DNA from: Gloeobacter morelensis MG652769
Lineage (GTDB): Bacteria; Cyanobacteriota; Cyanobacteriia; Gloeobacterales; Gloeobacteraceae
DNA: 64,000 nucleotides
Assembly: GCF_021018745.1 (NCBI RefSeq)
Contig: NZ_CP063845.1
Span: forward strand, 496,001-560,000
Direction of reading: 5' to 3'
Position 1 is the stretch's first letter; each line of letters opens with the position of its first letter. Made by a program: the position numbers and the translations under genes. Positions 1 through 64,000 of the stretch are shown here, in pieces. The notes below the pieces were generated by a model that searched no databases, was not told the DNA's origin, and was given only the letters and a program-made list of their open reading frames with translations.

Positions 1-1446
1 CGCTACTACGTGCTATTCCAGCGGACAGAACTCAAGGAAGGACGGTGTGCGCTCATCACTTCCTACAGTCCCCACACCAAGGACATCACCAAGGAGGACA
101 CCGGTGCCAATACCGAGACGGATAAGCAGTTCATCTATGAAACGTACAACGAGTTGCTGAAAGGTACCACTGCTGCACCGGGCAAGAGCAGGACAGAAAC
201 TTACGAAGATCAGGCAAAGCAGCTATTCAAAGAAAAACCCGCAACTATGCGGCTGCTCATCGTCGTGGACAAGCTGCTCACCGGCTTCGATGCGCCGAGT
301 TGCACTTATCTTTACATTGATAAGAATATGCAGGATCACGGCCTGTTCCAGGCGATCTGCCGCACCAACCGCATCGATGGCGAGGACAAAGATTTTGGCT
401 ACATCGTGGACTTCAAGAATTTGCTCACCAAGGTCGAGAATGCCATCGCCGTCTACACCTCCGAACTCGACCCCAGCCCGGACGGCACCGACCCGCAAAT
501 TCTTCTGCAGGACCGCCTGGTCAAGAACCGTGAACGTCTGGATGGTGCGCTCGAGCAGCTTGCATTCCTCTGCGAATCGGTCGAGACGCCAGGGGGAGAT
601 AAGCAATACATACAGTACTTCTGCGGCAATCCCGACCTTGAAGACGATCTGCAGGAGCGGGAGCCCCAGCGCCTGGCGCTCTACAAAACCACGGCTACCC
701 TGCTCAGGGCTTACGGCAACATCGCCGACGATCTGGAACGTGCAGGTTACAACGAGGCGGACAGCCAGCGGCTCAGGCGTTCGGTCGATCAGTATACAAA
801 GCTGCGCGATCTGATTCGCCTGGCCAGCGGCGAAAGCATCGATCTCAAAGCCTACGAGGCTGACATGCGCTACCTGATCGACAGCTTCATCCAGGCCGAC
901 GAGCCTAGGAAGATTTCGCCCTTCGACGAGACGCCGCTGCTGGAACTGATCGCCAGGGAGGGCATCGCGAAGGCCATCGAGAGCAGGCTCAAAAACCTCA
1001 AGCACAACCCGGAGGCTGTGGCTGAGACGATCGAGAACAACGTCCGCAGCCTGATCCTCAAAGAAGGCGCAAGCGATCCCGCCTACTACGACAGGATGTC
1101 GGAATTGCTCAAAGAGATCATCGCCGAGCGCAGAGACAGGGCGCTGGAGTACGAGGAGTACCTGAAGCGAATCGCCGAGTTGGTCCAGCGGGTGACGACC
1201 GGCCAGGGTGAGGGCGTGCCGGAGCAGTTGAATACGCCGGGACGGCGGGCTCTCTACAACAACCTCGGAGAGGATGAGGCGCTGGCTCTCAAGATTGACG
1301 AAACTGTCAAAAGGATGCGACCTGACGACTGGCGTGGTAATCGAGTCAAGGAGAACGTTATCAAGTATGCCCTGCACGAAGTCCTACAGGATGAAGCTGA
1401 GGTGGAGCGGATCTTTCTGACGATCAGGCAGCAGCCGGAGTACTGA
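1..1446 (+). CDS. hsdR: Type I restriction enzyme subunit R, C-terminal part (5' end outside window)
   Basis: This is the C-terminal 481 residues of the motor/nuclease subunit of a type I restriction-modification complex, which translocates DNA by ATP hydrolysis and cleaves it. The reading frame is open to the first base, so the gene starts upstream of the window. The visible part holds the second helicase lobe (GFDAPSCTYLYIDK, then QAICRTNR, helicase motif VI) and a long helical C-terminal region that in the family contacts HsdM. The N-terminal nuclease domain and Walker A must lie upstream. Its TGA overlaps the ATG of the next gene by one base (TGATG), so the two are probably translationally coupled. 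Confidence 0.9.
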   Translation, partial: RYYVLFQRTELKEGRCALITSYSPHTKDITKEDTGANTETDKQFIYETYNELLKGTTAAPGKSRTETYEDQAKQLFKEKPATMRLLIVVDKLLTGFDAPSCTYLYIDKNMQDHGLFQAICRTNRIDGEDKDFGYIVDFKNLLTKVENAIAVYTSELDPSPDGTDPQILLQDRLVKNRERLDGALEQLAFLCESVETPGGDKQYIQYFCGNPDLEDDLQEREPQRLALYKTTATLLRAYGNIADDLERAGYNEADSQRLRRSVDQYTKLRDLIRLASGESIDLKAYEADMRYLIDSFIQADEPRKISPFDETPLLELIAREGIAKAIESRLKNLKHNPEAVAETIENNVRSLILKEGASDPAYYDRMSELLKEIIAERRDRALEYEEYLKRIAELVQRVTTGQGEGVPEQLNTPGRRALYNNLGEDEALALKIDETVKRMRPDDWRGNRVKENVIKYALHEVLQDEAEVERIFLTIRQQPEY

Positions 1447-2165
1447 TGGTCACGCAGATCGATTTGGGCACTATCACGGTGGAAGTGGTCAGAAAAAAGA
1501 TCAAGAACATCCACCTGAGTGTCCATCCACCCAGCGGCAAAGTCAGAATTGCAGCGCCGTTGCGACTAGATCTCGATACCATTCGCGTCTTTGTGATCAC
1601 CAGGCTCGAATGGATCAAGCGCCAACAGCAGAAATTGCGCGCTCAGGAGCGCGAGCCTGCCCGCGAGTACATCGAGCGCGAGAGTCATTACGTCTGGGGA
1701 AGGCGCTATCTGCTCCAGGTGATCGAAAAGGATGCGCCGCCGAGAGTCGAACTGCAGCACAACAAACTCGTTCTTCAGGTTCGCCCCGGTGCGGATCGAG
1801 CGAAGAAGCAATCGATCCTCGAAGACTGGTACCGAACACAGTTGAAGCAGGCCGTGCCCCCCCTGATTGCAAAATGGGAGCCCTTGATGGGTGTCACTGT
1901 CGAGCGCTTCTTCGTACAGCGGATGAAGACCCAGTGGGGTAGTTGCAACCCTGTCACCGCAAGCATTCGGTTAAACACCGACCTGGCTAAGAAACCGCCG
2001 GAATTTCTCGAATGTGTGGTCGTCCACGAAATGGTGCACCTCATTGAACCGACCCACAGCAGTCGCTTTCGCGCCCTTATGGACCAGTTCATGCCGAAGT
2101 GGACGTTTTATCGCAGCGAGCTGAACCGGTTGCCCGTTCGCTCAGAGGAATGGAATAACGCCTAG
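1446..2165 (+). CDS. YgjP/SprT-like zinc metallopeptidase family protein (DUF45)
   Basis: A 239-residue protein of the YgjP family, whose characterised members are zinc-dependent hydrolases (UTP pyrophosphatase activity is reported for YgjP). The zinc motif HEMVH lies near residue 197 and is followed by a downstream histidine in PTHSSRF; MKTQWGSCNP before it is the other conserved family block. It starts inside the stop codon of hsdR, and DUF45 genes are often found attached to type I restriction operons, so a role beside restriction is plausible but unproven. No signal peptide is seen, so it is probably cytoplasmic. Confidence 0.85.
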   Translation: MVTQIDLGTITVEVVRKKIKNIHLSVHPPSGKVRIAAPLRLDLDTIRVFVITRLEWIKRQQQKLRAQEREPAREYIERESHYVWGRRYLLQVIEKDAPPRVELQHNKLVLQVRPGADRAKKQSILEDWYRTQLKQAVPPLIAKWEPLMGVTVERFFVQRMKTQWGSCNPVTASIRLNTDLAKKPPEFLECVVVHEMVHLIEPTHSSRFRALMDQFMPKWTFYRSELNRLPVRSEEWNNA

Positions 2166-2315
2166 AGCAGGTTTCAGGTACCAGGTTGAAAACGGATGCC
2201 TACCAAGGTCTCAACCGGCCGGACGTACTCGATACACCTGCAAACCGCTATAGTACAACGAATTTGCTTTGGCGCAAAGACGCCAGTGTAGTAGCTTTTG
2301 GCGATAGTGAATCTG

Positions 2316-2960
2316 CTATCCCAATAACAAACGCAAAATCAAAGAAATGAATAACCCGATCATACTTGGCCAGATCAGCGCAGATAAAAATGAACGTTCC
2401 TTATTTTTGACGGGTTGTGCCTGACCAATCCGGCGGCGGATTATTTCCGCCAGTCTGTAGGCGCTGCGATCAAGTTTCCCTTCGTGTATCAACAGGTCAA
2501 ATCCACTCCAGGAGCGACTCCACTTCATCAATTGTTCAGGGTTTCGAACTCGGAGAAGCCCTACTGTCCGAGGCAGCAGTGTCGGTGCTACTAAAGTCGC
2601 AAGTACAAAATCCAGCTTGATCAGCGGCATGTTCAATTTATCAAGCTCTGCAGAAGGTTCTTTCAACAACAAACCTACACTTGGCCCACCACCAAAGTAA
2701 GTAACATCAACAAACTCGATACTCTCCCAAGAAATGTTTAATTTGTCCATTTGCAATCCGCTTTCATCGATAAGGATTGCACGCGAAAGATCCTTCGACC
2801 CTAAAAGCTGGAAGCAAAAAAATGTCAAACAAACCGCACCCAAAAACCTATCCCATCCTGTTCCGACTATGACTGCTGCCAAGCTGGCAGCGCTCATCAG
2901 CAGCAAGATGACAAGCACAGCCAGCCTGATTGCCAGCGGGGGACGAATAATGATCGACAT
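2316..2960 (-). CDS. Hypothetical membrane protein
   Basis: A 214-residue protein I do not recognise. Two hydrophobic stretches occupy residues about 10-55, and a third lies at the extreme C-terminus (about 192-213). The segment between them looks soluble and mixed alpha/beta, with ILIDESGLQM and ISWESIEFVDV resembling the bacterial PH-like domain found in small membrane proteins. Its ATG lies 3 bases after the stop of the upstream glycine-zipper gene, so the pair is almost certainly one transcript. Base composition is visibly lower in GC than the flanking genes, suggesting transfer. An immunity-type role for its partner is a guess only. Confidence 0.6.
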   Translation of the reverse strand: MSIIIRPPLAIRLAVLVILLLMSAASLAAVIVGTGWDRFLGAVCLTFFCFQLLGSKDLSRAILIDESGLQMDKLNISWESIEFVDVTYFGGGPSVGLLLKEPSAELDKLNMPLIKLDFVLATLVAPTLLPRTVGLLRVRNPEQLMKWSRSWSGFDLLIHEGKLDRSAYRLAEIIRRRIGQAQPVKNKERSFLSALIWPSMIGLFISLILRLLLG

Positions 2961-2963
2961 TTG

Positions 2964-3539
2964 CTACTCTTCATCCTGACTTTGCTTATCACGACACTCG
3001 GCTTGACTCCGCTTGGCCTCGTCAATGCCAGCATTGTAGAGAGTGTTGCCTAAAACACTGCCTGCAATACCCCCAAGGATTGCCCCAGCAGGGCCGCCCA
3101 ATACCGCAGCGCCAGCTTCACCGAATAGTGTCCACCCGACGGCAGTTCCTCCCGCTCCAGTAATTCCTGAAAAACCGACTTTTACGTTATCAGCTAGGCT
3201 TCCGTCATAATCAGTTTTGTCACAGCCAAGCGAGTTGGGCTGTAGACCGGTTGCATAATTGCCCGTCTGTGGATCAAATTCAGCATTTAGATCTACTGTA
3301 TATCCTTGAACAATCCAATTTTCATAGGTCAACTGTCCGACGTTTTCCTCGCTCACTGATTCAATTGAAGTATCGGTGTAACTTTTTATCTCAACTTCTT
3401 GCTGCTGCAGATTGTCATCAAAGTCATCCCATTCTTCTGAATTGGACTCGTGCCAATTATTTTCTATCATTGGCAGCTCGGAGTCTTCTTGGTCATGATT
3501 TACCCAATCAGCTCCAAAGATGCTACTTGGATCTTCCAT
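2964..3539 (-). CDS. Acidic protein with C-terminal glycine-zipper membrane segment
   Basis: A 191-residue protein with no family I can name. Residues 1-85 are strongly acidic and polar. Residues about 120-165 form a glycine/alanine-rich hydrophobic segment with regular GxxxG spacing (GGPAGAILGGIAGSVLGN), the pattern of glycine-zipper membrane-inserting segments. The tail is charged and ends in acidic residues. There is no signal peptide. It is first in a two-gene unit with the membrane protein 3 bases downstream, and both are low in GC. A membrane-active toxin with its partner as immunity protein is one reading; a stress-related glycine-zipper protein is another. Confidence 0.6.
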   Translation of the reverse strand: MEDPSSIFGADWVNHDQEDSELPMIENNWHESNSEEWDDFDDNLQQQEVEIKSYTDTSIESVSEENVGQLTYENWIVQGYTVDLNAEFDPQTGNYATGLQPNSLGCDKTDYDGSLADNVKVGFSGITGAGGTAVGWTLFGEAGAAVLGGPAGAILGGIAGSVLGNTLYNAGIDEAKRSQAECRDKQSQDEE

Positions 3540-3662
3540 AAGCTGCTCGCAAGAAATCGTTTCTTGAATAATACATACTAAAATCTAGGATGTCAATAAG
3601 CTCCATTCCTGCAGCTGCAAGCTTTCAGCTATTGAAGTCTCACCGCCAACGAGTATGGTTTC

Positions 3663-4883
3663 TCAGGTCGTGTACTCGGCGTTGATCTTGACGTAGTCGT
3701 AGCTCAGATCGCAGCCCCAGGCGATGCCGTTTCCGGGTCCGGGGCCGACCTGCAGATGCACTTCGACGGTGTCCGAGCTTTTGAGGTAGTCCGACGCGGC
3801 AGCCCGATCAAAAGCGAGTGGCTGGCCCGCCTCCATCAGGGCAAATGTCCCCAGGCGCACTGCAAGTGCTGCCGGGTCAAATTTGACCCCCGCCCGCCCA
3901 GCCGCCGCTGCGAGGCGGCCCCAGTTGGGATCGTTGCCGAACATCGCTGATTTGACCAGCAAAGAACTGGCCACGGTGAGGGCGATCTTGCGCGCCTGGG
4001 CGTCGTCGTCGGTACCCGTGACCTGCACCTCGATGAGCTTGGTCGCCCCCTCGCCGTCGCGCACGACTTTTTTGGCCAGATCCACACACACAGCACTCAC
4101 CATCTGCTCGAGCAAGGCCGCTTCGGGGCTCGCCGCATCGAGTAGGCGGGGATTTTTCGCTTCGCCGCTCGCCAGGGCCAGCAGCATGTCGTTGGTGCTG
4201 GTATCGCCGTCGACGGTGATCTGGTTGAAGGAGCGGTCGGCGGCTCTGGCCACGATCTGCCGCCACAGGTCGATATCCACCGAGCAGTCGCTGGTGATGA
4301 AAGCCAGCAACGTCGCCATCTGCGGGTGGATCATCCCTGAACCTTTGGCGATGCCGCCCACGTGCACGGTCTTGCCTGCGATAGTCGCGCGCACCGCGCA
4401 GGATTTGGCCACCAGGTCGGTGGTGAGAATCGCTTCGGCCGCCGCATCGGAGCCGGTCTCGGTCGCCGCATCGACTAGAGCCTGGGCGGCGGTGCGAATT
4501 TTTTCGATGGGCAGCGGCACCCCGATCACCCCGGTAGAAGCCACCAGCACCTGATCGGCGCTGAAGCCGAGCGCACGGGCAAAGACCTGGGCGGTCTCGA
4601 TGGCGGCCTCCTCGCCCGCTTTGCCGGTGGCGGCGTTGGCGTTGCCGGAATTGACGACGATGGCGCAGGCTTTGCCCCGCTGCTGCAGCAACTTGCGGTT
4701 ATAGGTCACCGGGGCGGCCTGGACCAGGTTGGTGGTGTACACCCCGGCCGCCGCCGAGGGGTTCTCCGAATAGATGAGCGCCAGATCCGTTTTGCCGCTC
4801 GGTTTGATGCCGCTGGCGATGCCGCCCGCGCGAAAGCCCTTTGCTGCGGTCACCCCGCCGGCCACCCACTCGAAATCCGCCAT
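3663..4883 (-). CDS. argJ: Bifunctional glutamate N-acetyltransferase / amino-acid acetyltransferase ArgJ
   Basis: Transfers the acetyl group from N-acetylornithine to glutamate, closing the cyclic arginine pathway; bifunctional members also make N-acetylglutamate from acetyl-CoA. The 406-residue length fits the family. The self-cleavage site is visible: GSGMIHPQMA followed by TLLAFITSDC, where Thr191 becomes the N-terminal nucleophile of the beta chain. I start at the ATG at 4883 (MADFEWVAGG) because GGGAGG lies just upstream; an in-frame GTG at 4904 would add seven residues and is less likely. The gene is monocistronic or first in a run of minus-strand genes. Confidence 0.95.
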   Translation of the reverse strand: MADFEWVAGGVTAAKGFRAGGIASGIKPSGKTDLALIYSENPSAAAGVYTTNLVQAAPVTYNRKLLQQRGKACAIVVNSGNANAATGKAGEEAAIETAQVFARALGFSADQVLVASTGVIGVPLPIEKIRTAAQALVDAATETGSDAAAEAILTTDLVAKSCAVRATIAGKTVHVGGIAKGSGMIHPQMATLLAFITSDCSVDIDLWRQIVARAADRSFNQITVDGDTSTNDMLLALASGEAKNPRLLDAASPEAALLEQMVSAVCVDLAKKVVRDGEGATKLIEVQVTGTDDDAQARKIALTVASSLLVKSAMFGNDPNWGRLAAAAGRAGVKFDPAALAVRLGTFALMEAGQPLAFDRAAASDYLKSSDTVEVHLQVGPGPGNGIAWGCDLSYDYVKINAEYTT

Positions 4884-4943
4884 CGCCGCCCCTCCCGCAG
4901 GCACTCCGCAGCGATTATAAAGCGCCGCTAGACCCGCAAGGAT

Positions 4944-5366
4944 TTATCGCGCCACCGAGATTGTAGCGACCACCGTGCCGAAGGTGCGGTCGGTGTTGAC
5001 CACCCGCAGCCGCACCGCCTGGATGTTGACCAGAAAAGCCGGCAGCACCAACAACTGCGATTGCTTGGGTTGCAAGTCCGCAGAGGAGACCCCCAGCACC
5101 GTCGATCGCTCGTCGAACATGTTGGAGGTGACATCGAGATAAGCGGTCGCCTGCACCTCCGAATTGACGATGGCCGAGACGCTCTGGGCGCCGAAGGCGG
5201 GCAGGAATTGACCGATGAGCGGGTCACCGGGACTGCAGGTGGCGTTGATTTGCTGGGAAGTGGTGCCCAGCACCCGCGGCGGGTAGTTGATCACCCGCTG
5301 GGCGCGGGCCGCGACAGGCCAGAGCCACCCCGCCGCCAAACACAAGACCAGGTCGCGGCGATTCAA
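4944..5366 (-). CDS. Hypothetical exported protein
   Basis: A 140-residue protein of no family I recognise. Residues 1-23 are a clear Sec signal peptide (basic MNRRD, hydrophobic LVLCLAAGWLWPVA, cleavage near ARA-QR), so it is periplasmic or outer-membrane associated. The mature part is rich in Val, Thr and Ser and looks like a single beta-sandwich. Its ATG overlaps the stop codon of rbfA by 4 bases, so it is translated from the same messenger; the pairing with a ribosome-maturation factor is probably positional rather than functional. Confidence 0.65.
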   Translation of the reverse strand: MNRRDLVLCLAAGWLWPVAARAQRVINYPPRVLGTTSQQINATCSPGDPLIGQFLPAFGAQSVSAIVNSEVQATAYLDVTSNMFDERSTVLGVSSADLQPKQSQLLVLPAFLVNIQAVRLRVVNTDRTFGTVVATISVAR

Positions 5367-5752
5367 TTGCCCTCCTCCTTGTGCGCGGTGCGGGCCTCCT
5401 CTTCGGCGCGAATTTCGTCAATCAGGCGGGTGATGCGCGCCCCCCGCTCCAGCGACCGGTCCTGCACAAAGGCAATCTCGGGCGTATAGCGCAGGCGGAT
5501 GCGGTGGCCGATTTCCTGGCGCACAAAGCCGGTCACCTCCGCAAGGGTCGTCATCGTCAATTTCTGCGCCTCGGGGGTGCCGAAGATGCTCACAAAAATC
5601 TTGGCCTGGCGCAGATCGCCCGTCACTTCGACATCGGTGACGCTCACCAGGCCCGCCCCCACGCGCGGATCTTTGATCTGTCCCTTGAGCAGCATGTCGC
5701 TCACCTCGCGCTTGATCAACTCGCCCACTCTCGCCGGTCGGTGCGTCTTCAT
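5363..5752 (-). CDS. rbfA: Ribosome-binding factor A
   Basis: A late maturation factor of the 30S subunit that binds near helix 1 of 16S rRNA. The 129-residue protein is one KH-type domain: N-terminal RPARVGELIKREVSDMLL, the block DPRVGAGLVSVTDVEVTGDL, and the C-terminal VRQEIGHRIRLRYTPEIAFVQD are diagnostic of RbfA. The C-terminal tail is charged and probably flexible. It is followed with a 4-base overlap by a small exported protein. Confidence 0.93.
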   Translation of the reverse strand: MKTHRPARVGELIKREVSDMLLKGQIKDPRVGAGLVSVTDVEVTGDLRQAKIFVSIFGTPEAQKLTMTTLAEVTGFVRQEIGHRIRLRYTPEIAFVQDRSLERGARITRLIDEIRAEEEARTAHKEEGN

Positions 5753-5845
5753 CGGTGGCCCTTCCTCAAACGTAGCAACTGTAACAAAAGATGAATAAGT
5801 TGACGCTATGATGGCAGCTAAGTATATTTGCGCAGGTAATCACTA

Positions 5846-6064
5846 GTGCAACAGCCGATCAAAACTCCAGAAATGCTTGAACTGGCTGCGGAGAAGATGT
5901 TCCTGGACGTCACGGAGCCGTTGGATTCGTTCATCAGCTTGAAACTCCTGCAGGTGGTCCGCAGTCTGATCCGGATCTCCTACACCATGGGACATCAGGA
6001 CGCCACGCGACTGGGTGCCAACGGAGCGCCCTGCGCGGTGTGCCCGCACAAGGGAGAAGGCTAG
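5846..6064 (+). CDS. Small hypothetical protein
   Basis: A possible 72-residue protein starting at GTG; an ATG at 5873 (MLELAAEKMF) is an alternative start. It looks helical, with a C-terminal CAVCPHKGEG that could bind metal through the two cysteines and a histidine. I recognise no family. It lies between divergent rbfA and the convergent DUF751 gene, with 4 bases before the latter's stop. No clear Shine-Dalgarno sequence is seen, so the call is tentative. Confidence 0.4.
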   Translation: MQQPIKTPEMLELAAEKMFLDVTEPLDSFISLKLLQVVRSLIRISYTMGHQDATRLGANGAPCAVCPHKGEG

Positions 6065-6068
6065 CGGA

Positions 6069-6272
6069 CTAATCGAGCATCAGCATCGCGCGCACCGTCA
6101 GAACGACGAAGGCGACGAAGCCGACGAGGAACAAAATAGCCAGTGCCCCGCTGAGGCGTTTGCGAAACAGCGGTTTCGCCCAGCCGAAGGCGGCGAAGAA
6201 GATGCCCAAGAGCGCCCCGGCCAGAAAAGTCGGGTACTTGGCAATCGTCTTGAGGAAGTCCTGGTTGGCCAT
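6069..6272 (-). CDS. DUF751 family protein (Ycf33-like)
   Basis: A 67-residue membrane protein conserved in cyanobacteria and plastid genomes, where it is called Ycf33; its function is unknown. It begins with the family pattern (FLKTIAKYPTFLAGALLGIFFAAFGW) and has two membrane segments, about 15-31 and 43-62. It is 9 bases downstream of bioY and probably shares its transcript. Its presence supports a cyanobacterial origin of the window. Confidence 0.8.
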   Translation of the reverse strand: MANQDFLKTIAKYPTFLAGALLGIFFAAFGWAKPLFRKRLSGALAILFLVGFVAFVVLTVRAMLMLD

Positions 6273-6281
6273 GCTTTTATC

Positions 6282-6953
6282 TTAGGACAGCAGCAGGCGG
6301 CGGACCAGCCAGCCTGCTCCAGCGGCGAGCAGTACGCCGATCGCCTGACCCAGCAGCGGCAGCAGCGAGAACTGGACGACTGCGTGGGTGAGGGTCGGTC
6401 CCACCGGCAGGTGCACCAGCAACCCGGCGAGTCCTCCAATATGGACGATGGCCAGACCCGCCAGGGCACTGGTAGCCAGCCAGTTGAGGTTGGAGCGGCA
6501 GCGGAAGGCGAGCACCCCGGTGAGCACGGCGGCGGGTACAAAGGCAAGCAGGTAGCCGGATTGGGGTTGGGTGAAGTAGCTGATGCCCCCCCCGCCGGTA
6601 AAGACCGGAAAGCCCGCAAAGCCTAGAGCCAGGTAAGCAATCTGGGCAAGTCCCGCCGCCACCGGTCCGCCAACGCAGCCCGAGAACAGCACCGCCGCGA
6701 TTTGCAGCGAAAACGGATAGCCGGGCTCAAAGTACCATTCGACTGCGGGCGGCCAGCTGCCAAAGGCGATCGACTGCGGGAAGCGGTCGGGCAACTGCAC
6801 ACGGCAGAGGGTGCCACCGACGGTGAGCACCAGACCGACCAGAGCCCAGATCACTTCGACGGGGGTGGGAAGCGGCAACCACCGCTTACGCGGCAACGGC
6901 AGGCCGAGGGTGGTACGGATGCCAGGTATCGGGCGATCCGATTGAAAGTTCAT
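6282..6953 (-). CDS. bioY: Biotin transporter BioY
   Basis: Substrate-binding S component for biotin uptake, working alone or with an ECF energising module. The 223-residue protein has about six membrane segments. The family signature is seen in the middle: GFPVFTGGGGISYFTQPQSG followed by YLLAFVPAAVLTG. The N-terminal 25 residues are polar and longer than in many BioY proteins. No ECF ATPase or T component is adjacent, so it either acts alone or uses a shared module. The upstream region to 7031 is short and shared with the divergent TIR gene. Confidence 0.85.
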   Translation of the reverse strand: MNFQSDRPIPGIRTTLGLPLPRKRWLPLPTPVEVIWALVGLVLTVGGTLCRVQLPDRFPQSIAFGSWPPAVEWYFEPGYPFSLQIAAVLFSGCVGGPVAAGLAQIAYLALGFAGFPVFTGGGGISYFTQPQSGYLLAFVPAAVLTGVLAFRCRSNLNWLATSALAGLAIVHIGGLAGLLVHLPVGPTLTHAVVQFSLLPLLGQAIGVLLAAGAGWLVRRLLLS

Positions 6954-7031
6954 GGGCGGATAACTTGAAGGGGACCCGCCTCATTATCGGGTGCTGTACG
7001 GGAGAATACAACAGCAGGAGGCATTGGATCG

Positions 7032-7991
7032 ATGGCAAACGAGCAGCATCTAGCCCGGCTCAAACAGAGCATTCCCACCTGGAACCAGTGGCGTCAGCGC
7101 ACGGGCATCCGACCGGATTTCACCGGGGCGGACTTGAGCTGGCTCGATCTGGGCGGTGCGGATCTGCGCGACGCCGATTTGAGTTGGGCCAATTTTCACA
7201 AAAGTGTCCTGGCGCGCGCCAATCTGGCCGGAGCGCTCCTTCGGGAGGCGAACCTGGACGGTGCCAATCTGCGCGGGGCGAATTTGCGCCTTGCGAACCT
7301 GACGGCAGCGGTGCTCGGAACGATGGATCTGGAGGGTGCCCGATTATTCGATACGGTGCTCGCCGATGTCGATTTGGGCGAGGTGCAAAATCTAGAAAAC
7401 TGCGTGCACGACGGTCCGAGCGTGCTCGATCACCGCACGCTCGAAAAGTCGGGCAAGGTACCCGTGGTGTTCCTGCGCGGCTGCGGCCTGAGCGAACCGC
7501 TGATTGCCTTTGCCCCGACCTTGAGCAGCCAGGCTTTGCCGCCGAGTTGTTTTATCAGCCACGTCAGCCGGGATCGGGCGTTTGTCGAGCGGTTGTCCCG
7601 CGATCTGCAGACGATGGGGGTGCGCTGCTGGCGCGCCTGCGAGGAAAGCCACGGCCGGGCGAAGCGCCGAATCGGCATCGATCAGCCCCTGCGGCGCGGG
7701 GAGCGGCTCCTGGTGGTTCTTTCTGAGGATTCTCTCCAAAGCGGCTGGATCGAGCAGGAGGTCGAGGCGGTGTTTCTGCGCGAGAACGAAGAAAAGCACG
7801 AAATCATCCACGCGCTGCGCGTCGACGGCGGCATGGGCCAGACGGCGATGGGTTGGCCCGCGATGCTCTACAGCAGCCGCAGCATCGTCGACTTTCGCGG
7901 CTGGAACGAAAAACCGGTCCACTACGCCGAGGGTCTTGAGCGGCTGGTCTGCCAGCTGTTGGGCTCAACGACCCAAAGCGGCGTGGGTTAG
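7032..7991 (+). CDS. Pentapeptide-repeat and TIR domain fusion protein
   Basis: A 319-residue cytoplasmic protein of two domains. Residues about 30-115 are pentapeptide repeats of the A(D/N)Lxx type, forming a right-handed beta-helix used as a rigid or protein-binding arm. Residues about 171-300 form a TIR domain: CFISHVSRDRAFVERL, then VLSEDSLQSGWIEQEVEAVF. The glutamate four residues after the tryptophan (E243) sits where NAD-cleaving TIR domains keep their catalytic Glu, so NADase activity is possible. AGGAGG lies 12 bases before the ATG. Neighbours (bioY, an RND pump) give no clear context, and no partner gene of a known TIR defence system is adjacent. Confidence 0.85.
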   Translation: MANEQHLARLKQSIPTWNQWRQRTGIRPDFTGADLSWLDLGGADLRDADLSWANFHKSVLARANLAGALLREANLDGANLRGANLRLANLTAAVLGTMDLEGARLFDTVLADVDLGEVQNLENCVHDGPSVLDHRTLEKSGKVPVVFLRGCGLSEPLIAFAPTLSSQALPPSCFISHVSRDRAFVERLSRDLQTMGVRCWRACEESHGRAKRRIGIDQPLRRGERLLVVLSEDSLQSGWIEQEVEAVFLRENEEKHEIIHALRVDGGMGQTAMGWPAMLYSSRSIVDFRGWNEKPVHYAEGLERLVCQLLGSTTQSGVG

Positions 7992-7998
7992 CTTGTCC

Positions 7999-10900
7999 TC
8001 ACTCGGCAAACTGGCCGTCGGGTACCGGACCTGCGGGAGCCGGGCGGACGTTTTTGCCCCAACTAAAGCGCTCCTGGAGGCGGTCGAGATAGAGATAAAT
8101 AACCGGGGTGATGTAAAGGGTCAGCCACTGCGAAAAAAGCAAGCCCCCCACCACCGCCAGACCGAGGGGCTGGCGCGTCTCGGCCCCGGCCCCAAAGCCG
8201 ATGGCGATCGGGATAGCCCCCGCAATCGCTGAGACCGTCGTCATCATGATCGGCCGAAAGCGCACCAGGGCCGCCGCGTAGATGGCGTCCTCCGGCCGCT
8301 TGCCGTCCTTGCGCTGGGCTTCGAGGGCAAAGTCGATCATGATAATCGCGTTTTTCTTGACGATCCCCACCAGCAGCAAGAGCCCCACAAATCCGTAGAC
8401 GTCGAGATCGAAACCGAACAGCATCAGTGTGAGCAATGCCCCGAAGCCGGCCGAAGGAAGTCCAGAGAGGATCGTCAGCGGATGGATGAAGCTTTCGTAG
8501 AGGATGCCCAGCACGAGGTAGATAACCAGGATCGCCACCGCCAGCAACAGCCCGAGGTTCTGGGTGGAGGACTGGAAAGCCTCGGCGTTGCCCTGGAAGC
8601 TGGTGGCAATCGTATCGGGCAACGTTTCGGCGGCGAGGCGCTCGATGATGGCCGACGCTTCACTGAGCGCCACGCCCGGTTTGAGGTTGAAGGAAATGGT
8701 CGTGGCGGTGAACTGGCCCAGGTGGTTAACCGAGAGGGGACCGACGCCTGGGGTGAGTTTGGCCAGCGCCGAGAGGGGCACCAGCCGGCCGCCGGTCGAG
8801 CGCACGTACAACAGCGAGAGGGCCTCCGGATCTTGCTGGTACTGGGGGTCAACCGAAAGGATCACCCGGTACTGGTTGGTGGGGGCATAAATCAACGAGA
8901 TCTGGCGCGAGCTGTAGGCGTTGCTGAGGGTGCGCTCGATCTGTTCGGCGGTGATCCCCAGCGAGGAGGCTTTGTCGCGGTCGATCATCAGGTTGATCTG
9001 GGGGTTCTTGAGCTGCACGTCGGAGGTGACATCCTGCAGCTGCGGCACCTCGCGCAGCTTCGCCTCCAGCATCGGGGTATAGCGGTACAGCTCGGCGGTA
9101 TCGGTGCTCTGCAACGTGTACTGGTAGAGACTCTTGCTCTGCTGGCCGCCGATGCGGATGGCCGGAGGCTGCTGCATGAACACGCGAATCCCGGTCACCT
9201 GGGCGAGCTTCGGCCGCAGCCGCTGGATGACGTCCTGGGCGCTGTCGCGCTCGGAGCGCGGCTTGAGGCGCACGAAGACCCGCCCGGCGTTGCTGGCACC
9301 GGCGGGGCCGCCCGAGCCGACGCTCGCATTGGTGCCGTCGATAGCCGGATCCTGGCGCAGGACCGCCACGACCTGCTGCTGCTTGCGCGCCATGTCGGCA
9401 AAGGAGATCCCCTGGGCGGCCTCGGTGGTGACGATGATCTGACCGTTGTCCTCGCTGGGAATGAAGCCCTTGGGAATGGCATTAAACAGGTAAACCGTGG
9501 CCGCCAGCACCGCCGTCGAAGCGAGCATCGTCAAGACGCGGTGGCGCAGCACCCACTGCAAACTGCGGTCGTAGGCGCGGGTGAGGGCGTCGAAGGCTCC
9601 CTCGGAAATTTGATACAAACGGCTGCGGCTGGACGGGTGTACCGATTCGGCCCGCAGGAAGCGGCTGCAGAGCATCGGGGTGAGGGTCAGTGAGACGAAC
9701 CCCGAGACGAGAATGGCAGTAGCAATGGTGATCGCAAACTCGTTAAAGAGTCTGCCCAGGATGCCTCCCATAAAGAGCACCGGCAAAAAGACCGCCACCA
9801 GCGACAGCGTCATCGAGATGATCGTAAAAGTGATCTCGCGCGAACCGGTGAAGGCCGCCTCCATGGGGCTCTCGCCCATCTCTTGACGGCGGACGATGTT
9901 TTCGAGCACGACGATGGCGTCGTCGACCACGAAACCCACCGAGAGGGTGAGCGCCATCAGCGAAAGATTGTTGAGGCTGAAGCCCAACAGATACATCACC
10001 GCGAAGGTGGCTACCAGCGACAGCGGCACCGCCAGACTCGGGATGATCGTGGCGGAGAGGTTGCGCAGGAACAAAAAGATTACCAGCACCACCAGGCCGA
10101 TGGCGAGCACCAAGGTGAACTGGACGTCCTCGACCGAGTGGCGGATCGACTCGGAGCGGTCGAAGACGATGTCGAGGTTGACCGCCCCGGGAATCTGGGA
10201 GCGAAAGGTCGGCAGCAAGGCTTCGATGGCATCGACGACCGCGATCGTATTGACACCGGGCTGACGCTGCACCCCCAGGGTGATCGAGCGCGTGCCGTTG
10301 TACCAGCCGGCCACCTTGTCGTTCTCGACGCTGTCGATTACTTTGCCCAGCTGTTCGAGGCGCACGGGCGAGCCGTTGCGGTAAGCGACCACCAGCGGCC
10401 GGAAGGCTGCGGCGTTGAGCAGCTGGCCGTCCGATTCGATTGTAAAGGCGCGGTATTTGCCGTCGACGTAGCCGGTGGGCAGGTTGGTGTTGCCGGTGCG
10501 AATCGCGCTTTCGACTTCGTCGAGGCCGATGCCGCGCGCGGCGAGGGCATTGGGGTCCACCTGGACGCGCACGGCGTACTTTTGGGCGCCGAAGACCAGC
10601 ACCTGCGCCACGCCGCTCACCATCGAGATGCGCTGGGCGATGAGCGTCTGGGCGTACTCGTCCACCCGCGAAAGGGGCAGCGTCGGCGAATTGAGCGAGA
10701 GGATCATGATCGGCTGCTCCGCCGGGTTGACCTTGCGGTAACTGGGCGGCGTGGGCAGCCCCGGCGGCAACTGCGAAGCGGCGGTGGCGATCGCCGTCTG
10801 CACATCCTGGGCGGCGGCGTCGATGTCGCGCTCCAGATCAAACTGGAGGGTGATTTGCGTACTGCCCAGCGAACTGGACGAACTCATCGAATCGAGGCCC

Positions 10901-11124
10901 GGGATCGCCGAGAGCTGGCGCTCCAGGGGAGTGGCCACCGCCGCGGCCATCGTCTCGGGGCTGGCACCGGGCAAACCGGCGGACACCTGGATGGTCGGAA
11001 AATCGACGTTCGGCAGATCGTTGACCGGCAGGAGCCGGTAGGCAATCAGGCCAAAGAACAGCACCCCAAGCATCACCAGCGTCGTGGCGACGGGGCGGCG
11101 GATGAACACTGCCGAGAAGTTCAC
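7999..11124 (-). CDS. RND efflux transporter permease, HAE1 (AcrB) family
   Basis: Proton-driven inner-membrane pump of a tripartite drug-efflux system. The 1041-residue length, the N-terminal membrane anchor (FIRRPVATTLVMLGVLFFGL) and two sets of six membrane helices around large periplasmic loops are typical of the HAE1 family. The NFPTIQV-like block near residue 40 and VGFVVDDAIVVLENIVRR with its paired aspartates (proton relay) are visible. Translation starts at GTG, whose GTGA overlaps the stop of the adaptor gene. No TolC-type outer-membrane factor is encoded nearby, so one elsewhere must be shared. Confidence 0.95.
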   Translation of the reverse strand: MNFSAVFIRRPVATTLVMLGVLFFGLIAYRLLPVNDLPNVDFPTIQVSAGLPGASPETMAAAVATPLERQLSAIPGLDSMSSSSSLGSTQITLQFDLERDIDAAAQDVQTAIATAASQLPPGLPTPPSYRKVNPAEQPIMILSLNSPTLPLSRVDEYAQTLIAQRISMVSGVAQVLVFGAQKYAVRVQVDPNALAARGIGLDEVESAIRTGNTNLPTGYVDGKYRAFTIESDGQLLNAAAFRPLVVAYRNGSPVRLEQLGKVIDSVENDKVAGWYNGTRSITLGVQRQPGVNTIAVVDAIEALLPTFRSQIPGAVNLDIVFDRSESIRHSVEDVQFTLVLAIGLVVLVIFLFLRNLSATIIPSLAVPLSLVATFAVMYLLGFSLNNLSLMALTLSVGFVVDDAIVVLENIVRRQEMGESPMEAAFTGSREITFTIISMTLSLVAVFLPVLFMGGILGRLFNEFAITIATAILVSGFVSLTLTPMLCSRFLRAESVHPSSRSRLYQISEGAFDALTRAYDRSLQWVLRHRVLTMLASTAVLAATVYLFNAIPKGFIPSEDNGQIIVTTEAAQGISFADMARKQQQVVAVLRQDPAIDGTNASVGSGGPAGASNAGRVFVRLKPRSERDSAQDVIQRLRPKLAQVTGIRVFMQQPPAIRIGGQQSKSLYQYTLQSTDTAELYRYTPMLEAKLREVPQLQDVTSDVQLKNPQINLMIDRDKASSLGITAEQIERTLSNAYSSRQISLIYAPTNQYRVILSVDPQYQQDPEALSLLYVRSTGGRLVPLSALAKLTPGVGPLSVNHLGQFTATTISFNLKPGVALSEASAIIERLAAETLPDTIATSFQGNAEAFQSSTQNLGLLLAVAILVIYLVLGILYESFIHPLTILSGLPSAGFGALLTLMLFGFDLDVYGFVGLLLLVGIVKKNAIIMIDFALEAQRKDGKRPEDAIYAAALVRFRPIMMTTVSAIAGAIPIAIGFGAGAETRQPLGLAVVGGLLFSQWLTLYITPVIYLYLDRLQERFSWGKNVRPAPAGPVPDGQFAE

Positions 11125-12434
11125 GGACGCGGCTCCTGGGTGGTGGACGGGGTAGAGGCGGCGGACCTGGCTTTGATTGTGTCGCCCGGCTTCAGTTGCA
11201 GCTGGCCGTCGGTGACGACGGTCTCCCCGGGCGCGACTCCCCGCTCGATGATCGCGTCGCCGCCCACGGTGCGGCTACTCGTCACCACCCGCAGGTCCAC
11301 CGTCCGGTCGGGCTTGACCACATAGACGTAGGTACCCTGCTGACCGGTCTGTACCGCCTGGGTGGGCACCACCACCGCGTTCGGCTGGATGGTGAGGGTC
11401 AGTGCGACGTTCATGAACTGGCCGGGAACCAGATAATTGTCCTGGTTCTCGAACGTGCCGCGCAGGCGAATGGTGCCGGTGGTGCTGTCGACGGCGTTGT
11501 CGATAAAGCTCAAGTACCCCGTCACGGCGCGACCGGTTCCACTGGGCGGCACGGCGATCACTTTGAGCCGGGCCTGGGCCTGGTAGCGCTTGATGGCGGG
11601 CAGTTCCCGCTCAGGAACCGTAAAGCTCACATAGATCGGGCTCACTCGATTGATCACCACCAGCGGTGTAGTGTCGTTGGCGCGCACCAGGTTGCCGGCG
11701 TAGACCGCGAGGCTGCCGGTGCGTCCGGCAATCGGGGCACGAATCTCGGTGTAGCCCAACTGGACGCGGGCGCTCTCGACGGCGGCGCGGCTCGCGCGCA
11801 CCACCGAGCGGGCGTTGGCCACGGCCGCTTCGCTCGCACGCACGGTGGCGGCGAGGGCCTCGGCGTTGGTCTGCACCTGGTCGAACTGCTCCTGGGAGAC
11901 CGCCCCCTGGGCCACCAGCGACCGGTAGCGCTGCACCTGGGTCTGGGCGGTGCGCAATTGGGCGCGATCGCGCGCCACCGCCGCTTCCGCCTGGGCGACC
12001 CCCGCCTGGTCGCGGCTCAGTTGCGCCTCTGCCTGGGCAAAGGCCGCCGCGTTCGGACGGGCGTCAACCGTAAAGAGCAGGGCACCTTTCTGGACGTACT
12101 GGCCCTGCTCGAAGGCGACGCGGGTGAGGGTACCTTCGACCTGGGAGCGCACGGCGACAGTGTTGTAGGCTTCAACCGAGCCGATGGCGGCAATCGCGAT
12201 CGGCACTGCTTTTTGGGTCGCTACCGCTGTGGCCGCCGGCACCGCTTTGCGTCCCCCCTGGGCTGCAGGCGACTCCGCCGGTTTGTCCCCTGCAAAGAAC
12301 CGAAACAGGACGATCCCCAGTCCGATAAGCGCGAGGCTCACGACGATCGGCACCCAGTTGCGCCGTTCGCGCTCGGAAACCGGGGGGAGATCGGTGCGTT
12401 GGGGAGCGCGGGATTCGCGGGTAGAATCGGCCAT
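11121..12434 (-). CDS. RND efflux periplasmic adaptor subunit (AcrA-like)
   Basis: Membrane-fusion protein linking the RND pump to an outer-membrane channel. Starting at the ATG at 12434 (MADSTRESRAP) gives 437 residues; the frame is open further upstream to 12554 but that extension has no family resemblance. Residues about 25-45 are the membrane anchor, then come the lipoyl half-motif (VRSQVEGTLTRVAFEQGQYV), a long alanine-rich coiled-coil hairpin (about 100-200), the second lipoyl half (GYTEIRAPIAGRTG) and the beta-barrel. It is the first gene of a two-gene operon with the pump. Confidence 0.92.
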   Translation of the reverse strand: MADSTRESRAPQRTDLPPVSERERRNWVPIVVSLALIGLGIVLFRFFAGDKPAESPAAQGGRKAVPAATAVATQKAVPIAIAAIGSVEAYNTVAVRSQVEGTLTRVAFEQGQYVQKGALLFTVDARPNAAAFAQAEAQLSRDQAGVAQAEAAVARDRAQLRTAQTQVQRYRSLVAQGAVSQEQFDQVQTNAEALAATVRASEAAVANARSVVRASRAAVESARVQLGYTEIRAPIAGRTGSLAVYAGNLVRANDTTPLVVINRVSPIYVSFTVPERELPAIKRYQAQARLKVIAVPPSGTGRAVTGYLSFIDNAVDSTTGTIRLRGTFENQDNYLVPGQFMNVALTLTIQPNAVVVPTQAVQTGQQGTYVYVVKPDRTVDLRVVTSSRTVGGDAIIERGVAPGETVVTDGQLQLKPGDTIKARSAASTPSTTQEPRP

Positions 12435-12699
12435 AGTGAGCGGGGGTTCTAAAAGATAAGCCGGGATACTGAAAAATATGCGGACCGGCTGCACGAAAAG
12501 CCCGTGAGGAGAACAACGCTTACCGACGGCGGCGTCGTCCGCATCACCGGGCACGCGGCAGCCTGCCTCTGGATCTTACCAGGGGGCAGCTGCTGAGCGC
12601 CTCTACCCCGACTCAGAAGCGCGCCTGGGGGTGGGAACACCGAGCGATGGCGAGCAAATCTGTGGTACTCTAGGAAAGCTTGAATTTTTCGGAATCACC

Positions 12700-12969
12700 A
12701 TGCCCCTGACCCAAGATCGCAAGCAGGAATTGATTGGCACCTACCAGGTCCACGAAACCGACACCGGTTCGCCGGAGGTGCAAGTGGCGATGCTCAGCGA
12801 TCGGATCAACCAGTTGACCGAGCACCTGCGCAGCCACCCCAAAGATTTTTCCTCGCGGCGCGGCCTGCTCAAGCTCATCGGCCGACGCAAGCAATTGTTG
12901 GCTTATCTGGCGGCCAACGAAGCCGACCGCTACCGCGCCCTGGTCGATCGCCTCGGCCTGCGCCGCTAG
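12700..12969 (+). CDS. rpsO: 30S ribosomal protein S15
   Basis: Primary 16S rRNA-binding protein of the small-subunit platform. The 89-residue length is exactly that of S15, and TGSPEVQVAMLSDRINQLTEHL plus KDFSSRRGLLKLIGRRKQLL are the conserved helices. The ATG at 12700 (MPLTQDRKQELI) is chosen because the in-frame upstream extension is not S15-like. A conserved membrane-protein gene begins 1 base after its stop. Confidence 0.97.
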   Translation: MPLTQDRKQELIGTYQVHETDTGSPEVQVAMLSDRINQLTEHLRSHPKDFSSRRGLLKLIGRRKQLLAYLAANEADRYRALVDRLGLRR

Positions 12970-12970
12970 C

Positions 12971-13267
12971 ATGGCATTTGAGCAGGCGCTTTTTGCCGCT
13001 TCGCTGTTGCCGTATCTCGTCTTTTTGTGGTTTGCCACCCGCTCGGGCCGCTTTCCGAAGCTGGCCCTCTATGGTTTTTACGGCACCCTCGTCTTTGTGG
13101 CGGTGACGATCCCCGCCGGACTATACAGCCGGTTTGTCCTCGGTCAATCGCTCGCCAATGTCGACTGGCTGCACGGGACGGCCGAATCGCTGCTCACCGT
13201 GGCCAACATTCTGGTGGTGCTCGGGTTTAAGCAGGCCCTCGAACGCAGCGGCAAGAGCGCGGAATAG
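12971..13267 (+). CDS. DUF3593 family membrane protein
   Basis: A 98-residue membrane protein of a family conserved in cyanobacteria and plants and of unknown function. Three hydrophobic segments are visible (about 8-23, 30-52 and 70-86), with the conserved stretch SRFVLGQSLANVDWLHGTAE between the second and third. It begins one base after the rpsO stop codon, so it is read from the same transcript. Confidence 0.78.
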   Translation: MAFEQALFAASLLPYLVFLWFATRSGRFPKLALYGFYGTLVFVAVTIPAGLYSRFVLGQSLANVDWLHGTAESLLTVANILVVLGFKQALERSGKSAE

Positions 13268-13324
13268 CGCGGCCCAGGGATACTATGGGACTGTGCAGTG
13301 GTCTTGTTGAAGAAGGTGGTGGCC

Positions 13325-13549
13325 ATGGATGAGTTGAGTCCGATTGTGCGTTCTTTGACCGACCAGCCGCTGGGGTTTTTGAGCGGTTTTGTGGCGGGTG
13401 TGTTTCGGATGAATCCGATGGAAGACCCGGTCAAAAGCTGGCTGACCGAACAGCTCAACCGCAGCGAAACGGGCTACAGCACCGCTGGCGGCGGTTTCAC
13501 CAGCAGCAACGGCAACAACAAAGGCCCCCAGTCGATCTCGATCGAATAG
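13325..13549 (+). CDS. Conserved cyanobacterial small protein of unknown function
   Basis: A 74-residue protein starting at MDELSPIVRSLTDQPLGFLS. An upstream in-frame GTG at 13298 would add nine residues. The first 45 residues (short membrane-proximal helix, then MNPMEDPVKSWLTEQL) resemble a small protein widespread in cyanobacteria; the tail is Gly/Ser/Asn-rich and probably disordered. It is the third gene in the rpsO run. Function unknown. Confidence 0.6.
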   Translation: MDELSPIVRSLTDQPLGFLSGFVAGVFRMNPMEDPVKSWLTEQLNRSETGYSTAGGGFTSSNGNNKGPQSISIE

Positions 13550-13559
13550 GAGAAAGCCG

Positions 13560-14210
13560 GTGAAGGCCAAACTTGCTGCGGCGGTGGCGGTGCTGATGGT
13601 GGGGGGGGCTGCCGCCGTCTGTGCCGAGACGGTCACCCGCGAGGTACCGGCCTTCTCGCGCATCGAGGTACGCGGCTCGACCGATATCGACGTGCGCGCC
13701 GGTGCGAACCAGTTGGTGGTGCTTCTCGAAGGCGCCCCGGGGGTAATCGAGCGCATTGTGACCGAAGTCAGCGGCGAGACGCTAGTGATAAGCGGCCCGC
13801 GCGGCAGCAGCATGAACATCGGCGGGCGCGGACCGCGCGCGCTGATCCGGGTGCCGCAGCTCCAGTCCATCGCGATCTTGGGTAGCGGCGACGCGCGCCT
13901 GAGCGGTATCCGCAGCGACACCTTCAGCGTGTCGATCGCCGGCAGCGGCGATGTGGTGGTCGCCCCAGCCGAGGGACTCTCCACGGTCGATCGGCTGCAG
14001 GTGGATGTGGCCGGTTCCGGCGACGCCAACCTCGCGGCCCTGCGCGCCCGCACCGCGGCGGTGAGCGTCGCCGGCTCGGGCGACGTGCAGGTCTATACCA
14101 CCGAAGCGCTCGACGCGAGCGTCGCCGGCAGCGGCGATGTCTTCTACAGCGGTAACCCTCAGCGCGTCAACCGCAAAGTCGCCGGCAGCGGCACGATCGT
14201 CTCGCGCTAA
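13560..14210 (+). CDS. DUF2807 (GIN domain) exported protein
   Basis: A 216-residue secreted protein with a signal peptide (residues 1-22, cleaving after VCA) and one right-handed beta-helix of the DUF2807 type. The repeated block (V)AGSGDV/A occurs at least five times (SIAGSGDVVV, DVAGSGDANL, SVAGSGDVQV, SVAGSGDVFY, KVAGSGTIV), the signature of this putative adhesin-head domain. It starts at GTG behind GGAG and lies 10 bases after the preceding small gene. A cell-surface or periplasmic role is inferred from the family; no ligand is known. Confidence 0.85.
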   Translation: MKAKLAAAVAVLMVGGAAAVCAETVTREVPAFSRIEVRGSTDIDVRAGANQLVVLLEGAPGVIERIVTEVSGETLVISGPRGSSMNIGGRGPRALIRVPQLQSIAILGSGDARLSGIRSDTFSVSIAGSGDVVVAPAEGLSTVDRLQVDVAGSGDANLAALRARTAAVSVAGSGDVQVYTTEALDASVAGSGDVFYSGNPQRVNRKVAGSGTIVSR

Positions 14211-14239
14211 CTGCCCAGTCCAATTTTTCGGAATTTTCC

Positions 14240-15310
14240 ATGCCGTACACCTTCCGGCGCCGGTGGCTCGTTCTCGCTCTGTGGTTCGCAGGGCAGGCGC
14301 CAGCCTGGTCCCAGCCGCCCCAGGATTGGCTTGAACGATACCAAAAGGCCCTGCAGGTTCTCGAAGCGCCTTCCGAGCGCCGCTTTGAGCAGCAAATTCA
14401 GACTTTTGGGTGGCAGGAGGGGATCACCACCGGCGAATTTGTCTTTCGTGCCGATGGCGACTGGGAAGCGAATCTAACCGAGGGCGACCAGTTCTACAAG
14501 ATTGCCGACGACCGGCTGAATCTGGTCGCCCAGTCCGACCGCCTGAGGCTCTATAGCGAGTACATCGAGCGCCCCGAGCGGGTAGCTCCCCACGCGATCG
14601 TCGATCTGAGCGCTCCCCCTGACACCTACCGCCTCGAGGCGGCCGAGACGACCCGGCTTGGGACAGACGAAGTGGTGCGAGTGCGCCTTACACCCCTCGC
14701 AGGTGGCCCCCTGCGCGAACTGTGGCTGGACCCCACTACCGCCCTACCGCGGCGGGCAGTGATGTACCTATCGGGCGTCTGGGGCTCGGCCAACTACACC
14801 GTCGATTTTCAACCCGTCGAGCGCTACTGGCTGCCGGAGCGCTCCCGCATGCAGATCAAAATGAATTTCTGGGTACCGGTCGGCTTCACCCGCCGCGCCT
14901 TCGCAGGCCCCATCGACATTGGGGCTACCTACCGCAACTACCGCTTTGGCGACACCGCTGCCCTACCGGCGGTGCCGACTGCCGCTGCCTCGAAACCTGC
15001 CCCTGCCGCCACCGGCACGACCGCAACCCAACCGACGACCGGCCAACCCCTGGGCAAACCGCTCGAGCTGAGTGTCTCCACCCAGAAATCCACCTCGGTG
15101 CTGGCCGAGCGCATCGCCCAGTTCAATCTCAACAAACCGGATCTGAGCAATCCGCTTACCCGCATCAACGTCTTTGTCACCTTGAAGATGGGAAGCCAGC
15201 AATTGCTGTTGTATTTGTTTCGCTTTAACAGCAAACAGTCGCTAGTACCTATCGAGGCAGTCAACTCCCAAAGCGATACGATCAAGCTCTTCGGAACCGG
15301 CAACCCGTAG
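14240..15310 (+). CDS. Hypothetical exported protein, LolA/RseB-like beta-fold
   Basis: A 356-residue protein with a signal peptide (residues 1-24, cleaving near AWS-QP). The body alternates strands in the manner of the LolA/LolB/RseB superfamily (GEFVFRADGDWEANLTEGDQ, then VVRVRLTPLAGGPLRELWLD), which in other proteins shelters lipids or lipoprotein chains. Residues about 235-275 are a Pro/Ala/Thr linker, followed by a C-terminal alpha/beta part of about 80 residues. I recognise no exact family. A periplasmic role is likely. Confidence 0.6.
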   Translation: MPYTFRRRWLVLALWFAGQAPAWSQPPQDWLERYQKALQVLEAPSERRFEQQIQTFGWQEGITTGEFVFRADGDWEANLTEGDQFYKIADDRLNLVAQSDRLRLYSEYIERPERVAPHAIVDLSAPPDTYRLEAAETTRLGTDEVVRVRLTPLAGGPLRELWLDPTTALPRRAVMYLSGVWGSANYTVDFQPVERYWLPERSRMQIKMNFWVPVGFTRRAFAGPIDIGATYRNYRFGDTAALPAVPTAAASKPAPAATGTTATQPTTGQPLGKPLELSVSTQKSTSVLAERIAQFNLNKPDLSNPLTRINVFVTLKMGSQQLLLYLFRFNSKQSLVPIEAVNSQSDTIKLFGTGNP

Positions 15311-15383
15311 GGTAGGCGTCAGGAGAAAACAGCGCCTGTGCAGACAGGTTAAACCCCTTGGAGCCTCGCGCACTTGCCTCAGT

Positions 15384-15568
15384 GCCGTAGTCGACACGTA
15401 TCGTGCAGGCCCTATAGGAGTAAACCCATCCCACCCACCAATTCTCGTTCCCACCGTGCCCCTAAGTCCGGGGGTGTCGGGGCTGGCAGCCCCGGACGCG
15501 GGGAGGTTGGAGAGCGCGAGAGGGGAACCCGAAGGGGGTTCCGCCTCTCGCTCCACAAACTATCGTGC
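15384..15568 (-). repeat. Dispersed structured repeat, copy 1
   Basis: The first of three copies of an element of about 190 bp (others at 29297-29486 and 41487-41675). This copy is in the opposite orientation to the others and lies between the converging 3' ends of the exported-protein gene and the tetR gene. Its first hairpin pairs GCGAGAGG with CCTCTCGC around GGAACCC/GGGTTCC. The second pairs GTCCGGGG with CCCCGGAC around GGGGCTGCCAGCCCC. Short open frames inside it are by-products of the repeat. Confidence 0.85.
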
Positions 15569-15576
15569 TGAACCAC

Positions 15577-16158
15577 CTACAAATCCCCCGAATAAGTGCG
15601 CAAATACCCCGCTACCATCGGACCCAAAATCGCAGCCAAATCCCGCAACGAGACGGCATGTGGAAGGTAGATACGGTGGGTCAACCAGCCGTCCACCACC
15701 GACCACAGCAAATGAAACAACACCGGATCGCGAACACCGATCCCATCAAAAAAAAGCTGTTCGTACTGACGAATTATGCGGTTGAGCGCCGCATCTTGAG
15801 CCAGTTCCCCAGGACTGAAGCCCCGATAATATTCGACGAACAACAACAACTGCTTGCGGCCGTACTCTTCCGTGCGCTCAAAAAAAGCCATCGCCGCTTC
15901 AAGCTTCGCCTCGATCGTCGCCATCCCCGCCAATTCAGCATCAAGGGCAGCGCTGTCCTCCTGGGCCATCTGCTCCATCAACTGCTCAAAAATGGCCTGC
16001 TTGCTCGGGAAATAGTGATAGAGCGTCCCGGTGGACACTTCCAACGCCTCCGCCAACTGGCGCATCGTCGTCTTCGCATAACCATGCTCGGCAAACACAT
16101 CGAAACAGCGCCGAAGCAACGCGCGGCGGTACTGGTCGTGCTCAACAATCTTGGGCAT
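15577..16158 (-). CDS. TetR/AcrR family transcriptional regulator
   Basis: A 193-residue dimeric repressor. Residues about 10-56 form the TetR DNA-binding domain (FAEHGYAKTTMRQLAEALEV, then STGTLYHYFPSKQAIFEQLM); the rest is the helical ligand-binding and dimer domain. It is divergent from the devBCA-like exporter operon across 101 bases that hold a perfect 9-bp-arm palindrome, so it most likely represses that operon and lifts on binding an exported compound. This regulatory link is inferred from layout. Confidence 0.92.
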   Translation of the reverse strand: MPKIVEHDQYRRALLRRCFDVFAEHGYAKTTMRQLAEALEVSTGTLYHYFPSKQAIFEQLMEQMAQEDSAALDAELAGMATIEAKLEAAMAFFERTEEYGRKQLLLFVEYYRGFSPGELAQDAALNRIIRQYEQLFFDGIGVRDPVLFHLLWSVVDGWLTHRIYLPHAVSLRDLAAILGPMVAGYLRTYSGDL

Positions 16159-16192
16159 ACCCCCAGTCTAGCTAGGGTGCTCCTCGCCAGCC

Positions 16193-16219
16193 TTGACTAT
16201 ATCGAACATTCGTTATAAA
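16193..16219 (+). promoter_or_regulatory. Predicted promoter of the devBCA-like operon
   Basis: TTGACT at 16193-16198 matches a -35 box, and TATAAA at 16214-16219 a -10 box (spacer 15); shifting to TAAAAA at 16216-16221 gives a 17-base spacer. The -10 lies inside the palindrome at 16206-16228, so a bound repressor would block polymerase directly. Confidence 0.55.
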
Positions 16220-16228
16220 AACGAATGT
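16206..16228. promoter_or_regulatory. Palindromic operator, likely TetR binding site
   Basis: Perfect inverted repeat with arms ACATTCGTT and AACGAATGT separated by ATAAA. It lies between the divergent tetR gene and the exporter operon and overlaps the predicted -10 box. Size and symmetry fit a TetR-family operator. Confidence 0.75.
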
Positions 16229-16259
16229 AGTGTGTTGCCGGACGGCGGAGCGCGAACCG

Positions 16260-17441
16260 ATGGCCAGCGGGTACCCGATCCTCAGACGACGGTGGTGGGC
16301 TTTGCTCCTGGTGGTGCTGGCCCTGCTGCTTGCGATGGGTTCGTTGGTTCAGCAAATCCAGTCTGCGGACAAACCGCCGCCGGCGGCCCGGACTGCGGCT
16401 TCACCGCCGACGGTGGCAGCCCTCGGTCGGCTTGAACCATTGAACCGGGTCATCCGGCTGGGACCGGCGGCTTTGCAGACCCGCGCCCGCGTCGAGCGCC
16501 TGCTGGTCGCAGAAGGTCAGGAGGTCACACCAGGCGCGCCGATCGCCTTGCTGGACAGCCACGAGCGACTGGCAGCGGCAGTGGCGGTGGCCGAAGCAAA
16601 ACTCAAGACTGCAGAAACCCAACTAGCGAGGGTTCAAGCCGGGGCGAAGCGCGGCGAAGTCACTGCCCAGCGTAAAGTACGCGACCAGTTGCAGGCGGAT
16701 CTCACCGGCGAGCGCGCCAAGCAACGAGCCGACCTCCAGCGTTTGGCATCCGAGCAGCGCTTCGCAGAAGCCGAGTACCGCCGCCACCTGCAGCTTTACG
16801 AGCAAGGGGCCATCTCCGATTCGCTCAGCGACTCCAAACGCCTTGCAGCCGAAGCGGCCCGCGAACGCTTCATCCTGGCCACAGCCGAACTGGTGCGCAC
16901 CGAGCGGAACCTGAGCGCCCGGATCGCGGAGGCCGGGGCCACCCTCGAGCGCATCGCCGAAGTCCGCCCGGTCGATGTCCAACTGGCCCAAGCCGAAATC
17001 AACAGCGCCCGGGCGGCTGTGCAGCAGGCCGTAGCCGAACTGGCCCTCGCCAGCGTGGTGGCCCCGTCGGCGGGCCGGATTCTCAAAATCCACACCCGCC
17101 CCGGCGAAGTGGTTGCAGAGCGCGGCATCGCCGAACTGGGGGCGACCCGGCAGATGGCGGTCCTGGCCGAAATCTACCAGTCGGACATCGCTCGGGTGCG
17201 CCTCGGGGATCAAGCGACGATCACAAGCGAAGGCTTTTCCGGCGAACTCACCGGCAGCGTCGTGCAAGTCGGCCAACTGGTGAGCGTCCAGAATATCCTT
17301 GCCAATCGGCCCGGCGCCGAGGTGGACCGAAAAGTGGTCGAGGTGCGCATCCGCCTGGTGCCCGCCGATTCGGCCAGGGTGGCCGCCCTCAGTAACCTGC
17401 AGGTGCAGGTGCGCATCGGGACGGCCGGAGGGGGCGGCTGA
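16260..17441 (+). CDS. ABC exporter membrane-fusion protein, DevB (HlyD) family
   Basis: Periplasmic adaptor of a DevBCA-type exporter, which in heterocystous cyanobacteria exports envelope glycolipids through TolC. Starting at ATG 16260 gives 393 residues; a GTG at 16230 would add ten but GGCGGAG lies before the ATG. Residues about 12-32 are the membrane anchor, followed by VAALGRLEPLNRVIRLG (typical of DevB), a lipoyl half (VERLLVAEGQEVTPGAPIAL), a long alanine-rich coiled coil (about 105-255) and the second half (ASVVAPSAGRILKIHTRPGE). Its TGA overlaps the ATG of the permease gene by one base. The substrate here is unknown. Confidence 0.88.
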   Translation: MASGYPILRRRWWALLLVVLALLLAMGSLVQQIQSADKPPPAARTAASPPTVAALGRLEPLNRVIRLGPAALQTRARVERLLVAEGQEVTPGAPIALLDSHERLAAAVAVAEAKLKTAETQLARVQAGAKRGEVTAQRKVRDQLQADLTGERAKQRADLQRLASEQRFAEAEYRRHLQLYEQGAISDSLSDSKRLAAEAARERFILATAELVRTERNLSARIAEAGATLERIAEVRPVDVQLAQAEINSARAAVQQAVAELALASVVAPSAGRILKIHTRPGEVVAERGIAELGATRQMAVLAEIYQSDIARVRLGDQATITSEGFSGELTGSVVQVGQLVSVQNILANRPGAEVDRKVVEVRIRLVPADSARVAALSNLQVQVRIGTAGGGG

Positions 17442-18592
17442 TGTTCAAGCGCACACCGCTTGCCTGGTTGCAACTGCGGCGCGAGAAGACCCGTCTGGCG
17501 GTGGCTCTAGCCGGGATTGCCTTTGCGGATCTGCTGATGTTTATGCAGTTGGGATTTCTTGGGGCGCTTTTTACCAGCAACACCGCCCTGCACCGCAGCT
17601 TCGAGGCGGATCTGGTGATCGCCCATGCCCAGTACGAAACCCTCTTTTCGATCCAATCCATTCCCCGCGATCGGATCTACCAGGCGCTGTTCGTTCCCGA
17701 GGTGGCTGCGGTCAGCGCCGTTTCGCTTTCGACAGCCAGCTGGCGCAATCCCGAAGCGCTCACCGGCCGCACCATCCTGGTCTTTGGGGTGAGCCCCGCC
17801 CGCCCGGGATTTCGCGCCTCGGTGCTCCCCGAAGCCGAAGCGCTCAAACTGCCTGAGCGGGTGCTTTTTGACCGCGCCTCGCGGCCGGAGTACGGTCCAA
17901 TTGCCGCCCGGTTCGCTGCCGGTCAACCGGTGCGCACCGAACTCAACCGGACGCGCGTCGAGGTGGCGGGTCTGGTGGGGATCGGTCCGTCTTTTGTGGC
18001 GGACGGCAACGTGATTACTTCAGAGACGACCTTCCTGCGCATCTTCAACGACCGCTCCCCCGAGAAGATCGAACTGGGCTTATTGCGCCTGGTACCCGGG
18101 GCCGACCCGCTCGCGGTGCAATCCCAACTGGCTGCCCGGTTGCCGGAGGATGTTCAGGTGCTCACCCCCGAGCGCTTCGCCGGCCGGGAAGCCGATTACT
18201 GGGCCAACAGCACCGGCATCGGCTTTATCTTTGGCCTCGGCGTGGCGGTCGGCTTCATCGTGGGCGTGGTGATCGTCTATCAGATCCTGTATGCCGACGT
18301 CGCGGACCACCTGGCGGAGTACGCCACCCTCAAGGCGATGGGCTACCCCGATGCTTACCTGTGGGGTGTCCTGCTCCAGGAGAGCCTGATCCTTTCGGTG
18401 CTGGGTTTTATTCCCGGGATCATCGTCACGCTCGCCCTGTACGCCCTGGCCTACGAGGCGACGCTGCTGCCCATTACCATGCCGTCGGAGCGCCTGGCCC
18501 TCGTCTTTGGCCTGACGGTCCTGATGTGCGCAGGATCCGCCCTGATCGCTTCGCGCAAGCTCAGCAGCGCCGATCCCGCCGATATTTTCTGA
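17441..18592 (+). CDS. ABC exporter permease, DevC family
   Basis: Inner-membrane permease of the same exporter, 383 residues. It has the FtsX/MacB-type plan: one N-terminal membrane helix (about 18-45), a large periplasmic domain, then three helices at the C-terminus (about 265-290, 310-335 and 345-372). LAWLQLRREKTRLAVALAGI at the start and YATLKAMGYPDAYLWGVLLQ near the end are DevC hallmarks. It overlaps the adaptor gene (TGATG) and is followed after 9 bases by the ATPase gene. Confidence 0.9.
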   Translation: MFKRTPLAWLQLRREKTRLAVALAGIAFADLLMFMQLGFLGALFTSNTALHRSFEADLVIAHAQYETLFSIQSIPRDRIYQALFVPEVAAVSAVSLSTASWRNPEALTGRTILVFGVSPARPGFRASVLPEAEALKLPERVLFDRASRPEYGPIAARFAAGQPVRTELNRTRVEVAGLVGIGPSFVADGNVITSETTFLRIFNDRSPEKIELGLLRLVPGADPLAVQSQLAARLPEDVQVLTPERFAGREADYWANSTGIGFIFGLGVAVGFIVGVVIVYQILYADVADHLAEYATLKAMGYPDAYLWGVLLQESLILSVLGFIPGIIVTLALYALAYEATLLPITMPSERLALVFGLTVLMCAGSALIASRKLSSADPADIF

Positions 18593-18601
18593 AGCACGGT
18601 C

Positions 18602-19279
18602 ATGCCCCAGCCCGTCGTCGCCATCGAGCAGCTTGTCCACCGCTACGAAAGCGCCGCTTCCGAGCGCCCGGTCTTAGGCGGGGTGAGCCTGGTGATCTAT
18701 CCGGGTGAAATCGTCGTGCTCACCGGCCCGAGCGGCTGCGGCAAGACAACCCTGCTTACTCTAGTAGGAGCGCTGCGCTCCGCCCAAACCGGCAGCCTGC
18801 AAGTCTTTGGCAAACAGCTGGTCGCAGCCGCCCCCGGGGCGCTCGTGGCTATCCGCCGCCGCATCGGGTATATCTTCCAGGCCCATAATCTGCTCAGCTT
18901 TCTGAGCGCCCGCCAGAATGTGCAGATGGCCCTGGAGCTGCACTCCACCGAAATGCTGGCGGAGCGCTCCGCGGCGATGCTCACCGCCGTGGGTCTCGCG
19001 GACAAACTGGCTGCCTACCCCGAGAACCTCTCCGGCGGCCAGAAGCAGCGCGTCGCCATCGCCCGCGCCCTGGTGAACCGCCCGCCCCTGGTGCTGGCCG
19101 ACGAACCGACCGCCTCGCTCGATAGCGCTTCCGGGCGAGCCGCCGTCGAATTGCTGCGCGACCTTGCCCGCGAACAGGGAACAGCGGTGCTGCTGGTCAC
19201 CCACGACAGCCGCATCCACGACATTGCCGATCGGCTGGTGCGCATGGAGGACGGGCTGATCGTCGGCGGGGGCGCTTAG
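18602..19279 (+). CDS. ABC exporter ATP-binding protein, DevA family
   Basis: The ATPase that powers the exporter, 225 residues and one nucleotide-binding domain. Walker A is [11 protein letters not shown] (about residue 40), the Q-loop lies in [20 protein letters not shown], the signature is [15 protein letters not shown], Walker B is [12 protein letters not shown], and the switch histidine is in LLVTHDSR. It is the last gene of the operon; its stop overlaps the stop of the convergent ilvC gene. Confidence 0.93.
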
Positions 19280-20274
19280 GAGCGCAGCCAGGACATCATC
19301 TTGCGCAGGTCCGCCCCCACTTCTTCGATCGGGTGTTCGGCCTCGCGGCGGCGCATCGCCTTGAAGCTCGCGTAGTTGGCCTGGCTATCGAGCACCCACT
19401 GCTTGGCAAATTCGCCGTTCTGGATTTCAGCCAGGATCTTTTTCATCTCGGCTTTGGTGCGCTCATCCACGATGCGCGGGCCGCGGGTGTAATCGCCAAA
19501 TTCGGCCGTGTTGGAAATGGAGTCGCGCATTTTGGCGAGCCCTCCCTCGACGATCAAATCGACGATGAGCTTTACCTCGTGCAGGCACTCGAAGTAGGCC
19601 AGTTCCGGCTGGTAACCCGCCTCCACCAGCGTCTCGAAACCGGCCTTGATGAGGGCGGTGAGGCCCCCACAGAGTACGGTTTGCTCGCCGAACAAATCCG
19701 TCTCGGCTTCTTCACGGAAGGTGGTCTCCAGAATGCCCGCCCGCGTGCCGCCGATCGCCCGGGCGTAGGCCATCGCCGTGGCGCGGGCTTTGCCGCTCGC
19801 ATCCTGCTCGACGGCAAACAGGCACGGCACCCCTTTGCCCTCGGTGAACACGCGGCGCACCAGGTGGCCGGGGCCCTTGGGGGCAACCATGAGCACATCG
19901 ACCTCTTTCGATGGAACGATCTGCGAAAAATGAATGTTGAAGCCGTGGGCGAAGGCGAGGGTTTTGCCTTTACCCAGGTGCGGGGCGATGTCGCGGGTGT
20001 AAATGTCGCGCTGCACTTCATCGGGCAGCAAAATCATCACCAGATCCGCCTTGGCCGCCGCCTCGGCCGTCGGATAGACCGTCAGGCCCTCGTTTTCGGC
20101 GCGCGCCCAGGAGCGGGAGCCTTCGTACAGACCCACGATCACGTCGATTCCCGAGTCTTTGAGGTTGAGGGCGTGGGCATGGCCCTGGGATCCGTAGCCG
20201 ACGATGGCGATCGTCTTATTGGTGAGTACCGACAGATCGGCGTCCTCGTCGTAGTACATGCGCGCCCTGGTCAT
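19276..20274 (-). CDS. ilvC: Ketol-acid reductoisomerase
   Basis: Class I enzyme of branched-chain amino-acid synthesis, converting acetolactate (or acetohydroxybutyrate) to the dihydroxy acid with NADPH and Mg2+. At 332 residues it has the short, one-knot form. Visible are the Rossmann motif [20 protein letters not shown], the metal-binding EETDLFGEQ-type block (here [16 protein letters not shown]) and [21 protein letters not shown] start at ATG 20274 ([14 protein letters not shown]); an ATG at 20295 is possible but would run into the promoter region of the divergent peptidase. The 3' end overlaps the exporter ATPase gene tail to tail. Confidence 0.96.
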
Positions 20275-20380
20275 AAACTGGATGCTCCCAAGCAAAACGG
20301 TGGATAACAGCTTACCCCAGCCGTCAGGAACGCGCGAGCCGACGGCGCGTCTGGAAAGCCTACCCTTGCGATGGCTCTCT

Positions 20381-21592
20381 ATGGTGCAACTTTTGCGGGC
20401 CGGTGGCGCTGTGCTGCTGGCGATGAGTTTGCTGGTCTTTGCCCAACCGGTTTTTGCCCTCGCCGAACGCCTCAGCGCCGATGTGCAGGCTTTGCTGGCC
20501 GGTGGGCCGCGGGTGGCGGGATCGCCCGCCGCCGAGCGGGCGAGCGCTTACCTGAGCGAACAGTACCGCTCGGCGGGCTACGAAGTCGAAATCCAGCCCT
20601 TTTCCTTCGAGAAATTCAACGATCTCGGTTCGTCGCTAATCATCGAAGGCGAGCGGCTGAAGGGCCGCGCCCTGTCCGGATCGCCAGCCGGGAGTGCCGC
20701 TGCCGCCGCGGTGGTGGTGCCGGGGGTGGGGGAGGCGGAGGACTTCGCCCGCGTCGATGCCAAGGGAGCCGTCGCCATTGTCCGCCGCGGCAAAATCCCG
20801 TTTCTCGAAAAAGCGCGCCACGCGGCGCGGGCGGGGGCGGTGGGCCTGGTGGTTGTCAATTCCCAGGACGGCCCTTTGATGGGCACCCTGGGGGGCAAAA
20901 CCGAAATCCCGGTGCTCGGCTTTTCGGGCAGTCAGGGACGCCCATTGCTTATGGGCAAATTTTCTCGGCCCGTCCAACTGGAGGTGCGCACCGAAGTTGT
21001 CTCGCTCACCGGCCGCAATGTGATCGCCCGCCTTGGCGGAGTGCGTGCGCCCCAGGTGTTGCTTGGAGCCCACTACGATTCGGTCGAAGGGGCGCCCGGG
21101 GCCAACGACAACGCCAGCGGCTCCGCTGTGTTGCTGGAGAGCGCCCGGCGGCTGGTCGGCACACCCCTGGCCCGCCGCGCCTGGTTCGTGCATTTTGACG
21201 CCGAAGAAGAGGGGCTGATAGGCTCCCGTCATTTCGTGCGCTCCGCTTCGGCGCCCTTTATCAAAGGATTGCGCGGCATGCTCAACTTCGACATGGTGGG
21301 TCTAAACCAAAAACTCTTGGTAGGCGGCACCCCCGAACTGGTCGCCCTTGTCGAAAAATCGGTGCCCGCCGTGGAGAAGCTGCGCCCAAGCAACGCGAGC
21401 GATCACGCCTCCTTCGCGGCGGCCAAGGTACCGGTGCTCTTTTTCTACCGGGGCCAAGATCCCAACTACCACCAGCCCGGAGACAAACAGGTGGATCCGC
21501 AGCTATTGGAGGCGACCGTCGAAGCCGCCCTTGGCACCGTGGGCGCGCTGCTGCCCCCGGCTCTTTCCGAAAGCCCGGAGCGTTCGCTATGA
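20381..21592 (+). CDS. M28 family zinc aminopeptidase, exported
   Basis: A 403-residue exported peptidase. The start at 20381 places a signal peptide at once ([20 protein letters not shown], cleaving near VFA-LA). A PA-type protease-associated insert follows ([20 protein letters not shown]), then the M28 zinc core: [20 protein letters not shown] (first His and bridging Asp) and [14 protein letters not shown] (catalytic Glu and metal Glu). The later FDMVGLNQ carries another metal ligand. It probably trims peptides in the periplasm. The open frame extends upstream to 20258 but that overlaps ilvC. Confidence 0.88.
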
Positions 21593-21617
21593 TGAATAGC
21601 CGGACAAAACGGTCCAA

Positions 21618-21689
<72 letters not shown>

Positions 21690-21886
21690 CTAGACAGCAC
21701 AGCAATCCCCTGTAGGTTGAGAGTGAGCGGTAAACCGATTTATCGCTATCTGTCCCCTTCAGACTTTTCAACGCAGGCAGGGCGTTTCACCTATGTCTGA
21801 CAGATCAGGTGCCAGGCTAAAAAACGTTGACCATCAAGGTTTCTCATCGGTCTGCCGCTATCTGGGCAACTTTAAATCGCTCCAAC
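21690..21886. other. Intergenic between tRNA-Cys and dnaG 3' end
   Basis: About 200 bases of noticeably lower GC with no gene, no convincing terminator and no repeat that I can identify. Confidence 0.5.
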
Positions 21887-23803
21887 TCAGGACTCCTGCC
21901 AGACAGCAGTCTCGGATATTTCGCCAAGCTTGAGCGTCAGGTGAGTCTTCAGGTCATTGATGCGGTGGTATTCGGCGTTGCGCTGCTCGACGAAGTAGTC
22001 GGCTTCCTCCCAGGCGCCGCGCCGCTCGGCCTCGTCGCACAGCTGGTTGAGGTAGTTGTAGCGCCGCTCGCAGCGATCGAGCTGCAACGTGGCAAGCCCC
22101 GCCCGAATCACCATGCGCGGCCGCATCAGAGCGATGCGGTTGTGTTCGTTGAGCCAGAGCAATTGCCCGAGGCGCTGGTTGAGTTCAGGATCGCCCGCGT
22201 ACATCGTGCGCAAGGCCACCACCACATCGTCGTCCTCGCCAATTTCCTCGCGCAACTGCAATATTTTCTGCCACAGCTGGCGGTGGTGCAGCACCGAAAA
22301 TTCAAGATCGTGCTCGTCGAGGCCGCGGTGGATGTCCTCGCGGTACTCCGCAAAGTGCAAATAGATCTGGATGAGCTGCACCTCGGCCTGAAAACAGGCG
22401 GGTGGAAACGGTTCGCGCTTTTTTTTGGACTTGCCGTCCCCGCCGCTCCAGCGATGGGTGCGGATGCGACGGCGCAGTTCGTCTTCGAGTTGGGAAGCGA
22501 GCCGGCCGTTGCCCTGGGACAGTTGTCCGGCGATGAGGTGGATATAGTGCGCCCGGGTCATCGAGCTGAGCAGACCCGACAGCAGTTCCACCAATCCCTG
22601 GCTCACCTGCTGAAAATCGGCCGCGAGGCTCAGATCGCGCCCGGCAAACAGCCGCTCGATTTGCCAGTCGATCCACAAGGGTGCCTCGGCGGCCAGCTTC
22701 AGATACGCCTGGGGCGGGTGGGAGCGCAAAAATTCGTCCGGATCCTTGCCCGCCGGCAGCGCCACGATCCGCAGCTGCACCCCGGATTTGACCACCAGGG
22801 GCCGCAGCTCGGCAATCGCCCGCTCGGCGGCCTGCACCCCCGCCGCATCGGCGTCGAAGTTGAGCACGACCCGCTTCGATTCGGTGTAGCGCAACAGCTG
22901 CTTAATCTGATCGGTCCGCAGCGAAGTGCCGAGCGTGGCCACCACGTGGCTGATCCCCGACTGGTGCAGGGCGATCGCATCGAAGTAGCCTTCGACGACG
23001 ATCGCCCCGTCGGTGCGGCCCACCGACTCGCGCGCCTGATCGAGGGCGTAGAGCGTCTGGCCTTTGTTAAAGAGTTCCGTCTCGGGCGAATTGAGGTACT
23101 TGGGCTGCTCCTCGCCCATCGCTCGACCCCCGAAAGCGATCACCTGGCCCTTGAGATCGCAAATCGGAATGACGAGCCGGTGGCGAAAGCGGTCGTAATA
23201 ACCCTGGCCGCTGCTTCTAGGAATGATCAACCCCGCCTCTTCCACCAGCGAGGCCGGAAAGCGCTTCTGATCGACCAGATAGGTATACAGAGACTGCCAG
23301 CCCTCGGGGGCAAAGCCCAGGCGAAACTGGCGAATCGTCTTTTCGCTGAGCGCCCGCGCCCCCAGCAGATACTGCCTCGCCCCCGCCCCGCGCTCGCCCC
23401 AGAGGGCGTAACTATAAAACTGGGCCGCCAGTTCGAGGATTTCGCCCAGTTGCTGTTGTTTGGAGAGCTTGCGGGTGTACTCGGCTTTTTGCTCGGGCTT
23501 GAGGGTCTGTACCGGCACGCCGTAGCGGCGGGCCAACTCCAGCACCACCTCGCCAAAGGCGGACTTGTCCAGTTCCATGACGAACTTGAACACGTCGCCC
23601 GAGGCGCCACAGGCGAAGCACTTATAGATCTGCTTGCCCGGCGAGACATAAAAACTGGGGCTGCGGTCCTCGTGAAAGGGGCACAGTCCTTTGAAGTCGC
23701 GCCCCGCCTTGCGCAGGACCACCCGCTCGGAGACGACATCGACCAGATCCGCCTTGGCGCGGACCTCGTCGATGGTGCGTGGGTGTAACTGCGGGGCGCT
23801 CAC
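21887..23803 (-). CDS. dnaG: DNA primase
   Basis: Makes RNA primers at the replication fork. The 638-residue protein has the standard order: a CHC2 zinc-binding domain (C41, H44, C62, C65 in CPFHEDRSPSFYV and YKCFACGASGD), the core with LVIPICDLKGQVIAFGGRAM, the TOPRIM catalytic part (AIVVEGYFDAIALHQSGISH, then VVLNFDADAAGVQAAERAI), and a helical DnaB-interaction domain at the C-terminus. Residues about 425-470 hold a lysine-rich loop (KSKKKREPF) before the C-terminal domain. Confidence 0.97.
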   Translation of the reverse strand: MSAPQLHPRTIDEVRAKADLVDVVSERVVLRKAGRDFKGLCPFHEDRSPSFYVSPGKQIYKCFACGASGDVFKFVMELDKSAFGEVVLELARRYGVPVQTLKPEQKAEYTRKLSKQQQLGEILELAAQFYSYALWGERGAGARQYLLGARALSEKTIRQFRLGFAPEGWQSLYTYLVDQKRFPASLVEEAGLIIPRSSGQGYYDRFRHRLVIPICDLKGQVIAFGGRAMGEEQPKYLNSPETELFNKGQTLYALDQARESVGRTDGAIVVEGYFDAIALHQSGISHVVATLGTSLRTDQIKQLLRYTESKRVVLNFDADAAGVQAAERAIAELRPLVVKSGVQLRIVALPAGKDPDEFLRSHPPQAYLKLAAEAPLWIDWQIERLFAGRDLSLAADFQQVSQGLVELLSGLLSSMTRAHYIHLIAGQLSQGNGRLASQLEDELRRRIRTHRWSGGDGKSKKKREPFPPACFQAEVQLIQIYLHFAEYREDIHRGLDEHDLEFSVLHHRQLWQKILQLREEIGEDDDVVVALRTMYAGDPELNQRLGQLLWLNEHNRIALMRPRMVIRAGLATLQLDRCERRYNYLNQLCDEAERRGAWEEADYFVEQRNAEYHRINDLKTHLTLKLGEISETAVWQES

Positions 23804-23969
23804 AGGGATCGTGCCGGTGGAGGGAAATTATTGTAGCGTGAAAACTCCGATCAAAAGGGTCGAACCACACCATATCTGGGGCTGGGCGCCGACCGGTTAT
23901 AGGATATGGACAATCATACACTGTTCGAGCGTGGTAGGATGACCCGCAAAGCAACCGGGGGGCTCAGCG

Positions 23970-24326
23970 GTGGTCAACGCGGACATTTTGGCGGAGGCGG
24001 CCGTCTGGGCAGCGTTGGCGCTGATCGCCTGGAACTTTCGGGGATTGGTGTCCCGGTTTCCTGCGTTTTTCCTGGGGGTGCAAGATGCGGGCATTGCCCT
24101 GCCCACGCTCTATGCGCGCATTTTGATCGCGGCTCTGGCCTGCTGGGAGGTGCTCATCAACGCGGGCAAGGGCAATATCCTGCCGCCGGTGTTCTTGATG
24201 GCGCTCACGGGCTACTTGCTTTTTGTCGGTTGGCGGGTGGAAGGAGCAGCGCACCTGCGCTGGTTGGGGCTGTACGCCGCCGTGGTGGCAGTAGTGCTCT
24301 GCTGGCAGAGTTTGCCGCAGATCTGA
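23970..24326 (+). CDS. Hypothetical four-helix membrane protein
   Basis: A 118-residue, strongly hydrophobic protein with about four membrane segments (8-22, 47-63, 72-88 and 97-113). It starts at GTG. I recognise no family. It lies between the divergent dnaG start and the convergent DUF4261-like gene. Hydrophobicity and codon pattern favour a real gene, but the start is uncertain because frames here are open on several sides. Confidence 0.5.
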   Translation: MVNADILAEAAVWAALALIAWNFRGLVSRFPAFFLGVQDAGIALPTLYARILIAALACWEVLINAGKGNILPPVFLMALTGYLLFVGWRVEGAAHLRWLGLYAAVVAVVLCWQSLPQI

Positions 24327-24372
24327 CCCTGGCAGAGTATTCGCCAGGTGCAACGCCCCTGGAGGCAACCGT

Positions 24373-25116
24373 TTACACCGGCGTCAATCGCCACCAGCCG
24401 AAGGGATTAAACAACAAATCGCCCTCGCCAAAGACGGTGCAAGGCTCGGCCTCCAGCCGGTAGGTGGGGTACTCCGGACCGGGGCTGAAGGTGCTGCCGC
24501 TCTCGAGCTTCGGATCTTCCAACAACAGATACTGCGCGAATCCCTGCAAGGCCACCGCCGCCTCGTCCGAGGGCAGCGAGCCCGGCACCGAGGCGTCGCG
24601 CGCGCCCAAGTTGTGCATGCCGCAGGAGTAGAACAGGTCGTCGCCGCGCACCAGGGTGACGTAACCCTCAAAAAGGGCGAGCATTCCCTTTTTGCCGATC
24701 AGTTCTCGCCAGCCCTCGGCGCTGTGGGAGAGGCCCGACGACTCGACTTTGACGGCAAGGCCGCCCGCTTTGCAGATTTCACCGGCGACGTCCATCATTT
24801 TCTGGGCGGCATCCACCGAACCGCCCGGCCCAACCAGATAGAGCGTGAAGGTGTGGGCGTCGATCGCCTCGAGCAACGCCTCGCTGTGGCGGCCGTTGGC
24901 CGACAATTCAAAAGCGCGCCGCAGATCCGGGTCGTGTTCGACCACCTCCAGTTCGACGATCAGATCGCTCTGGGTGTCGATGAGCACCGCCCCGGCAAAA
25001 AACAGCCGCTCGCTGCTGCCGATGATCGCCCGACCGATCTGATCGGTATCCGGCCACGGCCCCGGAACGCCCAGGACGATCTCGACGGGATTGCCGGTGG
25101 TGGCGGGTGCTTCCAT
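24373..25116 (-). CDS. DUF4261-like cytoplasmic protein
   Basis: A 247-residue soluble protein. The C-terminal half carries a block resembling the DUF4261 domain (LVRGDDLFYSCGMHNLGARD, then DEAAVALQGFAQYLLLEDPK). The N-terminal half begins EIVLGVPGPWPDTDQIGRAI and contains FAGAVLIDTQSDLIVELEV, matching the pattern of paired halves in this group. Function is unknown; homologues occur scattered in bacteria, often near immunity-type genes. Nothing in the neighbourhood (dnaG, aconitase) suggests its role. Confidence 0.6.
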   Translation of the reverse strand: MEAPATTGNPVEIVLGVPGPWPDTDQIGRAIIGSSERLFFAGAVLIDTQSDLIVELEVVEHDPDLRRAFELSANGRHSEALLEAIDAHTFTLYLVGPGGSVDAAQKMMDVAGEICKAGGLAVKVESSGLSHSAEGWRELIGKKGMLALFEGYVTLVRGDDLFYSCGMHNLGARDASVPGSLPSDEAAVALQGFAQYLLLEDPKLESGSTFSPGPEYPTYRLEAEPCTVFGEGDLLFNPFGWWRLTPV

Positions 25117-25268
25117 AGGACGGGAAAATCCGTAAATTTACGTAACGTCTCGCAGTTTATCACCCACCGGCGTTTCTTTCTGAAAATGGCAGCTTCCGAT
25201 ACGGATCTAGAGGCGCGCTTAGACTAGAAAGTGATGCCCAGACCCGCAAGCGTAGCGAGACACCCGCG

Positions 25269-27206
25269 ATGAATTTGACCTGTAAAATCTTGCAAGCCCA
25301 CCTGATGAGCGGCGAATTGCGGCCCGGCTGCGAAATCGGCATCCGCATCGACCAGACACTGACCCAGGATGCCACCGGCACGATGGCCTATCTACAGTTT
25401 GAAGCGATGGGATTGCCGCGGGTGCGCACGAAACTGTCGGTTTCCTACGTCGATCACAACATGTTGCAGACGGGCTTCGAGAACGCCGACGATCATCGCT
25501 ATTTGCAGTCGGTAGGTCAGAAGTACGGCATCGTCTTCTCGCGCCCGGGTAACGGCATCTGCCACCAGGTGCACCGCGAGCGCTTCGCGGTACCCGCTCA
25601 GACGCTGCTGGGTTCCGATTCGCACACGCCCACCTGCGGCGGCCTCGGCATGCTCGCCATCGGTGCGGGTGGGCTCGACGTGGCGGTGGCGATGGCGGGC
25701 GAGCCTTACTTTATTCCGATGCCGAAGGTGCTGGGGGTGAGACTGACCGGCACCCTGCAGCCCTGGTGCTCGGGCAAGGACGTCATCTTGGAGATGCTCC
25801 GGCGGCTCACCGTCAAGGGCGGCACCGGCCGCATCGTCGAATATACCGGTCCGGGGGTCGCCTCGCTGAGCGCCTCCCATCGCTTCACGATCACCAACAT
25901 GGGTGCCGAACTCGGGGCGACCACCAGTGTCTTTCCTTCCGACGAAGTCACCCGCCGCTTCCTGGCCGCCCAGGGCCGCGAAGCCGACTGGGTGCCCCTC
26001 GCCGCCGATCCGGACGCCACCTACGACGAAACGGTCGAAATCGACCTCGACACCCTGGAGCCGCTGACCGCCTGTCCCTCCAGCCCCGACAACGTCGTGG
26101 GTGTGCGCGCGGTGGCGGGGACACCCGTGGTGCAGGTGTGCATCGGCTCGTGCACCAACTCCAGTTACGAAGATCTGGCCACCGCCGCGCTGTTGCTGCG
26201 CGGCAGGCGCGTGCACCCGAACGTCTCGATGACGGTCACCCCCGGTTCCAAGCAGGTCTTCGAGATGATCGTCCGCGACGGCTATTTCGCCGACTTGATT
26301 GCCGCCGGTTGCCGCATTCTCGAATCGGCCTGCGGACCGTGCATCGGCATGGGTCAGGCTCCTCCCACCGGCGGTGTTTCGGTGCGCAGCTTCAACCGCA
26401 ACTTCAAGGGCCGCTCCGGCACCGCCGACGATCTGGTCTATCTGGCGAGCCCCGAAGTCTGCGTCGCCTGTGCCCTCACCGGCGAGATCACCGACCCGCG
26501 CACGCTGGGCATCGATCCGATTGCTGTGGCCACCCCCGGGCAGTTCCTCATCAACGACAACATGCTCGTCTTCCCGCCCGCCGACGGCAAAGATATCGAG
26601 GTGCTGCGCGGTCCAAACATCAAGCCGGTGCCGCTGGGCGAACCGCCCGCCGCTACGCTGGAGGCGCCCGTTTTATTGAAATTGGGCGACAATATTTCCA
26701 CCGACCACATCATGCCGGCGGGGGCCAAGGTTTTGCCTTTGCGCTCCAATATCCCGGCGATCGCCGAGTTCGTCTTTATGCGCGTCGATCCGACTTTTCC
26801 TGAGCGCGCCCGGGCCGCCGGCCCTTCGTTGGTCGTGGGCGGGAGCAACTACGGCCAGGGTTCCTCGCGCGAACACGCCGCCCTTGCCCCGATGTACCTG
26901 GGCGTGCGGGCGGTGATCGTCAAGTCCTTCGCCCGCATCCACCGCGCCAACTTGATCAATTTCGGCATCCTGCCGCTTACCTTCGCGGACGAGGCCGACC
27001 ACGACGGGGTCGATCAAGGCGACCAGTTGCGCCTCGAAGGGATTGCCGAGGGTCTGACGACTGGCCACTTTACCGTCGCTAACCTCACCAAGGGCACGAA
27101 CTTCCGGGCCGACGCCCAGCTCACCGAGCGCGAGCGCGAGGTGATCCTGGCGGGCGGTCTGCTCAACAAGATCAAAAGCGAACAGACCGAGACAGCGGCG
27201 GTATAA
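25269..27206 (+). CDS. Aconitate hydratase, short (Aquifex) type
   Basis: Iron-sulfur enzyme interconverting citrate and isocitrate. The three cluster cysteines are seen in IGSCTNSSYEDLATAAL and ESACGPCIGMGQ, and the swivel domain carries VGGSNYGQGSSREHAALAP. At 645 residues it is much shorter than AcnA or AcnB and matches the compact form named after Aquifex, also found in Thermus and some other deep lineages. Substrate motifs SDSHTPTCGGLGMLAIGAGG are intact. Well-studied cyanobacteria use AcnB, so this type is notable. It is transcribed alone, facing a TPR gene tail to tail. Confidence 0.9.
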   Translation: MNLTCKILQAHLMSGELRPGCEIGIRIDQTLTQDATGTMAYLQFEAMGLPRVRTKLSVSYVDHNMLQTGFENADDHRYLQSVGQKYGIVFSRPGNGICHQVHRERFAVPAQTLLGSDSHTPTCGGLGMLAIGAGGLDVAVAMAGEPYFIPMPKVLGVRLTGTLQPWCSGKDVILEMLRRLTVKGGTGRIVEYTGPGVASLSASHRFTITNMGAELGATTSVFPSDEVTRRFLAAQGREADWVPLAADPDATYDETVEIDLDTLEPLTACPSSPDNVVGVRAVAGTPVVQVCIGSCTNSSYEDLATAALLLRGRRVHPNVSMTVTPGSKQVFEMIVRDGYFADLIAAGCRILESACGPCIGMGQAPPTGGVSVRSFNRNFKGRSGTADDLVYLASPEVCVACALTGEITDPRTLGIDPIAVATPGQFLINDNMLVFPPADGKDIEVLRGPNIKPVPLGEPPAATLEAPVLLKLGDNISTDHIMPAGAKVLPLRSNIPAIAEFVFMRVDPTFPERARAAGPSLVVGGSNYGQGSSREHAALAPMYLGVRAVIVKSFARIHRANLINFGILPLTFADEADHDGVDQGDQLRLEGIAEGLTTGHFTVANLTKGTNFRADAQLTEREREVILAGGLLNKIKSEQTETAAV

Positions 27207-27236
27207 CCGCTTCAGGTGCAAAGGTTGTGCGTTTTT

Positions 27237-27863
27237 TCAGCGCGCACTTTCTCCGCGCACCTGGCTGGTGCTGGCGCTGTCGGCGTGGAATTTTGCAATC
27301 GTCTGCTGGGTCTGCCAGTGGCGGCTCATATTGCCCTGGGTTTTGTACAGGGTGGCTGCTTTGTGCAGATCGAGCAATCCTGTGCCTATCGCCTGCATCT
27401 TGCAGTGGGCCAGCCCCCGGTTGCTGTAAGCTTCTGCATAATCCGGCTGTAAATGAATCGCTCGGGAGTACCCCTCGATCGCTTCTTGCTTGTGGCCCAA
27501 CCGGTAGTGGGCGTTGCCCCAGTTGAAGTGGGCTTTGGCGTCGCGCGGGCTCAGGTGCACCACTCGACTGAAATCTTCAAGCGCCCCCTGGCTGTTTCCC
27601 AGTTGGGAGCGGGCTGTACCCCGATTGAAATACGCTTCGCTGAACTCCGGCTTGAGGGTGATGGCGTGGGTATAATCCTCGAGCGCCCGGATTTTGTTGT
27701 TGAGACGGTAGTAGGCGTTACCCCGACCGCAGTACGCCTCGGGGCAGTTTGATTGCAGTAGAATAGCCTGGGTATAGTCGGAGATGGCTCCGTCGTAATT
27801 GCCGGCTTGAGCCTTTTTCATCCCCCGCTTGATCCAATCAGCAGCACTCATCCGACGACACAC
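27237..27863 (-). CDS. Tetratricopeptide repeat protein
   Basis: A 208-residue protein made almost entirely of TPR units. About five 34-residue repeats are visible from residue 8 (GMKKAQAGNYDGAISDYTQA, YCGRGNAYYRLNNKIRALED, YFNRGTARSQLGNSQGALED, HFNWGNAHYRLGHKQEAIEG, YSNRGLAHCKMQAIGTGLLD). These form a superhelical scaffold for protein contacts. No signal peptide or catalytic domain is present; the partner is unknown. Confidence 0.88.
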   Translation of the reverse strand: MCRRMSAADWIKRGMKKAQAGNYDGAISDYTQAILLQSNCPEAYCGRGNAYYRLNNKIRALEDYTHAITLKPEFSEAYFNRGTARSQLGNSQGALEDFSRVVHLSPRDAKAHFNWGNAHYRLGHKQEAIEGYSRAIHLQPDYAEAYSNRGLAHCKMQAIGTGLLDLHKAATLYKTQGNMSRHWQTQQTIAKFHADSASTSQVRGESAR

Positions 27864-27932
27864 GCAGCGAAACTATCTCCACGCTAACCAGAAAAAATCA
27901 GAAACCCGCCGAATTCTGGTTTATCTTTACTT

Positions 27933-27949
27933 GTGGACCAAATGTCCAC
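27933..27949. promoter_or_regulatory. Palindrome upstream of small orphan gene cluster
   Basis: Perfect inverted repeat with arms GTGGAC and GTCCAC around CAAAT, placed 35 bases before the ATG at 27984 and between divergent genes. It could be an operator; no regulator is adjacent. Confidence 0.4.
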
Positions 27950-27983
27950 TTCCGAGGCGCTGCCCCATCATCCAGGGGAAACG

Positions 27984-28322
27984 ATGGTCCGCTACAAAAT
28001 TGCTGCCTTCGATCCGCACTGTCACGAAGCCTGGGTGTGGTGGGACGCCTCGCGGCGCGGTTTTCGCGGCGAAATTCATTGCAAAGGCACCGACGCCGAT
28101 CCCCAGGACTCTTATGTTCTGCACGTGGGTGCCGATGCTTCCATTGCGACCGTTCAGGCCCTTGTCGAGGCGATCGGCAGCTACGCGAGCCTGGATATCG
28201 AACAAAAAGTGCGGTTGCTTCAGGATAAAGCGGCGACCCCCTTGCCCCTGTCGCAGCGTGTCGATGCCTGGGTGCGGCGGTTCAAGAGCGTGGTGCGAAT
28301 TTTGTGGCGAATGCGGCCGTGA
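27984..28322 (+). CDS. Small hypothetical protein
   Basis: A 112-residue protein starting at MVRYKIAAFDPHCHEAWVWW. AGGGGA lies 7 bases before this ATG, which favours it over upstream starts at 27933 (GTG) and 27942 (ATG). The first half looks like a small alpha/beta fold rich in Trp and His; the C-terminal third is basic and helical. No family is recognised. It is the first of three small same-strand genes. Confidence 0.55.
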   Translation: MVRYKIAAFDPHCHEAWVWWDASRRGFRGEIHCKGTDADPQDSYVLHVGADASIATVQALVEAIGSYASLDIEQKVRLLQDKAATPLPLSQRVDAWVRRFKSVVRILWRMRP

Positions 28323-28376
28323 TCGATTCTCCAGACGTTCCCTAGCGACAAAGGTCGATATTGAACTGGAGCGGCT

Positions 28377-28760
28377 GTGAGTAACTACGACCCCATCGAT
28401 CCCGAACTGCAACTGTTCGATAATCCTGGACAGATGTACGAACAAGGCGATACGAATCACGACGGCGACGGCGACCCGGTCGAGGGAGCGATGTACGCCG
28501 ATAGCGACTTGTTTCTGGCTGACGCTTCCTACCAGACCGGCGACGGCACCCACCTCACCGACTCCGAAGAACAGTACTGCCGGGAGCAGACCGGCGGTGA
28601 ACCTGAGAGTCTGGTCGAAACGGTGGGCGATCTCATCTATGACTTGCGCGATGGCTTGTTCATGACCGACCAGCTCTCCGACACCCATGTCGAACACTAC
28701 CAGGACGCAGCCAGGGACGACGCCTACGACTACTGCATCGAGCAGGAATCGAACGACTGA
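28377..28760 (+). CDS. Small acidic hypothetical protein
   Basis: A 127-residue, strongly acidic protein starting at GTG 54 bases after the preceding gene. It contains a DTNHDGDGDP stretch that could bind calcium, though it lacks a full EF-hand, and a C-terminal helix with paired acidic residues. The family is unknown. High Asp/Glu content and lack of hydrophobic segments suggest a soluble, partly disordered protein. Confidence 0.5.
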   Translation: MSNYDPIDPELQLFDNPGQMYEQGDTNHDGDGDPVEGAMYADSDLFLADASYQTGDGTHLTDSEEQYCREQTGGEPESLVETVGDLIYDLRDGLFMTDQLSDTHVEHYQDAARDDAYDYCIEQESND

Positions 28761-28917
28761 GTTTGCTTGTTCAAGCTCGCGACCTGCGAGGCCATCTGCC
28801 GGTTGCGGGCTGGTGTGACTGTTGTGGCTCCTGTCACTGTATCCATCGTCGAGGGCAAAGGGGTCGATTTGCTCGAAGGTCGATGTACGATGGCCAGTGC
28901 AGTCTTGCTGCGGTCCG

Positions 28918-29193
28918 ATGGAACCCGAAGATTTGGTGGACGGTGTGGATTCAAAGCAGGCATTTCTGCACTTTTTGGAGGCTTTACTGCACGATAAGCA
29001 AGCGAGCAGTGCCCAGGAAGTCGAATCACCTTCCTCGCCCTATGGCCCGGCTGCCAAAGGGTGGGAAAATACGTCGATAGAAGCGTTTCTGGCTGCTATT
29101 CTTGCCTGGGCAGAAAGTTCTGATCGCCTTGCGGAGGAGCCGTCGTGGCCTGCCTTTGCCAGGATGTTTTTGGCGGGCAAATATTATGAGTAG
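28918..29193 (+). CDS. DUF7660 family protein
   Basis: A 91-residue protein starting at MEPEDLVDGVDSKQAFLHFL. It has the layout of the DUF7660 domain: an N-terminal helix ending in FLHFLEALLHD, then GWENTSIEAFLAAILAWAES, then W..FARMFLAGKYYE. Such small helical domains occur in bacteria beside polymorphic toxins and in orphan positions; the biochemical role is unknown. The in-frame extension upstream to 28822 does not look coding. Confidence 0.6.
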   Translation: MEPEDLVDGVDSKQAFLHFLEALLHDKQASSAQEVESPSSPYGPAAKGWENTSIEAFLAAILAWAESSDRLAEEPSWPAFARMFLAGKYYE

Positions 29194-29296
29194 AAGGTCA
29201 TTCACCTCGCAGCAATGACGCTGGCGGGGTTGTCGGGTTGCACTGACAACGGCGGCTGTGCAATAGTTTTTTCCCTGACACCTGGCGGTTGGTTTT

Positions 29297-29486
29297 GCAC
29301 GCGGGTCTGTGGGTGCGAGAGGCGGCACCCCCTTCGGGTGCCCCTCTCGCGCTCTCCCCCTCCCCGCGTCGAGGGGCTGCCAGCCCCCCGACACCCCCCG
29401 GACTTAGGGGCATGATTGGGAACGGGGCTTGGCGGGCGGGATGGGCTTATTCATCCAGTGCGTGCACGACGCGTGTCGACTGCGGC
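29297..29486 (+). repeat. Dispersed structured repeat, copy 2
   Basis: The second copy of the 190-bp element, here on the plus strand between the converging 3' ends of the DUF7660 and Uma2 genes. The first hairpin pairs GCGAGAGG/CCTCTCGC with inner arms GGCACCC/GGGTGCC. The inner arms differ from copy 1 by a compensated base pair. The element ends in CGTGTCGACTGCGGC. Confidence 0.88.
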
Positions 29487-29534
29487 ACAGATTTGGGTAA
29501 GTCGCGGTACCGGAAAGGGCGGTTGGCAGCTTTT

Positions 29535-30101
29535 TTAGGCGAACAGCGGGCCGACCGGGCAGGCGAAGTTTGCAAGCAGCGGACTGGTGAGGGTATCATC
29601 CGCCAGTAAGGTGATTGTCAGTTTCAGCACCGCCCCCTCCCGACGATACACCTCGACGCACCCCACCCGGCCATCGACCAGCCAGTATTCCTGTATCCCG
29701 CGCAGTGAATAGAGCTTGAGTTTTAGTTCCCGGTCGCGCCGCTGGTTTTCGGCTCCCGGCGAGAGCACTTCGACCACCAGTTCGGGGGCGCCTGCTAGAT
29801 GTCCGGCTGCATCGAGCAGGGCTTTGAGGCGATGGGTGCTCGCCCAGACGACATCCGGAATGACGTTGTCCGCCTCGCTAAAGAGAATTCCCGGTGCGAC
29901 CGCCGCTTGGCCGAGGCCGGTGCGGTTGGACCAGGCGTCCAGGGCCGCTCCGATGCGCAGGCAGATCTGCTGGTGTTTCCAGTGGGGCGCTCGCGTCACC
30001 AGCAACTCCCCGTCGATAATTTCGTAGCGGTTGCCGTTGTCCGGCAGCAATTCCAGGTCCGCCGCCGTCCAGCGCACGCGCTCGTCCGCTGCTTGGTGCA
30101 T
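29535..30101 (-). CDS. Uma2 family endonuclease-fold protein (DUF820)
   Basis: A 188-residue protein of the Uma2 family, a restriction-endonuclease-like fold greatly expanded in cyanobacteria. The family order is visible: DLELLPDNGNRYEIIDGELL, then DNVIPDVVWAST, then PELVVEVLSPGAENQRRDRE with the catalytic-type Glu/Asp positions, then YSLRGIQEYWLVDGRVGCVE. Its natural substrate is unknown; relatives are often linked to mobile elements. Confidence 0.88.
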   Translation of the reverse strand: MHQAADERVRWTAADLELLPDNGNRYEIIDGELLVTRAPHWKHQQICLRIGAALDAWSNRTGLGQAAVAPGILFSEADNVIPDVVWASTHRLKALLDAAGHLAGAPELVVEVLSPGAENQRRDRELKLKLYSLRGIQEYWLVDGRVGCVEVYRREGAVLKLTITLLADDTLTSPLLANFACPVGPLFA

Positions 30102-30207
30102 GTTCCTCTTTCCTGGCCGTCGCCGCTATTCTAGCCCCCGATACCGGCGTTCCCCTGGCGATCCAGACGGCCATAGATTTGCTGTCTTGCCTACGGTGTT
30201 CTTGCTT

Positions 30208-30885
30208 CTAAGCCTGTACCAACCCGAGTTTGAGGGCGGCGACGATGGCCTGGGTGCGGCTGGTGACTTGGAGTTTTTCGAAGATGGCCGAAAGGTGCGC
30301 TTTGACTGTGGCGATCGTGATGTAGAGGTTGCGGGCGATTTGGTCGTTGGAGGCGCCGCGCACCAGCCAGTGGAGCACTTCCTGCTCGCGCTCGGTCAGG
30401 TGAATGCGCGAGCGCGACTGCACGGTGCGCCCCGCGTAGTAGTGGAACAGCCGGAAGAACTGGGTCGCCACCTCGGGGGGCAGATAGATTTCGTCGCGCA
30501 GGACCGTGGTGATGGCGGCACACAGCTGGGCGGCCAGGTGGGTCTTGAAGACGTAGCCCGACGCGCCCGACTGCATGGCGCGAAAGACCCAGTCGTCCTC
30601 CTGGTGGGCCGAGAGCACCAGCACCTTGCCCGCAAAAGCGCTGCCCCTGAGGCGGGTGAGCAATTCCACCCCGTCTCCCTGGGCCAGTTCGAGATCTAAG
30701 AGCACCAGGGCCGGGCGCTGGGAGTGAATGAGGCTCAGCGCCTGATCGACGGTGGCCGCCTCACCCACGATCTCGAAGGTGGTGGTGCCGGTGGCGCTGT
30801 AGAAACTGAGCAGCGTGCGCAGACCCTGACGAAAGCGCAATTCGTCGTCGACGAGCAAGATGGGCAGGATGGTCTGGACGGTCAA
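30208..30885 (-). CDS. NarL/FixJ family response regulator
   Basis: A 225-residue transcription factor. The receiver domain (1-125) has the acidic pair D13-D14 (ILLVDDE) and the phospho-acceptor D64 (LVLLDLEL). The C-terminal LuxR-type helix-turn-helix (about 155-220) reads LTEREQEVLHWLVRGASNDQ followed by NLYITIATVKAHLSAIFEKL. It lies 25 bases after the histidine kinase gene on the same strand and is surely its partner. Both are divergent from the contractile injection operon, making that operon a likely target; this is inference. Confidence 0.92.
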   Translation of the reverse strand: MTVQTILPILLVDDELRFRQGLRTLLSFYSATGTTTFEIVGEAATVDQALSLIHSQRPALVLLDLELAQGDGVELLTRLRGSAFAGKVLVLSAHQEDDWVFRAMQSGASGYVFKTHLAAQLCAAITTVLRDEIYLPPEVATQFFRLFHYYAGRTVQSRSRIHLTEREQEVLHWLVRGASNDQIARNLYITIATVKAHLSAIFEKLQVTSRTQAIVAALKLGLVQA

Positions 30886-30910
30886 GGCGGACCTCCTCGG
30901 CGTCGGCAGT

Positions 30911-32035
30911 TCAATGGATGCCGCGAGGGAGACCTAGGGAAAATTGGGCGCCACCGGTGGGTAGATTTTGCACCCAGAGGCTGCCCTGGTGATCCAGGAC
31001 GATTTTTTTGGCGATGGCGAGCCCCAGCCCGGTGCCGCCGGGGCGGCGCGAATAGAACGGGGTGAACACGTGCTGGAGATCTTGCGCTGAAAGTCCTGGG
31101 CCTTGATCGGCAATCTCGATGAGCACCTCGTTTTGAAACGAGCGCCAGTGGCAGGTGATCGTGCCGCCCTCGGGGCTGAAGTGCACGGCGTTGTTGAGTA
31201 GATTGTCGAAGACCTGCTTCATCTGCAGCCGGTCGCAGGCAAACAGTAGCGAACTGTCGGGGTAGCGCACCCGCAGGCACTTGCGCTCAAGCCACGGGCC
31301 GATGGCCCCGACGCACTGGGCCATCAAGGCGCGCAGATCTTGAAAGCCCATGCGCAGCCGCGCTCCCTGGCCGCAGTAGACTAGTTCAGTCAGATTGGCG
31401 TTCAGCTCTTTGACCGTCTCGCGAATAATCTGGGCCTGCTCGCGGGTCGAGCCTTCCTCCAGACCCAAACAGAGATTCTCCGCGTACAGGCCGATCAGGG
31501 CCAGAGGATTGCGCAACTGGTGGCCGGTGCGCTGGACGACCTGCTCCAACAATTGAATTTCCGATTGCTGGCGGGTGCAGCGCTGGTACAGCTCCAGGTG
31601 GCGGGTAAATAGCGCGGCGGCCTGCTCGAGCGCCTGTTTGCGGGCGGCGTCCAGGGGCTGTTCACTGACGATGAGCTGAAATTCAGGGTGTGGTTCGCGC
31701 TGCACCAGTGGACACAGGTAAGCCCGGCCGGGCAGATTGGCGATCTCGATTTCGCTGACGGTAGCAACCGGCAATGAGCCTGGCGACCATTCTTCCCCGG
31801 CGATGGCCGCGAGCGCCTCGCGCGGCAGACCCTGCGGACCCTGGGCGGTGTGGGTGACGCGCCGCTGGGTGCCGGTGTGCGGATCGTAGTAAGCGATCAA
31901 GACGCATACCAGACCGTGGGCTGTTGCCAGATGCTCCGCCTGCAACTGGCAGAGGCTGTGCAACTGGGAGGAGGGGGGGGTGGAACCGGCGGCTGCCTGG
32001 GAAGCGGCGAGCACGGGGGAAAGTGAGACCTTCAT
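30911..32035 (-). CDS. Sensor histidine kinase, soluble
   Basis: A 374-residue kinase with no membrane segments, hence cytoplasmic sensing. Residues about 25-150 resemble a GAF-type sensor (GLVCVLIAYYDPHTGTQRRV). The phospho-accepting H172 lies in RTGHQLRNPLALIGLYAENL; the ATPase domain has NNAVHFSPEGG (N box), DQGPGLS (G1), and GTGLGLAIAKKIV (G2). It is upstream of the NarL-type regulator on the same strand and divergent from the sheath/tube operon, with 216 bases between that contain a palindrome. Confidence 0.92.
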   Translation of the reverse strand: MKVSLSPVLAASQAAAGSTPPSSQLHSLCQLQAEHLATAHGLVCVLIAYYDPHTGTQRRVTHTAQGPQGLPREALAAIAGEEWSPGSLPVATVSEIEIANLPGRAYLCPLVQREPHPEFQLIVSEQPLDAARKQALEQAAALFTRHLELYQRCTRQQSEIQLLEQVVQRTGHQLRNPLALIGLYAENLCLGLEEGSTREQAQIIRETVKELNANLTELVYCGQGARLRMGFQDLRALMAQCVGAIGPWLERKCLRVRYPDSSLLFACDRLQMKQVFDNLLNNAVHFSPEGGTITCHWRSFQNEVLIEIADQGPGLSAQDLQHVFTPFYSRRPGGTGLGLAIAKKIVLDHQGSLWVQNLPTGGAQFSLGLPRGIH

Positions 32036-32178
32036 GGGTGAGGCGGCTACCGATGGGGCGGACGGTGCGGCAAGGGGATGCTAGGGAAAAAACCGGCCGA
32101 CACCGGGCCGACGTGCCACGAGTATAGCGGTTCCGGTGAAAAATGCCGCCGGAGAATGTCGGCGCAGGCCGCAAAATC

Positions 32179-32194
32179 TTCGACCAAAGTCGAA
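32179..32194. promoter_or_regulatory. Palindrome in kinase / injection-system divergent region
   Basis: Perfect inverted repeat with arms TTCGAC and GTCGAA around CAAA, 58 bases before the ATG of the terminator gene. Size and symmetry fit a response-regulator or repressor site; which protein binds is not known. Confidence 0.45.
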
Positions 32195-32251
32195 TAAACG
32201 CCAGCCCGGCTCCCTCCCTAATTTTTGTGCGGATACCACAGCCGACAGCGC

Positions 32252-33094
32252 ATGATCACTGCCCTGAGTCAGACCCTGGCCGAAATTCTGGCGGGGGGGA
32301 CATCCCTCACCAGCACCGAGCAGATCGACTTTGCCCCGCCCGGCGAGCGGCAGGCAAAGCCGGGTCAGCAGGGCCTCAACGTCTACTTCTACGACCTGCG
32401 CGAGAACGGTCACGTCCCCCACTCCGGTCGCCAGGTCGATCGCCGCTATGTCGACGAACGGCCGACGGCTGCGGTGGGATGGCTGCCCATCTGGTTCGAC
32501 GCTTCCTTTCTCATCACCGCCTGGGAGCGCACCACCCTCGGAGAGCACCACCTGCTCTCCGAGGCGCTCAGTTTGCTGCTGCGCCACCGGGCGCTGCGCG
32601 AGGACCTGCTCGCTCCGGCTTTGCGGGGCTTCGGCAACCTGACGATGACGGTCTGCGCGGTGCGTCCCCTCGACATTGCCACGCTCTGGCTGGCGTTGGG
32701 GGCGCCCCTGCGCCCGGCCTTGATGGTCACGATCACCGCTCCGGTCAACCCGAACGCCGCGGCCCCGGTGCCGCTGGTGTGGGAGCGGATCACCCGCCTG
32801 CGCTCGTCGACCGCCGACGGACATGCCGACGCCGTGCGCACCAAGCGGGTGAGTGTCGCCGGGGTGGTCAAAAGTGCCGCCACCACCGAACCGCTGGTCG
32901 CCGCCCGCGTGGTGATCTCAGGCACCCAGAAGGCGGCCACGAGCAACCAGGAGGGATTGTTCTACTTCGACAATCTCTCGCTGGGCCATTACGTCCTGGA
33001 GTTGGATTGCCCCGGCTTTCACACCCAACGGTGCAACGTGCTGGTGGACTCCCAAAGTTACACCTTCAAGGAGATTCTTCTGACTCCGAGCTAG
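32252..33094 (+). CDS. Contractile injection system tube terminator/cap (Pvc16-like, DUF4255) with C-terminal beta-sandwich
   Basis: A 280-residue protein opening the injection operon. Residues about 1-180 form a DUF4255/Pvc16 N-terminal domain (MITALSQTLAEILAGGTSLT, NVYFYDLRENGH, WFDASFLITAWERTTLGEHH, LLSEALSLLLRH), the protein that caps the distal end of sheath and tube. Residues about 195-280 form a carboxypeptidase-regulatory-like beta-sandwich (VSVAGVVKSAATTEPLVAAR, then EGLFYFDNLSLGHYVLELDC), likely exposed on the cap and able to bind a surface or partner. The ATG at 32252 is chosen over upstream frame on homology. Confidence 0.85.
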   Translation: MITALSQTLAEILAGGTSLTSTEQIDFAPPGERQAKPGQQGLNVYFYDLRENGHVPHSGRQVDRRYVDERPTAAVGWLPIWFDASFLITAWERTTLGEHHLLSEALSLLLRHRALREDLLAPALRGFGNLTMTVCAVRPLDIATLWLALGAPLRPALMVTITAPVNPNAAAPVPLVWERITRLRSSTADGHADAVRTKRVSVAGVVKSAATTEPLVAARVVISGTQKAATSNQEGLFYFDNLSLGHYVLELDCPGFHTQRCNVLVDSQSYTFKEILLTPS

Positions 33095-33098
33095 CGAA

Positions 33099-33116
33099 GC
33101 GCGGCCGACACCGCGC
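33099..33116. promoter_or_regulatory. Hairpin between cap and sheath genes
   Basis: Perfect 6-bp arms GCGCGG and CCGCGC around CCGACA, starting 4 bases after the cap stop codon. There is no U tract, so it is more likely an RNA processing or stability element than a Rho-independent terminator. Confidence 0.5.
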
Positions 33117-33149
33117 CGTCCCGACACCTTACCTACAGGAAGTTCACTC

Positions 33150-34823
33150 ATGCCTAGACTGGATTACTTCGCCCCCGGTGTATACATCGAGGAAATCGAC
33201 CGCGGTAGCCGCCCGATCGAAGGCGTGGCCACGGCGGTGGCGGGTTTTGTCGGCTTCACCGAGGATGTACGCGGCGGCGCTGAGCCGTACAAGCCGATGC
33301 TGGTGACCAACTGGACCCAGTTCATCGGCTACTTTGCCCGCCCCGGCTCCGACGGGTTTACCGATTTTGGCGCCTATCTGCCCTTCGCCGTCTACGGCTG
33401 GTTCCAGAATGGCGGCGGTCGCTGCTGGATTACGAGCATCGGCACCCAACTGCCCGGCCCCAAGCCCGGCACGCCCCAACCGATGAGCGAGACGGGCCTG
33501 GCGGTCCAGAGCCGCGGCAACCGTCCGTCGCTGCGCCTCAGCCTCAAGAGCGAGGCGGCCCAGCAAGGTTCGGTGACCGTGCAGATTGCCGACAGTGGCC
33601 CGCGCGCCCTGCCCGACGGCAGCGAAGGCGAACAGCCGGTCAACACGGGGGAATACTTCACCGTCACCGTCCGCCGGGGCGACCAGATCCTCGAGCGCTT
33701 CGACAACCTGACGATGGACCGTGACCCCCAGACCCAGGTGGCGACCTACGTCGCAAGCGCCCTGCAGACTTCGCAGTTTATCACCATCGAAGATCTGGCC
33801 CAGACCGGCCGTCCCCTGGCCCGCCGCCCCGGCAACGGCCAGTACGAACTGAGCCCGCCTCTGGTCGCCTCGACAGTCGACCGCTTCGCCCGCGATGTCG
33901 AGGGTCTGCGCGACGAGCGCACCGGCGTGCGCGGCATCTTCGAGATCGACGAAATCACGATGATCGCCTGCCCGGATCTGATGCGCGCCTACGAGGCCAA
34001 CCTGCTCGATTTGGAGCAGGTGCACGGGATCATGGAAATGATGATCAGCATGTGCGAAGGGTCCGCCAACGGCGATGTGCCCAACCCGCCCAACCGCATG
34101 GTGGTGCTCGATCCGCCCCCGGACCGCGTCAAACCGCAGGAAGTGGTCCAGTGGCTCGCCGCCTTCAACCGCCGCTCGATGTTCGCCGCTTTGTATTACC
34201 CGTGGGTGAAAGTAGCCAACCCGAGAAACGGCGGCCGGCCCATCCTGGTACCCCCCTCCGGTCACATCATGGGGGTGTGGGCGCGCACCGACGAGGCGCG
34301 CGGCGTCTACAAGGCTCCCGCCAACGAGGTGCCGCGGGGCATTATCGGCCTGGGCTACGACACCAACTTCCGCGAGCAGGAGCTGCTCAACCCGCTGGGG
34401 ATCAACTGCATCCGCAGTTTTCCGAACCGCGGCATCCGCATCTGGGGGGCCAGAACCCTCGTTGAGCCCGACAAGACCGAATGGCGCTACATCAGCGTCC
34501 GTCGCCTGATTAGCTATATCGAGAAGTCGATCGAACTGGGCACCCAGTGGGCGGTCTTCGAGCCGAACGATCAAGACCTCTGGATGCGCGTCAAGCGGAC
34601 AATCTCCAACTTCCTGGAGCGCATCTGGCGCGAGGGGGCGCTCTTTGGCGCCACGCCCCAGCAGGCGTTCTACGTCAAGTGCGACGAAGAACTCAATACC
34701 CCCGAGACGATGGTGTTGGGCCGTCTGTACATCGAAGTGGGCGTCAGCCCCGTGCGGCCGGCGGAATTTATCGTCTTCCGCATCGCCCAGTGGAATGGCT
34801 CCGAGGACGAAGACATCGTCTAG
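33150..34823 (+). CDS. Contractile sheath protein (phage tail sheath family)
   Basis: The 557-residue subunit of the contractile sheath, which shortens to drive the inner tube through a target membrane. The N-terminal signature is clear: FAPGVYIEEIDRGSRPIEGV, then VAGFVGFTED, LVTNWTQFIGYF and LPFAVYGWFQNGGGRCWITS. The C-terminal core contains GHIMGVWARTDEARGVYKAP and WRYISVRRLISYIEKSIELG, conserved in sheaths from phage T4 to extracellular systems. Only one sheath gene is present here, whereas Afp/PVC carry three. AGGAAG precedes the ATG, and hairpins flank the gene on both sides. Confidence 0.95.
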   Translation: MPRLDYFAPGVYIEEIDRGSRPIEGVATAVAGFVGFTEDVRGGAEPYKPMLVTNWTQFIGYFARPGSDGFTDFGAYLPFAVYGWFQNGGGRCWITSIGTQLPGPKPGTPQPMSETGLAVQSRGNRPSLRLSLKSEAAQQGSVTVQIADSGPRALPDGSEGEQPVNTGEYFTVTVRRGDQILERFDNLTMDRDPQTQVATYVASALQTSQFITIEDLAQTGRPLARRPGNGQYELSPPLVASTVDRFARDVEGLRDERTGVRGIFEIDEITMIACPDLMRAYEANLLDLEQVHGIMEMMISMCEGSANGDVPNPPNRMVVLDPPPDRVKPQEVVQWLAAFNRRSMFAALYYPWVKVANPRNGGRPILVPPSGHIMGVWARTDEARGVYKAPANEVPRGIIGLGYDTNFREQELLNPLGINCIRSFPNRGIRIWGARTLVEPDKTEWRYISVRRLISYIEKSIELGTQWAVFEPNDQDLWMRVKRTISNFLERIWREGALFGATPQQAFYVKCDEELNTPETMVLGRLYIEVGVSPVRPAEFIVFRIAQWNGSEDEDIV

Positions 34824-34834
34824 CGGCCGCCCAC

Positions 34835-34869
34835 GGCCGTTGGCCATCCCTAGGGGGTGGCCGACGGCC
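34835..34869. promoter_or_regulatory. Long hairpin between sheath and tube genes
   Basis: Arms of 16 bases (34835-34850 and 34854-34869) pair throughout if two G-U pairs are allowed, around the loop TAG. It begins 12 bases after the sheath stop codon and has no U tract. It could stabilise the sheath messenger or attenuate read-through to the tube genes. Confidence 0.65.
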
Positions 34870-34910
34870 CCCGAGCGCAATCACTGACTACCCACGATAG
34901 GAGCACGACC

Positions 34911-35372
34911 ATGCCTGGAGAGTTTCTTACATCCTGCAAGTTTTACTTCGAAGCTGACGGGATCACCGACAAGATGATTAGCGAAATCCGCGGACTGGTG
35001 GCCCAGTCGCCCGTGGGCGGCGCCGAGTCGGTGCACGGTTCGAGCAAAAGCGGGGCGAAGGCCCGCCAGGTCAGCCCGACCACCGAAAAGTTCACCCACG
35101 TGATCGCCAAGCTAGTCGCCACCAACGACGTCGATCTCTACCAGTGGTACGAACTGTGCAACAAAAACGACGCGGGCGGCTCCTCCTGGAAGCTCAACCG
35201 CAAGTCCGCCTCGGTGACCGCCTACGACCAGGGCGGCACGATGCAGGCGCGCTGGGAAATCATCAACTGCTACCCCTGCAAGTACGGCGGCCCGGATTTT
35301 GGCGCCAACTCCCCGCAGATGGCCACCGAGACCATCGAACTGGTCCACGAAGGCATCAAGCGCGTCCTGTAA
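34911..35372 (+). CDS. Inner tube protein 1 (gp19-like phage tail tube)
   Basis: A 153-residue subunit of the rigid inner tube. It matches the gp19/Hcp-like tube family of injection systems: FLTSCKFYFEADGITDKMIS, the central AKARQVSPTTEKFTHVIAKL, and GTMQARWEIINCYPCKYGGP DFG in two adjoining blocks. It starts at ATG 34911 behind GGAG; the in-frame extension to 34857 lies in the hairpin. It is the first of three tube-type genes and probably the main one (Pvc1-like). Confidence 0.92.
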   Translation: MPGEFLTSCKFYFEADGITDKMISEIRGLVAQSPVGGAESVHGSSKSGAKARQVSPTTEKFTHVIAKLVATNDVDLYQWYELCNKNDAGGSSWKLNRKSASVTAYDQGGTMQARWEIINCYPCKYGGPDFGANSPQMATETIELVHEGIKRVL

Positions 35373-35404
35373 GCACCCTACACTTTCGTTAACGGAGGAA
35401 TACC

Positions 35405-35896
35405 ATGGTCGCCCCGGAAAAAGAGTATCTAGTAGCCACACACTACTACTTCTCCGCAGAGGGCATCGAGGATCGGGCAATTCTGGCGGTCAGCAACATC
35501 AACGCCGCGAGTCCCATCGCCAGCAAAAACGAACCGATCGGTGCCAAGAAAAGCGGTATGCACGTCCGCCAAGCTACCCCGACCCGCCAGACCTTTCAGA
35601 ACATGAAAGTCAAGCTGGTCATGAACCAGGACAACGCCATCCAGAAGTGGTACCGCGACTGCAACAAGCAGCACACCAGCACCGGCAACACCTGGAAGGA
35701 AAACCGCAAACTCTGCTGGATCGCCGGTTTCACCCAGGACGGCAGCGAAGTAGTGCGCTACGAACTGGTCAACACCTACCCGGTCTCCTACGTCGGTCCG
35801 ATGTTCGGGGCGGCCAGCGGCGAGATGGCGGTGGAGACGGTCGATTTGCAGTTTGAAGAGATGAACACGATCGGCCGCGAACTGGGCGATCTCTAG
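35405..35896 (+). CDS. Inner tube protein 2 (gp19-like)
   Basis: A 163-residue tube-family protein, paralogous to the one before it: LVATHYYFSAEGIEDRAILA, VRQATPTRQTFQNMKVKLVM and ELVNTYPVSYVGPMFGA occupy equivalent positions. GGAGG lies 6 bases before the ATG. In Afp/PVC systems a second tube protein (Pvc5-like) forms the layer joining tube to spike, a role that fits here by order. Confidence 0.9.
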   Translation: MVAPEKEYLVATHYYFSAEGIEDRAILAVSNINAASPIASKNEPIGAKKSGMHVRQATPTRQTFQNMKVKLVMNQDNAIQKWYRDCNKQHTSTGNTWKENRKLCWIAGFTQDGSEVVRYELVNTYPVSYVGPMFGAASGEMAVETVDLQFEEMNTIGRELGDL

Positions 35897-35911
35897 CGGT
35901 AGGTAAACGCT

Positions 35912-36427
35912 ATGGCCGCGCCGAGCTATGAGTTCCTCACCGCCTGCCGGTTCTATCTCGAGCTCATCCTCGACGGCAGCACCGAGGCGGACGCGATTTT
36001 TCTCGAATGCCGGGGTATCCGAGCCAAGCAGCCGGTGGTGGATATCTACGAGGTAACCCCCCAGCGCTGGGGGGGGGCCAAGCACGGACTGGTGGTCAGC
36101 ACCAAAATGCCGGGCAACACCCAGCGCACCACCTTGATCCTCCGGCGGGGGATGTCGAGTTCGATTGTCCTGTGGAACTGGTTTTATGCTGTCGAGCAGG
36201 GGGGATGGGCGGCCCAGCGGCGCTCGGGGTCGCTGACGATGTACACTCAATCCGGAGACCCGACCGCGCGCTTCGACTTCGATGGGGCCTGGCCGACCAG
36301 TTTCGGCCCGGCCTCGGGCAAGTTTTCCTACATCGAAACCAATCGTCCGGGTCTCGATGCTTCGAGCAGCGATTTTGCCCTCGAAGAGGTGGAACTGGCG
36401 GTCGAAGAATTCAAACGGGTGATGTGA
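35912..36427 (+). CDS. Tube-initiator / third gp19-like protein
   Basis: A 171-residue tail-tube-family member, more divergent than the first two: EFLTACRFYLELILDGSTEA DAIFLECRG, then TTLILRRGMSSSIVLWNWFY, and GAWPTSFGPASGKFSYIET. The longer central loop and order suggest the Pvc6-like layer contacting the baseplate hub. It lies 15 bases after tube protein 2 and 1 base before the next gene, so the block is one operon. Confidence 0.85.
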   Translation: MAAPSYEFLTACRFYLELILDGSTEADAIFLECRGIRAKQPVVDIYEVTPQRWGGAKHGLVVSTKMPGNTQRTTLILRRGMSSSIVLWNWFYAVEQGGWAAQRRSGSLTMYTQSGDPTARFDFDGAWPTSFGPASGKFSYIETNRPGLDASSSDFALEEVELAVEEFKRVM

Positions 36428-36428
36428 G

Positions 36429-36755
36429 ATGGGGGCCATCCAGACGGAGTTCGAGTTCACCTTGCCTAAGGGATATCTCGATCCCGACGGCAACCTGCAC
36501 CGCAAAGGCTTGATGCGCCTATCGACCGCCATGGACGAGATCGCACCCCTGCGCGATCCGCGGGTCAAATCCAATCCTGCCTACGCCACGATCATCATCC
36601 TCTCGCGGGTGATCGTGCAGTTGGGGGCGCTACCGGAGGTGACCCCGGCCGTCGTCGAAGGCTTCTTCGCAGGCGATCTCAACTTTTTGCAGAACTTCTA
36701 CCGGCAAATCAACGGACTGGTGCCGGAGGCGAACAAGTCCGCGAGCGCGCCGTGA
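36429..36755 (+). CDS. Phage tail assembly-like protein 1
   Basis: A 108-residue small protein found after the tube genes in extracellular injection systems and resembling phage tail-assembly chaperones. The core pattern is TEFEFTLPKGYLDPDGNLHR, KGLMRLSTAMDEIAPLRDPR, then PAYATIIILSRVIVQLG. It begins one base after the stop of tube protein 3. Its exact step in assembly is not known. The next gene is a clear paralogue. Confidence 0.75.
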   Translation: MGAIQTEFEFTLPKGYLDPDGNLHRKGLMRLSTAMDEIAPLRDPRVKSNPAYATIIILSRVIVQLGALPEVTPAVVEGFFAGDLNFLQNFYRQINGLVPEANKSASAP

Positions 36756-36769
36756 TTGGGCACAGTGCC

Positions 36770-37141
36770 ATGAGCCAGGGATTTCAAAGTGAGTTTGCTT
36801 TTACGTTGCCGCGCGGCCTTTTGGGCGAGGGGGCAGAGCTGCACCGCCAGGGCACGATGCGCCTGGCCACCGCCCGCGACGAGATGGCCGTGCAAAAGGA
36901 CAGCCGGGTGCAGGCCAATCCGGCCTACGGAGTGCTGGTGATGCTCTCGCGGGTGATCGTGCGCCTGGGCACCCTCGCGGCGATTACCCCCGAGGCGCTC
37001 GAGAGCCTGTTTACCCGCGACATCGCTTACCTGCGCGAGCTGTACAACCGGCTCAACCAGCAGGGCAACGTCCATATCCCGGCCCAGTGCCCCCAGTGCA
37101 GCAGTCGCTTCGCGGTGGAGCTCGCCCTATCGGGGGAATAA
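36770..37141 (+). CDS. Phage tail assembly-like protein 2 with C-terminal CxxC
   Basis: A 123-residue paralogue of the preceding protein (SEFAFTLPRGLLGEGAELHR, GTMRLATARDEMAVQKDSRV, PAYGVLVMLSRVIVRLG). It extends further to a C-terminal CPQCSSRFAVELALSGE, half of a zinc ribbon, so metal binding may need a second copy or partner. I start at ATG 36770; a GTG at 36752 overlapping the previous stop would add six residues. Duplication followed by gain of the CxxC tail is the simplest history. Confidence 0.75.
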   Translation: MSQGFQSEFAFTLPRGLLGEGAELHRQGTMRLATARDEMAVQKDSRVQANPAYGVLVMLSRVIVRLGTLAAITPEALESLFTRDIAYLRELYNRLNQQGNVHIPAQCPQCSSRFAVELALSGE

Positions 37142-37407
37142 TCGGCTACCCCTCCGACCGGCTCTACGAGGAGGTAGCCTACATCGCCTTTCACTTTCAC
37201 TGGCCGCCGGACGCGATTATAGATCTCGAACACAAAGACCGCCAGCGCTGGGTCGCAGAAATCGGCAAGATCCACAAGCAGAGCCAGGTGCAAGCTCCGC
37301 CAAAGGCCGTGCCCAGACCGAAGGCCGATCCCAGCGAGGGGCAGTGGACCACCTTTGCGCCCGGGCCGCCGCGCTCGCAAGATCTGCGCAACCCTCGGGG
37401 GGGATAG
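37087..37407 (+). CDS. DUF6760 family injection-system protein
   Basis: A protein of up to 106 residues whose recognisable part, GYPSDRLYEEVAYIAFHFHW followed by AIIDLEHKDRQRWVAEI, is the DUF6760 domain typical of extracellular injection loci. The frame overlaps the preceding gene by about 55 bases. Start codons available are GTG at 37087 and 37096; neither has a clear ribosome site, so it may be made by coupled re-initiation. The C-terminal third is Pro/Lys-rich and probably disordered. Function is unknown. Confidence 0.72.
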   Translation: MPPVQQSLRGGARPIGGIIGYPSDRLYEEVAYIAFHFHWPPDAIIDLEHKDRQRWVAEIGKIHKQSQVQAPPKAVPRPKADPSEGQWTTFAPGPPRSQDLRNPRGG

Positions 37408-37430
37408 GCGCCTAAAGCGCCGCCACACAA

Positions 37431-37446
37431 CAGGTATGCCTACCTG
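37431..37446. promoter_or_regulatory. Palindrome between DUF6760 and kinase genes
   Basis: Perfect inverted repeat CAGGTA/TACCTG around TGCC, in the 158-base gap before the kinase gene. A small GC hairpin (GGCGC/GCGCC) lies just before it at 37407-37421. Either could mark the operon end; no U tract follows. Confidence 0.35.
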
Positions 37447-37565
37447 GTGCACCCCGCAAGGTGCGACCGAAGTTGGTGTGCAGCGCCCCGGCGGTTTGCC
37501 CCAATCTCAAGGGGACGGACCCGCCACCCCCTTAGAAACCGCATCGTTGTGTCAAAGGAGCAAGC

Positions 37566-38438
37566 GTGGCCAGGAGCAAGGTGCCCTCAGAATGCTGCGA
37601 ACGGCAGGGCGGCCTGACGCGCTTTTGCCGGGTCTGCGGCCGTATGCTTACAGGTGGCGAAGTGCTCGAAAATCCGGAGACCGGCAATCGCTACGAACGG
37701 GTCGACACCCTGGCCCAGGGGGGTATGAGCACGACCTATCTGGTCTTCAACCACCAGACCGACCGGCTCGCGGTGCTCAAAGAAATTGACGCAGATCTCT
37801 CGCGCAAGGCTAAGGCGCGGGAGCTGTTCTTGCGCGAGGCGCAGGTGCTCGCCGGACTCGACCACGGCGGCATCCCCCGCTTTTACGATTATTTCTCGAC
37901 CGACGAACGCCACTATTTGGTCATGGAGATGATCCACGGCCTCACCCTGGAGCAGGTGCAACCCCGTTCCGCCGCCCAGGCGGCAGGCTGGATGATCGAA
38001 GCGTGCAACGTGCTTGTCTACCTGCACGGCTTGCAACCGCCGGTCATCCACCGCGACATCAAGCCCGCCAATTTGATCTTGCGCTACAACCCCCGCGAGG
38101 TGGTGCTCATCGACTACGGTGCGGTCAAGTTGGCCGGCGGCAGACAGGGCACGCGCATCGCCACCCCCGGCTACAGTCCGCCGGAGCAGGGGCGGGGACG
38201 GCCCTGTCTGCAGTCGGACATCTACGGCGTGGGGATGACGCTGGTATTTTTGCTCACTCGCCAATTTCCGGGCCGCTTCTACCACCCGCGCGAGCGGCGG
38301 CTGGTGGGTCTGGAGGAAGCCGGGATCGAAGCGCCGCTCGCGGCGGTGATCGCCAAAGCCACCGCTTACCACCCCCAGGAGCGCCACCGCGACAGCCAGG
38401 AGTTGGCCCAGGCCCTGTCGCCCTTTGCCCTGGGTTGA
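37566..38438 (+). CDS. Ser/Thr protein kinase with N-terminal cysteine-rich motif
   Basis: A 290-residue soluble Hanks-type kinase. Residues 10-24 carry four cysteines (CC...CRVC) that could form a zinc ribbon. The kinase core follows: glycine loop LAQGGMSTTYLV, ATP-binding K72 (AVLKEID), catalytic loop HRDIKPANLIL (D164), DYG in place of DFG (183-185), and TPGYSPPEQGRG in the activation segment. There is no membrane helix or sensor domain. It starts at GTG behind AAAGGAG and lies 158 bases after the last injection gene, same strand. Control of the injection machine by phosphorylation is possible but unproven. Confidence 0.88.
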   Translation: MARSKVPSECCERQGGLTRFCRVCGRMLTGGEVLENPETGNRYERVDTLAQGGMSTTYLVFNHQTDRLAVLKEIDADLSRKAKARELFLREAQVLAGLDHGGIPRFYDYFSTDERHYLVMEMIHGLTLEQVQPRSAAQAAGWMIEACNVLVYLHGLQPPVIHRDIKPANLILRYNPREVVLIDYGAVKLAGGRQGTRIATPGYSPPEQGRGRPCLQSDIYGVGMTLVFLLTRQFPGRFYHPRERRLVGLEEAGIEAPLAAVIAKATAYHPQERHRDSQELAQALSPFALG

Positions 38439-38480
38439 TCGACTCGGTACAATGGCGCAGTCCGTTTGCCGCTGGTGCCC

Positions 38481-39659
38481 ATGAAGACTGCCGCCCGCCT
38501 CGATCGCATCCCGCCTTATCTTTTTGCCGAAATCGACCGCCGCCGCGACGAGGCCGTCGCCCGCGGCGTGGACATCATCAACATGGGCATCGGCGACCCG
38601 GACAAACCCACCCCCCCGGTGGTACTGGAGGCGATGCACGCGGCCATCGACGACCCCTCCACCCACAACTACCCGCCCTACAAGGGCACCAGAGCTTATC
38701 GGGAGGCGGCGGCGGCCTGGTTCGAGCGGCGCTTCGGCGTGGGCGGCTTCAACCCGGATACCGAGGTAATTTCTTCGATCGGCTCCAAAGAAGCGATTCA
38801 CAACACGTTTTTGGCCTTCGTCGATCCGGGCGATTACACCCTCATCCCCGATCCGGCCTATCCGGTCTATCGCACCTCGACGATTTTTGCCGGGGGCGAA
38901 TTTTTTACGATGCCACTGCTGCCCGAAAACCAGCTGCTGCCGGATCTGGAGGCGGTGCCCGAGGCAGTGGCCTGCAAGGCGAAACTGTTGTGGCTCAACT
39001 ACCCCAACAACCCCACCGGAGCGGTCGCCCCGCTCGAATTTTTTGAGAAGGTCGTCCACTTTGCCAAAAAGCACGACATTCTCGTTTGCCACGACAACGC
39101 CTACAGCGAGATGGCCTACGACGGCTACAAGCCGCCCAGCATTCTGCAGGTGCCCGGAGCCCGCGATGTCGCCATCGAATTTCTCTCGTGCTCAAAAGCC
39201 TACAACATGACCGGCTGGCGCGTCGGCTTTGTGATCGGCAACCGGACGGGGATTGCCGGACTCGGCCAGGTAAAGACCAACATCGATTCGGGCGTCTTCA
39301 AGGCTATCCAGCAGGCGGCGATTGCCGCCTTCGGCCTCGACGACGAGCGGCTGCACGAACTGATGGCCGTCTACCAGAACCGCCGCAACATCATCGTCGA
39401 GGGCCTGCGCTCGCTGGGTTGGCCCCTCGAAGCCCCGAAAGCCACCCTCTACGTCTGGGCACCCATCCCGAAATCCTTCGGCTCATCGGTCGAATTTGTG
39501 GGGGCATTACTTGATAAGTGCGGGATCATCGTTCCGCCGGGCAACGGCTACGGCGAGCACGGCGAGGGCTTCTTCCGCATCGCCCTGACGGTGCCCGACG
39601 AGCGCATGCGCGAGGCGATCGGCCGCATGGAAGCTGCCGGTATCCGCTTCGAGGGCTAG
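38481..39659 (+). CDS. dapL: LL-diaminopimelate aminotransferase
   Basis: PLP enzyme converting tetrahydrodipicolinate and glutamate directly to LL-diaminopimelate, the lysine route used by plants and cyanobacteria. The 392-residue protein begins RIPPYLFAEIDRRRDEAVAR and DIINMGIGDPDKPTPP, then THNYPPYKGTRAYREA, NYPNNPTG, and the PLP lysine in FLSCSKAYNMTGWRVGF. The ATG at 38481 is chosen over a GTG-region extension from 38466. Assignment within the LL-DAP/aspartate aminotransferase group is by motif and cyanobacterial context. Confidence 0.85.
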   Translation: MKTAARLDRIPPYLFAEIDRRRDEAVARGVDIINMGIGDPDKPTPPVVLEAMHAAIDDPSTHNYPPYKGTRAYREAAAAWFERRFGVGGFNPDTEVISSIGSKEAIHNTFLAFVDPGDYTLIPDPAYPVYRTSTIFAGGEFFTMPLLPENQLLPDLEAVPEAVACKAKLLWLNYPNNPTGAVAPLEFFEKVVHFAKKHDILVCHDNAYSEMAYDGYKPPSILQVPGARDVAIEFLSCSKAYNMTGWRVGFVIGNRTGIAGLGQVKTNIDSGVFKAIQQAAIAAFGLDDERLHELMAVYQNRRNIIVEGLRSLGWPLEAPKATLYVWAPIPKSFGSSVEFVGALLDKCGIIVPPGNGYGEHGEGFFRIALTVPDERMREAIGRMEAAGIRFEG

Positions 39660-39902
39660 TCTGGTAGAAGACTGCCTTTGCAGGAAGCGGCGATGGTTCA
39701 GGTTGTTCCGCCAAATGGATCTGCTCAATCTTGAAAGGCTTGGGACAACTTTGATGCCGGTAGGCTTGAGCGGCCTCTTGGAGCTTCACCACTCGATGTG
39801 GGTCAGCCTGTCGTCCACAAGCTGCTCCCCGGTTGAATACTGGCTATCGATTCGGCCCCTTTGCGGACTGCCCGGGCTCGCCGAGCGGCTCCTCCACAAA
39901 AA
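39660..39902. other. Intergenic between dapL and por 3' ends
   Basis: About 240 bases between converging genes. An open frame on the plus strand (39703-39906) overlaps the por stop and has no family resemblance; I see no convincing gene, repeat or terminator. Confidence 0.5.
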
Positions 39903-40862
<960 letters not shown>

Positions 40863-40956
40863 CTATCCTCCTTGTTCGATCGCGCCCCGGCGATGGGGTG
40901 GGCGGGGTGGGCCCGGTCCTGGCGGCCAGTGAACCCCCAACGTCGTGGTGCAGCAT

Positions 40957-41370
40957 TCATTTTGCGGCCGAGGCCGGTGGCGTCAAGCGGGCGGCAAAGC
41001 CGAGGTGTTGCCAGGCCACGTCGCCGGGCGAGCAGCGCCAGTGGTCTATGTGCGCGGCGATCTGTCCCTGGGCGTCAAGATCCAGTTCGCTCCAGCCGTC
41101 GATGACGATGCGCGGCTTCCAGGGTAAAGGTGCCTGCCAGCTCAGGGTCCAGGTTGTAACGATCCGTGTTTGCTGGCGCTCGATGCTGTGCAGCTCCAGG
41201 CGGATCTGCTGGAACCAGCGGTGCATCCAGCCAATCATCCGGCGGTAGCGCTCGATGCCCCGGAAGCGGTTGAGCGGGTCTTTGAAGTAGACGTCGTTTG
41301 CATAAATGGCGTAAGTCTGGTCTTCGGGGAAGCGCTGGTAGTCCGCTTTGAGAATTTCTAGAATATCCAT
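40957..41370 (-). CDS. DUF2358 family protein
   Basis: A 137-residue protein with an NTF2-like fold, conserved in cyanobacteria and plants and of unknown function. The match is close over the whole length: MDILEILKADYQRFPEDQTY, IYANDVYFKDPLNRFRGIER, WTLSWQAPLPWKPRIVIDGW, and IDHWRCSPGDVAWQHLGF. I start at ATG 41370; ATG 41379 (MGAMDIL) is also possible. The frame is open further upstream only because it runs through the dispersed repeat. Confidence 0.85.
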   Translation of the reverse strand: MDILEILKADYQRFPEDQTYAIYANDVYFKDPLNRFRGIERYRRMIGWMHRWFQQIRLELHSIERQQTRIVTTWTLSWQAPLPWKPRIVIDGWSELDLDAQGQIAAHIDHWRCSPGDVAWQHLGFAARLTPPASAAK

Positions 41371-41486
41371 GGCCCCCATCAAGTTTTGTGTCGATCCTAT
41401 CGCCTGTGCCTTCGGTGCGGCGTTGGGCGGGTTGACTAAAGACTTTGATGCAACGCTTTTTATCCTCACATCTGGCAGTTGGTGTG

Positions 41487-41675
41487 GCACGACAGTCTGT
41501 GGGGCGAGAGGCGGCACCCCCTTCGGGTGCCCCTCTCGCGCTCTCCCCCTCCCCGCGTCGAGGGGCTGCCAGCCCCCCGACACCCCCCGGACCGAGCGGC
41601 ATGGTCGAGAACGAGGTTTTGTGGGTGGGATGGGCTTATGCTTCCAGGGCCTGCACGACGCGTGTCGACTGCGGC
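41487..41675 (+). repeat. Dispersed structured repeat, copy 3
   Basis: The third copy of the 190-bp element, very similar to copy 2 through both hairpins and the terminal TGCACGACGCGTGTCGACTG. Unlike the other two it lies between divergent 5' ends (DUF2358 and the CruP-like gene), so it would be inside one or both 5' leaders. Confidence 0.88.
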
Positions 41676-41812
41676 GGTGGGGCTTGCTCGCCGTTGGGCT
41701 GCGGAGGTTTTCTGATGAAGTCGTTCAAAGGCCGCGCAAAACCTGAGGGGCAGCCGGTTTTCTCGGGCACCTGATCTAGGATCAACACATCCACCTCGCC
41801 GGAGCGTCCGCG

Positions 41813-43357
41813 GTGCCCCTGAGCGAAGCGATTTTGACCCTCCAGGACCAGGACAATCTACAGCGCGCCGAGAGGTTGTGGCAGCAGCTGCGCAGCCCTG
41901 GCCCCCGGGCGGCTGAGGCGGTGGTTTTGCGCAGCACCGGGCGCCTCGGCGCTGTGGATTGGGATGTGATTGTTGCAGGAGGAACCCTCGGCGTTATGCT
42001 CGCAGCGGCCCTGGCCCGGCGGGGCCTGCGGGTGGCGCTGATCGAACGTGGCACGCTCGTTGGGCGCGCTCAAGAATGGAACGTCTCGCGGCCGGACCTG
42101 GATATCTTTGTCAAGCTGGGGCTGTTGAGTGCCGATGAACTGGAGCGGGTGATCGCCAGCCGCTCCGCCGGTGCCCGGGTCGCCATCGCGGGGGGCACGC
42201 CGGTGCCGGTGCAGGGGGTACTCGATGTCGGTGTCGATCCGGTGTACTTGCTTGCGGTGCTCAAGGAGCGCTTTTTGGTGGCGGGCGGTACCCTTTTCGA
42301 GCACGCCCCCTTTGTGCGGGCGGCGGTCCATCCCGACGGCGTGGCTGTGGCGGCAGGGGAAAAGCGCCTGACCGGCCGGTTGCTCATCGATGCGATGGGC
42401 CATTTTTCGCCCATTGTCCGCCAGGCCCGCGGCGCTGCCCGCCCCGACGGCGTCTGCCTGGTGGTGGGCAGTTGCGCCCAGGGCTTCGCTGCAGACAACC
42501 AAACCGATCTGATCGCCTCGATCACGCCGGTGCTGAACCGCTGCCAGTACCTTTGGGAGGCGTTTCCGGCCCGCGACGGGCGCACCACTTACCTGTTCAC
42601 CTATCTCGACGCCCACCCGGGGCGGCTGGGGTTGGGCGAGTTGTTCGAAGAATATCTGCGTCTGTTGCCCGCCTACCAGAGCACGCCGCTCGAGCGGCTG
42701 CGCTTTCGGCGGTTGCTGTTCGGGTTGTTCCCGTCCTACCGCCAGGCTCTCGATCTTACCGGGTGGGATCGGATCCTGGCAGTGGGCGACAGCGCCGGCA
42801 ACCAGTCGCCTCTCAGTTTCGGCGGCTTCGGGGCGATGCTCAGGCACCTCGGGCGGCTGGAGGCGGGCACAGCGGAGGCACTGGCCGCCGACTGCCTGGG
42901 CGGGCGGGATCTGCAGCGGCTGCAGCCTTACCAGCCGAATCTGGCGGTGACCTGGCTGTTTCAAAAGGCGATGAGCGTTGGGGTCGATCAAAACGTGAAT
43001 CCCGATCGGATCAACCGGCTGCTCGCCACGGTCTTCGCCCAGATGGAGGCGTTGGGCGATGGGGTGCTGCGGCCTTTTTTGCAGGATGTGGTGCGCCTCG
43101 ACGCGCTCAGTACCACCCTCGCGCGCGTCGCCCTCGCCGATCCGGGTCTGGTGCTTGCCCTGGTGGGCCACCTCGGACCGGGGGCGCTGGCCGAATGGGC
43201 GGGGCATTACCTGAACCTGGTGGGCTATACCGCGCTCGATCGCCTGGGTGCAACGCTGCACGGCCCGATCGAAAGCCTGCCGCCCCCGGCGCGCTACCGG
43301 GCCAACCGCCGGTTGGAAGCCTGGCGTTACGGTTCGGGCCACGATCTGGCGCAATAG
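41813..43357 (+). CDS. FAD-dependent oxidoreductase, CruP-like lycopene cyclase paralogue
   Basis: A 514-residue flavoprotein. The FAD motif DVIVAGGTLGVMLAAALARR (about residue 50) is followed by the CruA/CruP-type pattern: EWNVSRPDLDIFVKLGLL, YLWEAFPARDGRTTYLFTYL D in two blocks, and GDSAGNQSPLSFGGFGAMLR. CruP is a paralogue of the CruA lycopene cyclase found in cyanobacteria and plants and linked to limiting carotenoid epoxidation; cyclase activity is doubtful. It starts at GTG. The C-terminal 130 residues are helical. A true cyclase role cannot be excluded from sequence. Confidence 0.72.
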   Translation: MPLSEAILTLQDQDNLQRAERLWQQLRSPGPRAAEAVVLRSTGRLGAVDWDVIVAGGTLGVMLAAALARRGLRVALIERGTLVGRAQEWNVSRPDLDIFVKLGLLSADELERVIASRSAGARVAIAGGTPVPVQGVLDVGVDPVYLLAVLKERFLVAGGTLFEHAPFVRAAVHPDGVAVAAGEKRLTGRLLIDAMGHFSPIVRQARGAARPDGVCLVVGSCAQGFAADNQTDLIASITPVLNRCQYLWEAFPARDGRTTYLFTYLDAHPGRLGLGELFEEYLRLLPAYQSTPLERLRFRRLLFGLFPSYRQALDLTGWDRILAVGDSAGNQSPLSFGGFGAMLRHLGRLEAGTAEALAADCLGGRDLQRLQPYQPNLAVTWLFQKAMSVGVDQNVNPDRINRLLATVFAQMEALGDGVLRPFLQDVVRLDALSTTLARVALADPGLVLALVGHLGPGALAEWAGHYLNLVGYTALDRLGATLHGPIESLPPPARYRANRRLEAWRYGSGHDLAQ

Positions 43358-43410
43358 AGCCGGGCGCGGTGTGGTTGGGTTATCATGGGCCGCAGCTTCC
43401 CGAGGGACGC

Positions 43411-45594
43411 ATGGCACCTGGCGAGGCTGCCGACGGCGGGCTGTTGCCCGGAGCCAGGCGGCTGGTAGAACTGGCACAGCAAAAACAACAGCATGGCGGC
43501 CGGCAGCACCTGCACAGCGCCCACTGGTTGCTGGCACTCCTGGAACGCCACGGAGCGATGGTCGAGAGCATGGTGGACGGCCTCGACGCCACTGCCCTGG
43601 CCGGGCAGTGGCAAAACCAGTTAGCGCAGGGTGAAACGGGAACTCCCCTCGCATGCACCGAGGTACTCGAACTGGCCCGCGCCAACGCTGAAGCGCGCGG
43701 CCAAAACCGGATCTCCGAGCGGGATATCGCGGCGGTGATCCTGGCGCGCTGCGGCTACCGGCCCGCCCAAAAAGATTTGTTGATTGTTGTAGAGGCGATG
43801 GCCACTCCCCCCGGTTATCGGCCGCGCGCCCACAGACCCACTCCCATGCTCGAGCGCTTTGGCCGCGATCTGACCCGAGAAGCGCAGCAGGGACAGCTCA
43901 GTGCCTTTGTGGGCCGCGAAGAAGAGGTGCAACTGGTCATCGAGACGCTCTGCCGCCGCACCAAGCGCAATCCGCTTTTGGTCGGACCGGCGGGGGTCGG
44001 AAAGACAGCGATCGTCGAAGAGCTCGCCCAGCGGCTGGTGGCTTCTCAGGTGCCGGCGGTGCTGGTAGGCGCGCGGCTTTTTGCTGTGCAGCCTTCGACG
44101 CTGGTGGCCGGGACGAGCGTGGTTGGCGAACTGGAAAACCGCTTCAAGGCGCTGCTCAAAGAAGCGTCCCAGGATGGGGTGCTTTTGTTTATCGACGAGG
44201 TGCACTCGGTCGTCGGGGCGGGGGGACGCACCGGCACCGACGATGTGGCAAGCCTGCTCAAGCCCGCCCTCGCCCGGGGCGAGATCGCCTGCATCGCCGC
44301 CACCACCGACGACGAATTTCGCCGCTATATCGAACCGGACGCTGCCCTTGAACGGCGCTTTCAGCCCATCCGCATCCAGGAATTGAACGCCGAGCAGACC
44401 CTCGTGGTGCTCGGTGCCCTGGCCGGTGAACTGGGGCAATTGCGCGGCGTGCAGGTGGGGGGGGCGGCGCTAAGCTGGCTGGTGGATTTTGCCGCCCAGT
44501 TTCTGCCCAATCGCCGCTTTCCCGACAAGGCCATCGATTTGCTGGAGCAGTGTATCGCCTACGCCGTCGCCCGCGACAAGCACGCCGTCGAGCTTGCCGA
44601 CGCCGCGGCGGTGGCCCGGCGGATGGTGGGGATGCCCGTCGCTGTGACCGAGAGGCTGGCGGCCCTCAGGCGCGAACTGCCGGGGCGGGTGGCGCTGGTG
44701 GAAGAAGATATTCAGGCGCTGGTGGGCCGCCTGAATGTGACCTTGCGCAGCCTCGATCTGCGGCCCGCCCGCCCCAACGCGGCGCTGCTGTTGGTCGACC
44801 GGGCCGCCGCCCTGGGCGAAGCGCTCGGCGGCGCCCTGGCTGAGTTGCTCTTCGGCAGTGCTGAACGGGTGATTGCTATCGACTTCGGCAGTTTCACCAG
44901 CCCGGCGGATCTCTCCATGCTGCTGGGAGCCCCGCCGGGCTACGTCGGGTATGCCGACACCCTGCCCATCCATCGCCTCGCCCAGATGCCCTGGTGCGTG
45001 CTGCGCTGCGACAACGTCCACGCCTGCCACCCCCAGATCCGCCAGGTGCTGGCCCAGGCGCTCGAATCCGGCTTTTTCACCGATGCCCACGGCAAACGCG
45101 CCTACCTGAGCGACGCGGTCGTGCTGATCACCGCCGAAGTGGCGCTCGCCTCCCAGCGCAGCCTCGGTTTTGCCGGGGAGCGGCCCGCTGCGGATTCGGA
45201 GTCTCCGGGGATTATTCAATCCGCCAGTGCGATGCTGGGGGCCGGTTTTGTCGACCGCTGCGATCTGGTCTTCGCGGCGGTGGCCGGTGCCGATGCCGCC
45301 CAACAGCGCTGGCTGCGCGAACGGCTGCTTGCGGAGCTCTCGGTACGCTACCGACGGCAGGGGCTCGAATTGCACTGGGACGATAGTCTGGTGCAGTGGC
45401 TGGCCGGTCAGCGCACCGCCCAAAGCGGCCCGCGCGACTGGGAGCGGTTGGTCGATGAGCGCCTCAGCCCGGCCCTCATCGAACATCTGCCTTTCGGCGA
45501 GCAGGTGCGCTCGCTCGTTGTCCGCTTCGAGGCCGGCACCATCCGCACCGATGACTATCAACCCGAGGAGCGACAGCGCCATGATGGAATTTGA
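43411..45594 (+). CDS. ClpB/ClpA-like AAA+ protein with degenerate second ATPase domain
   Basis: A 727-residue protein. Residues 1-130 resemble a Clp N domain (ARRLVELAQQKQQ, HSAHWLLALLERHG). D1 is complete: FVGREEEVQLVIE, Walker A GPAGVGKTAI (192-201), pore-loop/Walker B VLLFIDEVHSVVG (about 257), and RRFPDKAIDLLEQC. The coiled-coil M domain of ClpB is absent. D2 keeps MLLGAPPGYVGYAD but its Walker A is lost (LLLVDRAAALGEALG) and Walker B reads VLRCDNVHACHP in place of the usual FDEIEKAHP. It thus looks like a one-motor chaperone with a structural D2. It overlaps the YbjN gene by 14 bases. Confidence 0.85.
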   Translation: MAPGEAADGGLLPGARRLVELAQQKQQHGGRQHLHSAHWLLALLERHGAMVESMVDGLDATALAGQWQNQLAQGETGTPLACTEVLELARANAEARGQNRISERDIAAVILARCGYRPAQKDLLIVVEAMATPPGYRPRAHRPTPMLERFGRDLTREAQQGQLSAFVGREEEVQLVIETLCRRTKRNPLLVGPAGVGKTAIVEELAQRLVASQVPAVLVGARLFAVQPSTLVAGTSVVGELENRFKALLKEASQDGVLLFIDEVHSVVGAGGRTGTDDVASLLKPALARGEIACIAATTDDEFRRYIEPDAALERRFQPIRIQELNAEQTLVVLGALAGELGQLRGVQVGGAALSWLVDFAAQFLPNRRFPDKAIDLLEQCIAYAVARDKHAVELADAAAVARRMVGMPVAVTERLAALRRELPGRVALVEEDIQALVGRLNVTLRSLDLRPARPNAALLLVDRAAALGEALGGALAELLFGSAERVIAIDFGSFTSPADLSMLLGAPPGYVGYADTLPIHRLAQMPWCVLRCDNVHACHPQIRQVLAQALESGFFTDAHGKRAYLSDAVVLITAEVALASQRSLGFAGERPAADSESPGIIQSASAMLGAGFVDRCDLVFAAVAGADAAQQRWLRERLLAELSVRYRRQGLELHWDDSLVQWLAGQRTAQSGPRDWERLVDERLSPALIEHLPFGEQVRSLVVRFEAGTIRTDDYQPEERQRHDGI

Positions 45595-46021
45595 AACCGA
45601 ACCCCAACGTCAGGTTTTTGACAAGATCCTGCCCTGGGTCTACGAAATATTCGGCGAAAAAGCCGTGAATGTCCACGAAGACAAGCCGCTCATCCGCATC
45701 TCCTTCGGCTCGGCTTTTGTCGTGGCGAACGTCTATCCGTGGCGCGAGGACGCCGTGATCAACGTCCGCTCCTACGTCGTCACCAACGTCGAGATGAGCG
45801 CCGAGCTGATGCACTTTTTGCTGCGGGAGAACGACGACATGCGCTTCGGCGCCTTCGGCATCGATGAGGAACACGACATCTTCTTCGAGTACGCCATCGT
45901 CGGCTCCACCTGCGACATGCCCGAACTGAAAGCAGCAGTGGGCGCGGTGGCCTTCAGCGCCGACGAGTACGACGATCAGATCGTGGCGCGCTGGGGCGGG
46001 GAGCGGGCGGTGGACCGCTAG
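45581..46021 (+). CDS. YbjN domain protein (type III chaperone-like fold)
   Basis: A 146-residue protein of the YbjN family, which shares the fold of type III secretion chaperones and is common in cyanobacteria with unknown role. The pattern LIRISFGSAFVVANVYPWRE DAVINVRSYVV (in two blocks) and MSAELMHFLLRENDDMRFGA is diagnostic. GAGGAG lies 10 bases before the first of two adjacent ATGs. It starts inside the 3' end of the AAA+ gene, so the two are translationally coupled, and a joint role in protein handling is likely. Confidence 0.82.
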   Translation: MMEFETEPQRQVFDKILPWVYEIFGEKAVNVHEDKPLIRISFGSAFVVANVYPWREDAVINVRSYVVTNVEMSAELMHFLLRENDDMRFGAFGIDEEHDIFFEYAIVGSTCDMPELKAAVGAVAFSADEYDDQIVARWGGERAVDR

Positions 46022-46026
46022 TCAAA

Positions 46027-46593
46027 TTAGCCGAGCGGACCGAGCCGGTCAAGGGGCCAGAAGCGGAAGATGGCCCGGCCGATCACGTTTTGGCGCGGCA
46101 GAAAGCCCCAAATGTGGGAGTCAAAGCTGTTGTTGCGGTTGTCGCCCATCACAAAGTACTGGTCGGCGGGCACTTTAACCGGGGGCATGACGTAGGCGGG
46201 CGGCTCGGCGATGTATTTTTCGTCGAGCGGTTTGCCGTTGATGAGCACCTTGCCCGCTTTGACTTCCACCGTGTCGCCCGGTAGACCGATCACCCGCTTT
46301 ATAAAGGGTTGATCGTTGCTGTTGAAATGGTTCTTGGGCGGAGTGAAGACGATGATCTGACCGCGCTCGGGGGCGGAGAAGTCGTAGGTGATCTTCTCGA
46401 CCATCAGGCGATCGTTGATGAGCAATGTCGGCTCCATGGAGCCCGAGGGGATATAAAACGCCTGGGCGGCGAACGTCTGGATGGTGAAGGTCAACACCAG
46501 CGCCACAGCGATGGACTGAATATTCTCGCGCTGGCTTTTGAGAAAGGACCAGAGCTTATTGTCCTCGGGTTGGGGATTGGGCGATGAGCTCAT
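46027..46593 (-). CDS. lepB: Signal peptidase I
   Basis: Removes signal peptides from exported proteins at the outer face of the cytoplasmic membrane. The 188-residue enzyme has one membrane anchor (about 26-46), the catalytic serine S52 in FYIPSGSMEPTLLINDRLMV, the lysine base K99 in PFIKRVIGLPGDTVEV, and the conserved YFVMGDNRNNSFDSHIWGF. It is a compact form with a short cap. It converges on the YbjN gene with 5 bases between stops. Confidence 0.95.
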   Translation of the reverse strand: MSSSPNPQPEDNKLWSFLKSQRENIQSIAVALVLTFTIQTFAAQAFYIPSGSMEPTLLINDRLMVEKITYDFSAPERGQIIVFTPPKNHFNSNDQPFIKRVIGLPGDTVEVKAGKVLINGKPLDEKYIAEPPAYVMPPVKVPADQYFVMGDNRNNSFDSHIWGFLPRQNVIGRAIFRFWPLDRLGPLG

Positions 46594-46674
46594 GAAGCAA
46601 TGCCGGTAGGACGGTTATACCGCTGATCATAGACCATTGGCGGGCTCCTCCCCGGAGTGCATCGCCGCCGGACG

Positions 46675-47640
46675 CTACTCTTTAAGCTCCACCTGCAGGC
46701 CCGGCAGTCCTTCGAGTTTCTGCTCGGCGGGTTGCTCAACGTCCTCGGGCGCATCGATCAGTACATTCAGTGCACCGGCCAGACACTCGATTTCCATGGG
46801 GGTTGTCCCCACCAGTTCACCATCGACCATCGATTCCTGGACCGGCTCGGCGACGATGCGCACTTTGCGGGCGCGCAGGAAACCGACGTTCTCGCGCTGG
46901 GCAGGCTGATCGCGCAGGGCTGTCCACAGCAGGTGATAGCCGGTCGTCACCGCCTCGACCAGACCGCTTGCGGCGACGATCGTGATATCGAGCTCGCCGT
47001 CATCGGGCCGAACTTGCGCCGGTCCCTGGGCAAGCACAGAAGTAGGCGGCGCCAGATTGGCCACGGTCACCGCCACCGCCTTGCAGGTGATGAGCTGCTC
47101 CTCGGTGTCGAGGGTGACGCTGAATTGTTCGAGATCTTGCAGCTGCTGCAAGCCGGAAAGAATGTAGGCGAGCACGCCCAGGGCGTTTTTGCTCTCGCGC
47201 GAAGCCGTGCCGATGGTGCGCGCACCGTAGCCGATTCCGGCTTGCAGGATCATCGGCTGGCCGTTGCAGCGGGCCATGTCGATGCGGCGGGTACGCTCCT
47301 GAAGAATCACCCGGCAGGCGGCGGGCAGATCCTGGGGCAGTTGCAGCGCCAGGGCCACCGAATTGGCCGTACCGCGGGGAACGATCCCGAGGGCGGCGTG
47401 GCTGCCCGCCACCGCCCCGGCCACCGCCGAGAGTGTCCCGTCCCCGCCCGAGGCGATCACGATCTCCGCCCCACAGGCGAGCGCCTCGCGGGCAAGGGCG
47501 TCCGCTTTTTGTTCCGGACTGGTCAAAAGCACATGCAGATCGAATTTTTCTTGAAGGGCTTGCTCGATAAGGCTGAGATCGGTCTCACCATTGCCGCGCC
47601 CGGCAACTGGGTTGAAAATTAGCCAGGCTCTTCTTTTCAT
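46675..47640 (-). CDS. Diacylglycerol/lipid kinase family protein (YegS/DagK-like)
   Basis: A 321-residue soluble lipid kinase of the DAGK catalytic family. It begins RRAWLIFNPVAGRG, the first conserved block; then VIASGGDGTLSAVAGAVAGS (nucleotide-binding GGDG) and LGIVPRGTANSVALALQLPQ follow, with ARCNGQPMILQAGIGYGART and VDGELVGTTPMEIECL at the C-terminus. ATG 47640 is chosen because the open extension upstream to 47817 has no kinase similarity and overlaps the next gene's leader. The lipid substrate cannot be told from sequence. Confidence 0.88.
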   Translation of the reverse strand: MKRRAWLIFNPVAGRGNGETDLSLIEQALQEKFDLHVLLTSPEQKADALAREALACGAEIVIASGGDGTLSAVAGAVAGSHAALGIVPRGTANSVALALQLPQDLPAACRVILQERTRRIDMARCNGQPMILQAGIGYGARTIGTASRESKNALGVLAYILSGLQQLQDLEQFSVTLDTEEQLITCKAVAVTVANLAPPTSVLAQGPAQVRPDDGELDITIVAASGLVEAVTTGYHLLWTALRDQPAQRENVGFLRARKVRIVAEPVQESMVDGELVGTTPMEIECLAGALNVLIDAPEDVEQPAEQKLEGLPGLQVELKE

Positions 47641-47781
47641 GGTTGATCCCGAAAATGGTTTACCGGACTTGTTCACAAGCTTCCCCCCATAGCTGTCCAT
47701 CTGCATCCGACCCGGGAGGGAGTTCTGCTCCCCGCCTCCAAAGCGGTAGGCTATGGAAGATTTTGCCCCGGGAGCGGTGCT

Positions 47782-48693
47782 TTGCGAAAGCCGGTCATCC
47801 ACGATCAAGACGGTCACGCCGACGATCTGGTCGCCACATTGCTATTGGCGCTCCATCCAGCCATGGATCTGAAGGCCGTCGTCGTCAACAGCGGCGACTG
47901 TATCCCCCAGGTCTCCGCCGCCGTCCTTGCCGCCCTACTCGACCGTCTGGGACAAGGCGGAGTGCCGGTGGCCTGGCAGCACCATGCCCTGCCCCACCCG
48001 TTTCCGCTCACCTGGCAGCGCGAGAGCCTCAACTATCTGCGCGCCTTTCCGGAAGCTGAACGGTACTACCCGGACGCCGCCGGCACGCGGCTGCTCACCG
48101 AGGCCATTCTGAGTGTGGGTGAACCGGTGACTTTGCTGGTCACCGGCCCCTGCACCAACCTGGCAGCAGCCCTGCGCGCCGCGCCTGAGATTGCGCGGCA
48201 ACTGGATCGCGTCGTATTGATGGCCGGGGGACTGGAGGTAGGAGGCAACGTCGCAGGCGAGCAAGACCACGACGGCAGCGCCGAGTGGAATCTTTACTGT
48301 GACCCGCCAGCCGCGGCCTACTGCCTGCAAGCCGGGCTCACTCTGGATTTTGTCACCCTCGATGTCACCAATTTTGTGCCGATGACCGCCCGCTTCGTCG
48401 AAACCTTGCGCTCAAGCGGCGGTGCCTGTCGTCTGGCCGCCGAATTGCTCGCAGGCGTCGAGCAGCAGAACTATTTTTTCTGGGACACCCTGGCCGCGCT
48501 TTTGACCTGTGAGCCGGACTATCTGCCCCGCGAACACCAGTCGCTCATCGTGCGCACCGAAACGCCCAGCGAGGGACGGCTCGAAAAAACCGCCTCGGGT
48601 GTGCCCGCGCGTGTCTTCGAGCCTGATAACGACCTGGAGACTCTGGGAGCGCGGGTGGAGGCGCGGGTAATCGAAATTTTGAGCGCCCTCTAA
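47782..48693 (+). CDS. Nucleoside hydrolase (inosine-uridine preferring family)
   Basis: A 303-residue enzyme cleaving the N-glycosidic bond of nucleosides. The calcium-binding DxDxxxDD motif opens the protein (HDQDGHADDLVATLLL), followed by LLVTGPCTNLAAALRAAPEI, VVLMAGGLEVGGN, and SAEWNLYCDPPAAAYCLQAG with the catalytic-region Asn. The start is TTG at 47782, unusual but the only start that gives the motif. It overlaps the convergent aldolase gene by 4 bases. Confidence 0.88.
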   Translation: MRKPVIHDQDGHADDLVATLLLALHPAMDLKAVVVNSGDCIPQVSAAVLAALLDRLGQGGVPVAWQHHALPHPFPLTWQRESLNYLRAFPEAERYYPDAAGTRLLTEAILSVGEPVTLLVTGPCTNLAAALRAAPEIARQLDRVVLMAGGLEVGGNVAGEQDHDGSAEWNLYCDPPAAAYCLQAGLTLDFVTLDVTNFVPMTARFVETLRSSGGACRLAAELLAGVEQQNYFFWDTLAALLTCEPDYLPREHQSLIVRTETPSEGRLEKTASGVPARVFEPDNDLETLGARVEARVIEILSAL

Positions 48694-49724
48694 CCGTAGA
48701 GCCGCTTGCAGACGGCGATGGTCCACTCCACCCCCGCATCGTCGATATCGAGGTGGGTGACCAGCCTCAGACGCCGGGGACCAAAGACACTCACCCGCAC
48801 GCCGTGGGCGGCCAGCTCCGCCGCCACCGCCGCCGCCGTAAAATCTGCGCGCACATCCACCATCACGATGTTGGTGTGCACAGCATCAAGCTCGACATCG
48901 AAGGCGTTCAGAGCCCTCAGGTGAACGGCCAACTGCCGCGCCCGGCGATGATCGTCCGCAAGGCGATCGATGTGGTGATCGAGGGCGTACAGACCGGCCG
49001 CCGCCAGAAAACCCACCTGGCGCATGCCCCCGCCAAAGGCCTTGCGCAGCCGTGTCGCCTGGGCGATGAAATCAGCTCTACCGGCGAGCACCGAGCCCGC
49101 CGGACACCCGAGGCCCTTGGAAAGACAGAAGTAGACCGAATCAAAGGGTGTCGCCAGAATCGCCGGGCTGTGACCGCTGGCGACGCTGGCGTTCAATAGC
49201 CGGGCACCGTCGAGGTGCATCGGGATGCCTGCGGCGCGGGCGAGCTCGGCAATTTGTGCGATGACATCCTGGGGATAGACCGTGCCGCCGCCGCGGTTGT
49301 GGGTATTCTCGAGCAGAATCAGGCCCGTGGGCGGTTCGTGCAACTCGATGGGGCGGATGGCGGAGCACACCTGCTGGGCGCTCAGGACCCCGTGGCGGCC
49401 GTCGAGGGGATGGAGTTGCACGCCGCCCAGGTGGCTTGCCCCGGCCCGCTCGTAATTGAACACATGGCAGTCGCGATCACAGATGATTTCCTGGCCAGGG
49501 CGGGTATGGGTGGCGATGGCCACCTGGTTGCACATCGTGCCGCTCGGAAAAAATAACCCCTTTTCTTTGCCGAGCAGGTGGGCGACACGCTCCTGGAGGC
49601 GATTGACGGTCGGATCTTCGCCGTAGACGTCGTCGCCGACTTCGGCGTCGAACATGGCGGCGCGCATCGCCCGGGTCGGTCGGGTCACCGTGTCGCTGCG
49701 CAGATCGACAACCGGGTCCGGCAT
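48690..49724 (-). CDS. Threonine aldolase-type PLP enzyme (GntG family)
   Basis: A 344-residue enzyme of the beta-eliminating lyase group that splits L-threonine or L-allo-threonine into glycine and acetaldehyde. Visible are VDLRSDTVTRPTRAMRAAM, DDVYGEDPTVNRLQERVA, FPSGTMCNQVAI, IPMHLDGARLLNA and the PLP lysine in VYFCLSKGLGCPAGSVLAG. I choose ATG 49724 (MPDPVVDLRSD) because CAAGGAG lies just before it; an ATG at 49751 would add nine residues. The two genes at its ends are convergent and divergent respectively. Confidence 0.9.
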   Translation of the reverse strand: MPDPVVDLRSDTVTRPTRAMRAAMFDAEVGDDVYGEDPTVNRLQERVAHLLGKEKGLFFPSGTMCNQVAIATHTRPGQEIICDRDCHVFNYERAGASHLGGVQLHPLDGRHGVLSAQQVCSAIRPIELHEPPTGLILLENTHNRGGGTVYPQDVIAQIAELARAAGIPMHLDGARLLNASVASGHSPAILATPFDSVYFCLSKGLGCPAGSVLAGRADFIAQATRLRKAFGGGMRQVGFLAAAGLYALDHHIDRLADDHRRARQLAVHLRALNAFDVELDAVHTNIVMVDVRADFTAAAVAAELAAHGVRVSVFGPRRLRLVTHLDIDDAGVEWTIAVCKRLYG

Positions 49725-49922
49725 ACCTTGTACTCCTTGGTGCTTATACATCCTAGCGACTTGCGACCTAAACCAGAAGAAAGATGCTGCCCCCCGGCAA
49801 AGGGGGCTAATATGGCAAGTAGGTTCCGTGGCGTGGGGATCAATGCCTACCGATGCCCGACAGGGATTGATAGGGGTTCTAGAGTCGAGAGAACCGTATA
49901 AACTTTCTGGCTGAGGCTACCG

Positions 49923-50183
49923 ATGCTGTTCCACCTTCTGTACCTGCTGTGTTTTCTCGTCTTGGGTACTCTGGCGTTCTACACTATGGCGACGGGTTGG
50001 CGACAGAAGCAGCAGCGCAGAACTAATCGGATGCAACCCCACCCTGAATTGCTCGACCGCAACGGCCGGGTGATCAAAGACTCGCTGCTGGTGGTGCGCG
50101 TCACTCCCCGCGACGCCGATATCCGCAGCCGCCTCGAAGCTTTGTACAACCGTTCTCCCGACGACGAGCGCCGCGACCGCTAG
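49923..50183 (+). CDS. DUF2973 family small membrane protein
   Basis: An 86-residue protein conserved in cyanobacteria: one N-terminal membrane helix (MLFHLLYLLCFLVLGTLAFY), then the conserved HPELLDRNGRVIKDSLLVVR V block and a charged tail. Function is unknown. The stop overlaps that of folA tail to tail by 4 bases. Confidence 0.82.
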   Translation: MLFHLLYLLCFLVLGTLAFYTMATGWRQKQQRRTNRMQPHPELLDRNGRVIKDSLLVVRVTPRDADIRSRLEALYNRSPDDERRDR

Positions 50184-50689
50184 CCGCTCCCGACAAGCCG
50201 TGGCCACTCGAAGAGCGCGGATGAATTGCGCTGCAGCTGCCAGCGACTGAAGGTTGGAAACTGCTCGACTTTTTGTGCGGCCCATCGGTTTCCCAGGTCC
50301 GGCAGGAGAAGATCACCTGTGTGCAGACCGGGGATCAGACTCAGGTAAAGGGTATCTAGCCTGTCGGCGGTTTGGGCGTACACCGAAGCACCGCCAATCA
50401 CGAACAGGCGTTCGACGGGTAGGGCCAGAGCCTGCTCTAGCGAGCTCAGATAGTGGGCCGCTGGCAAGGACGGTCCGCCTCTGGTGGTCAGCACGTAATG
50501 TTTGCGCGCGGGCAAAGGTTGGCCTCGGCGGGCAAGGATGCTCTCGAAGGTGCGGCGGCCCATCAGCAAAGATTGGCCCCAGGTCAGTGCTTTGAACGCC
50601 CTGAGATCTTCGGGGCAGTGCCAGGGCAGACCATCGCCCCGGCCGATTAAGCGGCGGCTGTCCGTGGCTACGACGGCGATCAATTCCAT
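50180..50689 (-). CDS. folA: Dihydrofolate reductase
   Basis: Reduces dihydrofolate to tetrahydrofolate with NADPH. Starting at ATG 50689 (MELIAVVATDSRRLIGRGDG) gives 169 residues, normal for the family; the open frame extends upstream to 50755 without similarity. Key blocks are GDGLPWHCPEDLRAFKALTW, LLMGRRTFESI, HYVLTTRG and RLFVIGGASVYAQTA. The substrate carboxylate is Glu/Asp at the PEDL position. Not all cyanobacteria carry folA, many relying on other routes. Confidence 0.93.
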   Translation of the reverse strand: MELIAVVATDSRRLIGRGDGLPWHCPEDLRAFKALTWGQSLLMGRRTFESILARRGQPLPARKHYVLTTRGGPSLPAAHYLSSLEQALALPVERLFVIGGASVYAQTADRLDTLYLSLIPGLHTGDLLLPDLGNRWAAQKVEQFPTFSRWQLQRNSSALFEWPRLVGSG

Positions 50690-50902
50690 AGGCAAGTTCA
50701 ACACCAGTTCGATGGGCTTTCCCCGTGCCGCCCAATGCCGGATCTTCAGCGACAAAGCAGCGATGTTGCAGGAATGCCAAGCCGAAAACGATGTGTTTAT
50801 TGTAGGCGAAAAGCATTGAGCCCCCTGGTGGTAGCGATCTCCACAATCGACACAGTCTAAATCGTGTTAAGAAGGGGCATCGGTTTGCACAGGAGTGTCC
50901 CG

Positions 50903-52096
50903 GTGGAAATTTCGCGCCGTGCGGCGTTGCAGGGTTTTGGTTGGTTGGCGGGTGTATCGGCGGTCGCACCGGGGCGGCTGTGGGCGGCCGAAGTGCGCGG
51001 GGTCTCCTCGGTGCAGGGTGTGGGTGTCCCGCCCGGCACGGTGCGGCTTTTGTATAACGAAAATCCCCTCGGGCCTTCGCCGCTGGCGCTCAAAGCGGCC
51101 TCAGAAGTTCTAAGCGGCTGCAACCGCTACCCGATGGCGACGGTCTTCGCGCTGCTTGAGCGGATCTGCGCGCTCCACGGCTTGGGCCTCGCTTCCCCTG
51201 CAGGGACAGCCGATCTCGGGGCGCTATTTGAGGCATTTGAAGCGAGTCCGGTGCTGCTGGGGGCCGGTTCCTCCGAAATTTTGCAGGCGGTGGCCCTGGC
51301 CTGGGGTCTCGATGGGGGTGAATTTGTCGAGGCGTCCCCGGGCTACGGCGCGGTGGGCGCCGCCGCCCAGGAGATGCTGGGGGCGCGGGTGCGGCGGGTG
51401 GCGGTACCGCTCACGCCCGAGTACCGCCACGACACCCAGGCGATGGCCAAAGCCGTCACCCCCAAAACCCGGGTGGTGGTGGTCACCAACCCCAACAATC
51501 CTACGGGCACCGCCCTCAACCTCGCTGAGATCACCCGCCTGGCCGACCGCCTCGATCCAAAAATGCTGCTGGTGGTCGATGAAGCTTATATCGATTTTAC
51601 CGAGGCGCCCGGAGTGATGAGTGCCCTGGGCCTGGCTGCCAGCCGCTCTAACGTGCTGGTCACCCGCACCTTCTCCAAAATCCACGGTCTGGCGGGCCTG
51701 CGGCTCGGTTACGCGGTCGCCTCAGCGCCGGTGCGCGAGCGGCTGCGCCCCTATCTGCTGGGGATGCTGGGGATCAACACCGCCGTCGTGGCCGCCGCCG
51801 CCGCTTCGCTGGCCGATGCCGACTACCTGATACGTTCGCGCCAGGTCGCCCTGGCCGCCCGCGGCCAACTGCTCGCCCGGTTGCCCGAATTCGGCCTCAA
51901 GCCTGTGCCCAGCGACGCACCATTTGTCTGGGCCAAAGTCAAAGGTGACTGCGGCCCGCTGGTCCAGAAACTGGCCCGCGCCGATGTGCAGATAGCCGGC
52001 GGCCAGCGCTGGCAGTTGCCCGGTTACGTGCGCATCTCCACGGGGCTGCCGGCCGAGATGGACATGCTCTTTGCCACCCTCGCGGCGAAAGTGTAG
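50903..52096 (+). CDS. Tat-exported PLP aminotransferase (histidinol-phosphate aminotransferase-like)
   Basis: A 397-residue class I/II aminotransferase resembling HisC but with a twin-arginine signal: ISRRAALQGFGWLAGVSAVA at the N-terminus, cleaving near LWA-AE. The enzyme core has LLYNENPLGPSPLALKAASE, VVVVTNPNNPTGTALNLAEI, LLVVDEAYIDF and the PLP lysine in TRTFSKIHGLAGLRLGYAV. I start at GTG 50903 because AGGAG lies 8 bases before it; GTG 50864 would add 13 residues. Folded export with PLP fits Tat. The substrate in the periplasm is unknown; an exported M14 peptidase follows 8 bases later. Confidence 0.83.
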   Translation: MEISRRAALQGFGWLAGVSAVAPGRLWAAEVRGVSSVQGVGVPPGTVRLLYNENPLGPSPLALKAASEVLSGCNRYPMATVFALLERICALHGLGLASPAGTADLGALFEAFEASPVLLGAGSSEILQAVALAWGLDGGEFVEASPGYGAVGAAAQEMLGARVRRVAVPLTPEYRHDTQAMAKAVTPKTRVVVVTNPNNPTGTALNLAEITRLADRLDPKMLLVVDEAYIDFTEAPGVMSALGLAASRSNVLVTRTFSKIHGLAGLRLGYAVASAPVRERLRPYLLGMLGINTAVVAAAAASLADADYLIRSRQVALAARGQLLARLPEFGLKPVPSDAPFVWAKVKGDCGPLVQKLARADVQIAGGQRWQLPGYVRISTGLPAEMDMLFATLAAKV

Positions 52097-52104
52097 CGCC
52101 GGGA

Positions 52105-53916
52105 ATGTATAAACAAACGATACTGTGCTGTGCGCTGGTCGGCGCGCATCTACTTGGGACGATACGGCTGGAGAAGGCGATGGCGGCGGAGTCGGCGGGC
52201 GAATGGCAGACGCGGGCGGAGGCAACCAATTACCGCCGCACCAGCCGCTACGACGAAGACATTGCCTACGCGCGGCGCCTGGCGGCAGCTTCGCCGCTGG
52301 TGCAACTGCAGCTTTTGGGCAAAAGTCCCGAGGGGCGGGCAATCCCGGTACTGGTGGTCTCCAAAGACAAAGCCTTTACCCCCGAGGCGGCCCAGGCGAC
52401 AGGTAAAGCGATTGTGCTGGTCAACGCCGCCATCCACCCCGGCGAGATCCCCGGCAAGGACGCCGGCCTCGCCTTTGTGCGGGATCTGGTGATTACCGGC
52501 AAACACGCGACCCTGCTCGACGGGGCGATTTTAATTTTCATCCCGGTCTTCGGCGTCGACGGCCACGAACGCTTCGGCCCCTACACCCGCATCAACCAGA
52601 ACGGTCCTGAGGAATCGGGCTGGCGCACCACTGCCCAGAACCTCAATCTCAACCGCGACTTTCTTAAAGCCGACACCCCCGAGATGCGCGTCTGGCTCGA
52701 TGTCTTCGGGCGCTATCTGCCGGATTTGATCGTCGATACCCACGATACCGACGGGGCCGACTACCAGTACAACCTCACCTACGGCCTGGAGAACGGGGCG
52801 AGCCTGGACCCGGCGCTGGTCGCCTGGCAAAAAGCCGCCTTCGAGGGCGAGATCTTCCCGGCGGTGGCAGCCCGCGGTCATGTCGTCTCGCCCTACATCA
52901 TCCTGCGCGACAGCAAAGATATTTCTAAAGGAATCAGCCAGGATCCTTCCGAGCCGCGCTTCTCCACCGGCTACGGCGCCCTCCAGAACCGCCCGACCCT
53001 GCTGGTGGAGACCCACATGCTCAAGGACTACAAAAGCCGGGTGACGGCCACCTACGACCTGCTGGTGGAGATTTTTGCCTACCTGAATCGCCACCCCGGC
53101 AAGTTGCGCACCCTGGTTGCCCGGGTGGACGAGCAAACCATCGCCCGCGGCCGTCGCTACGACCCTAACTACCGCTATCCGCTCACCTTCAAGCTCACCG
53201 AGCGCAGCCGACCGTTTCAATTTCAAGGATTCGAATCGACCCTTGAGCTGAGCGCCATCTCCGGCAGCACCTGGGTCCGCTACGACCCCACTAAACCGAA
53301 AACCTTCACCATTCCCCTATTTGACGAGGCGGCGGTCGAAAAAGCCGTAGCGCCGCCGCTTGCCTATGCAGTGCCAGTCTCGCTCACCGAGGTGATCGAT
53401 CGCATCAAAGCCCACGGGCTTCGCTACCGGACCCTCGATGCTGCGCTTACCCTGGCGGTCGAGACTTACGAATTTAGCTCCCCGGCCTGGGAATCGGCGC
53501 CCTTCGAGGGCCGCATCCGGCTCAAAGACTTCAAAGCCACTCCCATCCAGCGTCAGATTACCTACCCGGCCGGATCGCTGGTTGTCCCCCTCGACCAGCG
53601 CGCCGCCAACGTCGCAATTCATTTACTTGAGCCAGAGGGTCCCGATTCGCTCTTGCAATGGGGTTTCCTCGACGCCATCTTCGAGCAAAAGGAGTACGCC
53701 GAAGATTACGTGATGGAGAAGATGGCCCGCGAGATGCTGGCGCGCGACCCGAAGCTCAAAGCCGAGTTTGAGCGCAAGGTCTCGCAGGAACCCGCCTTCG
53801 CCGCGAGTCCCGAGGCGCGGCTCGAATTTTTTTATCGCCGCACCCCCTACTGGGACGATCGCTACAACATCTATCCCATCGGCCGGGTCAGCGCACTGGA
53901 GAATCTGCCGAGGTAA
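52105..53916 (+). CDS. M14 family zinc carboxypeptidase, exported
   Basis: A 603-residue peptidase. The first 28 residues look like a signal peptide (hydrophobic ILCCALVGAHLLGTI, then AMAAES). The zinc motif is HPGE (H111, E114) in VNAAIHPGEIPGKDAG; LNLNRDFLKADTPEMRVWLD and LIVDTHDTDGADYQYNLTYG supply the next ligands and substrate-binding Arg. The C-terminal half is a beta-rich accessory region. It starts 8 bases after the Tat-exported aminotransferase, so the two are co-transcribed and may act on the same periplasmic peptides or amino acids; that link is inferred. Confidence 0.87.
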   Translation: MYKQTILCCALVGAHLLGTIRLEKAMAAESAGEWQTRAEATNYRRTSRYDEDIAYARRLAAASPLVQLQLLGKSPEGRAIPVLVVSKDKAFTPEAAQATGKAIVLVNAAIHPGEIPGKDAGLAFVRDLVITGKHATLLDGAILIFIPVFGVDGHERFGPYTRINQNGPEESGWRTTAQNLNLNRDFLKADTPEMRVWLDVFGRYLPDLIVDTHDTDGADYQYNLTYGLENGASLDPALVAWQKAAFEGEIFPAVAARGHVVSPYIILRDSKDISKGISQDPSEPRFSTGYGALQNRPTLLVETHMLKDYKSRVTATYDLLVEIFAYLNRHPGKLRTLVARVDEQTIARGRRYDPNYRYPLTFKLTERSRPFQFQGFESTLELSAISGSTWVRYDPTKPKTFTIPLFDEAAVEKAVAPPLAYAVPVSLTEVIDRIKAHGLRYRTLDAALTLAVETYEFSSPAWESAPFEGRIRLKDFKATPIQRQITYPAGSLVVPLDQRAANVAIHLLEPEGPDSLLQWGFLDAIFEQKEYAEDYVMEKMAREMLARDPKLKAEFERKVSQEPAFAASPEARLEFFYRRTPYWDDRYNIYPIGRVSALENLPR

Positions 53917-53982
53917 TCTGCAACGCTTGTCCTGGCTGGGTATCTTCTTATACTGAGAGCGACTTGCAGCAGGAGCAGGGCA

Positions 53983-54672
53983 ATGGTGAGCCGTGAACGC
54001 GATCCGAAAACCGGCAAGGTGACCTTCAAAGGGACGCCGGGCAACGACAATATCCGGGTGAGCAACCGGCGCAACGCTGCCGGTGCAGTGGACGGCCTTC
54101 TGGTGATCGTGCTCGATGCCCACGGCAAAGAGTGCGAGCGCTTCTCTTTAGACCGCGAAGAATTCAAAGACGGCCTGTGCATCCGCGGTGGAGCGGGCGA
54201 CGACATTATTCAGGTGGACGAAGATGTCGAATTTGACCTCGAACTGTACGGCGAGGAGGGCAATGACCTGATTATCGGCGGCGCGGGCAACGACCTCATC
54301 GATGGCGGCCCCGGCAATGACCGGCTGTACGGCGGCGAAGGCAACGACACCATCTACGGCGGCGATGGGGATGATTTGATTGACGGCGGCCCCGGTGACG
54401 ATAAACTTTACGGCGGCGCGGGCAACGACAAAATCCTGGGCGGCCCCGGTAACGATCTGCTGGACGGCGGCCCTGGCGACGACTGTCTGGTCGGCGGCCC
54501 CGGCGACGATATTTTGATCGGTGGTGAGGGCAACGACCAGCTCTTTGGCGGCGAAGGCATGGACCGGCTCATCGGCGGCACCGGCAAGGACATCGTCCAC
54601 GCCGACCTCAGCGACCTGCCCGTGCAGCGCGGCGGCGACGGCTCAGACACCGTGCACATCGACCGGGGTTGA
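53983..54672 (+). CDS. RTX-type calcium-binding repeat protein
   Basis: A 229-residue protein. The first 85 residues begin KVTFKGTPGNDNIRVSNRRN and form a short beta region. Residues about 88-205 are a run of nonapeptide GGxGxDxxx repeats (GNDLIDGGPGNDRLYGGEGN and so on, more than ten units) that fold into a calcium beta-roll. There is no enzymatic domain and no N-terminal signal; RTX proteins use a C-terminal signal and type I export, but no exporter genes adjoin. The repeats are also visible as near-identical DNA blocks (54250-54600), a possible recombination site. Confidence 0.85.
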   Translation: MVSRERDPKTGKVTFKGTPGNDNIRVSNRRNAAGAVDGLLVIVLDAHGKECERFSLDREEFKDGLCIRGGAGDDIIQVDEDVEFDLELYGEEGNDLIIGGAGNDLIDGGPGNDRLYGGEGNDTIYGGDGDDLIDGGPGDDKLYGGAGNDKILGGPGNDLLDGGPGDDCLVGGPGDDILIGGEGNDQLFGGEGMDRLIGGTGKDIVHADLSDLPVQRGGDGSDTVHIDRG

Positions 54673-54733
54673 GCGGTGTGGCGCTTACAGTTGCCAGTTC
54701 GCCGACCCCCGACCCTTGCTTCAGAAACGTTCT

Positions 54734-54743
54734 GTTATAGGAC
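54734..54743. repeat. Target-site duplication, left of IS4-family element
   Basis: GTTATAGGAC at 54734-54743 recurs exactly at 55658-55667, immediately outside the inverted repeats. A 10-bp duplication fits IS4-family insertion. Confidence 0.9.
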
Positions 54744-55657
54744 CTGAGTGACGGACAAAACGCCATGCTCAGGCCACCTGTCTTCGCTCGACAATCGGCC
54801 CAAACTCTATCTGCTCCAGCCTTTGACGGCACTGCCGCCGACTGCTCATCGCTGGGGTCGGGTCGGGTGCACCGCTCAGCCGGACTACCTCCTGCAGCGG
54901 TAGCCGCTCGCCCAGACTGCGCTTTACCCATTTGATGCCAATCTTGCGGTAGCTCATCCCTCCAAACCAATGCGCATCCACCCGGCTGCGCTCGCCTAAC
55001 TCCACGACTGCCGCTCCCTGCGACACCCCGTACAATTCGGCCAGGGCGACGACCAGATACAGGCGCGAGAGGGCCTTGACCTGCCGAATCCGACAATCCT
55101 CCAGCTTCAAACAGCCGGATTTGTTGTCCTTGAATTGCTGTTCCGTTTGGAAGCGCAGCCCATATTCCCAAAGGGTTTGTAGACTGACCGGTTCGTCAGA
55201 AAGGACATACCAACGTTCTTTGCCCCGCTCGGGATGGGCCATGACCAGATGCACTTTGCCATAGCGTTGTTTGCCCACCCGCACCGACGGCCACAACTGC
55301 ACCTGCCGGGGAGGGATGGCCACACTGCCTAAGCGAAACGAGCCGCCACCGGGAGGGTGAATCCACAGCCCCGCTTTGAGGCGCAGCCGCCAGTGCCAGC
55401 CCAGATACTTCAGATGTCGAATCAGGGCCAGCTCCACAAAGCCCCGGTCGGCCAGCAGCAGAACCTTGACCCCTTCGGGCAAGCGACGGGCGGCCTGGTT
55501 GAGGAGGAGCCGGTAGTCTTCGAGGCCAAGGTGACGATGGAAGCCGACGGTGCCAAGCATTGGGAAACGTCTCGCAAGAAGAAACGTCCGCAGGGTACCC
55601 CAGGCACCGAGCGCGAGTCAGCCCTGCTCACTACTTGGCGATCTGTCCGTCACTCAG
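54744..55657. mobile_element. IS4-family insertion sequence, internally deleted (914 bp)
   Basis: Ends are the inverted repeat CTGAGTGACGGACA (left, 54744) and its complement (right, ending 55657), continuing imperfectly for about 21 bases, and flanked by an exact 10-bp target duplication. At 914 bp it is too short for a full IS4-family element, and the transposase lacks its N-terminal half, so a deletion removed internal sequence while sparing both ends. It can probably move only with help from an intact relative. Confidence 0.88.
54769..55617 (-). pseudogene. IS4-family transposase, N-terminally deleted
   Basis: The open frame (from 55617, first ATG at 55560) gives the C-terminal half of an IS4-type DDE transposase. 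The second catalytic Asp lies in VLLLADRGFVELALIRHLKY. The YREK signature is complete: Y-x2-R-x3-E-x6-K in EYGLRFQTEQQFKDNKSGCL. The N-terminal part with the first Asp is missing and the frame is closed by TGA at 55618-55620, so the gene is non-functional. Confidence 0.88.
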
Positions 55658-55667
55658 GTTATAGGAC
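55658..55667. repeat. Target-site duplication, right of IS4-family element
   Basis: GTTATAGGAC, identical to 54734-54743. Confidence 0.9.
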
Positions 55668-55686
55668 AGGCAGGTCCACCTTCGGC

Positions 55687-57074
55687 TTAGTACGACAGTG
55701 ATAGATCGGCTGAAAGCCTCTCGCTGAGCCGTTTCTGGTGGTAGTACTTTGCGACGGTGCGGTGCCGTCGTCGCCACTCCAGCCACTCCAGTCTTTCTCG
55801 CAAAGGGCGTGGTTCTGGCCACAGGAAACTCCCAAGCAATCGCCGGAACTCCCGCACGCTTACAGGTAATAGAACCCACACCGCTTCTTGAATGTATACA
55901 AGCTCCCGCTGCTGCCGGGCAGCATTTTTTTTACATCGATCGCTTGGGCACGCAGGACCGTCATCACCGCGTGGGCCAGCAGCGACAGGGTGACGTGCCG
56001 GTGCCAACCGTGCCAGGTGCGCACCTCGTACTGATCCAGGCCCGCTTCGCCCTTGGCGTCTTGGAAACCTTGTTCGATGGCCCACCTCCGACCGATCACC
56101 CCCACCAGTTGCTCCGGGGTCGTGCCGACCGGTGCGAGGGCGAGGAAGTAGGCCACTTTGTCCGGCTCGCCCAAGTTGCGGCGGCCGATCACCCAGCGCC
56201 TCAGGTGCGGCTTTTCCGGGTGTCCCAAAGCAAGGGCGGTCCAGCGGTAGAAACGGGGCCCTTTGGAGCCCTCCCCGCAACTGAGGATCCTCCATGTTTC
56301 GGCTCCTTGCTGCGTGACCAGGGTTTCCACCCGATGCGTCTTCTGTCCGATCCAGACGGCATGGTCCTTCTGAACGGCAAGGACGTAGTTCAGGCCCAGT
56401 TCCTCGACGCAATGGCGCAAGCGGTGGTCGGTGCCGTAGAGGGCATCGGCCGCCACCCATCGGGCAGGCGCCCCGGCCTGGACGGCCCGTTTGAGCATTC
56501 TTCGGGCAAGTTGGATCTTGGTGGCAAATTCTGCTCCCTCCGGCACCCAGGCCTCGCGGCAGCGTTGCGGATTGTCCGTCCAGCTTTTCGGCAAGTAGAG
56601 TGCGCGGTCGATAAAGGCGTGCCCCTTCGCAGAGGCATAAGCCAGGAACACGCCCACCTGGCAGTTTTCCGTGCGTCCGGCGGTGCCTGAGTACTGCCGC
56701 TGCACGCCGACAGATTTGGTGCCCTTCTTCAAAAAGCCGGTCTCATCGACGATGAGCACGCCATCCGGGTCTCCCAAGTGCTCGACTACATAGCGCCGCA
56801 GGTCATTCCTCAGTCCGTCCGCTTCCCAGCAGGCGCGGTTGAGGAAGTGCTGGAAGTTGGAAGGGTCGGTGTCACCGGCGAACTCGGCCAACTGCCAGGA
56901 GTTCTTGCGCTCGATGGGGGCCATCAAGGCTTTGAGGTAGAGCAGGCAACGCTCTTTGGCTTCCAGACGGCGGAAACGCCAGCAGATGCGGCCGGCCAGA
57001 TAGTCGAAGTGTTGTTGCTAGGCGGAGGCGGTATCTACGGCTGCCTGACTCGACGAAGAGTACGATGCGTTCAT
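55687..57074 (-). pseudogene. IS701-family transposase with in-frame stop and frame change
   Basis: From ATG 57074 the frame reads MNASYSSSSQAAVDTASA, a TAG stop (57018-57020), then resumes QQHFDYLAGRICWRFRRLEA. The DDE_5 core follows: LIVDETGFLKKGTKSVGVQR, QYSGTAGRTENCQVGVFLAY, AADALYG and RRWAIEQGFQDAKGEAGLDQ. At a run of eight A (plus-strand T at 55925-55932) the C-terminal 80 residues continue only in the -1 frame (NAARQQRELVYIQEAVWVLL onward) to the stop at 55687. The stop could be a single CAG-to-TAG change; the A8 run could be a slippage mutation or a recoding site. Confidence 0.82.
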
Positions 57075-57137
57075 GGTGGTGAAAGGCTTGCGGCATCAGT
57101 ATTCTACCCGTCCCTACATCTACCGCTGTCGTACTAA
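55687..57137. mobile_element. IS701-family insertion sequence, decayed (about 1.45 kb)
   Basis: Inverted ends TTAGTACGACAG (55687) and CTGTCGTACTAA (ending 57137) bracket a transposase gene of the IS701/DDE_5 group, with imperfect pairing for several further bases. No exact direct duplication flanks it: the outer four bases are TTAG and CTAA. It lies 19 bases from the right duplication of the neighbouring IS4-family copy. The transposase carries a stop codon and a frame change, so the copy is probably dead. Confidence 0.82.
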
Positions 57138-57228
57138 TTTTGCGCGCAGCTTCAAACGCTGGACCGGGATCCCACCCAGAGAGTTTCGCGATGGCCAGAG
57201 AGAGTGCCAAAACTTCGGTCAGAAATGA
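57136..57228 (+). pseudogene. AraC-family regulator, 3' remnant
   Basis: Thirty codons immediately right of the IS701-family element encode NFARSFKRWTGIPPREFR and a short tail before TGA. This is the last helix-turn-helix of an AraC regulator and closely matches the end of the intact AraC protein at 61912-62976 (NFARSFKRWAGTSPSAFR). The rest of the gene is lost, presumably through the IS insertions. Confidence 0.7.
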
Positions 57229-57337
57229 ATACTTTTTGGCCGCGGGCGAGCTTTCGCGCCAGTATGCAATGTGCATATTATTAATTATGCAATGTCTACC
57301 AACTGAAACCGTTTGATTGAGATAGGAAAAGATTGAC

Positions 57338-58078
57338 ATGGGATTCAAGTACATTGATGCTCTAGCAACACCTGAGAATTTAGAGAAGTTGATGAAGCTC
57401 ACAGATATGGTTGCTGGAATCACGCGAGAAACATCAAATGTTTTTGACATTGAAGATGCATTGCGTGATAGCCCACTCATGCAGAATTGCTTGACAGCAG
57501 TTCGAGAAGATTCTGCCTCAGCTAAAGCCCTAGAAGAGCGTTATATGGGAGAAGACTATGACATTGAGAAAATGCTCAAAATGCCCCCTCATTCATTGGG
57601 TTGGACTTACGCTAAGGTACTTACCGCATTAGGGTACGATCCGAATTTTTATCGTATACGCGAAATCGAGTCAGATGTTGACTACATCACTCATCGAGTT
57701 CGCAAGACTCACGATCTGCACCACATCCTGACAGGTTTTAGCTTTGATGATTACGGCGAATTAGGCATCATTTCTGTCACAATTGGTCAAATTCGCTATC
57801 CAGCATTTGTTCTCATGGCTCTACTAGCATCTTTACTGAGTTATGTCACTGGTGCTAAAAAAGCAGGGATTAACCATCAGCTTGAGTATAACTTTGACAT
57901 AGCTTCTGCTGGAATTCAGATGGCTAGACAAGCAAAGTCCTTGTTTCCTGTTAAGTGGGAAGAAAATCTAGATCGCCCCTTAGACGAGTTACGCAGCGAG
58001 TTTAACATTCAGCCAGTTACTACTGGTTTATGGAGCTGGTACACTCGCCCAGTTTTACAAGAGGCTATTAGCGCTTAA
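57338..58078 (+). CDS. Coq4-like protein
   Basis: A 246-residue protein of the COQ4 family, which in ubiquinone makers acts in oxidative decarboxylation at ring carbon C1. The metal motif HDxxH-x11-E is complete (H125, D126, H129, E141) in VRKTHDLHHILTGFSFDDYG E. Cyanobacteria make plastoquinone rather than ubiquinone, so the substrate here is unknown. Base composition is far lower in GC than the chromosome around it, and IS remnants lie on both sides, pointing to recent gain from another cyanobacterium or bacterium. Confidence 0.78.
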   Translation: MGFKYIDALATPENLEKLMKLTDMVAGITRETSNVFDIEDALRDSPLMQNCLTAVREDSASAKALEERYMGEDYDIEKMLKMPPHSLGWTYAKVLTALGYDPNFYRIREIESDVDYITHRVRKTHDLHHILTGFSFDDYGELGIISVTIGQIRYPAFVLMALLASLLSYVTGAKKAGINHQLEYNFDIASAGIQMARQAKSLFPVKWEENLDRPLDELRSEFNIQPVTTGLWSWYTRPVLQEAISA

Positions 58079-58298
58079 CAGACATTCGGTAGTGCGCTAG
58101 ACCTATGGATACTTTCTCTGCAACGCACGCTCTCCAGGTTAGCCAGCAGTACCAAACACAGGTCTAGAACATTCCCGAACCGTTGATAAAGAAGTCAGCA
58201 CCTTAACTAGGAACTTTGAATCTAAAAAATAAGATGCTTTTCCCAGTACTTCACAATAAGTATTTTGTTAAACAGAGGAGCTATTACCGAGAGAAATC
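58079..58298. other. Low-GC intergenic region
   Basis: About 220 bases between the Coq4-like and lipoprotein genes. I see no gene; it probably holds the promoter of the lipoprotein gene. Confidence 0.4.
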
Positions 58299-59240
58299 AT
58301 GTTGAGTATTTTACAAACATCAGCTCCAATACTGCGAATGATCATCGTAGTATTGCTACTCAATTCAATTGTGTTGATTGGCTGTCAACGCATAATTCCC
58401 ACAGCACCTCTAACCAGTACAGAACAGAGGGACACTACTGCTAATTCGGACTTGCCGCGAGAGTCAGATGGGCGTTCTGCTAAGTTACTCTCTGCTTTTT
58501 TCGGTCTCGATAATGGATTGCCCCCACGGTCTGAGTTTTTCTGTCGAGGTGCAGAGGGTGCTGATGGGATGCCCGTTATCTTTTCCCACGAACTTGATGT
58601 TGACACGCTCCAGCCTGGTGACTTTCGCGTTACAACGGCTAGCGGCAATGTGGGTAAATTAGTCTGTGTTACCATGCTTCCTGCAATTGACCCCGGTGAA
58701 TTGCGAACTGTACTGCTGGTTGGGGACTTTGGTTCAACTCAAAGTGACCCACCTGTCACCGTTGAGATTGTTGGCAACCTCCATTCAATTGACAACACAG
58801 TCAACTTTAAAGGAGCCATGATTAAAGTCACACCATTAAATTCAGGTCCGACGCTGATTCTTGCTGAGACGTTACCCAAGACGACATGGCGCTTGGGACG
58901 TGAATCCAATGGCAGAGTCGGATCTAGCACAGGATGCCCCACCGAGGGTGTCCAACAAATTGTGCGCGTTGTCTGGGCGGGTGGTGTGACTACCGCCAAC
59001 AATAAGGAACCAGGAGACTTGGAGCGTAATGCGTATCGCGTTACTGTGAAGAAAGCCAATGGTTCAACCACTGATGTTACTCCGTTTGCACTGGGAGACC
59101 TGGCAGATAACGACAATAACCACGAGCTTTGTCTAGACACAACTGATGTACCGGTTTCCGTGTCATTTCCCGCAGGCTATCTCACTGATCCAAACAACGA
59201 CTTAAATCCAGCCACAAGCATTAAAGTCATCCAGCGTTGA
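58299..59240 (+). CDS. Hypothetical lipoprotein
   Basis: A 313-residue protein with a lipoprotein signal peptide: hydrophobic MIIVVLLLNSIVL followed by lipobox LIGC, placing the lipidated Cys at about residue 29. The mature part after a Ser/Thr-rich linker is beta-rich, with IFSHELDVDTLQPGDFRVTT resembling an Ig-like or calcium-binding surface domain, and a C-terminal DLADNDNNHELCLD. No family is recognised. It is low in GC like the Coq4-like gene and probably arrived with it. Confidence 0.6.
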   Translation: MLSILQTSAPILRMIIVVLLLNSIVLIGCQRIIPTAPLTSTEQRDTTANSDLPRESDGRSAKLLSAFFGLDNGLPPRSEFFCRGAEGADGMPVIFSHELDVDTLQPGDFRVTTASGNVGKLVCVTMLPAIDPGELRTVLLVGDFGSTQSDPPVTVEIVGNLHSIDNTVNFKGAMIKVTPLNSGPTLILAETLPKTTWRLGRESNGRVGSSTGCPTEGVQQIVRVVWAGGVTTANNKEPGDLERNAYRVTVKKANGSTTDVTPFALGDLADNDNNHELCLDTTDVPVSVSFPAGYLTDPNNDLNPATSIKVIQR

Positions 59241-59246
59241 CCAAAC

Positions 59247-59402
59247 TTAAGCCCTGGCAGCATGCCTGATTATCTGGCGGGAGCTGGCATCACTTTCTGG
59301 ATAGGCTGTAAGTCGGACGCGCGCAGGCAGCGTACCATCTTGAGAGAGGGAAAGCAGTTGCGCATCTTCTTCAGGGGAGAGATGAATCTGATGGTGAGGC
59401 AT
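59247..59402 (-). pseudogene. IS630-family transposase, N-terminal remnant
   Basis: A 51-codon frame starting MPHHQIHLSPEEDAQLLSLS and continuing QDGTLPARVRLTA before a frame of no similarity and a stop. This opening matches the start of IS630-type transposases (LTxEE...L..LS...LP.R.R.RA). The winged-helix and DDE parts are missing. Confidence 0.55.
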
Positions 59403-59519
59403 TGCTGGGACCAGAGCTACATCCTCATCATATGCACTTTTTGCTGGTTCCCCTACTTAGCAGTCGGTGGAGTGCCGCAGGTGTCGAATCTGGGGTGAGC
59501 GAACGGAAGCTGCTGCTAG

Positions 59520-59769
59520 AGACGACATAGTATTGCTACTGTCAAAATCTGCCTGTGGTCCTGTCTGCCTGCATACAGCACCAGGACGAGTGGTGCTGTG
59601 GGTGAGCTTCTGTAGGGCTGTTTCGCAGTTGTGCTCGGCCCTGACTGCAGCAATTCTCTTGCCATACTTTTATGGTTGACTGCCTTGCCTCTTGCTCAGC
59701 CTGAGCGTTGAATTTCTCCTCGGACTCTGCTTTGCATCGGAAGCATACCAAGGCTGTAGCGGAGGGACC
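59520..59769 (-). pseudogene. Possible IS1634-like transposase remnant
   Basis: On the minus strand, fragments in two frames (CKAESEEKFNAQAEQEARQS, then AVRAEHNCETALQKL) recall the coiled region and Cys-Glu block of IS1634-type transposases. Frames are broken and similarity is weak, so this is tentative. The rest of 59241-59769 holds no gene. Confidence 0.3.
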
Positions 59770-59890
59770 ATGAAACGCCAGTGGACCGAGCAAGAACTGA
59801 TTGAACAGTGGACGCTTCTGCCCGATGAGTTGACCCTGATGGCCAGTCTGGCTGACTACAACCGTCTCGGCTTTGCCATCCTGCTGAAAT
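59770..59890 (+). pseudogene. Tn3-family transposase (DUF4158), N-terminal remnant
   Basis: Forty codons beginning MKRQWTEQELIEQWTLLPDE and ending RLGFAILLK, the start of Tn3-type TnpA proteins. The frame is cut exactly by the left end of the IS3-family element at 59891. The remaining 900 or so residues are not found after the IS, so a deletion accompanied or followed insertion. Confidence 0.75.
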
Positions 59891-59947
59891 TGAGCTTGCT
59901 CGGGTTATGTGGACACTCCCTGTAGACTCAAAAGCGAGGAGGAGTCC

Positions 59948-60250
59948 ATGACAACGAAACCACAACCGCAATACACACCCGAGCAACGCGCCGAAGCCGT
60001 CCGCATTAGCGAGCAATCCGGCAAGTCCACCTACCAGGTTGCCCGCGACCTCGGTATCTCCCAGACCACCCTCAGCCGCTGGCGGCGCCAAGCCCTCGCC
60101 GAGCGAAAGCACGACAACGACCCCGACGTTCCCCTGAGTACCGACGAGCGTCGGGAGTTAGCCCGCCTGCGCCGAGAAAACAAACAACTGCAACTGGAGC
60201 GCGATTTGCTAAAAAAAGCGGCGGCCTTCTTTGCCAAAGACCACTCGTAG
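59948..60250 (+). CDS. IS3-family transposase OrfA
   Basis: A 100-residue DNA-binding protein: YTPEQRAEAVRISEQSGKST, then YQVARDLGISQTTLSRWRRQ (helix-turn-helix), and a leucine-zipper ending LRRENKQLQLERDLLKKAAA FF. A run of seven A (60211-60217) reads A-AAA-AAA in the codon frame, the classic slippery site for -1 frameshifting. The -1 frame is open from there through the orfB start, giving the OrfAB fusion that is the active transposase. Confidence 0.9.
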   Translation: MTTKPQPQYTPEQRAEAVRISEQSGKSTYQVARDLGISQTTLSRWRRQALAERKHDNDPDVPLSTDERRELARLRRENKQLQLERDLLKKAAAFFAKDHS

Positions 60251-60264
60251 AACGCTACCGGGCA

Positions 60265-61185
60265 ATGGAGGCACACAAAGACGATGATCCGGTAGCGTTG
60301 ATGGCCAGGGTGCTGAAGGTGGCGCGCTCGGGCTACTACGCCTGGCGGCGACGCGGCCCCTCAAAACGGCAACTGGAGGACCGGGTGCTCACCGAGCGGG
60401 TCGAAGAACTGTTCAAGGCTTCACGCGGGACCTACGGCAGCCCCAGGATCCAGGCGGCTTTGCGCGCCGAAGCTCGGCCGGCCGGTCGGCATCGCATTGC
60501 CAGACTGATGCGTCAGGCGGGTTTGGTGGCCCGCGAACGCAAAGGTCGCTCTCCACGGACCACCGACAGCCGCCATCGTCTGCCGGTGGCGGACAACCTG
60601 CTTGCCCGGCGGTTCGGTGCTTGCGAAGCGGACAGCAAATGGGTGGCGGATATCACTTACCTGCCCACCTGCGAAGGCTGGCTGGTTCTGGCGGTGGTGA
60701 TGGACTTGTTTTCCCGCCGCGTGGTCGGCTTGGGGTCGTTGGGGCAACGACCCTGGTCGATGGCGGTACACTTGCGCAGTGAATTGGTGCTGACGGCACT
60801 GCAAGCGGCCCTCGGTAAGCGCGTACCGGCCGCGTCGGGGCTGTTGTTTCATTCGGACCGCGGCAGTCAATATGCCAGCTGGGTGTATCGGCAAGCGCTG
60901 TCGGCGGCGGGTATCACCTGCAGCATGAGCCGCAGCGGCAACTGCCTGGACAATGCGGTGGCCGAAAGCTTCTTCGGCACCCTCAAAGTCGAGTTGGTGT
61001 ATCGATTGGGTCCAATGGACCGCCGACAGATGCGCACGACGGTGGCCGAGTGGCTGGAGGTGTTTTACAACCGTCAACGCCGCCATTCGGCGTTGGGAAA
61101 CAGAAGCCCGGAGGAGTATGAACGCCACTACGGCAAGGAGGTCCAGCTGAGCAAGGCAGCCGTTTCTCAACCCACTGTCCACTAA
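60265..61185 (+). CDS. IS3-family transposase OrfB (DDE integrase)
   Basis: A 306-residue integrase domain. An HTH_21-type helical part (ASRGTYGSPRIQAALRAEAR) is followed by the DDE triad: D in KWVADITYLPT, D in LLFHSDRGSQYAS and E in NAVAESFFGTLKVELV, with the usual 35-residue spacing to Glu. Residues between the first and second Asp include GLGSLGQRPWSMAVHLRSEL. The reading frame is intact. It is probably expressed mainly as OrfAB by -1 frameshift at 60211-60217. Confidence 0.92.
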   Translation: MEAHKDDDPVALMARVLKVARSGYYAWRRRGPSKRQLEDRVLTERVEELFKASRGTYGSPRIQAALRAEARPAGRHRIARLMRQAGLVARERKGRSPRTTDSRHRLPVADNLLARRFGACEADSKWVADITYLPTCEGWLVLAVVMDLFSRRVVGLGSLGQRPWSMAVHLRSELVLTALQAALGKRVPAASGLLFHSDRGSQYASWVYRQALSAAGITCSMSRSGNCLDNAVAESFFGTLKVELVYRLGPMDRRQMRTTVAEWLEVFYNRQRRHSALGNRSPEEYERHYGKEVQLSKAAVSQPTVH

Positions 61186-61200
61186 AGCCGGGCAAGCTCA

Positions 61201-61366
61201 GCTGGTTGAGCTCGTGCCGATTAAAGCTCCGGGTTGCCAGGTAGGCACTGGTCTGGTGCTGAGTGACCACAGTTTGCAGTTGCTGGAGCAGACTTTTGCC
61301 CTCGGCCAGGCTGAGGCCGAACGTGGCCGGAAGCAACTGGGCGGCGTCCCGGGTGAGACTTGTCAA
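61201..61366 (-). pseudogene. ISKra4-like transposase, N-terminal remnant
   Basis: A frame from 61366 reading MTSLTRDAAQLLPATFGLSL, then AEGKSLLQQLQTVVTQHQTS AYLATRSFNRHELNQLS, cut by the IS3 element at 61200. The layout resembles the N-terminus of ISKra4-type transposases before their cysteine motif. Similarity is judged by pattern only. Confidence 0.35.
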
Positions 61367-61390
61367 GGGGTGGGTGGTTTGTCGGCCCTC

Positions 61391-61693
61391 TTGGGGTAAG
61401 GGTAGAGAAGCTGCAATGGGAGGCAGTTTAAAAATTTTTCGCTGACGCTTTTTCTCTGAAACACTCTCTTAGTAAGCATTTCAAGGTTTTTCTTTCTCAG
61501 AAAAGTGTAGCCAAAGTACACAGACAAAATTTACAAACCTCAAGAATTTCTTGAGAATTTATCGATATGAGTATAATTCTGGCTCTCAGGCGCTAAATCC
61601 TAAAATGTTCTCCAGCCGGACATTTCAGAACTTTGGATTGAGTATAGAAATACCCCGCGACTTTTAAAATCAGCTTCTCTACCCTACCCCCAA
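61391..61693. mobile_element. MITE-like element (303 bp)
   Basis: Terminal inverted repeats of 23 bases (61391-61413 and 61671-61693) match at 21 positions and share the perfect 14-base core GGGTAGAGAAGCTG. The interior is AT-rich, without an open frame of note, and contains a small palindrome CTCAAGA/TCTTGAG at 61539-61555. Size, repeats and lack of coding capacity fit a miniature inverted-repeat transposable element. No target duplication is clear. Confidence 0.7.
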
Positions 61694-61911
61694 GCTCTGG
61701 GGAGAGAAGCTGTTAGATAAGCTGCGCTACTTGCAATGCTGCGTGTGCCAGGAGACCAGCTACGTCCATTGGCTGGGAAAAATGCTCTATGGCGAGAAGG
61801 GCTGGGTGCGACGACCCCGATCACGTCTACTAATTACTTAGTTCAACAGTTCTGGCGCAAACCCTGGTCACTCAGGGCTTCATGAATAATCTGGGTTAGG
61901 ATGTTTGTTCG
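61694..61911. other. Intergenic region before AraC gene
   Basis: About 220 bases. Its first part forms a hairpin with the MITE right end (GCTTCTCT at 61673-61680 pairing with AGAGAAGC at 61703-61710). A short cysteine-containing frame in the middle has no family I can name. The last part probably holds the araC-type promoter. Confidence 0.4.
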
Positions 61912-62976
61912 ATGAATATGCGGACGTTCAGCCAAAGAGATCTGGCGCTGCGGATGACTTATCCGGGGTTCGTATTTCGCGCGCTCTCTAAAGAAGGCCA
62001 CGACCTCAAGCGATTGCTTGCAAACACCGGATTGACGGAAGAAGTCCTCTCCGATCCGGAATTCCAGACCGGGTTGCCACCACTTCGTCGGTTCTTTCTG
62101 AATGCAATCGAACAGACCGGTGAACCGCATCTTGGGATCCGGCTTGCCCAGCAGTTCGAAGCCAACTTCATTGGCCTGCCGGCCTACGCCAGCATGAACG
62201 CATCGACTTTCAAGGACGCGCTGGCGGTGTTGAGCCGCTTCTTCTTCCTGGCCTTCCCGGCGATTGAGTTCACATCTCCCGACAAGAACGCCGAGGTTCA
62301 ACCCGGCGAATTCGCGATTCGGTTGCGACCGAAACTGCCGCTGGGCGACATCTCTTATTTTGCATCCGTCAGTGCCTTAGTGGCATGCGAGGGTCTGTGT
62401 AAGGCGATCTTGCGCACGCCCAAGGCTGCGTTGCGCGGTGAGATGAGTATCAGCCAGCCCGAGGGATGGGCGCATGTCGAAGAGCAAATAGGCTTTCCCA
62501 TCCGCTTCCAAGCCCCCGACATAAGGCTATTCTTGGCCGACGTGCTGTTGACCAGAGCATTGCCCGGAGCAGACCCGCTCAATCATCCGCGTCTCCTGGC
62601 ACTTTGCGAACAGGTTGCAGAGAGAGCACGCGTCGAGACAACGCCTTTTAGCGAAGTCACCTCATTCCTCCAAGAAGGGCAGAATCTCGCCTTGCCAATC
62701 TCGCAGGTCGCGGCAGCTCTTGGTTACTCCGAACGGAGTCTGCGTCGGCACCTGGAGCGGTCGGGCACAACATTCCGAAAGCTGACGAGCGAGATCCGCG
62801 AGCAGAGGGCTCGCGGGATGCTTGCCAACACAGCCATACCGATCAAGACCATCGCTCACGACCTGGGTTTTGACACACCGTCGAACTTCGCAAGGAGCTT
62901 CAAACGGTGGGCAGGCACCTCGCCTTCGGCCTTTCGCCTGGCACGGAGCGCAAAGGACATTTCTGGTCAAAACTGA
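61912..62976 (+). CDS. AraC family transcriptional regulator (OruR/ArgR-like)
   Basis: A 354-residue regulator. Residues about 20-205 form the arabinose-binding-like N-terminal domain of the OruR type (LKRLLANTGLTEEVLSDPEF, HLGIRLAQQFEANFIGLPAY). The C-terminal AraC DNA-binding domain (about 245-345) has ISQVAAALGYSERSLRRHLE and IAHDLGFDTPSNFARSFKRW AGTSPSAFR. It lies 121 bases upstream of the arylsulfatase gene on the same strand and probably controls it. Its GC is normal for the window. Confidence 0.92.
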   Translation: MNMRTFSQRDLALRMTYPGFVFRALSKEGHDLKRLLANTGLTEEVLSDPEFQTGLPPLRRFFLNAIEQTGEPHLGIRLAQQFEANFIGLPAYASMNASTFKDALAVLSRFFFLAFPAIEFTSPDKNAEVQPGEFAIRLRPKLPLGDISYFASVSALVACEGLCKAILRTPKAALRGEMSISQPEGWAHVEEQIGFPIRFQAPDIRLFLADVLLTRALPGADPLNHPRLLALCEQVAERARVETTPFSEVTSFLQEGQNLALPISQVAAALGYSERSLRRHLERSGTTFRKLTSEIREQRARGMLANTAIPIKTIAHDLGFDTPSNFARSFKRWAGTSPSAFRLARSAKDISGQN

Positions 62977-63097
62977 ATAGCATTTGGCCGAGCGAGAACT
63001 TCTGCTTGGCTCCCTATCGTGCTTTAACGGTAATGTCATGAGCCGTGGGCCTGATCGCAAATGCATAGGCTTAGCAGCGGTTGCGAGGTTGCAGTCC

Positions 63098-64000
63098 ATG
63101 AAGAAACTCCATTCTGAACGTGCGTTGTCAGTCCTAACAGCGTCGGCGGTCGTGGCTCGGGCGGGCCTTTTCCTGTTTGCCTTGAGCCTGGCGAGTGCTG
63201 TTCCGGCCATGGCGAGAAACACTCGACCGAATATTCTGCTCGTGCTCTTCGATGACGTGGGCTTCATGGATTTCAGCGCATATGGCAGCGACACGCGGAC
63301 ACCGAACATCGATGCCCTGGCGAAAAAGGGGGTGATGCTCTCGCGCTACCACTCCTCACCCTTTTGCGGGCCGAGCCGTGCGATGCTCATGACGGGTATG
63401 GACAATCACCAGGTCGGCATGGGGACGCTGGTGGAAACGGTGACCCCGGAGATGCGCAAGCGCCCCGGTTACTCGATGCTCTGGAGCGCGAATCGAACGA
63501 CCGTTGCCAGCCTGCTATCCGCTGCGGGCTATAAGACCTATGTGACTGGCAAATGGGGCATTGGCGAGGCGGGGGCGAACCTTCCGAACCGGTTCGGGTT
63601 TGATCGGTCCTACGTGATGGATGCGACCGGCGGCAGCAATTACGATGCCAAACCGTATCTGCCGGGATACAACAATGTGGACTGGTTTGAAGACGGCAAG
63701 CCGATCAAGTTGCCCGACGATTACTATTCGTCGCGAACCCTCGTCGACAAGATGATCAAATACATCGATGCGGGCGACCCTGATGCGCCGTTCTTTGCGT
63801 TCCTGTCGTTGCAGGCCGTACACATCCCGGTGCAGGTGCCGACATCCTATATCGACGCCTATAACGGTGTGTTCGACGCTGGGTGGGATGTGATGCGCAA
63901 GGCGAGGCTGCAGCGGGCCATCGACATTGGGCTGGTCCCGCCCAGCACCAAACTGGCCTCGTCGCCCAAAACACATCGCGCATGGGACGATCTGACGCCT
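63098..64000 (+). CDS. Arylsulfatase, N-terminal part (3' end outside window)
   Basis: The first 301 residues of an exported sulfatase; the frame is open to the window edge. A signal peptide covers residues about 1-39 (FLFALSLASAVPAMA-R). The calcium site begins with D52-D53 in NILLVLFDDVGFMDFSAYGS. The formylglycine motif C-x-P-S-R is intact (C90 in SSPFCGPSRAMLMTG), and YKTYVTGKWGIGE supplies the conserved Lys. It would need a formylglycine-generating enzyme encoded elsewhere. It acts in the periplasm on sulfate esters and likely serves sulfur scavenging under AraC control. Confidence 0.9.
   Translation, partial: MKKLHSERALSVLTASAVVARAGLFLFALSLASAVPAMARNTRPNILLVLFDDVGFMDFSAYGSDTRTPNIDALAKKGVMLSRYHSSPFCGPSRAMLMTGMDNHQVGMGTLVETVTPEMRKRPGYSMLWSANRTTVASLLSAAGYKTYVTGKWGIGEAGANLPNRFGFDRSYVMDATGGSNYDAKPYLPGYNNVDWFEDGKPIKLPDDYYSSRTLVDKMIKYIDAGDPDAPFFAFLSLQAVHIPVQVPTSYIDAYNGVFDAGWDVMRKARLQRAIDIGLVPPSTKLASSPKTHRAWDDLTP

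Follow-up and report, generated by a model that had tools for sequence, protein, structure and literature searches.

What kind of sequence recurs three times in the window, and is its fold held by selection? The window is the 64,000-nucleotide stretch of DNA analysed here. It spans positions 496001-560000 on the main contig of a 5.10 Mb genome (G000) of Gloeobacter, an early-branching cyanobacterium. In one hairpin the copies differ by a paired change that alters both arms, and an earlier note took this covariation as a sign that the fold itself is selected. The element looks like a constrained gene-end signal that has been spread and kept uniform as a repeat.

A dispersed repeat between Gloeobacter genes

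We compared the window genome with G001 (Gloeobacter violaceus PCC 7421, 4,659,019 bp), G002 ('Aphanocapsa lilacina' HA4352-LM1, a draft metagenome-assembled genome and the third species carrying the element) and G003 (G. kilaueensis JS1, 4,724,791 bp; sizes from PMC3806779). Three copies of about 190 bp had been claimed; they are present and align over ~195 bp, with limits that we adjusted by means of a profile made with 58 copies. The three sites had been placed correctly, but the reverse-complement orientation of copy 1 had been missed. The similarity of the window copies is far above chance, since a genome-wide search with copy 2 recovered other copies at E-values down to 1e-76. The features of the window are:

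15384-15575, minus strand: copy 1, an element of ~195 bp (profile match, alignment)
15516-15551, minus strand: hairpin 1 of copy 1, A-T state, arms 15524-15530 and 15536-15542
15476-15497, minus strand: hairpin 2 of copy 1, with TGCCA enclosed by a C-G closing pair (element strand)
14240-15310 (plus) and 15577-16158 (minus): convergent predicted genes around copy 1
29289-29486, plus strand: copy 2 (profile match), ortholog in G001 at 4288083
29315-29350, plus strand: hairpin 1 of copy 2, C-G state, A-T in the G001 ortholog
29368-29392, plus strand: hairpin 2 of copy 2
29465-29475, plus strand: small 3'-end hairpin of copy 2, CACG-ACG-CGTG
29213-29282 (limits approximate), plus strand: degenerate 'module A' directly 5' of copy 2 (weak match, 19 bits)
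28377-28760 (plus) and 29535-30101 (minus): convergent predicted genes around copy 2
41479-41675, plus strand: copy 3, orthologs at 2643918 in G001 and C33:41744 in G002
41504-41539, plus strand: hairpin 1 of copy 3, C-G state, A-T in both orthologs
41557-41581, plus strand: hairpin 2 of copy 3
21810-21881 and 2182-2249, minus strand: stand-alone copies of module A

Copies were counted with a covariance model of the 88-nt hairpin domain, whose E-values are rough. It gave 52 matches in the window genome, 46 in G. violaceus and 34 in HA4352-LM1, a few of them weak, and we put the number of copies in the window genome at about 47-52. The model found no match in G. kilaueensis and, in a class-wide search of 291 genomes, none in the 288 other cyanobacterial genomes (G. 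kilaueensis included); G004 gave a single weak match at E = 0.008. No DNA homologs outside the three species were found among 59 genomes, a core-pattern scan of a genome collection matched the HA4352-LM1 assembly alone, and the exact 3'-end motif had no match in viral contigs.

For anatomy and context we extracted 104 copies from the three genomes, 98 of which are 188-203 bp long. The element is thus not confined to passive fragments. It opens with a variable start of ~25 bp, followed by hairpin 1, with about 14 pairs, one bulge and the apex CTTCGG, which in element orientation reads GCGAGAGG-(C)-GGAACCC-CCTTC-GGGTTCC-CCTCTCGC. An unpaired and nearly invariant linker, GCTCTCC-n-CCTCCCC, leads to hairpin 2, which encloses the loop TGCCA/TGCCG; then come a variable middle of ~50 bp and a conserved end, where a small hairpin CACG-(3-5 nt)-CGTG, unbroken in 94 of the 104 copies, precedes TCGACTGCGGC. 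The ends of the core, TTGGTTTTGCACG and GACTGCGGC, show no inverted-repeat relation. A few copies are cut near core positions 151-165 and lack the conserved 3' end (L132, L152, and contigs C60 and C69 of G002), and L152 also holds one decayed copy. In one of the 104 copies hairpin 1 reads GGAAACCGAAGGGGGTTCC and its apex seems inverted, with the loop as the reverse complement of the common form; exchange between the palindrome arms, or a template switch, would be expected to give this result.

Genes were predicted with a home-made codon-usage model on segments centred on the elements. All 104 copies are intergenic. Among the 99 copies with both neighbours, 64 lie in convergent, 29 in tandem and six in divergent gaps (orthologs included). 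The same DNA has 98 gaps of 30 bp or more that lack the element, and these divide into 11, 53 and 34. A count free of orthologs, in the window genome alone, places 26 of 39 copies in convergent gaps versus seven of 32 window gaps. In tandem gaps the element runs 19 times in the gene sense and ten times against it, a weak sense preference. This location at gene ends may reflect mere tolerance. A protein-coding reading was discarded, as length variants break the frame and no copy overlaps a predicted gene.

Covariation, gene conversion and constraint

The double change that the earlier note described in hairpin 1 is there as described, with GGAACCC/GGGTTCC in copy 1 and GGCACCC/GGGTGCC in copies 2 and 3. 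Parsing the hairpin alleles by regular expressions, with a few aberrant copies skipped, we found the variable pair to be A-T, C-G or, in four copies, C-T. The C-G state occurs in 13 copies of the window genome (with three more C-T) and in none of the 60 copies scored in the two sister species. Several of the 13 loci predate the species split. Five loci whose flanks are conserved, two of them being window copies 2 and 3, have C-G in the window genome and A-T in the ortholog. A state that is private to one genome and sits at loci with A-T orthologs does not represent independent compensations; it is best explained as one double change spread by gene conversion. Counting such copies inflates the evidence for a selected structure, and covariation among repeat copies deserves caution in general, as it can come from a single conversion-spread change.

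Hairpin 2 is more informative. RNAalifold returned a poor structure on the full alignment because length variants of hairpin 2 were misaligned, and pairing was scored instead by explicit parsing and on a gap-light alignment. The pair closing the hairpin 2 loop is C-G in 58 copies, G-C in 44 and mispaired in none, with the variation seen in all three species, and both of its bases have switched together in 14 of 39 ortholog comparisons. When the named structure is imposed on 44 distinct copies, 96% of cells are paired and covariation scores 0.055; sliding the partners lowers this score to 0-0.002, and shuffling to 0.012. The signal is carried by just two of 23 pairs, 15 being invariant, and one-sided changes (wobble pairs) are too few for choosing a strand. 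Collecting the genomic copies, as had been proposed, did yield further covariation. The step from covariation to a selected fold holds up in part, through this second pair, which the slid and shuffled controls fail to reproduce, and through the constraint described below; the hairpin 1 change on which it had been based is a lineage-specific state spread among copies and by itself says little.

Almost all other pairs of variable sites in the 90-bp stretch show four allele combinations, so copies within a genome recombine. The members of base pairs stay coupled despite this shuffling. They lie 7-15 bases apart, and closeness is a partial explanation of the coupling, but other sites that are equally close do recombine. 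Alternatively, palindrome-templated correction together with gene conversion could be a source of coupled changes. The linker and the loop are conserved though unpaired, an outcome that such correction would not yield by itself.

Both flanks are conserved in 42 ortholog pairs, and divergence between species was measured over 22 independent loci. The domain from hairpin 1 to hairpin 2 diverges by 3.7% and the last 26 bp of the element by 3.0%, whereas adjacent intergenic DNA diverges by 10.8% and neighbouring genes by 7.2%, which argues that the hairpin domain is constrained. Its divergence is below that of intergenic DNA overall (p = 7e-24) and does so in 19 of 22 loci taken singly. Deletions affect 0.2% of the conserved parts (hairpin domain, linker and 3' end) versus 9.7% of flanking intergenic DNA. 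The variable middle, at 14.8%, diverges more than the intergenic flank does (p = 1e-4 pooled, p = 0.05 per locus), which would be expected from an import of paralogous variants by conversion, and the first 25 bp likewise evolve faster than flanking DNA. Core identity is 91.0% between orthologous and ~88% between non-orthologous copies.

Mobility and known repeat families

Copy 3 sits in DNA that is continuous with G. violaceus and HA4352-LM1, and the corresponding gap in G. kilaueensis has no match to it. The left neighbour of copy 1 is present in G. violaceus; the element was not found at that site (L147). A copy at 4267010 is missing from G. violaceus, and with it ~490 bp whose first bases are a TAG stop codon. 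Only one empty site is clean (L144); it has just a short TAG-type repeat around a ~490-bp composite. Two further copies (1384963 and 4492448) face different DNA at the corresponding G. violaceus sites. In one convergent gap (L162, G000:C1:216000-218500, and L160, G001:C1:2001000-2004500) the element runs in one direction in G000 and in the other in G001, the two copies being only 83% identical, which implies two insertions or an inversion.

A second repeat accompanies some of these copies. 'Module A', which measures ~86 bp where it stands by itself (TA-GAGCGGTTTTC...CACCTGCTC-TA), lies 1-17 bp 5' of about a fifth of the copies, always in the same orientation, leaving ~80% without a recognisable module A upstream; its 3' half often follows the core. 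This arrangement suggests that the element was amplified within larger composites. With its TA ends and short inverted repeats (TA-GAGCGGTTTTCAG...CTGACACCTGCTC-TA), module A looks like a TA-inserting MITE.

The element could be a passive MITE- or REP-like repeat, with hairpins that served past mobilisation, sites that are merely tolerated, paired changes that recombination corrects or spreads and no function now. We consider this possible, if rather doubtful. In its favour, some gaps differ between species in having or lacking the element, or in its orientation; the element forms composites with TA-flanked module A, its copies are gene conversion mosaics, and function is not required autonomously. 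However, orthologs show three times less change in the hairpin domain, linker and 3' end than in flanking intergenic DNA, whereas a dead repeat should decay; moreover, the core lacks terminal inverted repeats and Y1 transposases do not track the element. A RAYT mobiliser was rejected, as PF01797 counts four members in the window genome, none in G. violaceus or HA4352-LM1 (both with the element) and two in G. kilaueensis (without it). No autonomous partner of the element was found.

Comparison with known families places the element beside several of them. REP/BIME sequences are also GC-rich palindromes scattered through intergenic DNA, where they follow stop codons and often occupy convergent gaps (PMC1525189), and in enterobacteria and pseudomonads they are proposed stabilisers of mRNA 3' ends. 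The Gloeobacter element shares the extragenic, gene-3' and convergent location. However, REPs are 20-40 bp long and often present in hundreds of copies (PMC3733652), whereas the element measures ~200 bp, folds into three hairpins and has ~50 copies, with no RAYT transposase following its distribution. ERIC, NEMIS, Ype and Efa are intergenic repeats of 100-200 bp in tens of copies, Ype and Efa lying near CDS 3' ends (PMC1590033); the likeness noted here is one of size, copy number and location, and the Gloeobacter core differs in having no terminal inverted repeats and in the lineage-wide gene conversion and between-species constraint measured here. Intrinsic terminators are likewise GC-rich hairpins shortly 3' of stop codons, but the element has no U-tract. 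TA-flanked MITEs of the IS630/Tc1-mariner type resemble the neighbouring module A in its TA ends and short inverted repeats. The Gloeobacter core itself, unlike these, has neither such ends nor, at the clean empty site, a target-site duplication beyond the short TAG-type repeat, and shares with MITEs the presence/absence at orthologous sites.

A possible role at mRNA 3' ends

Our best reading is that the element is a new REP/ERIC-like gene-end repeat whose hairpins would act as mRNA 3'-end structures. At a probability of roughly 0.5, we favour a non-autonomous repeat under purifying selection and gene conversion, the hairpins of which define or protect the 3' ends of flanking mRNAs. A lineage-specific, non-coding repeat of ~200 bp would have settled just after stop codons, mainly in convergent gaps and largely before the split of the three Gloeobacter species. 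Its two strong stem-loops, fixed linker and 3' end have since been held by purifying selection, while copies inside one genome trade sequence through gene conversion. The element would be transcribed within the 3' ends of flanking mRNAs, and its hairpins could define or protect those ends, for either strand, where Rho is lacking.

We infer hairpins in 3' untranslated RNA from the action of REP hairpins, which slow exonucleases (reviewed in PMC12306157), and from the proposals for Ype and Efa, stem-loop repeats being clustered at CDS 3' ends (PMC1590033). As the element serves about 2% of genes, it is not a general 3'-end signal. Cyanobacteria lack Rho, Synechococcus elongatus being a Rho-less relative, and 3'-end mapping in that species found canonical intrinsic terminator features at 22% of transcription units; most of its defined RNA ends without U-tracts also lack strong structure (PMC13289151). 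Since S. elongatus mostly does without structured 3' ends, the 3'-end role stays tentative for Gloeobacter. Rho was not recognisable in Gloeobacter, the best matches reaching ~29 bits versus a cut-off of 509. A terminator scan of copy 2 returned 0 sites, and the core has no U-tract after its hairpins.

Alternatively, the element might be a dedicated, bidirectional, U-tract-less signal that forms 3' ends or stops transcription for convergent genes in a Rho-less host, scattered as a repeat and homogenised by conversion. We regard this as unlikely. If true, the element would be one of the termination routes, still undescribed, that have been inferred for the cyanobacterial phylum (PMC13289151).

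The hairpins might also act as DNA, being extruded between convergent genes to bind protein or relieve supercoiling, as proposed for BIMEs. Positive supercoiling gathers in convergent gaps (discussed for REPs, PMC1525189), either orientation of the element is accepted, and its folding advantage is alike on both strands (copy 2, z = -4.6 on the plus and -3.9 on the minus strand). The CTTCGG apex and the conserved unpaired linker are, however, also compatible with RNA, and we hold a DNA-level role to be quite improbable. Least of all do we expect a stand-alone small RNA that is encoded in many copies and has a promoter to itself. A stable multi-hairpin fold with conserved loops and linker would suit one, but no Rfam 15 family reached its gathering threshold, no promoter-like site lies just 5' of copy 2 (a marginal consensus match is ~100 bp away), the first 25 bp and the middle change faster than their surroundings, and the element sits after stop codons in either orientation. 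Rfam families retrieved at E up to 10 were dismissed as chance matches, mainly to miRNA models.

As a structured and constrained gene-end repeat in the earliest-branching cyanobacteria, the element offers about 50 natural test sites per genome, and the sister species supply presence/absence differences and coordinated pair changes for comparison. The element as a replacement for canonical terminators was rejected, as these are rare at gene ends with or without it (8/118 and 1/63, p = 0.17). In a simple scan of the fetched Gloeobacter segments, hairpin-plus-T-run terminators occur at nine of 181 gene ends, a rate of about 5% that fits reports of non-canonical cyanobacterial 3' ends. As to the window itself, positions 1-4000 and 56001-60000 have a G+C content of 0.52-0.53 versus 0.62-0.65 elsewhere, and these two stretches are possibly acquired DNA.
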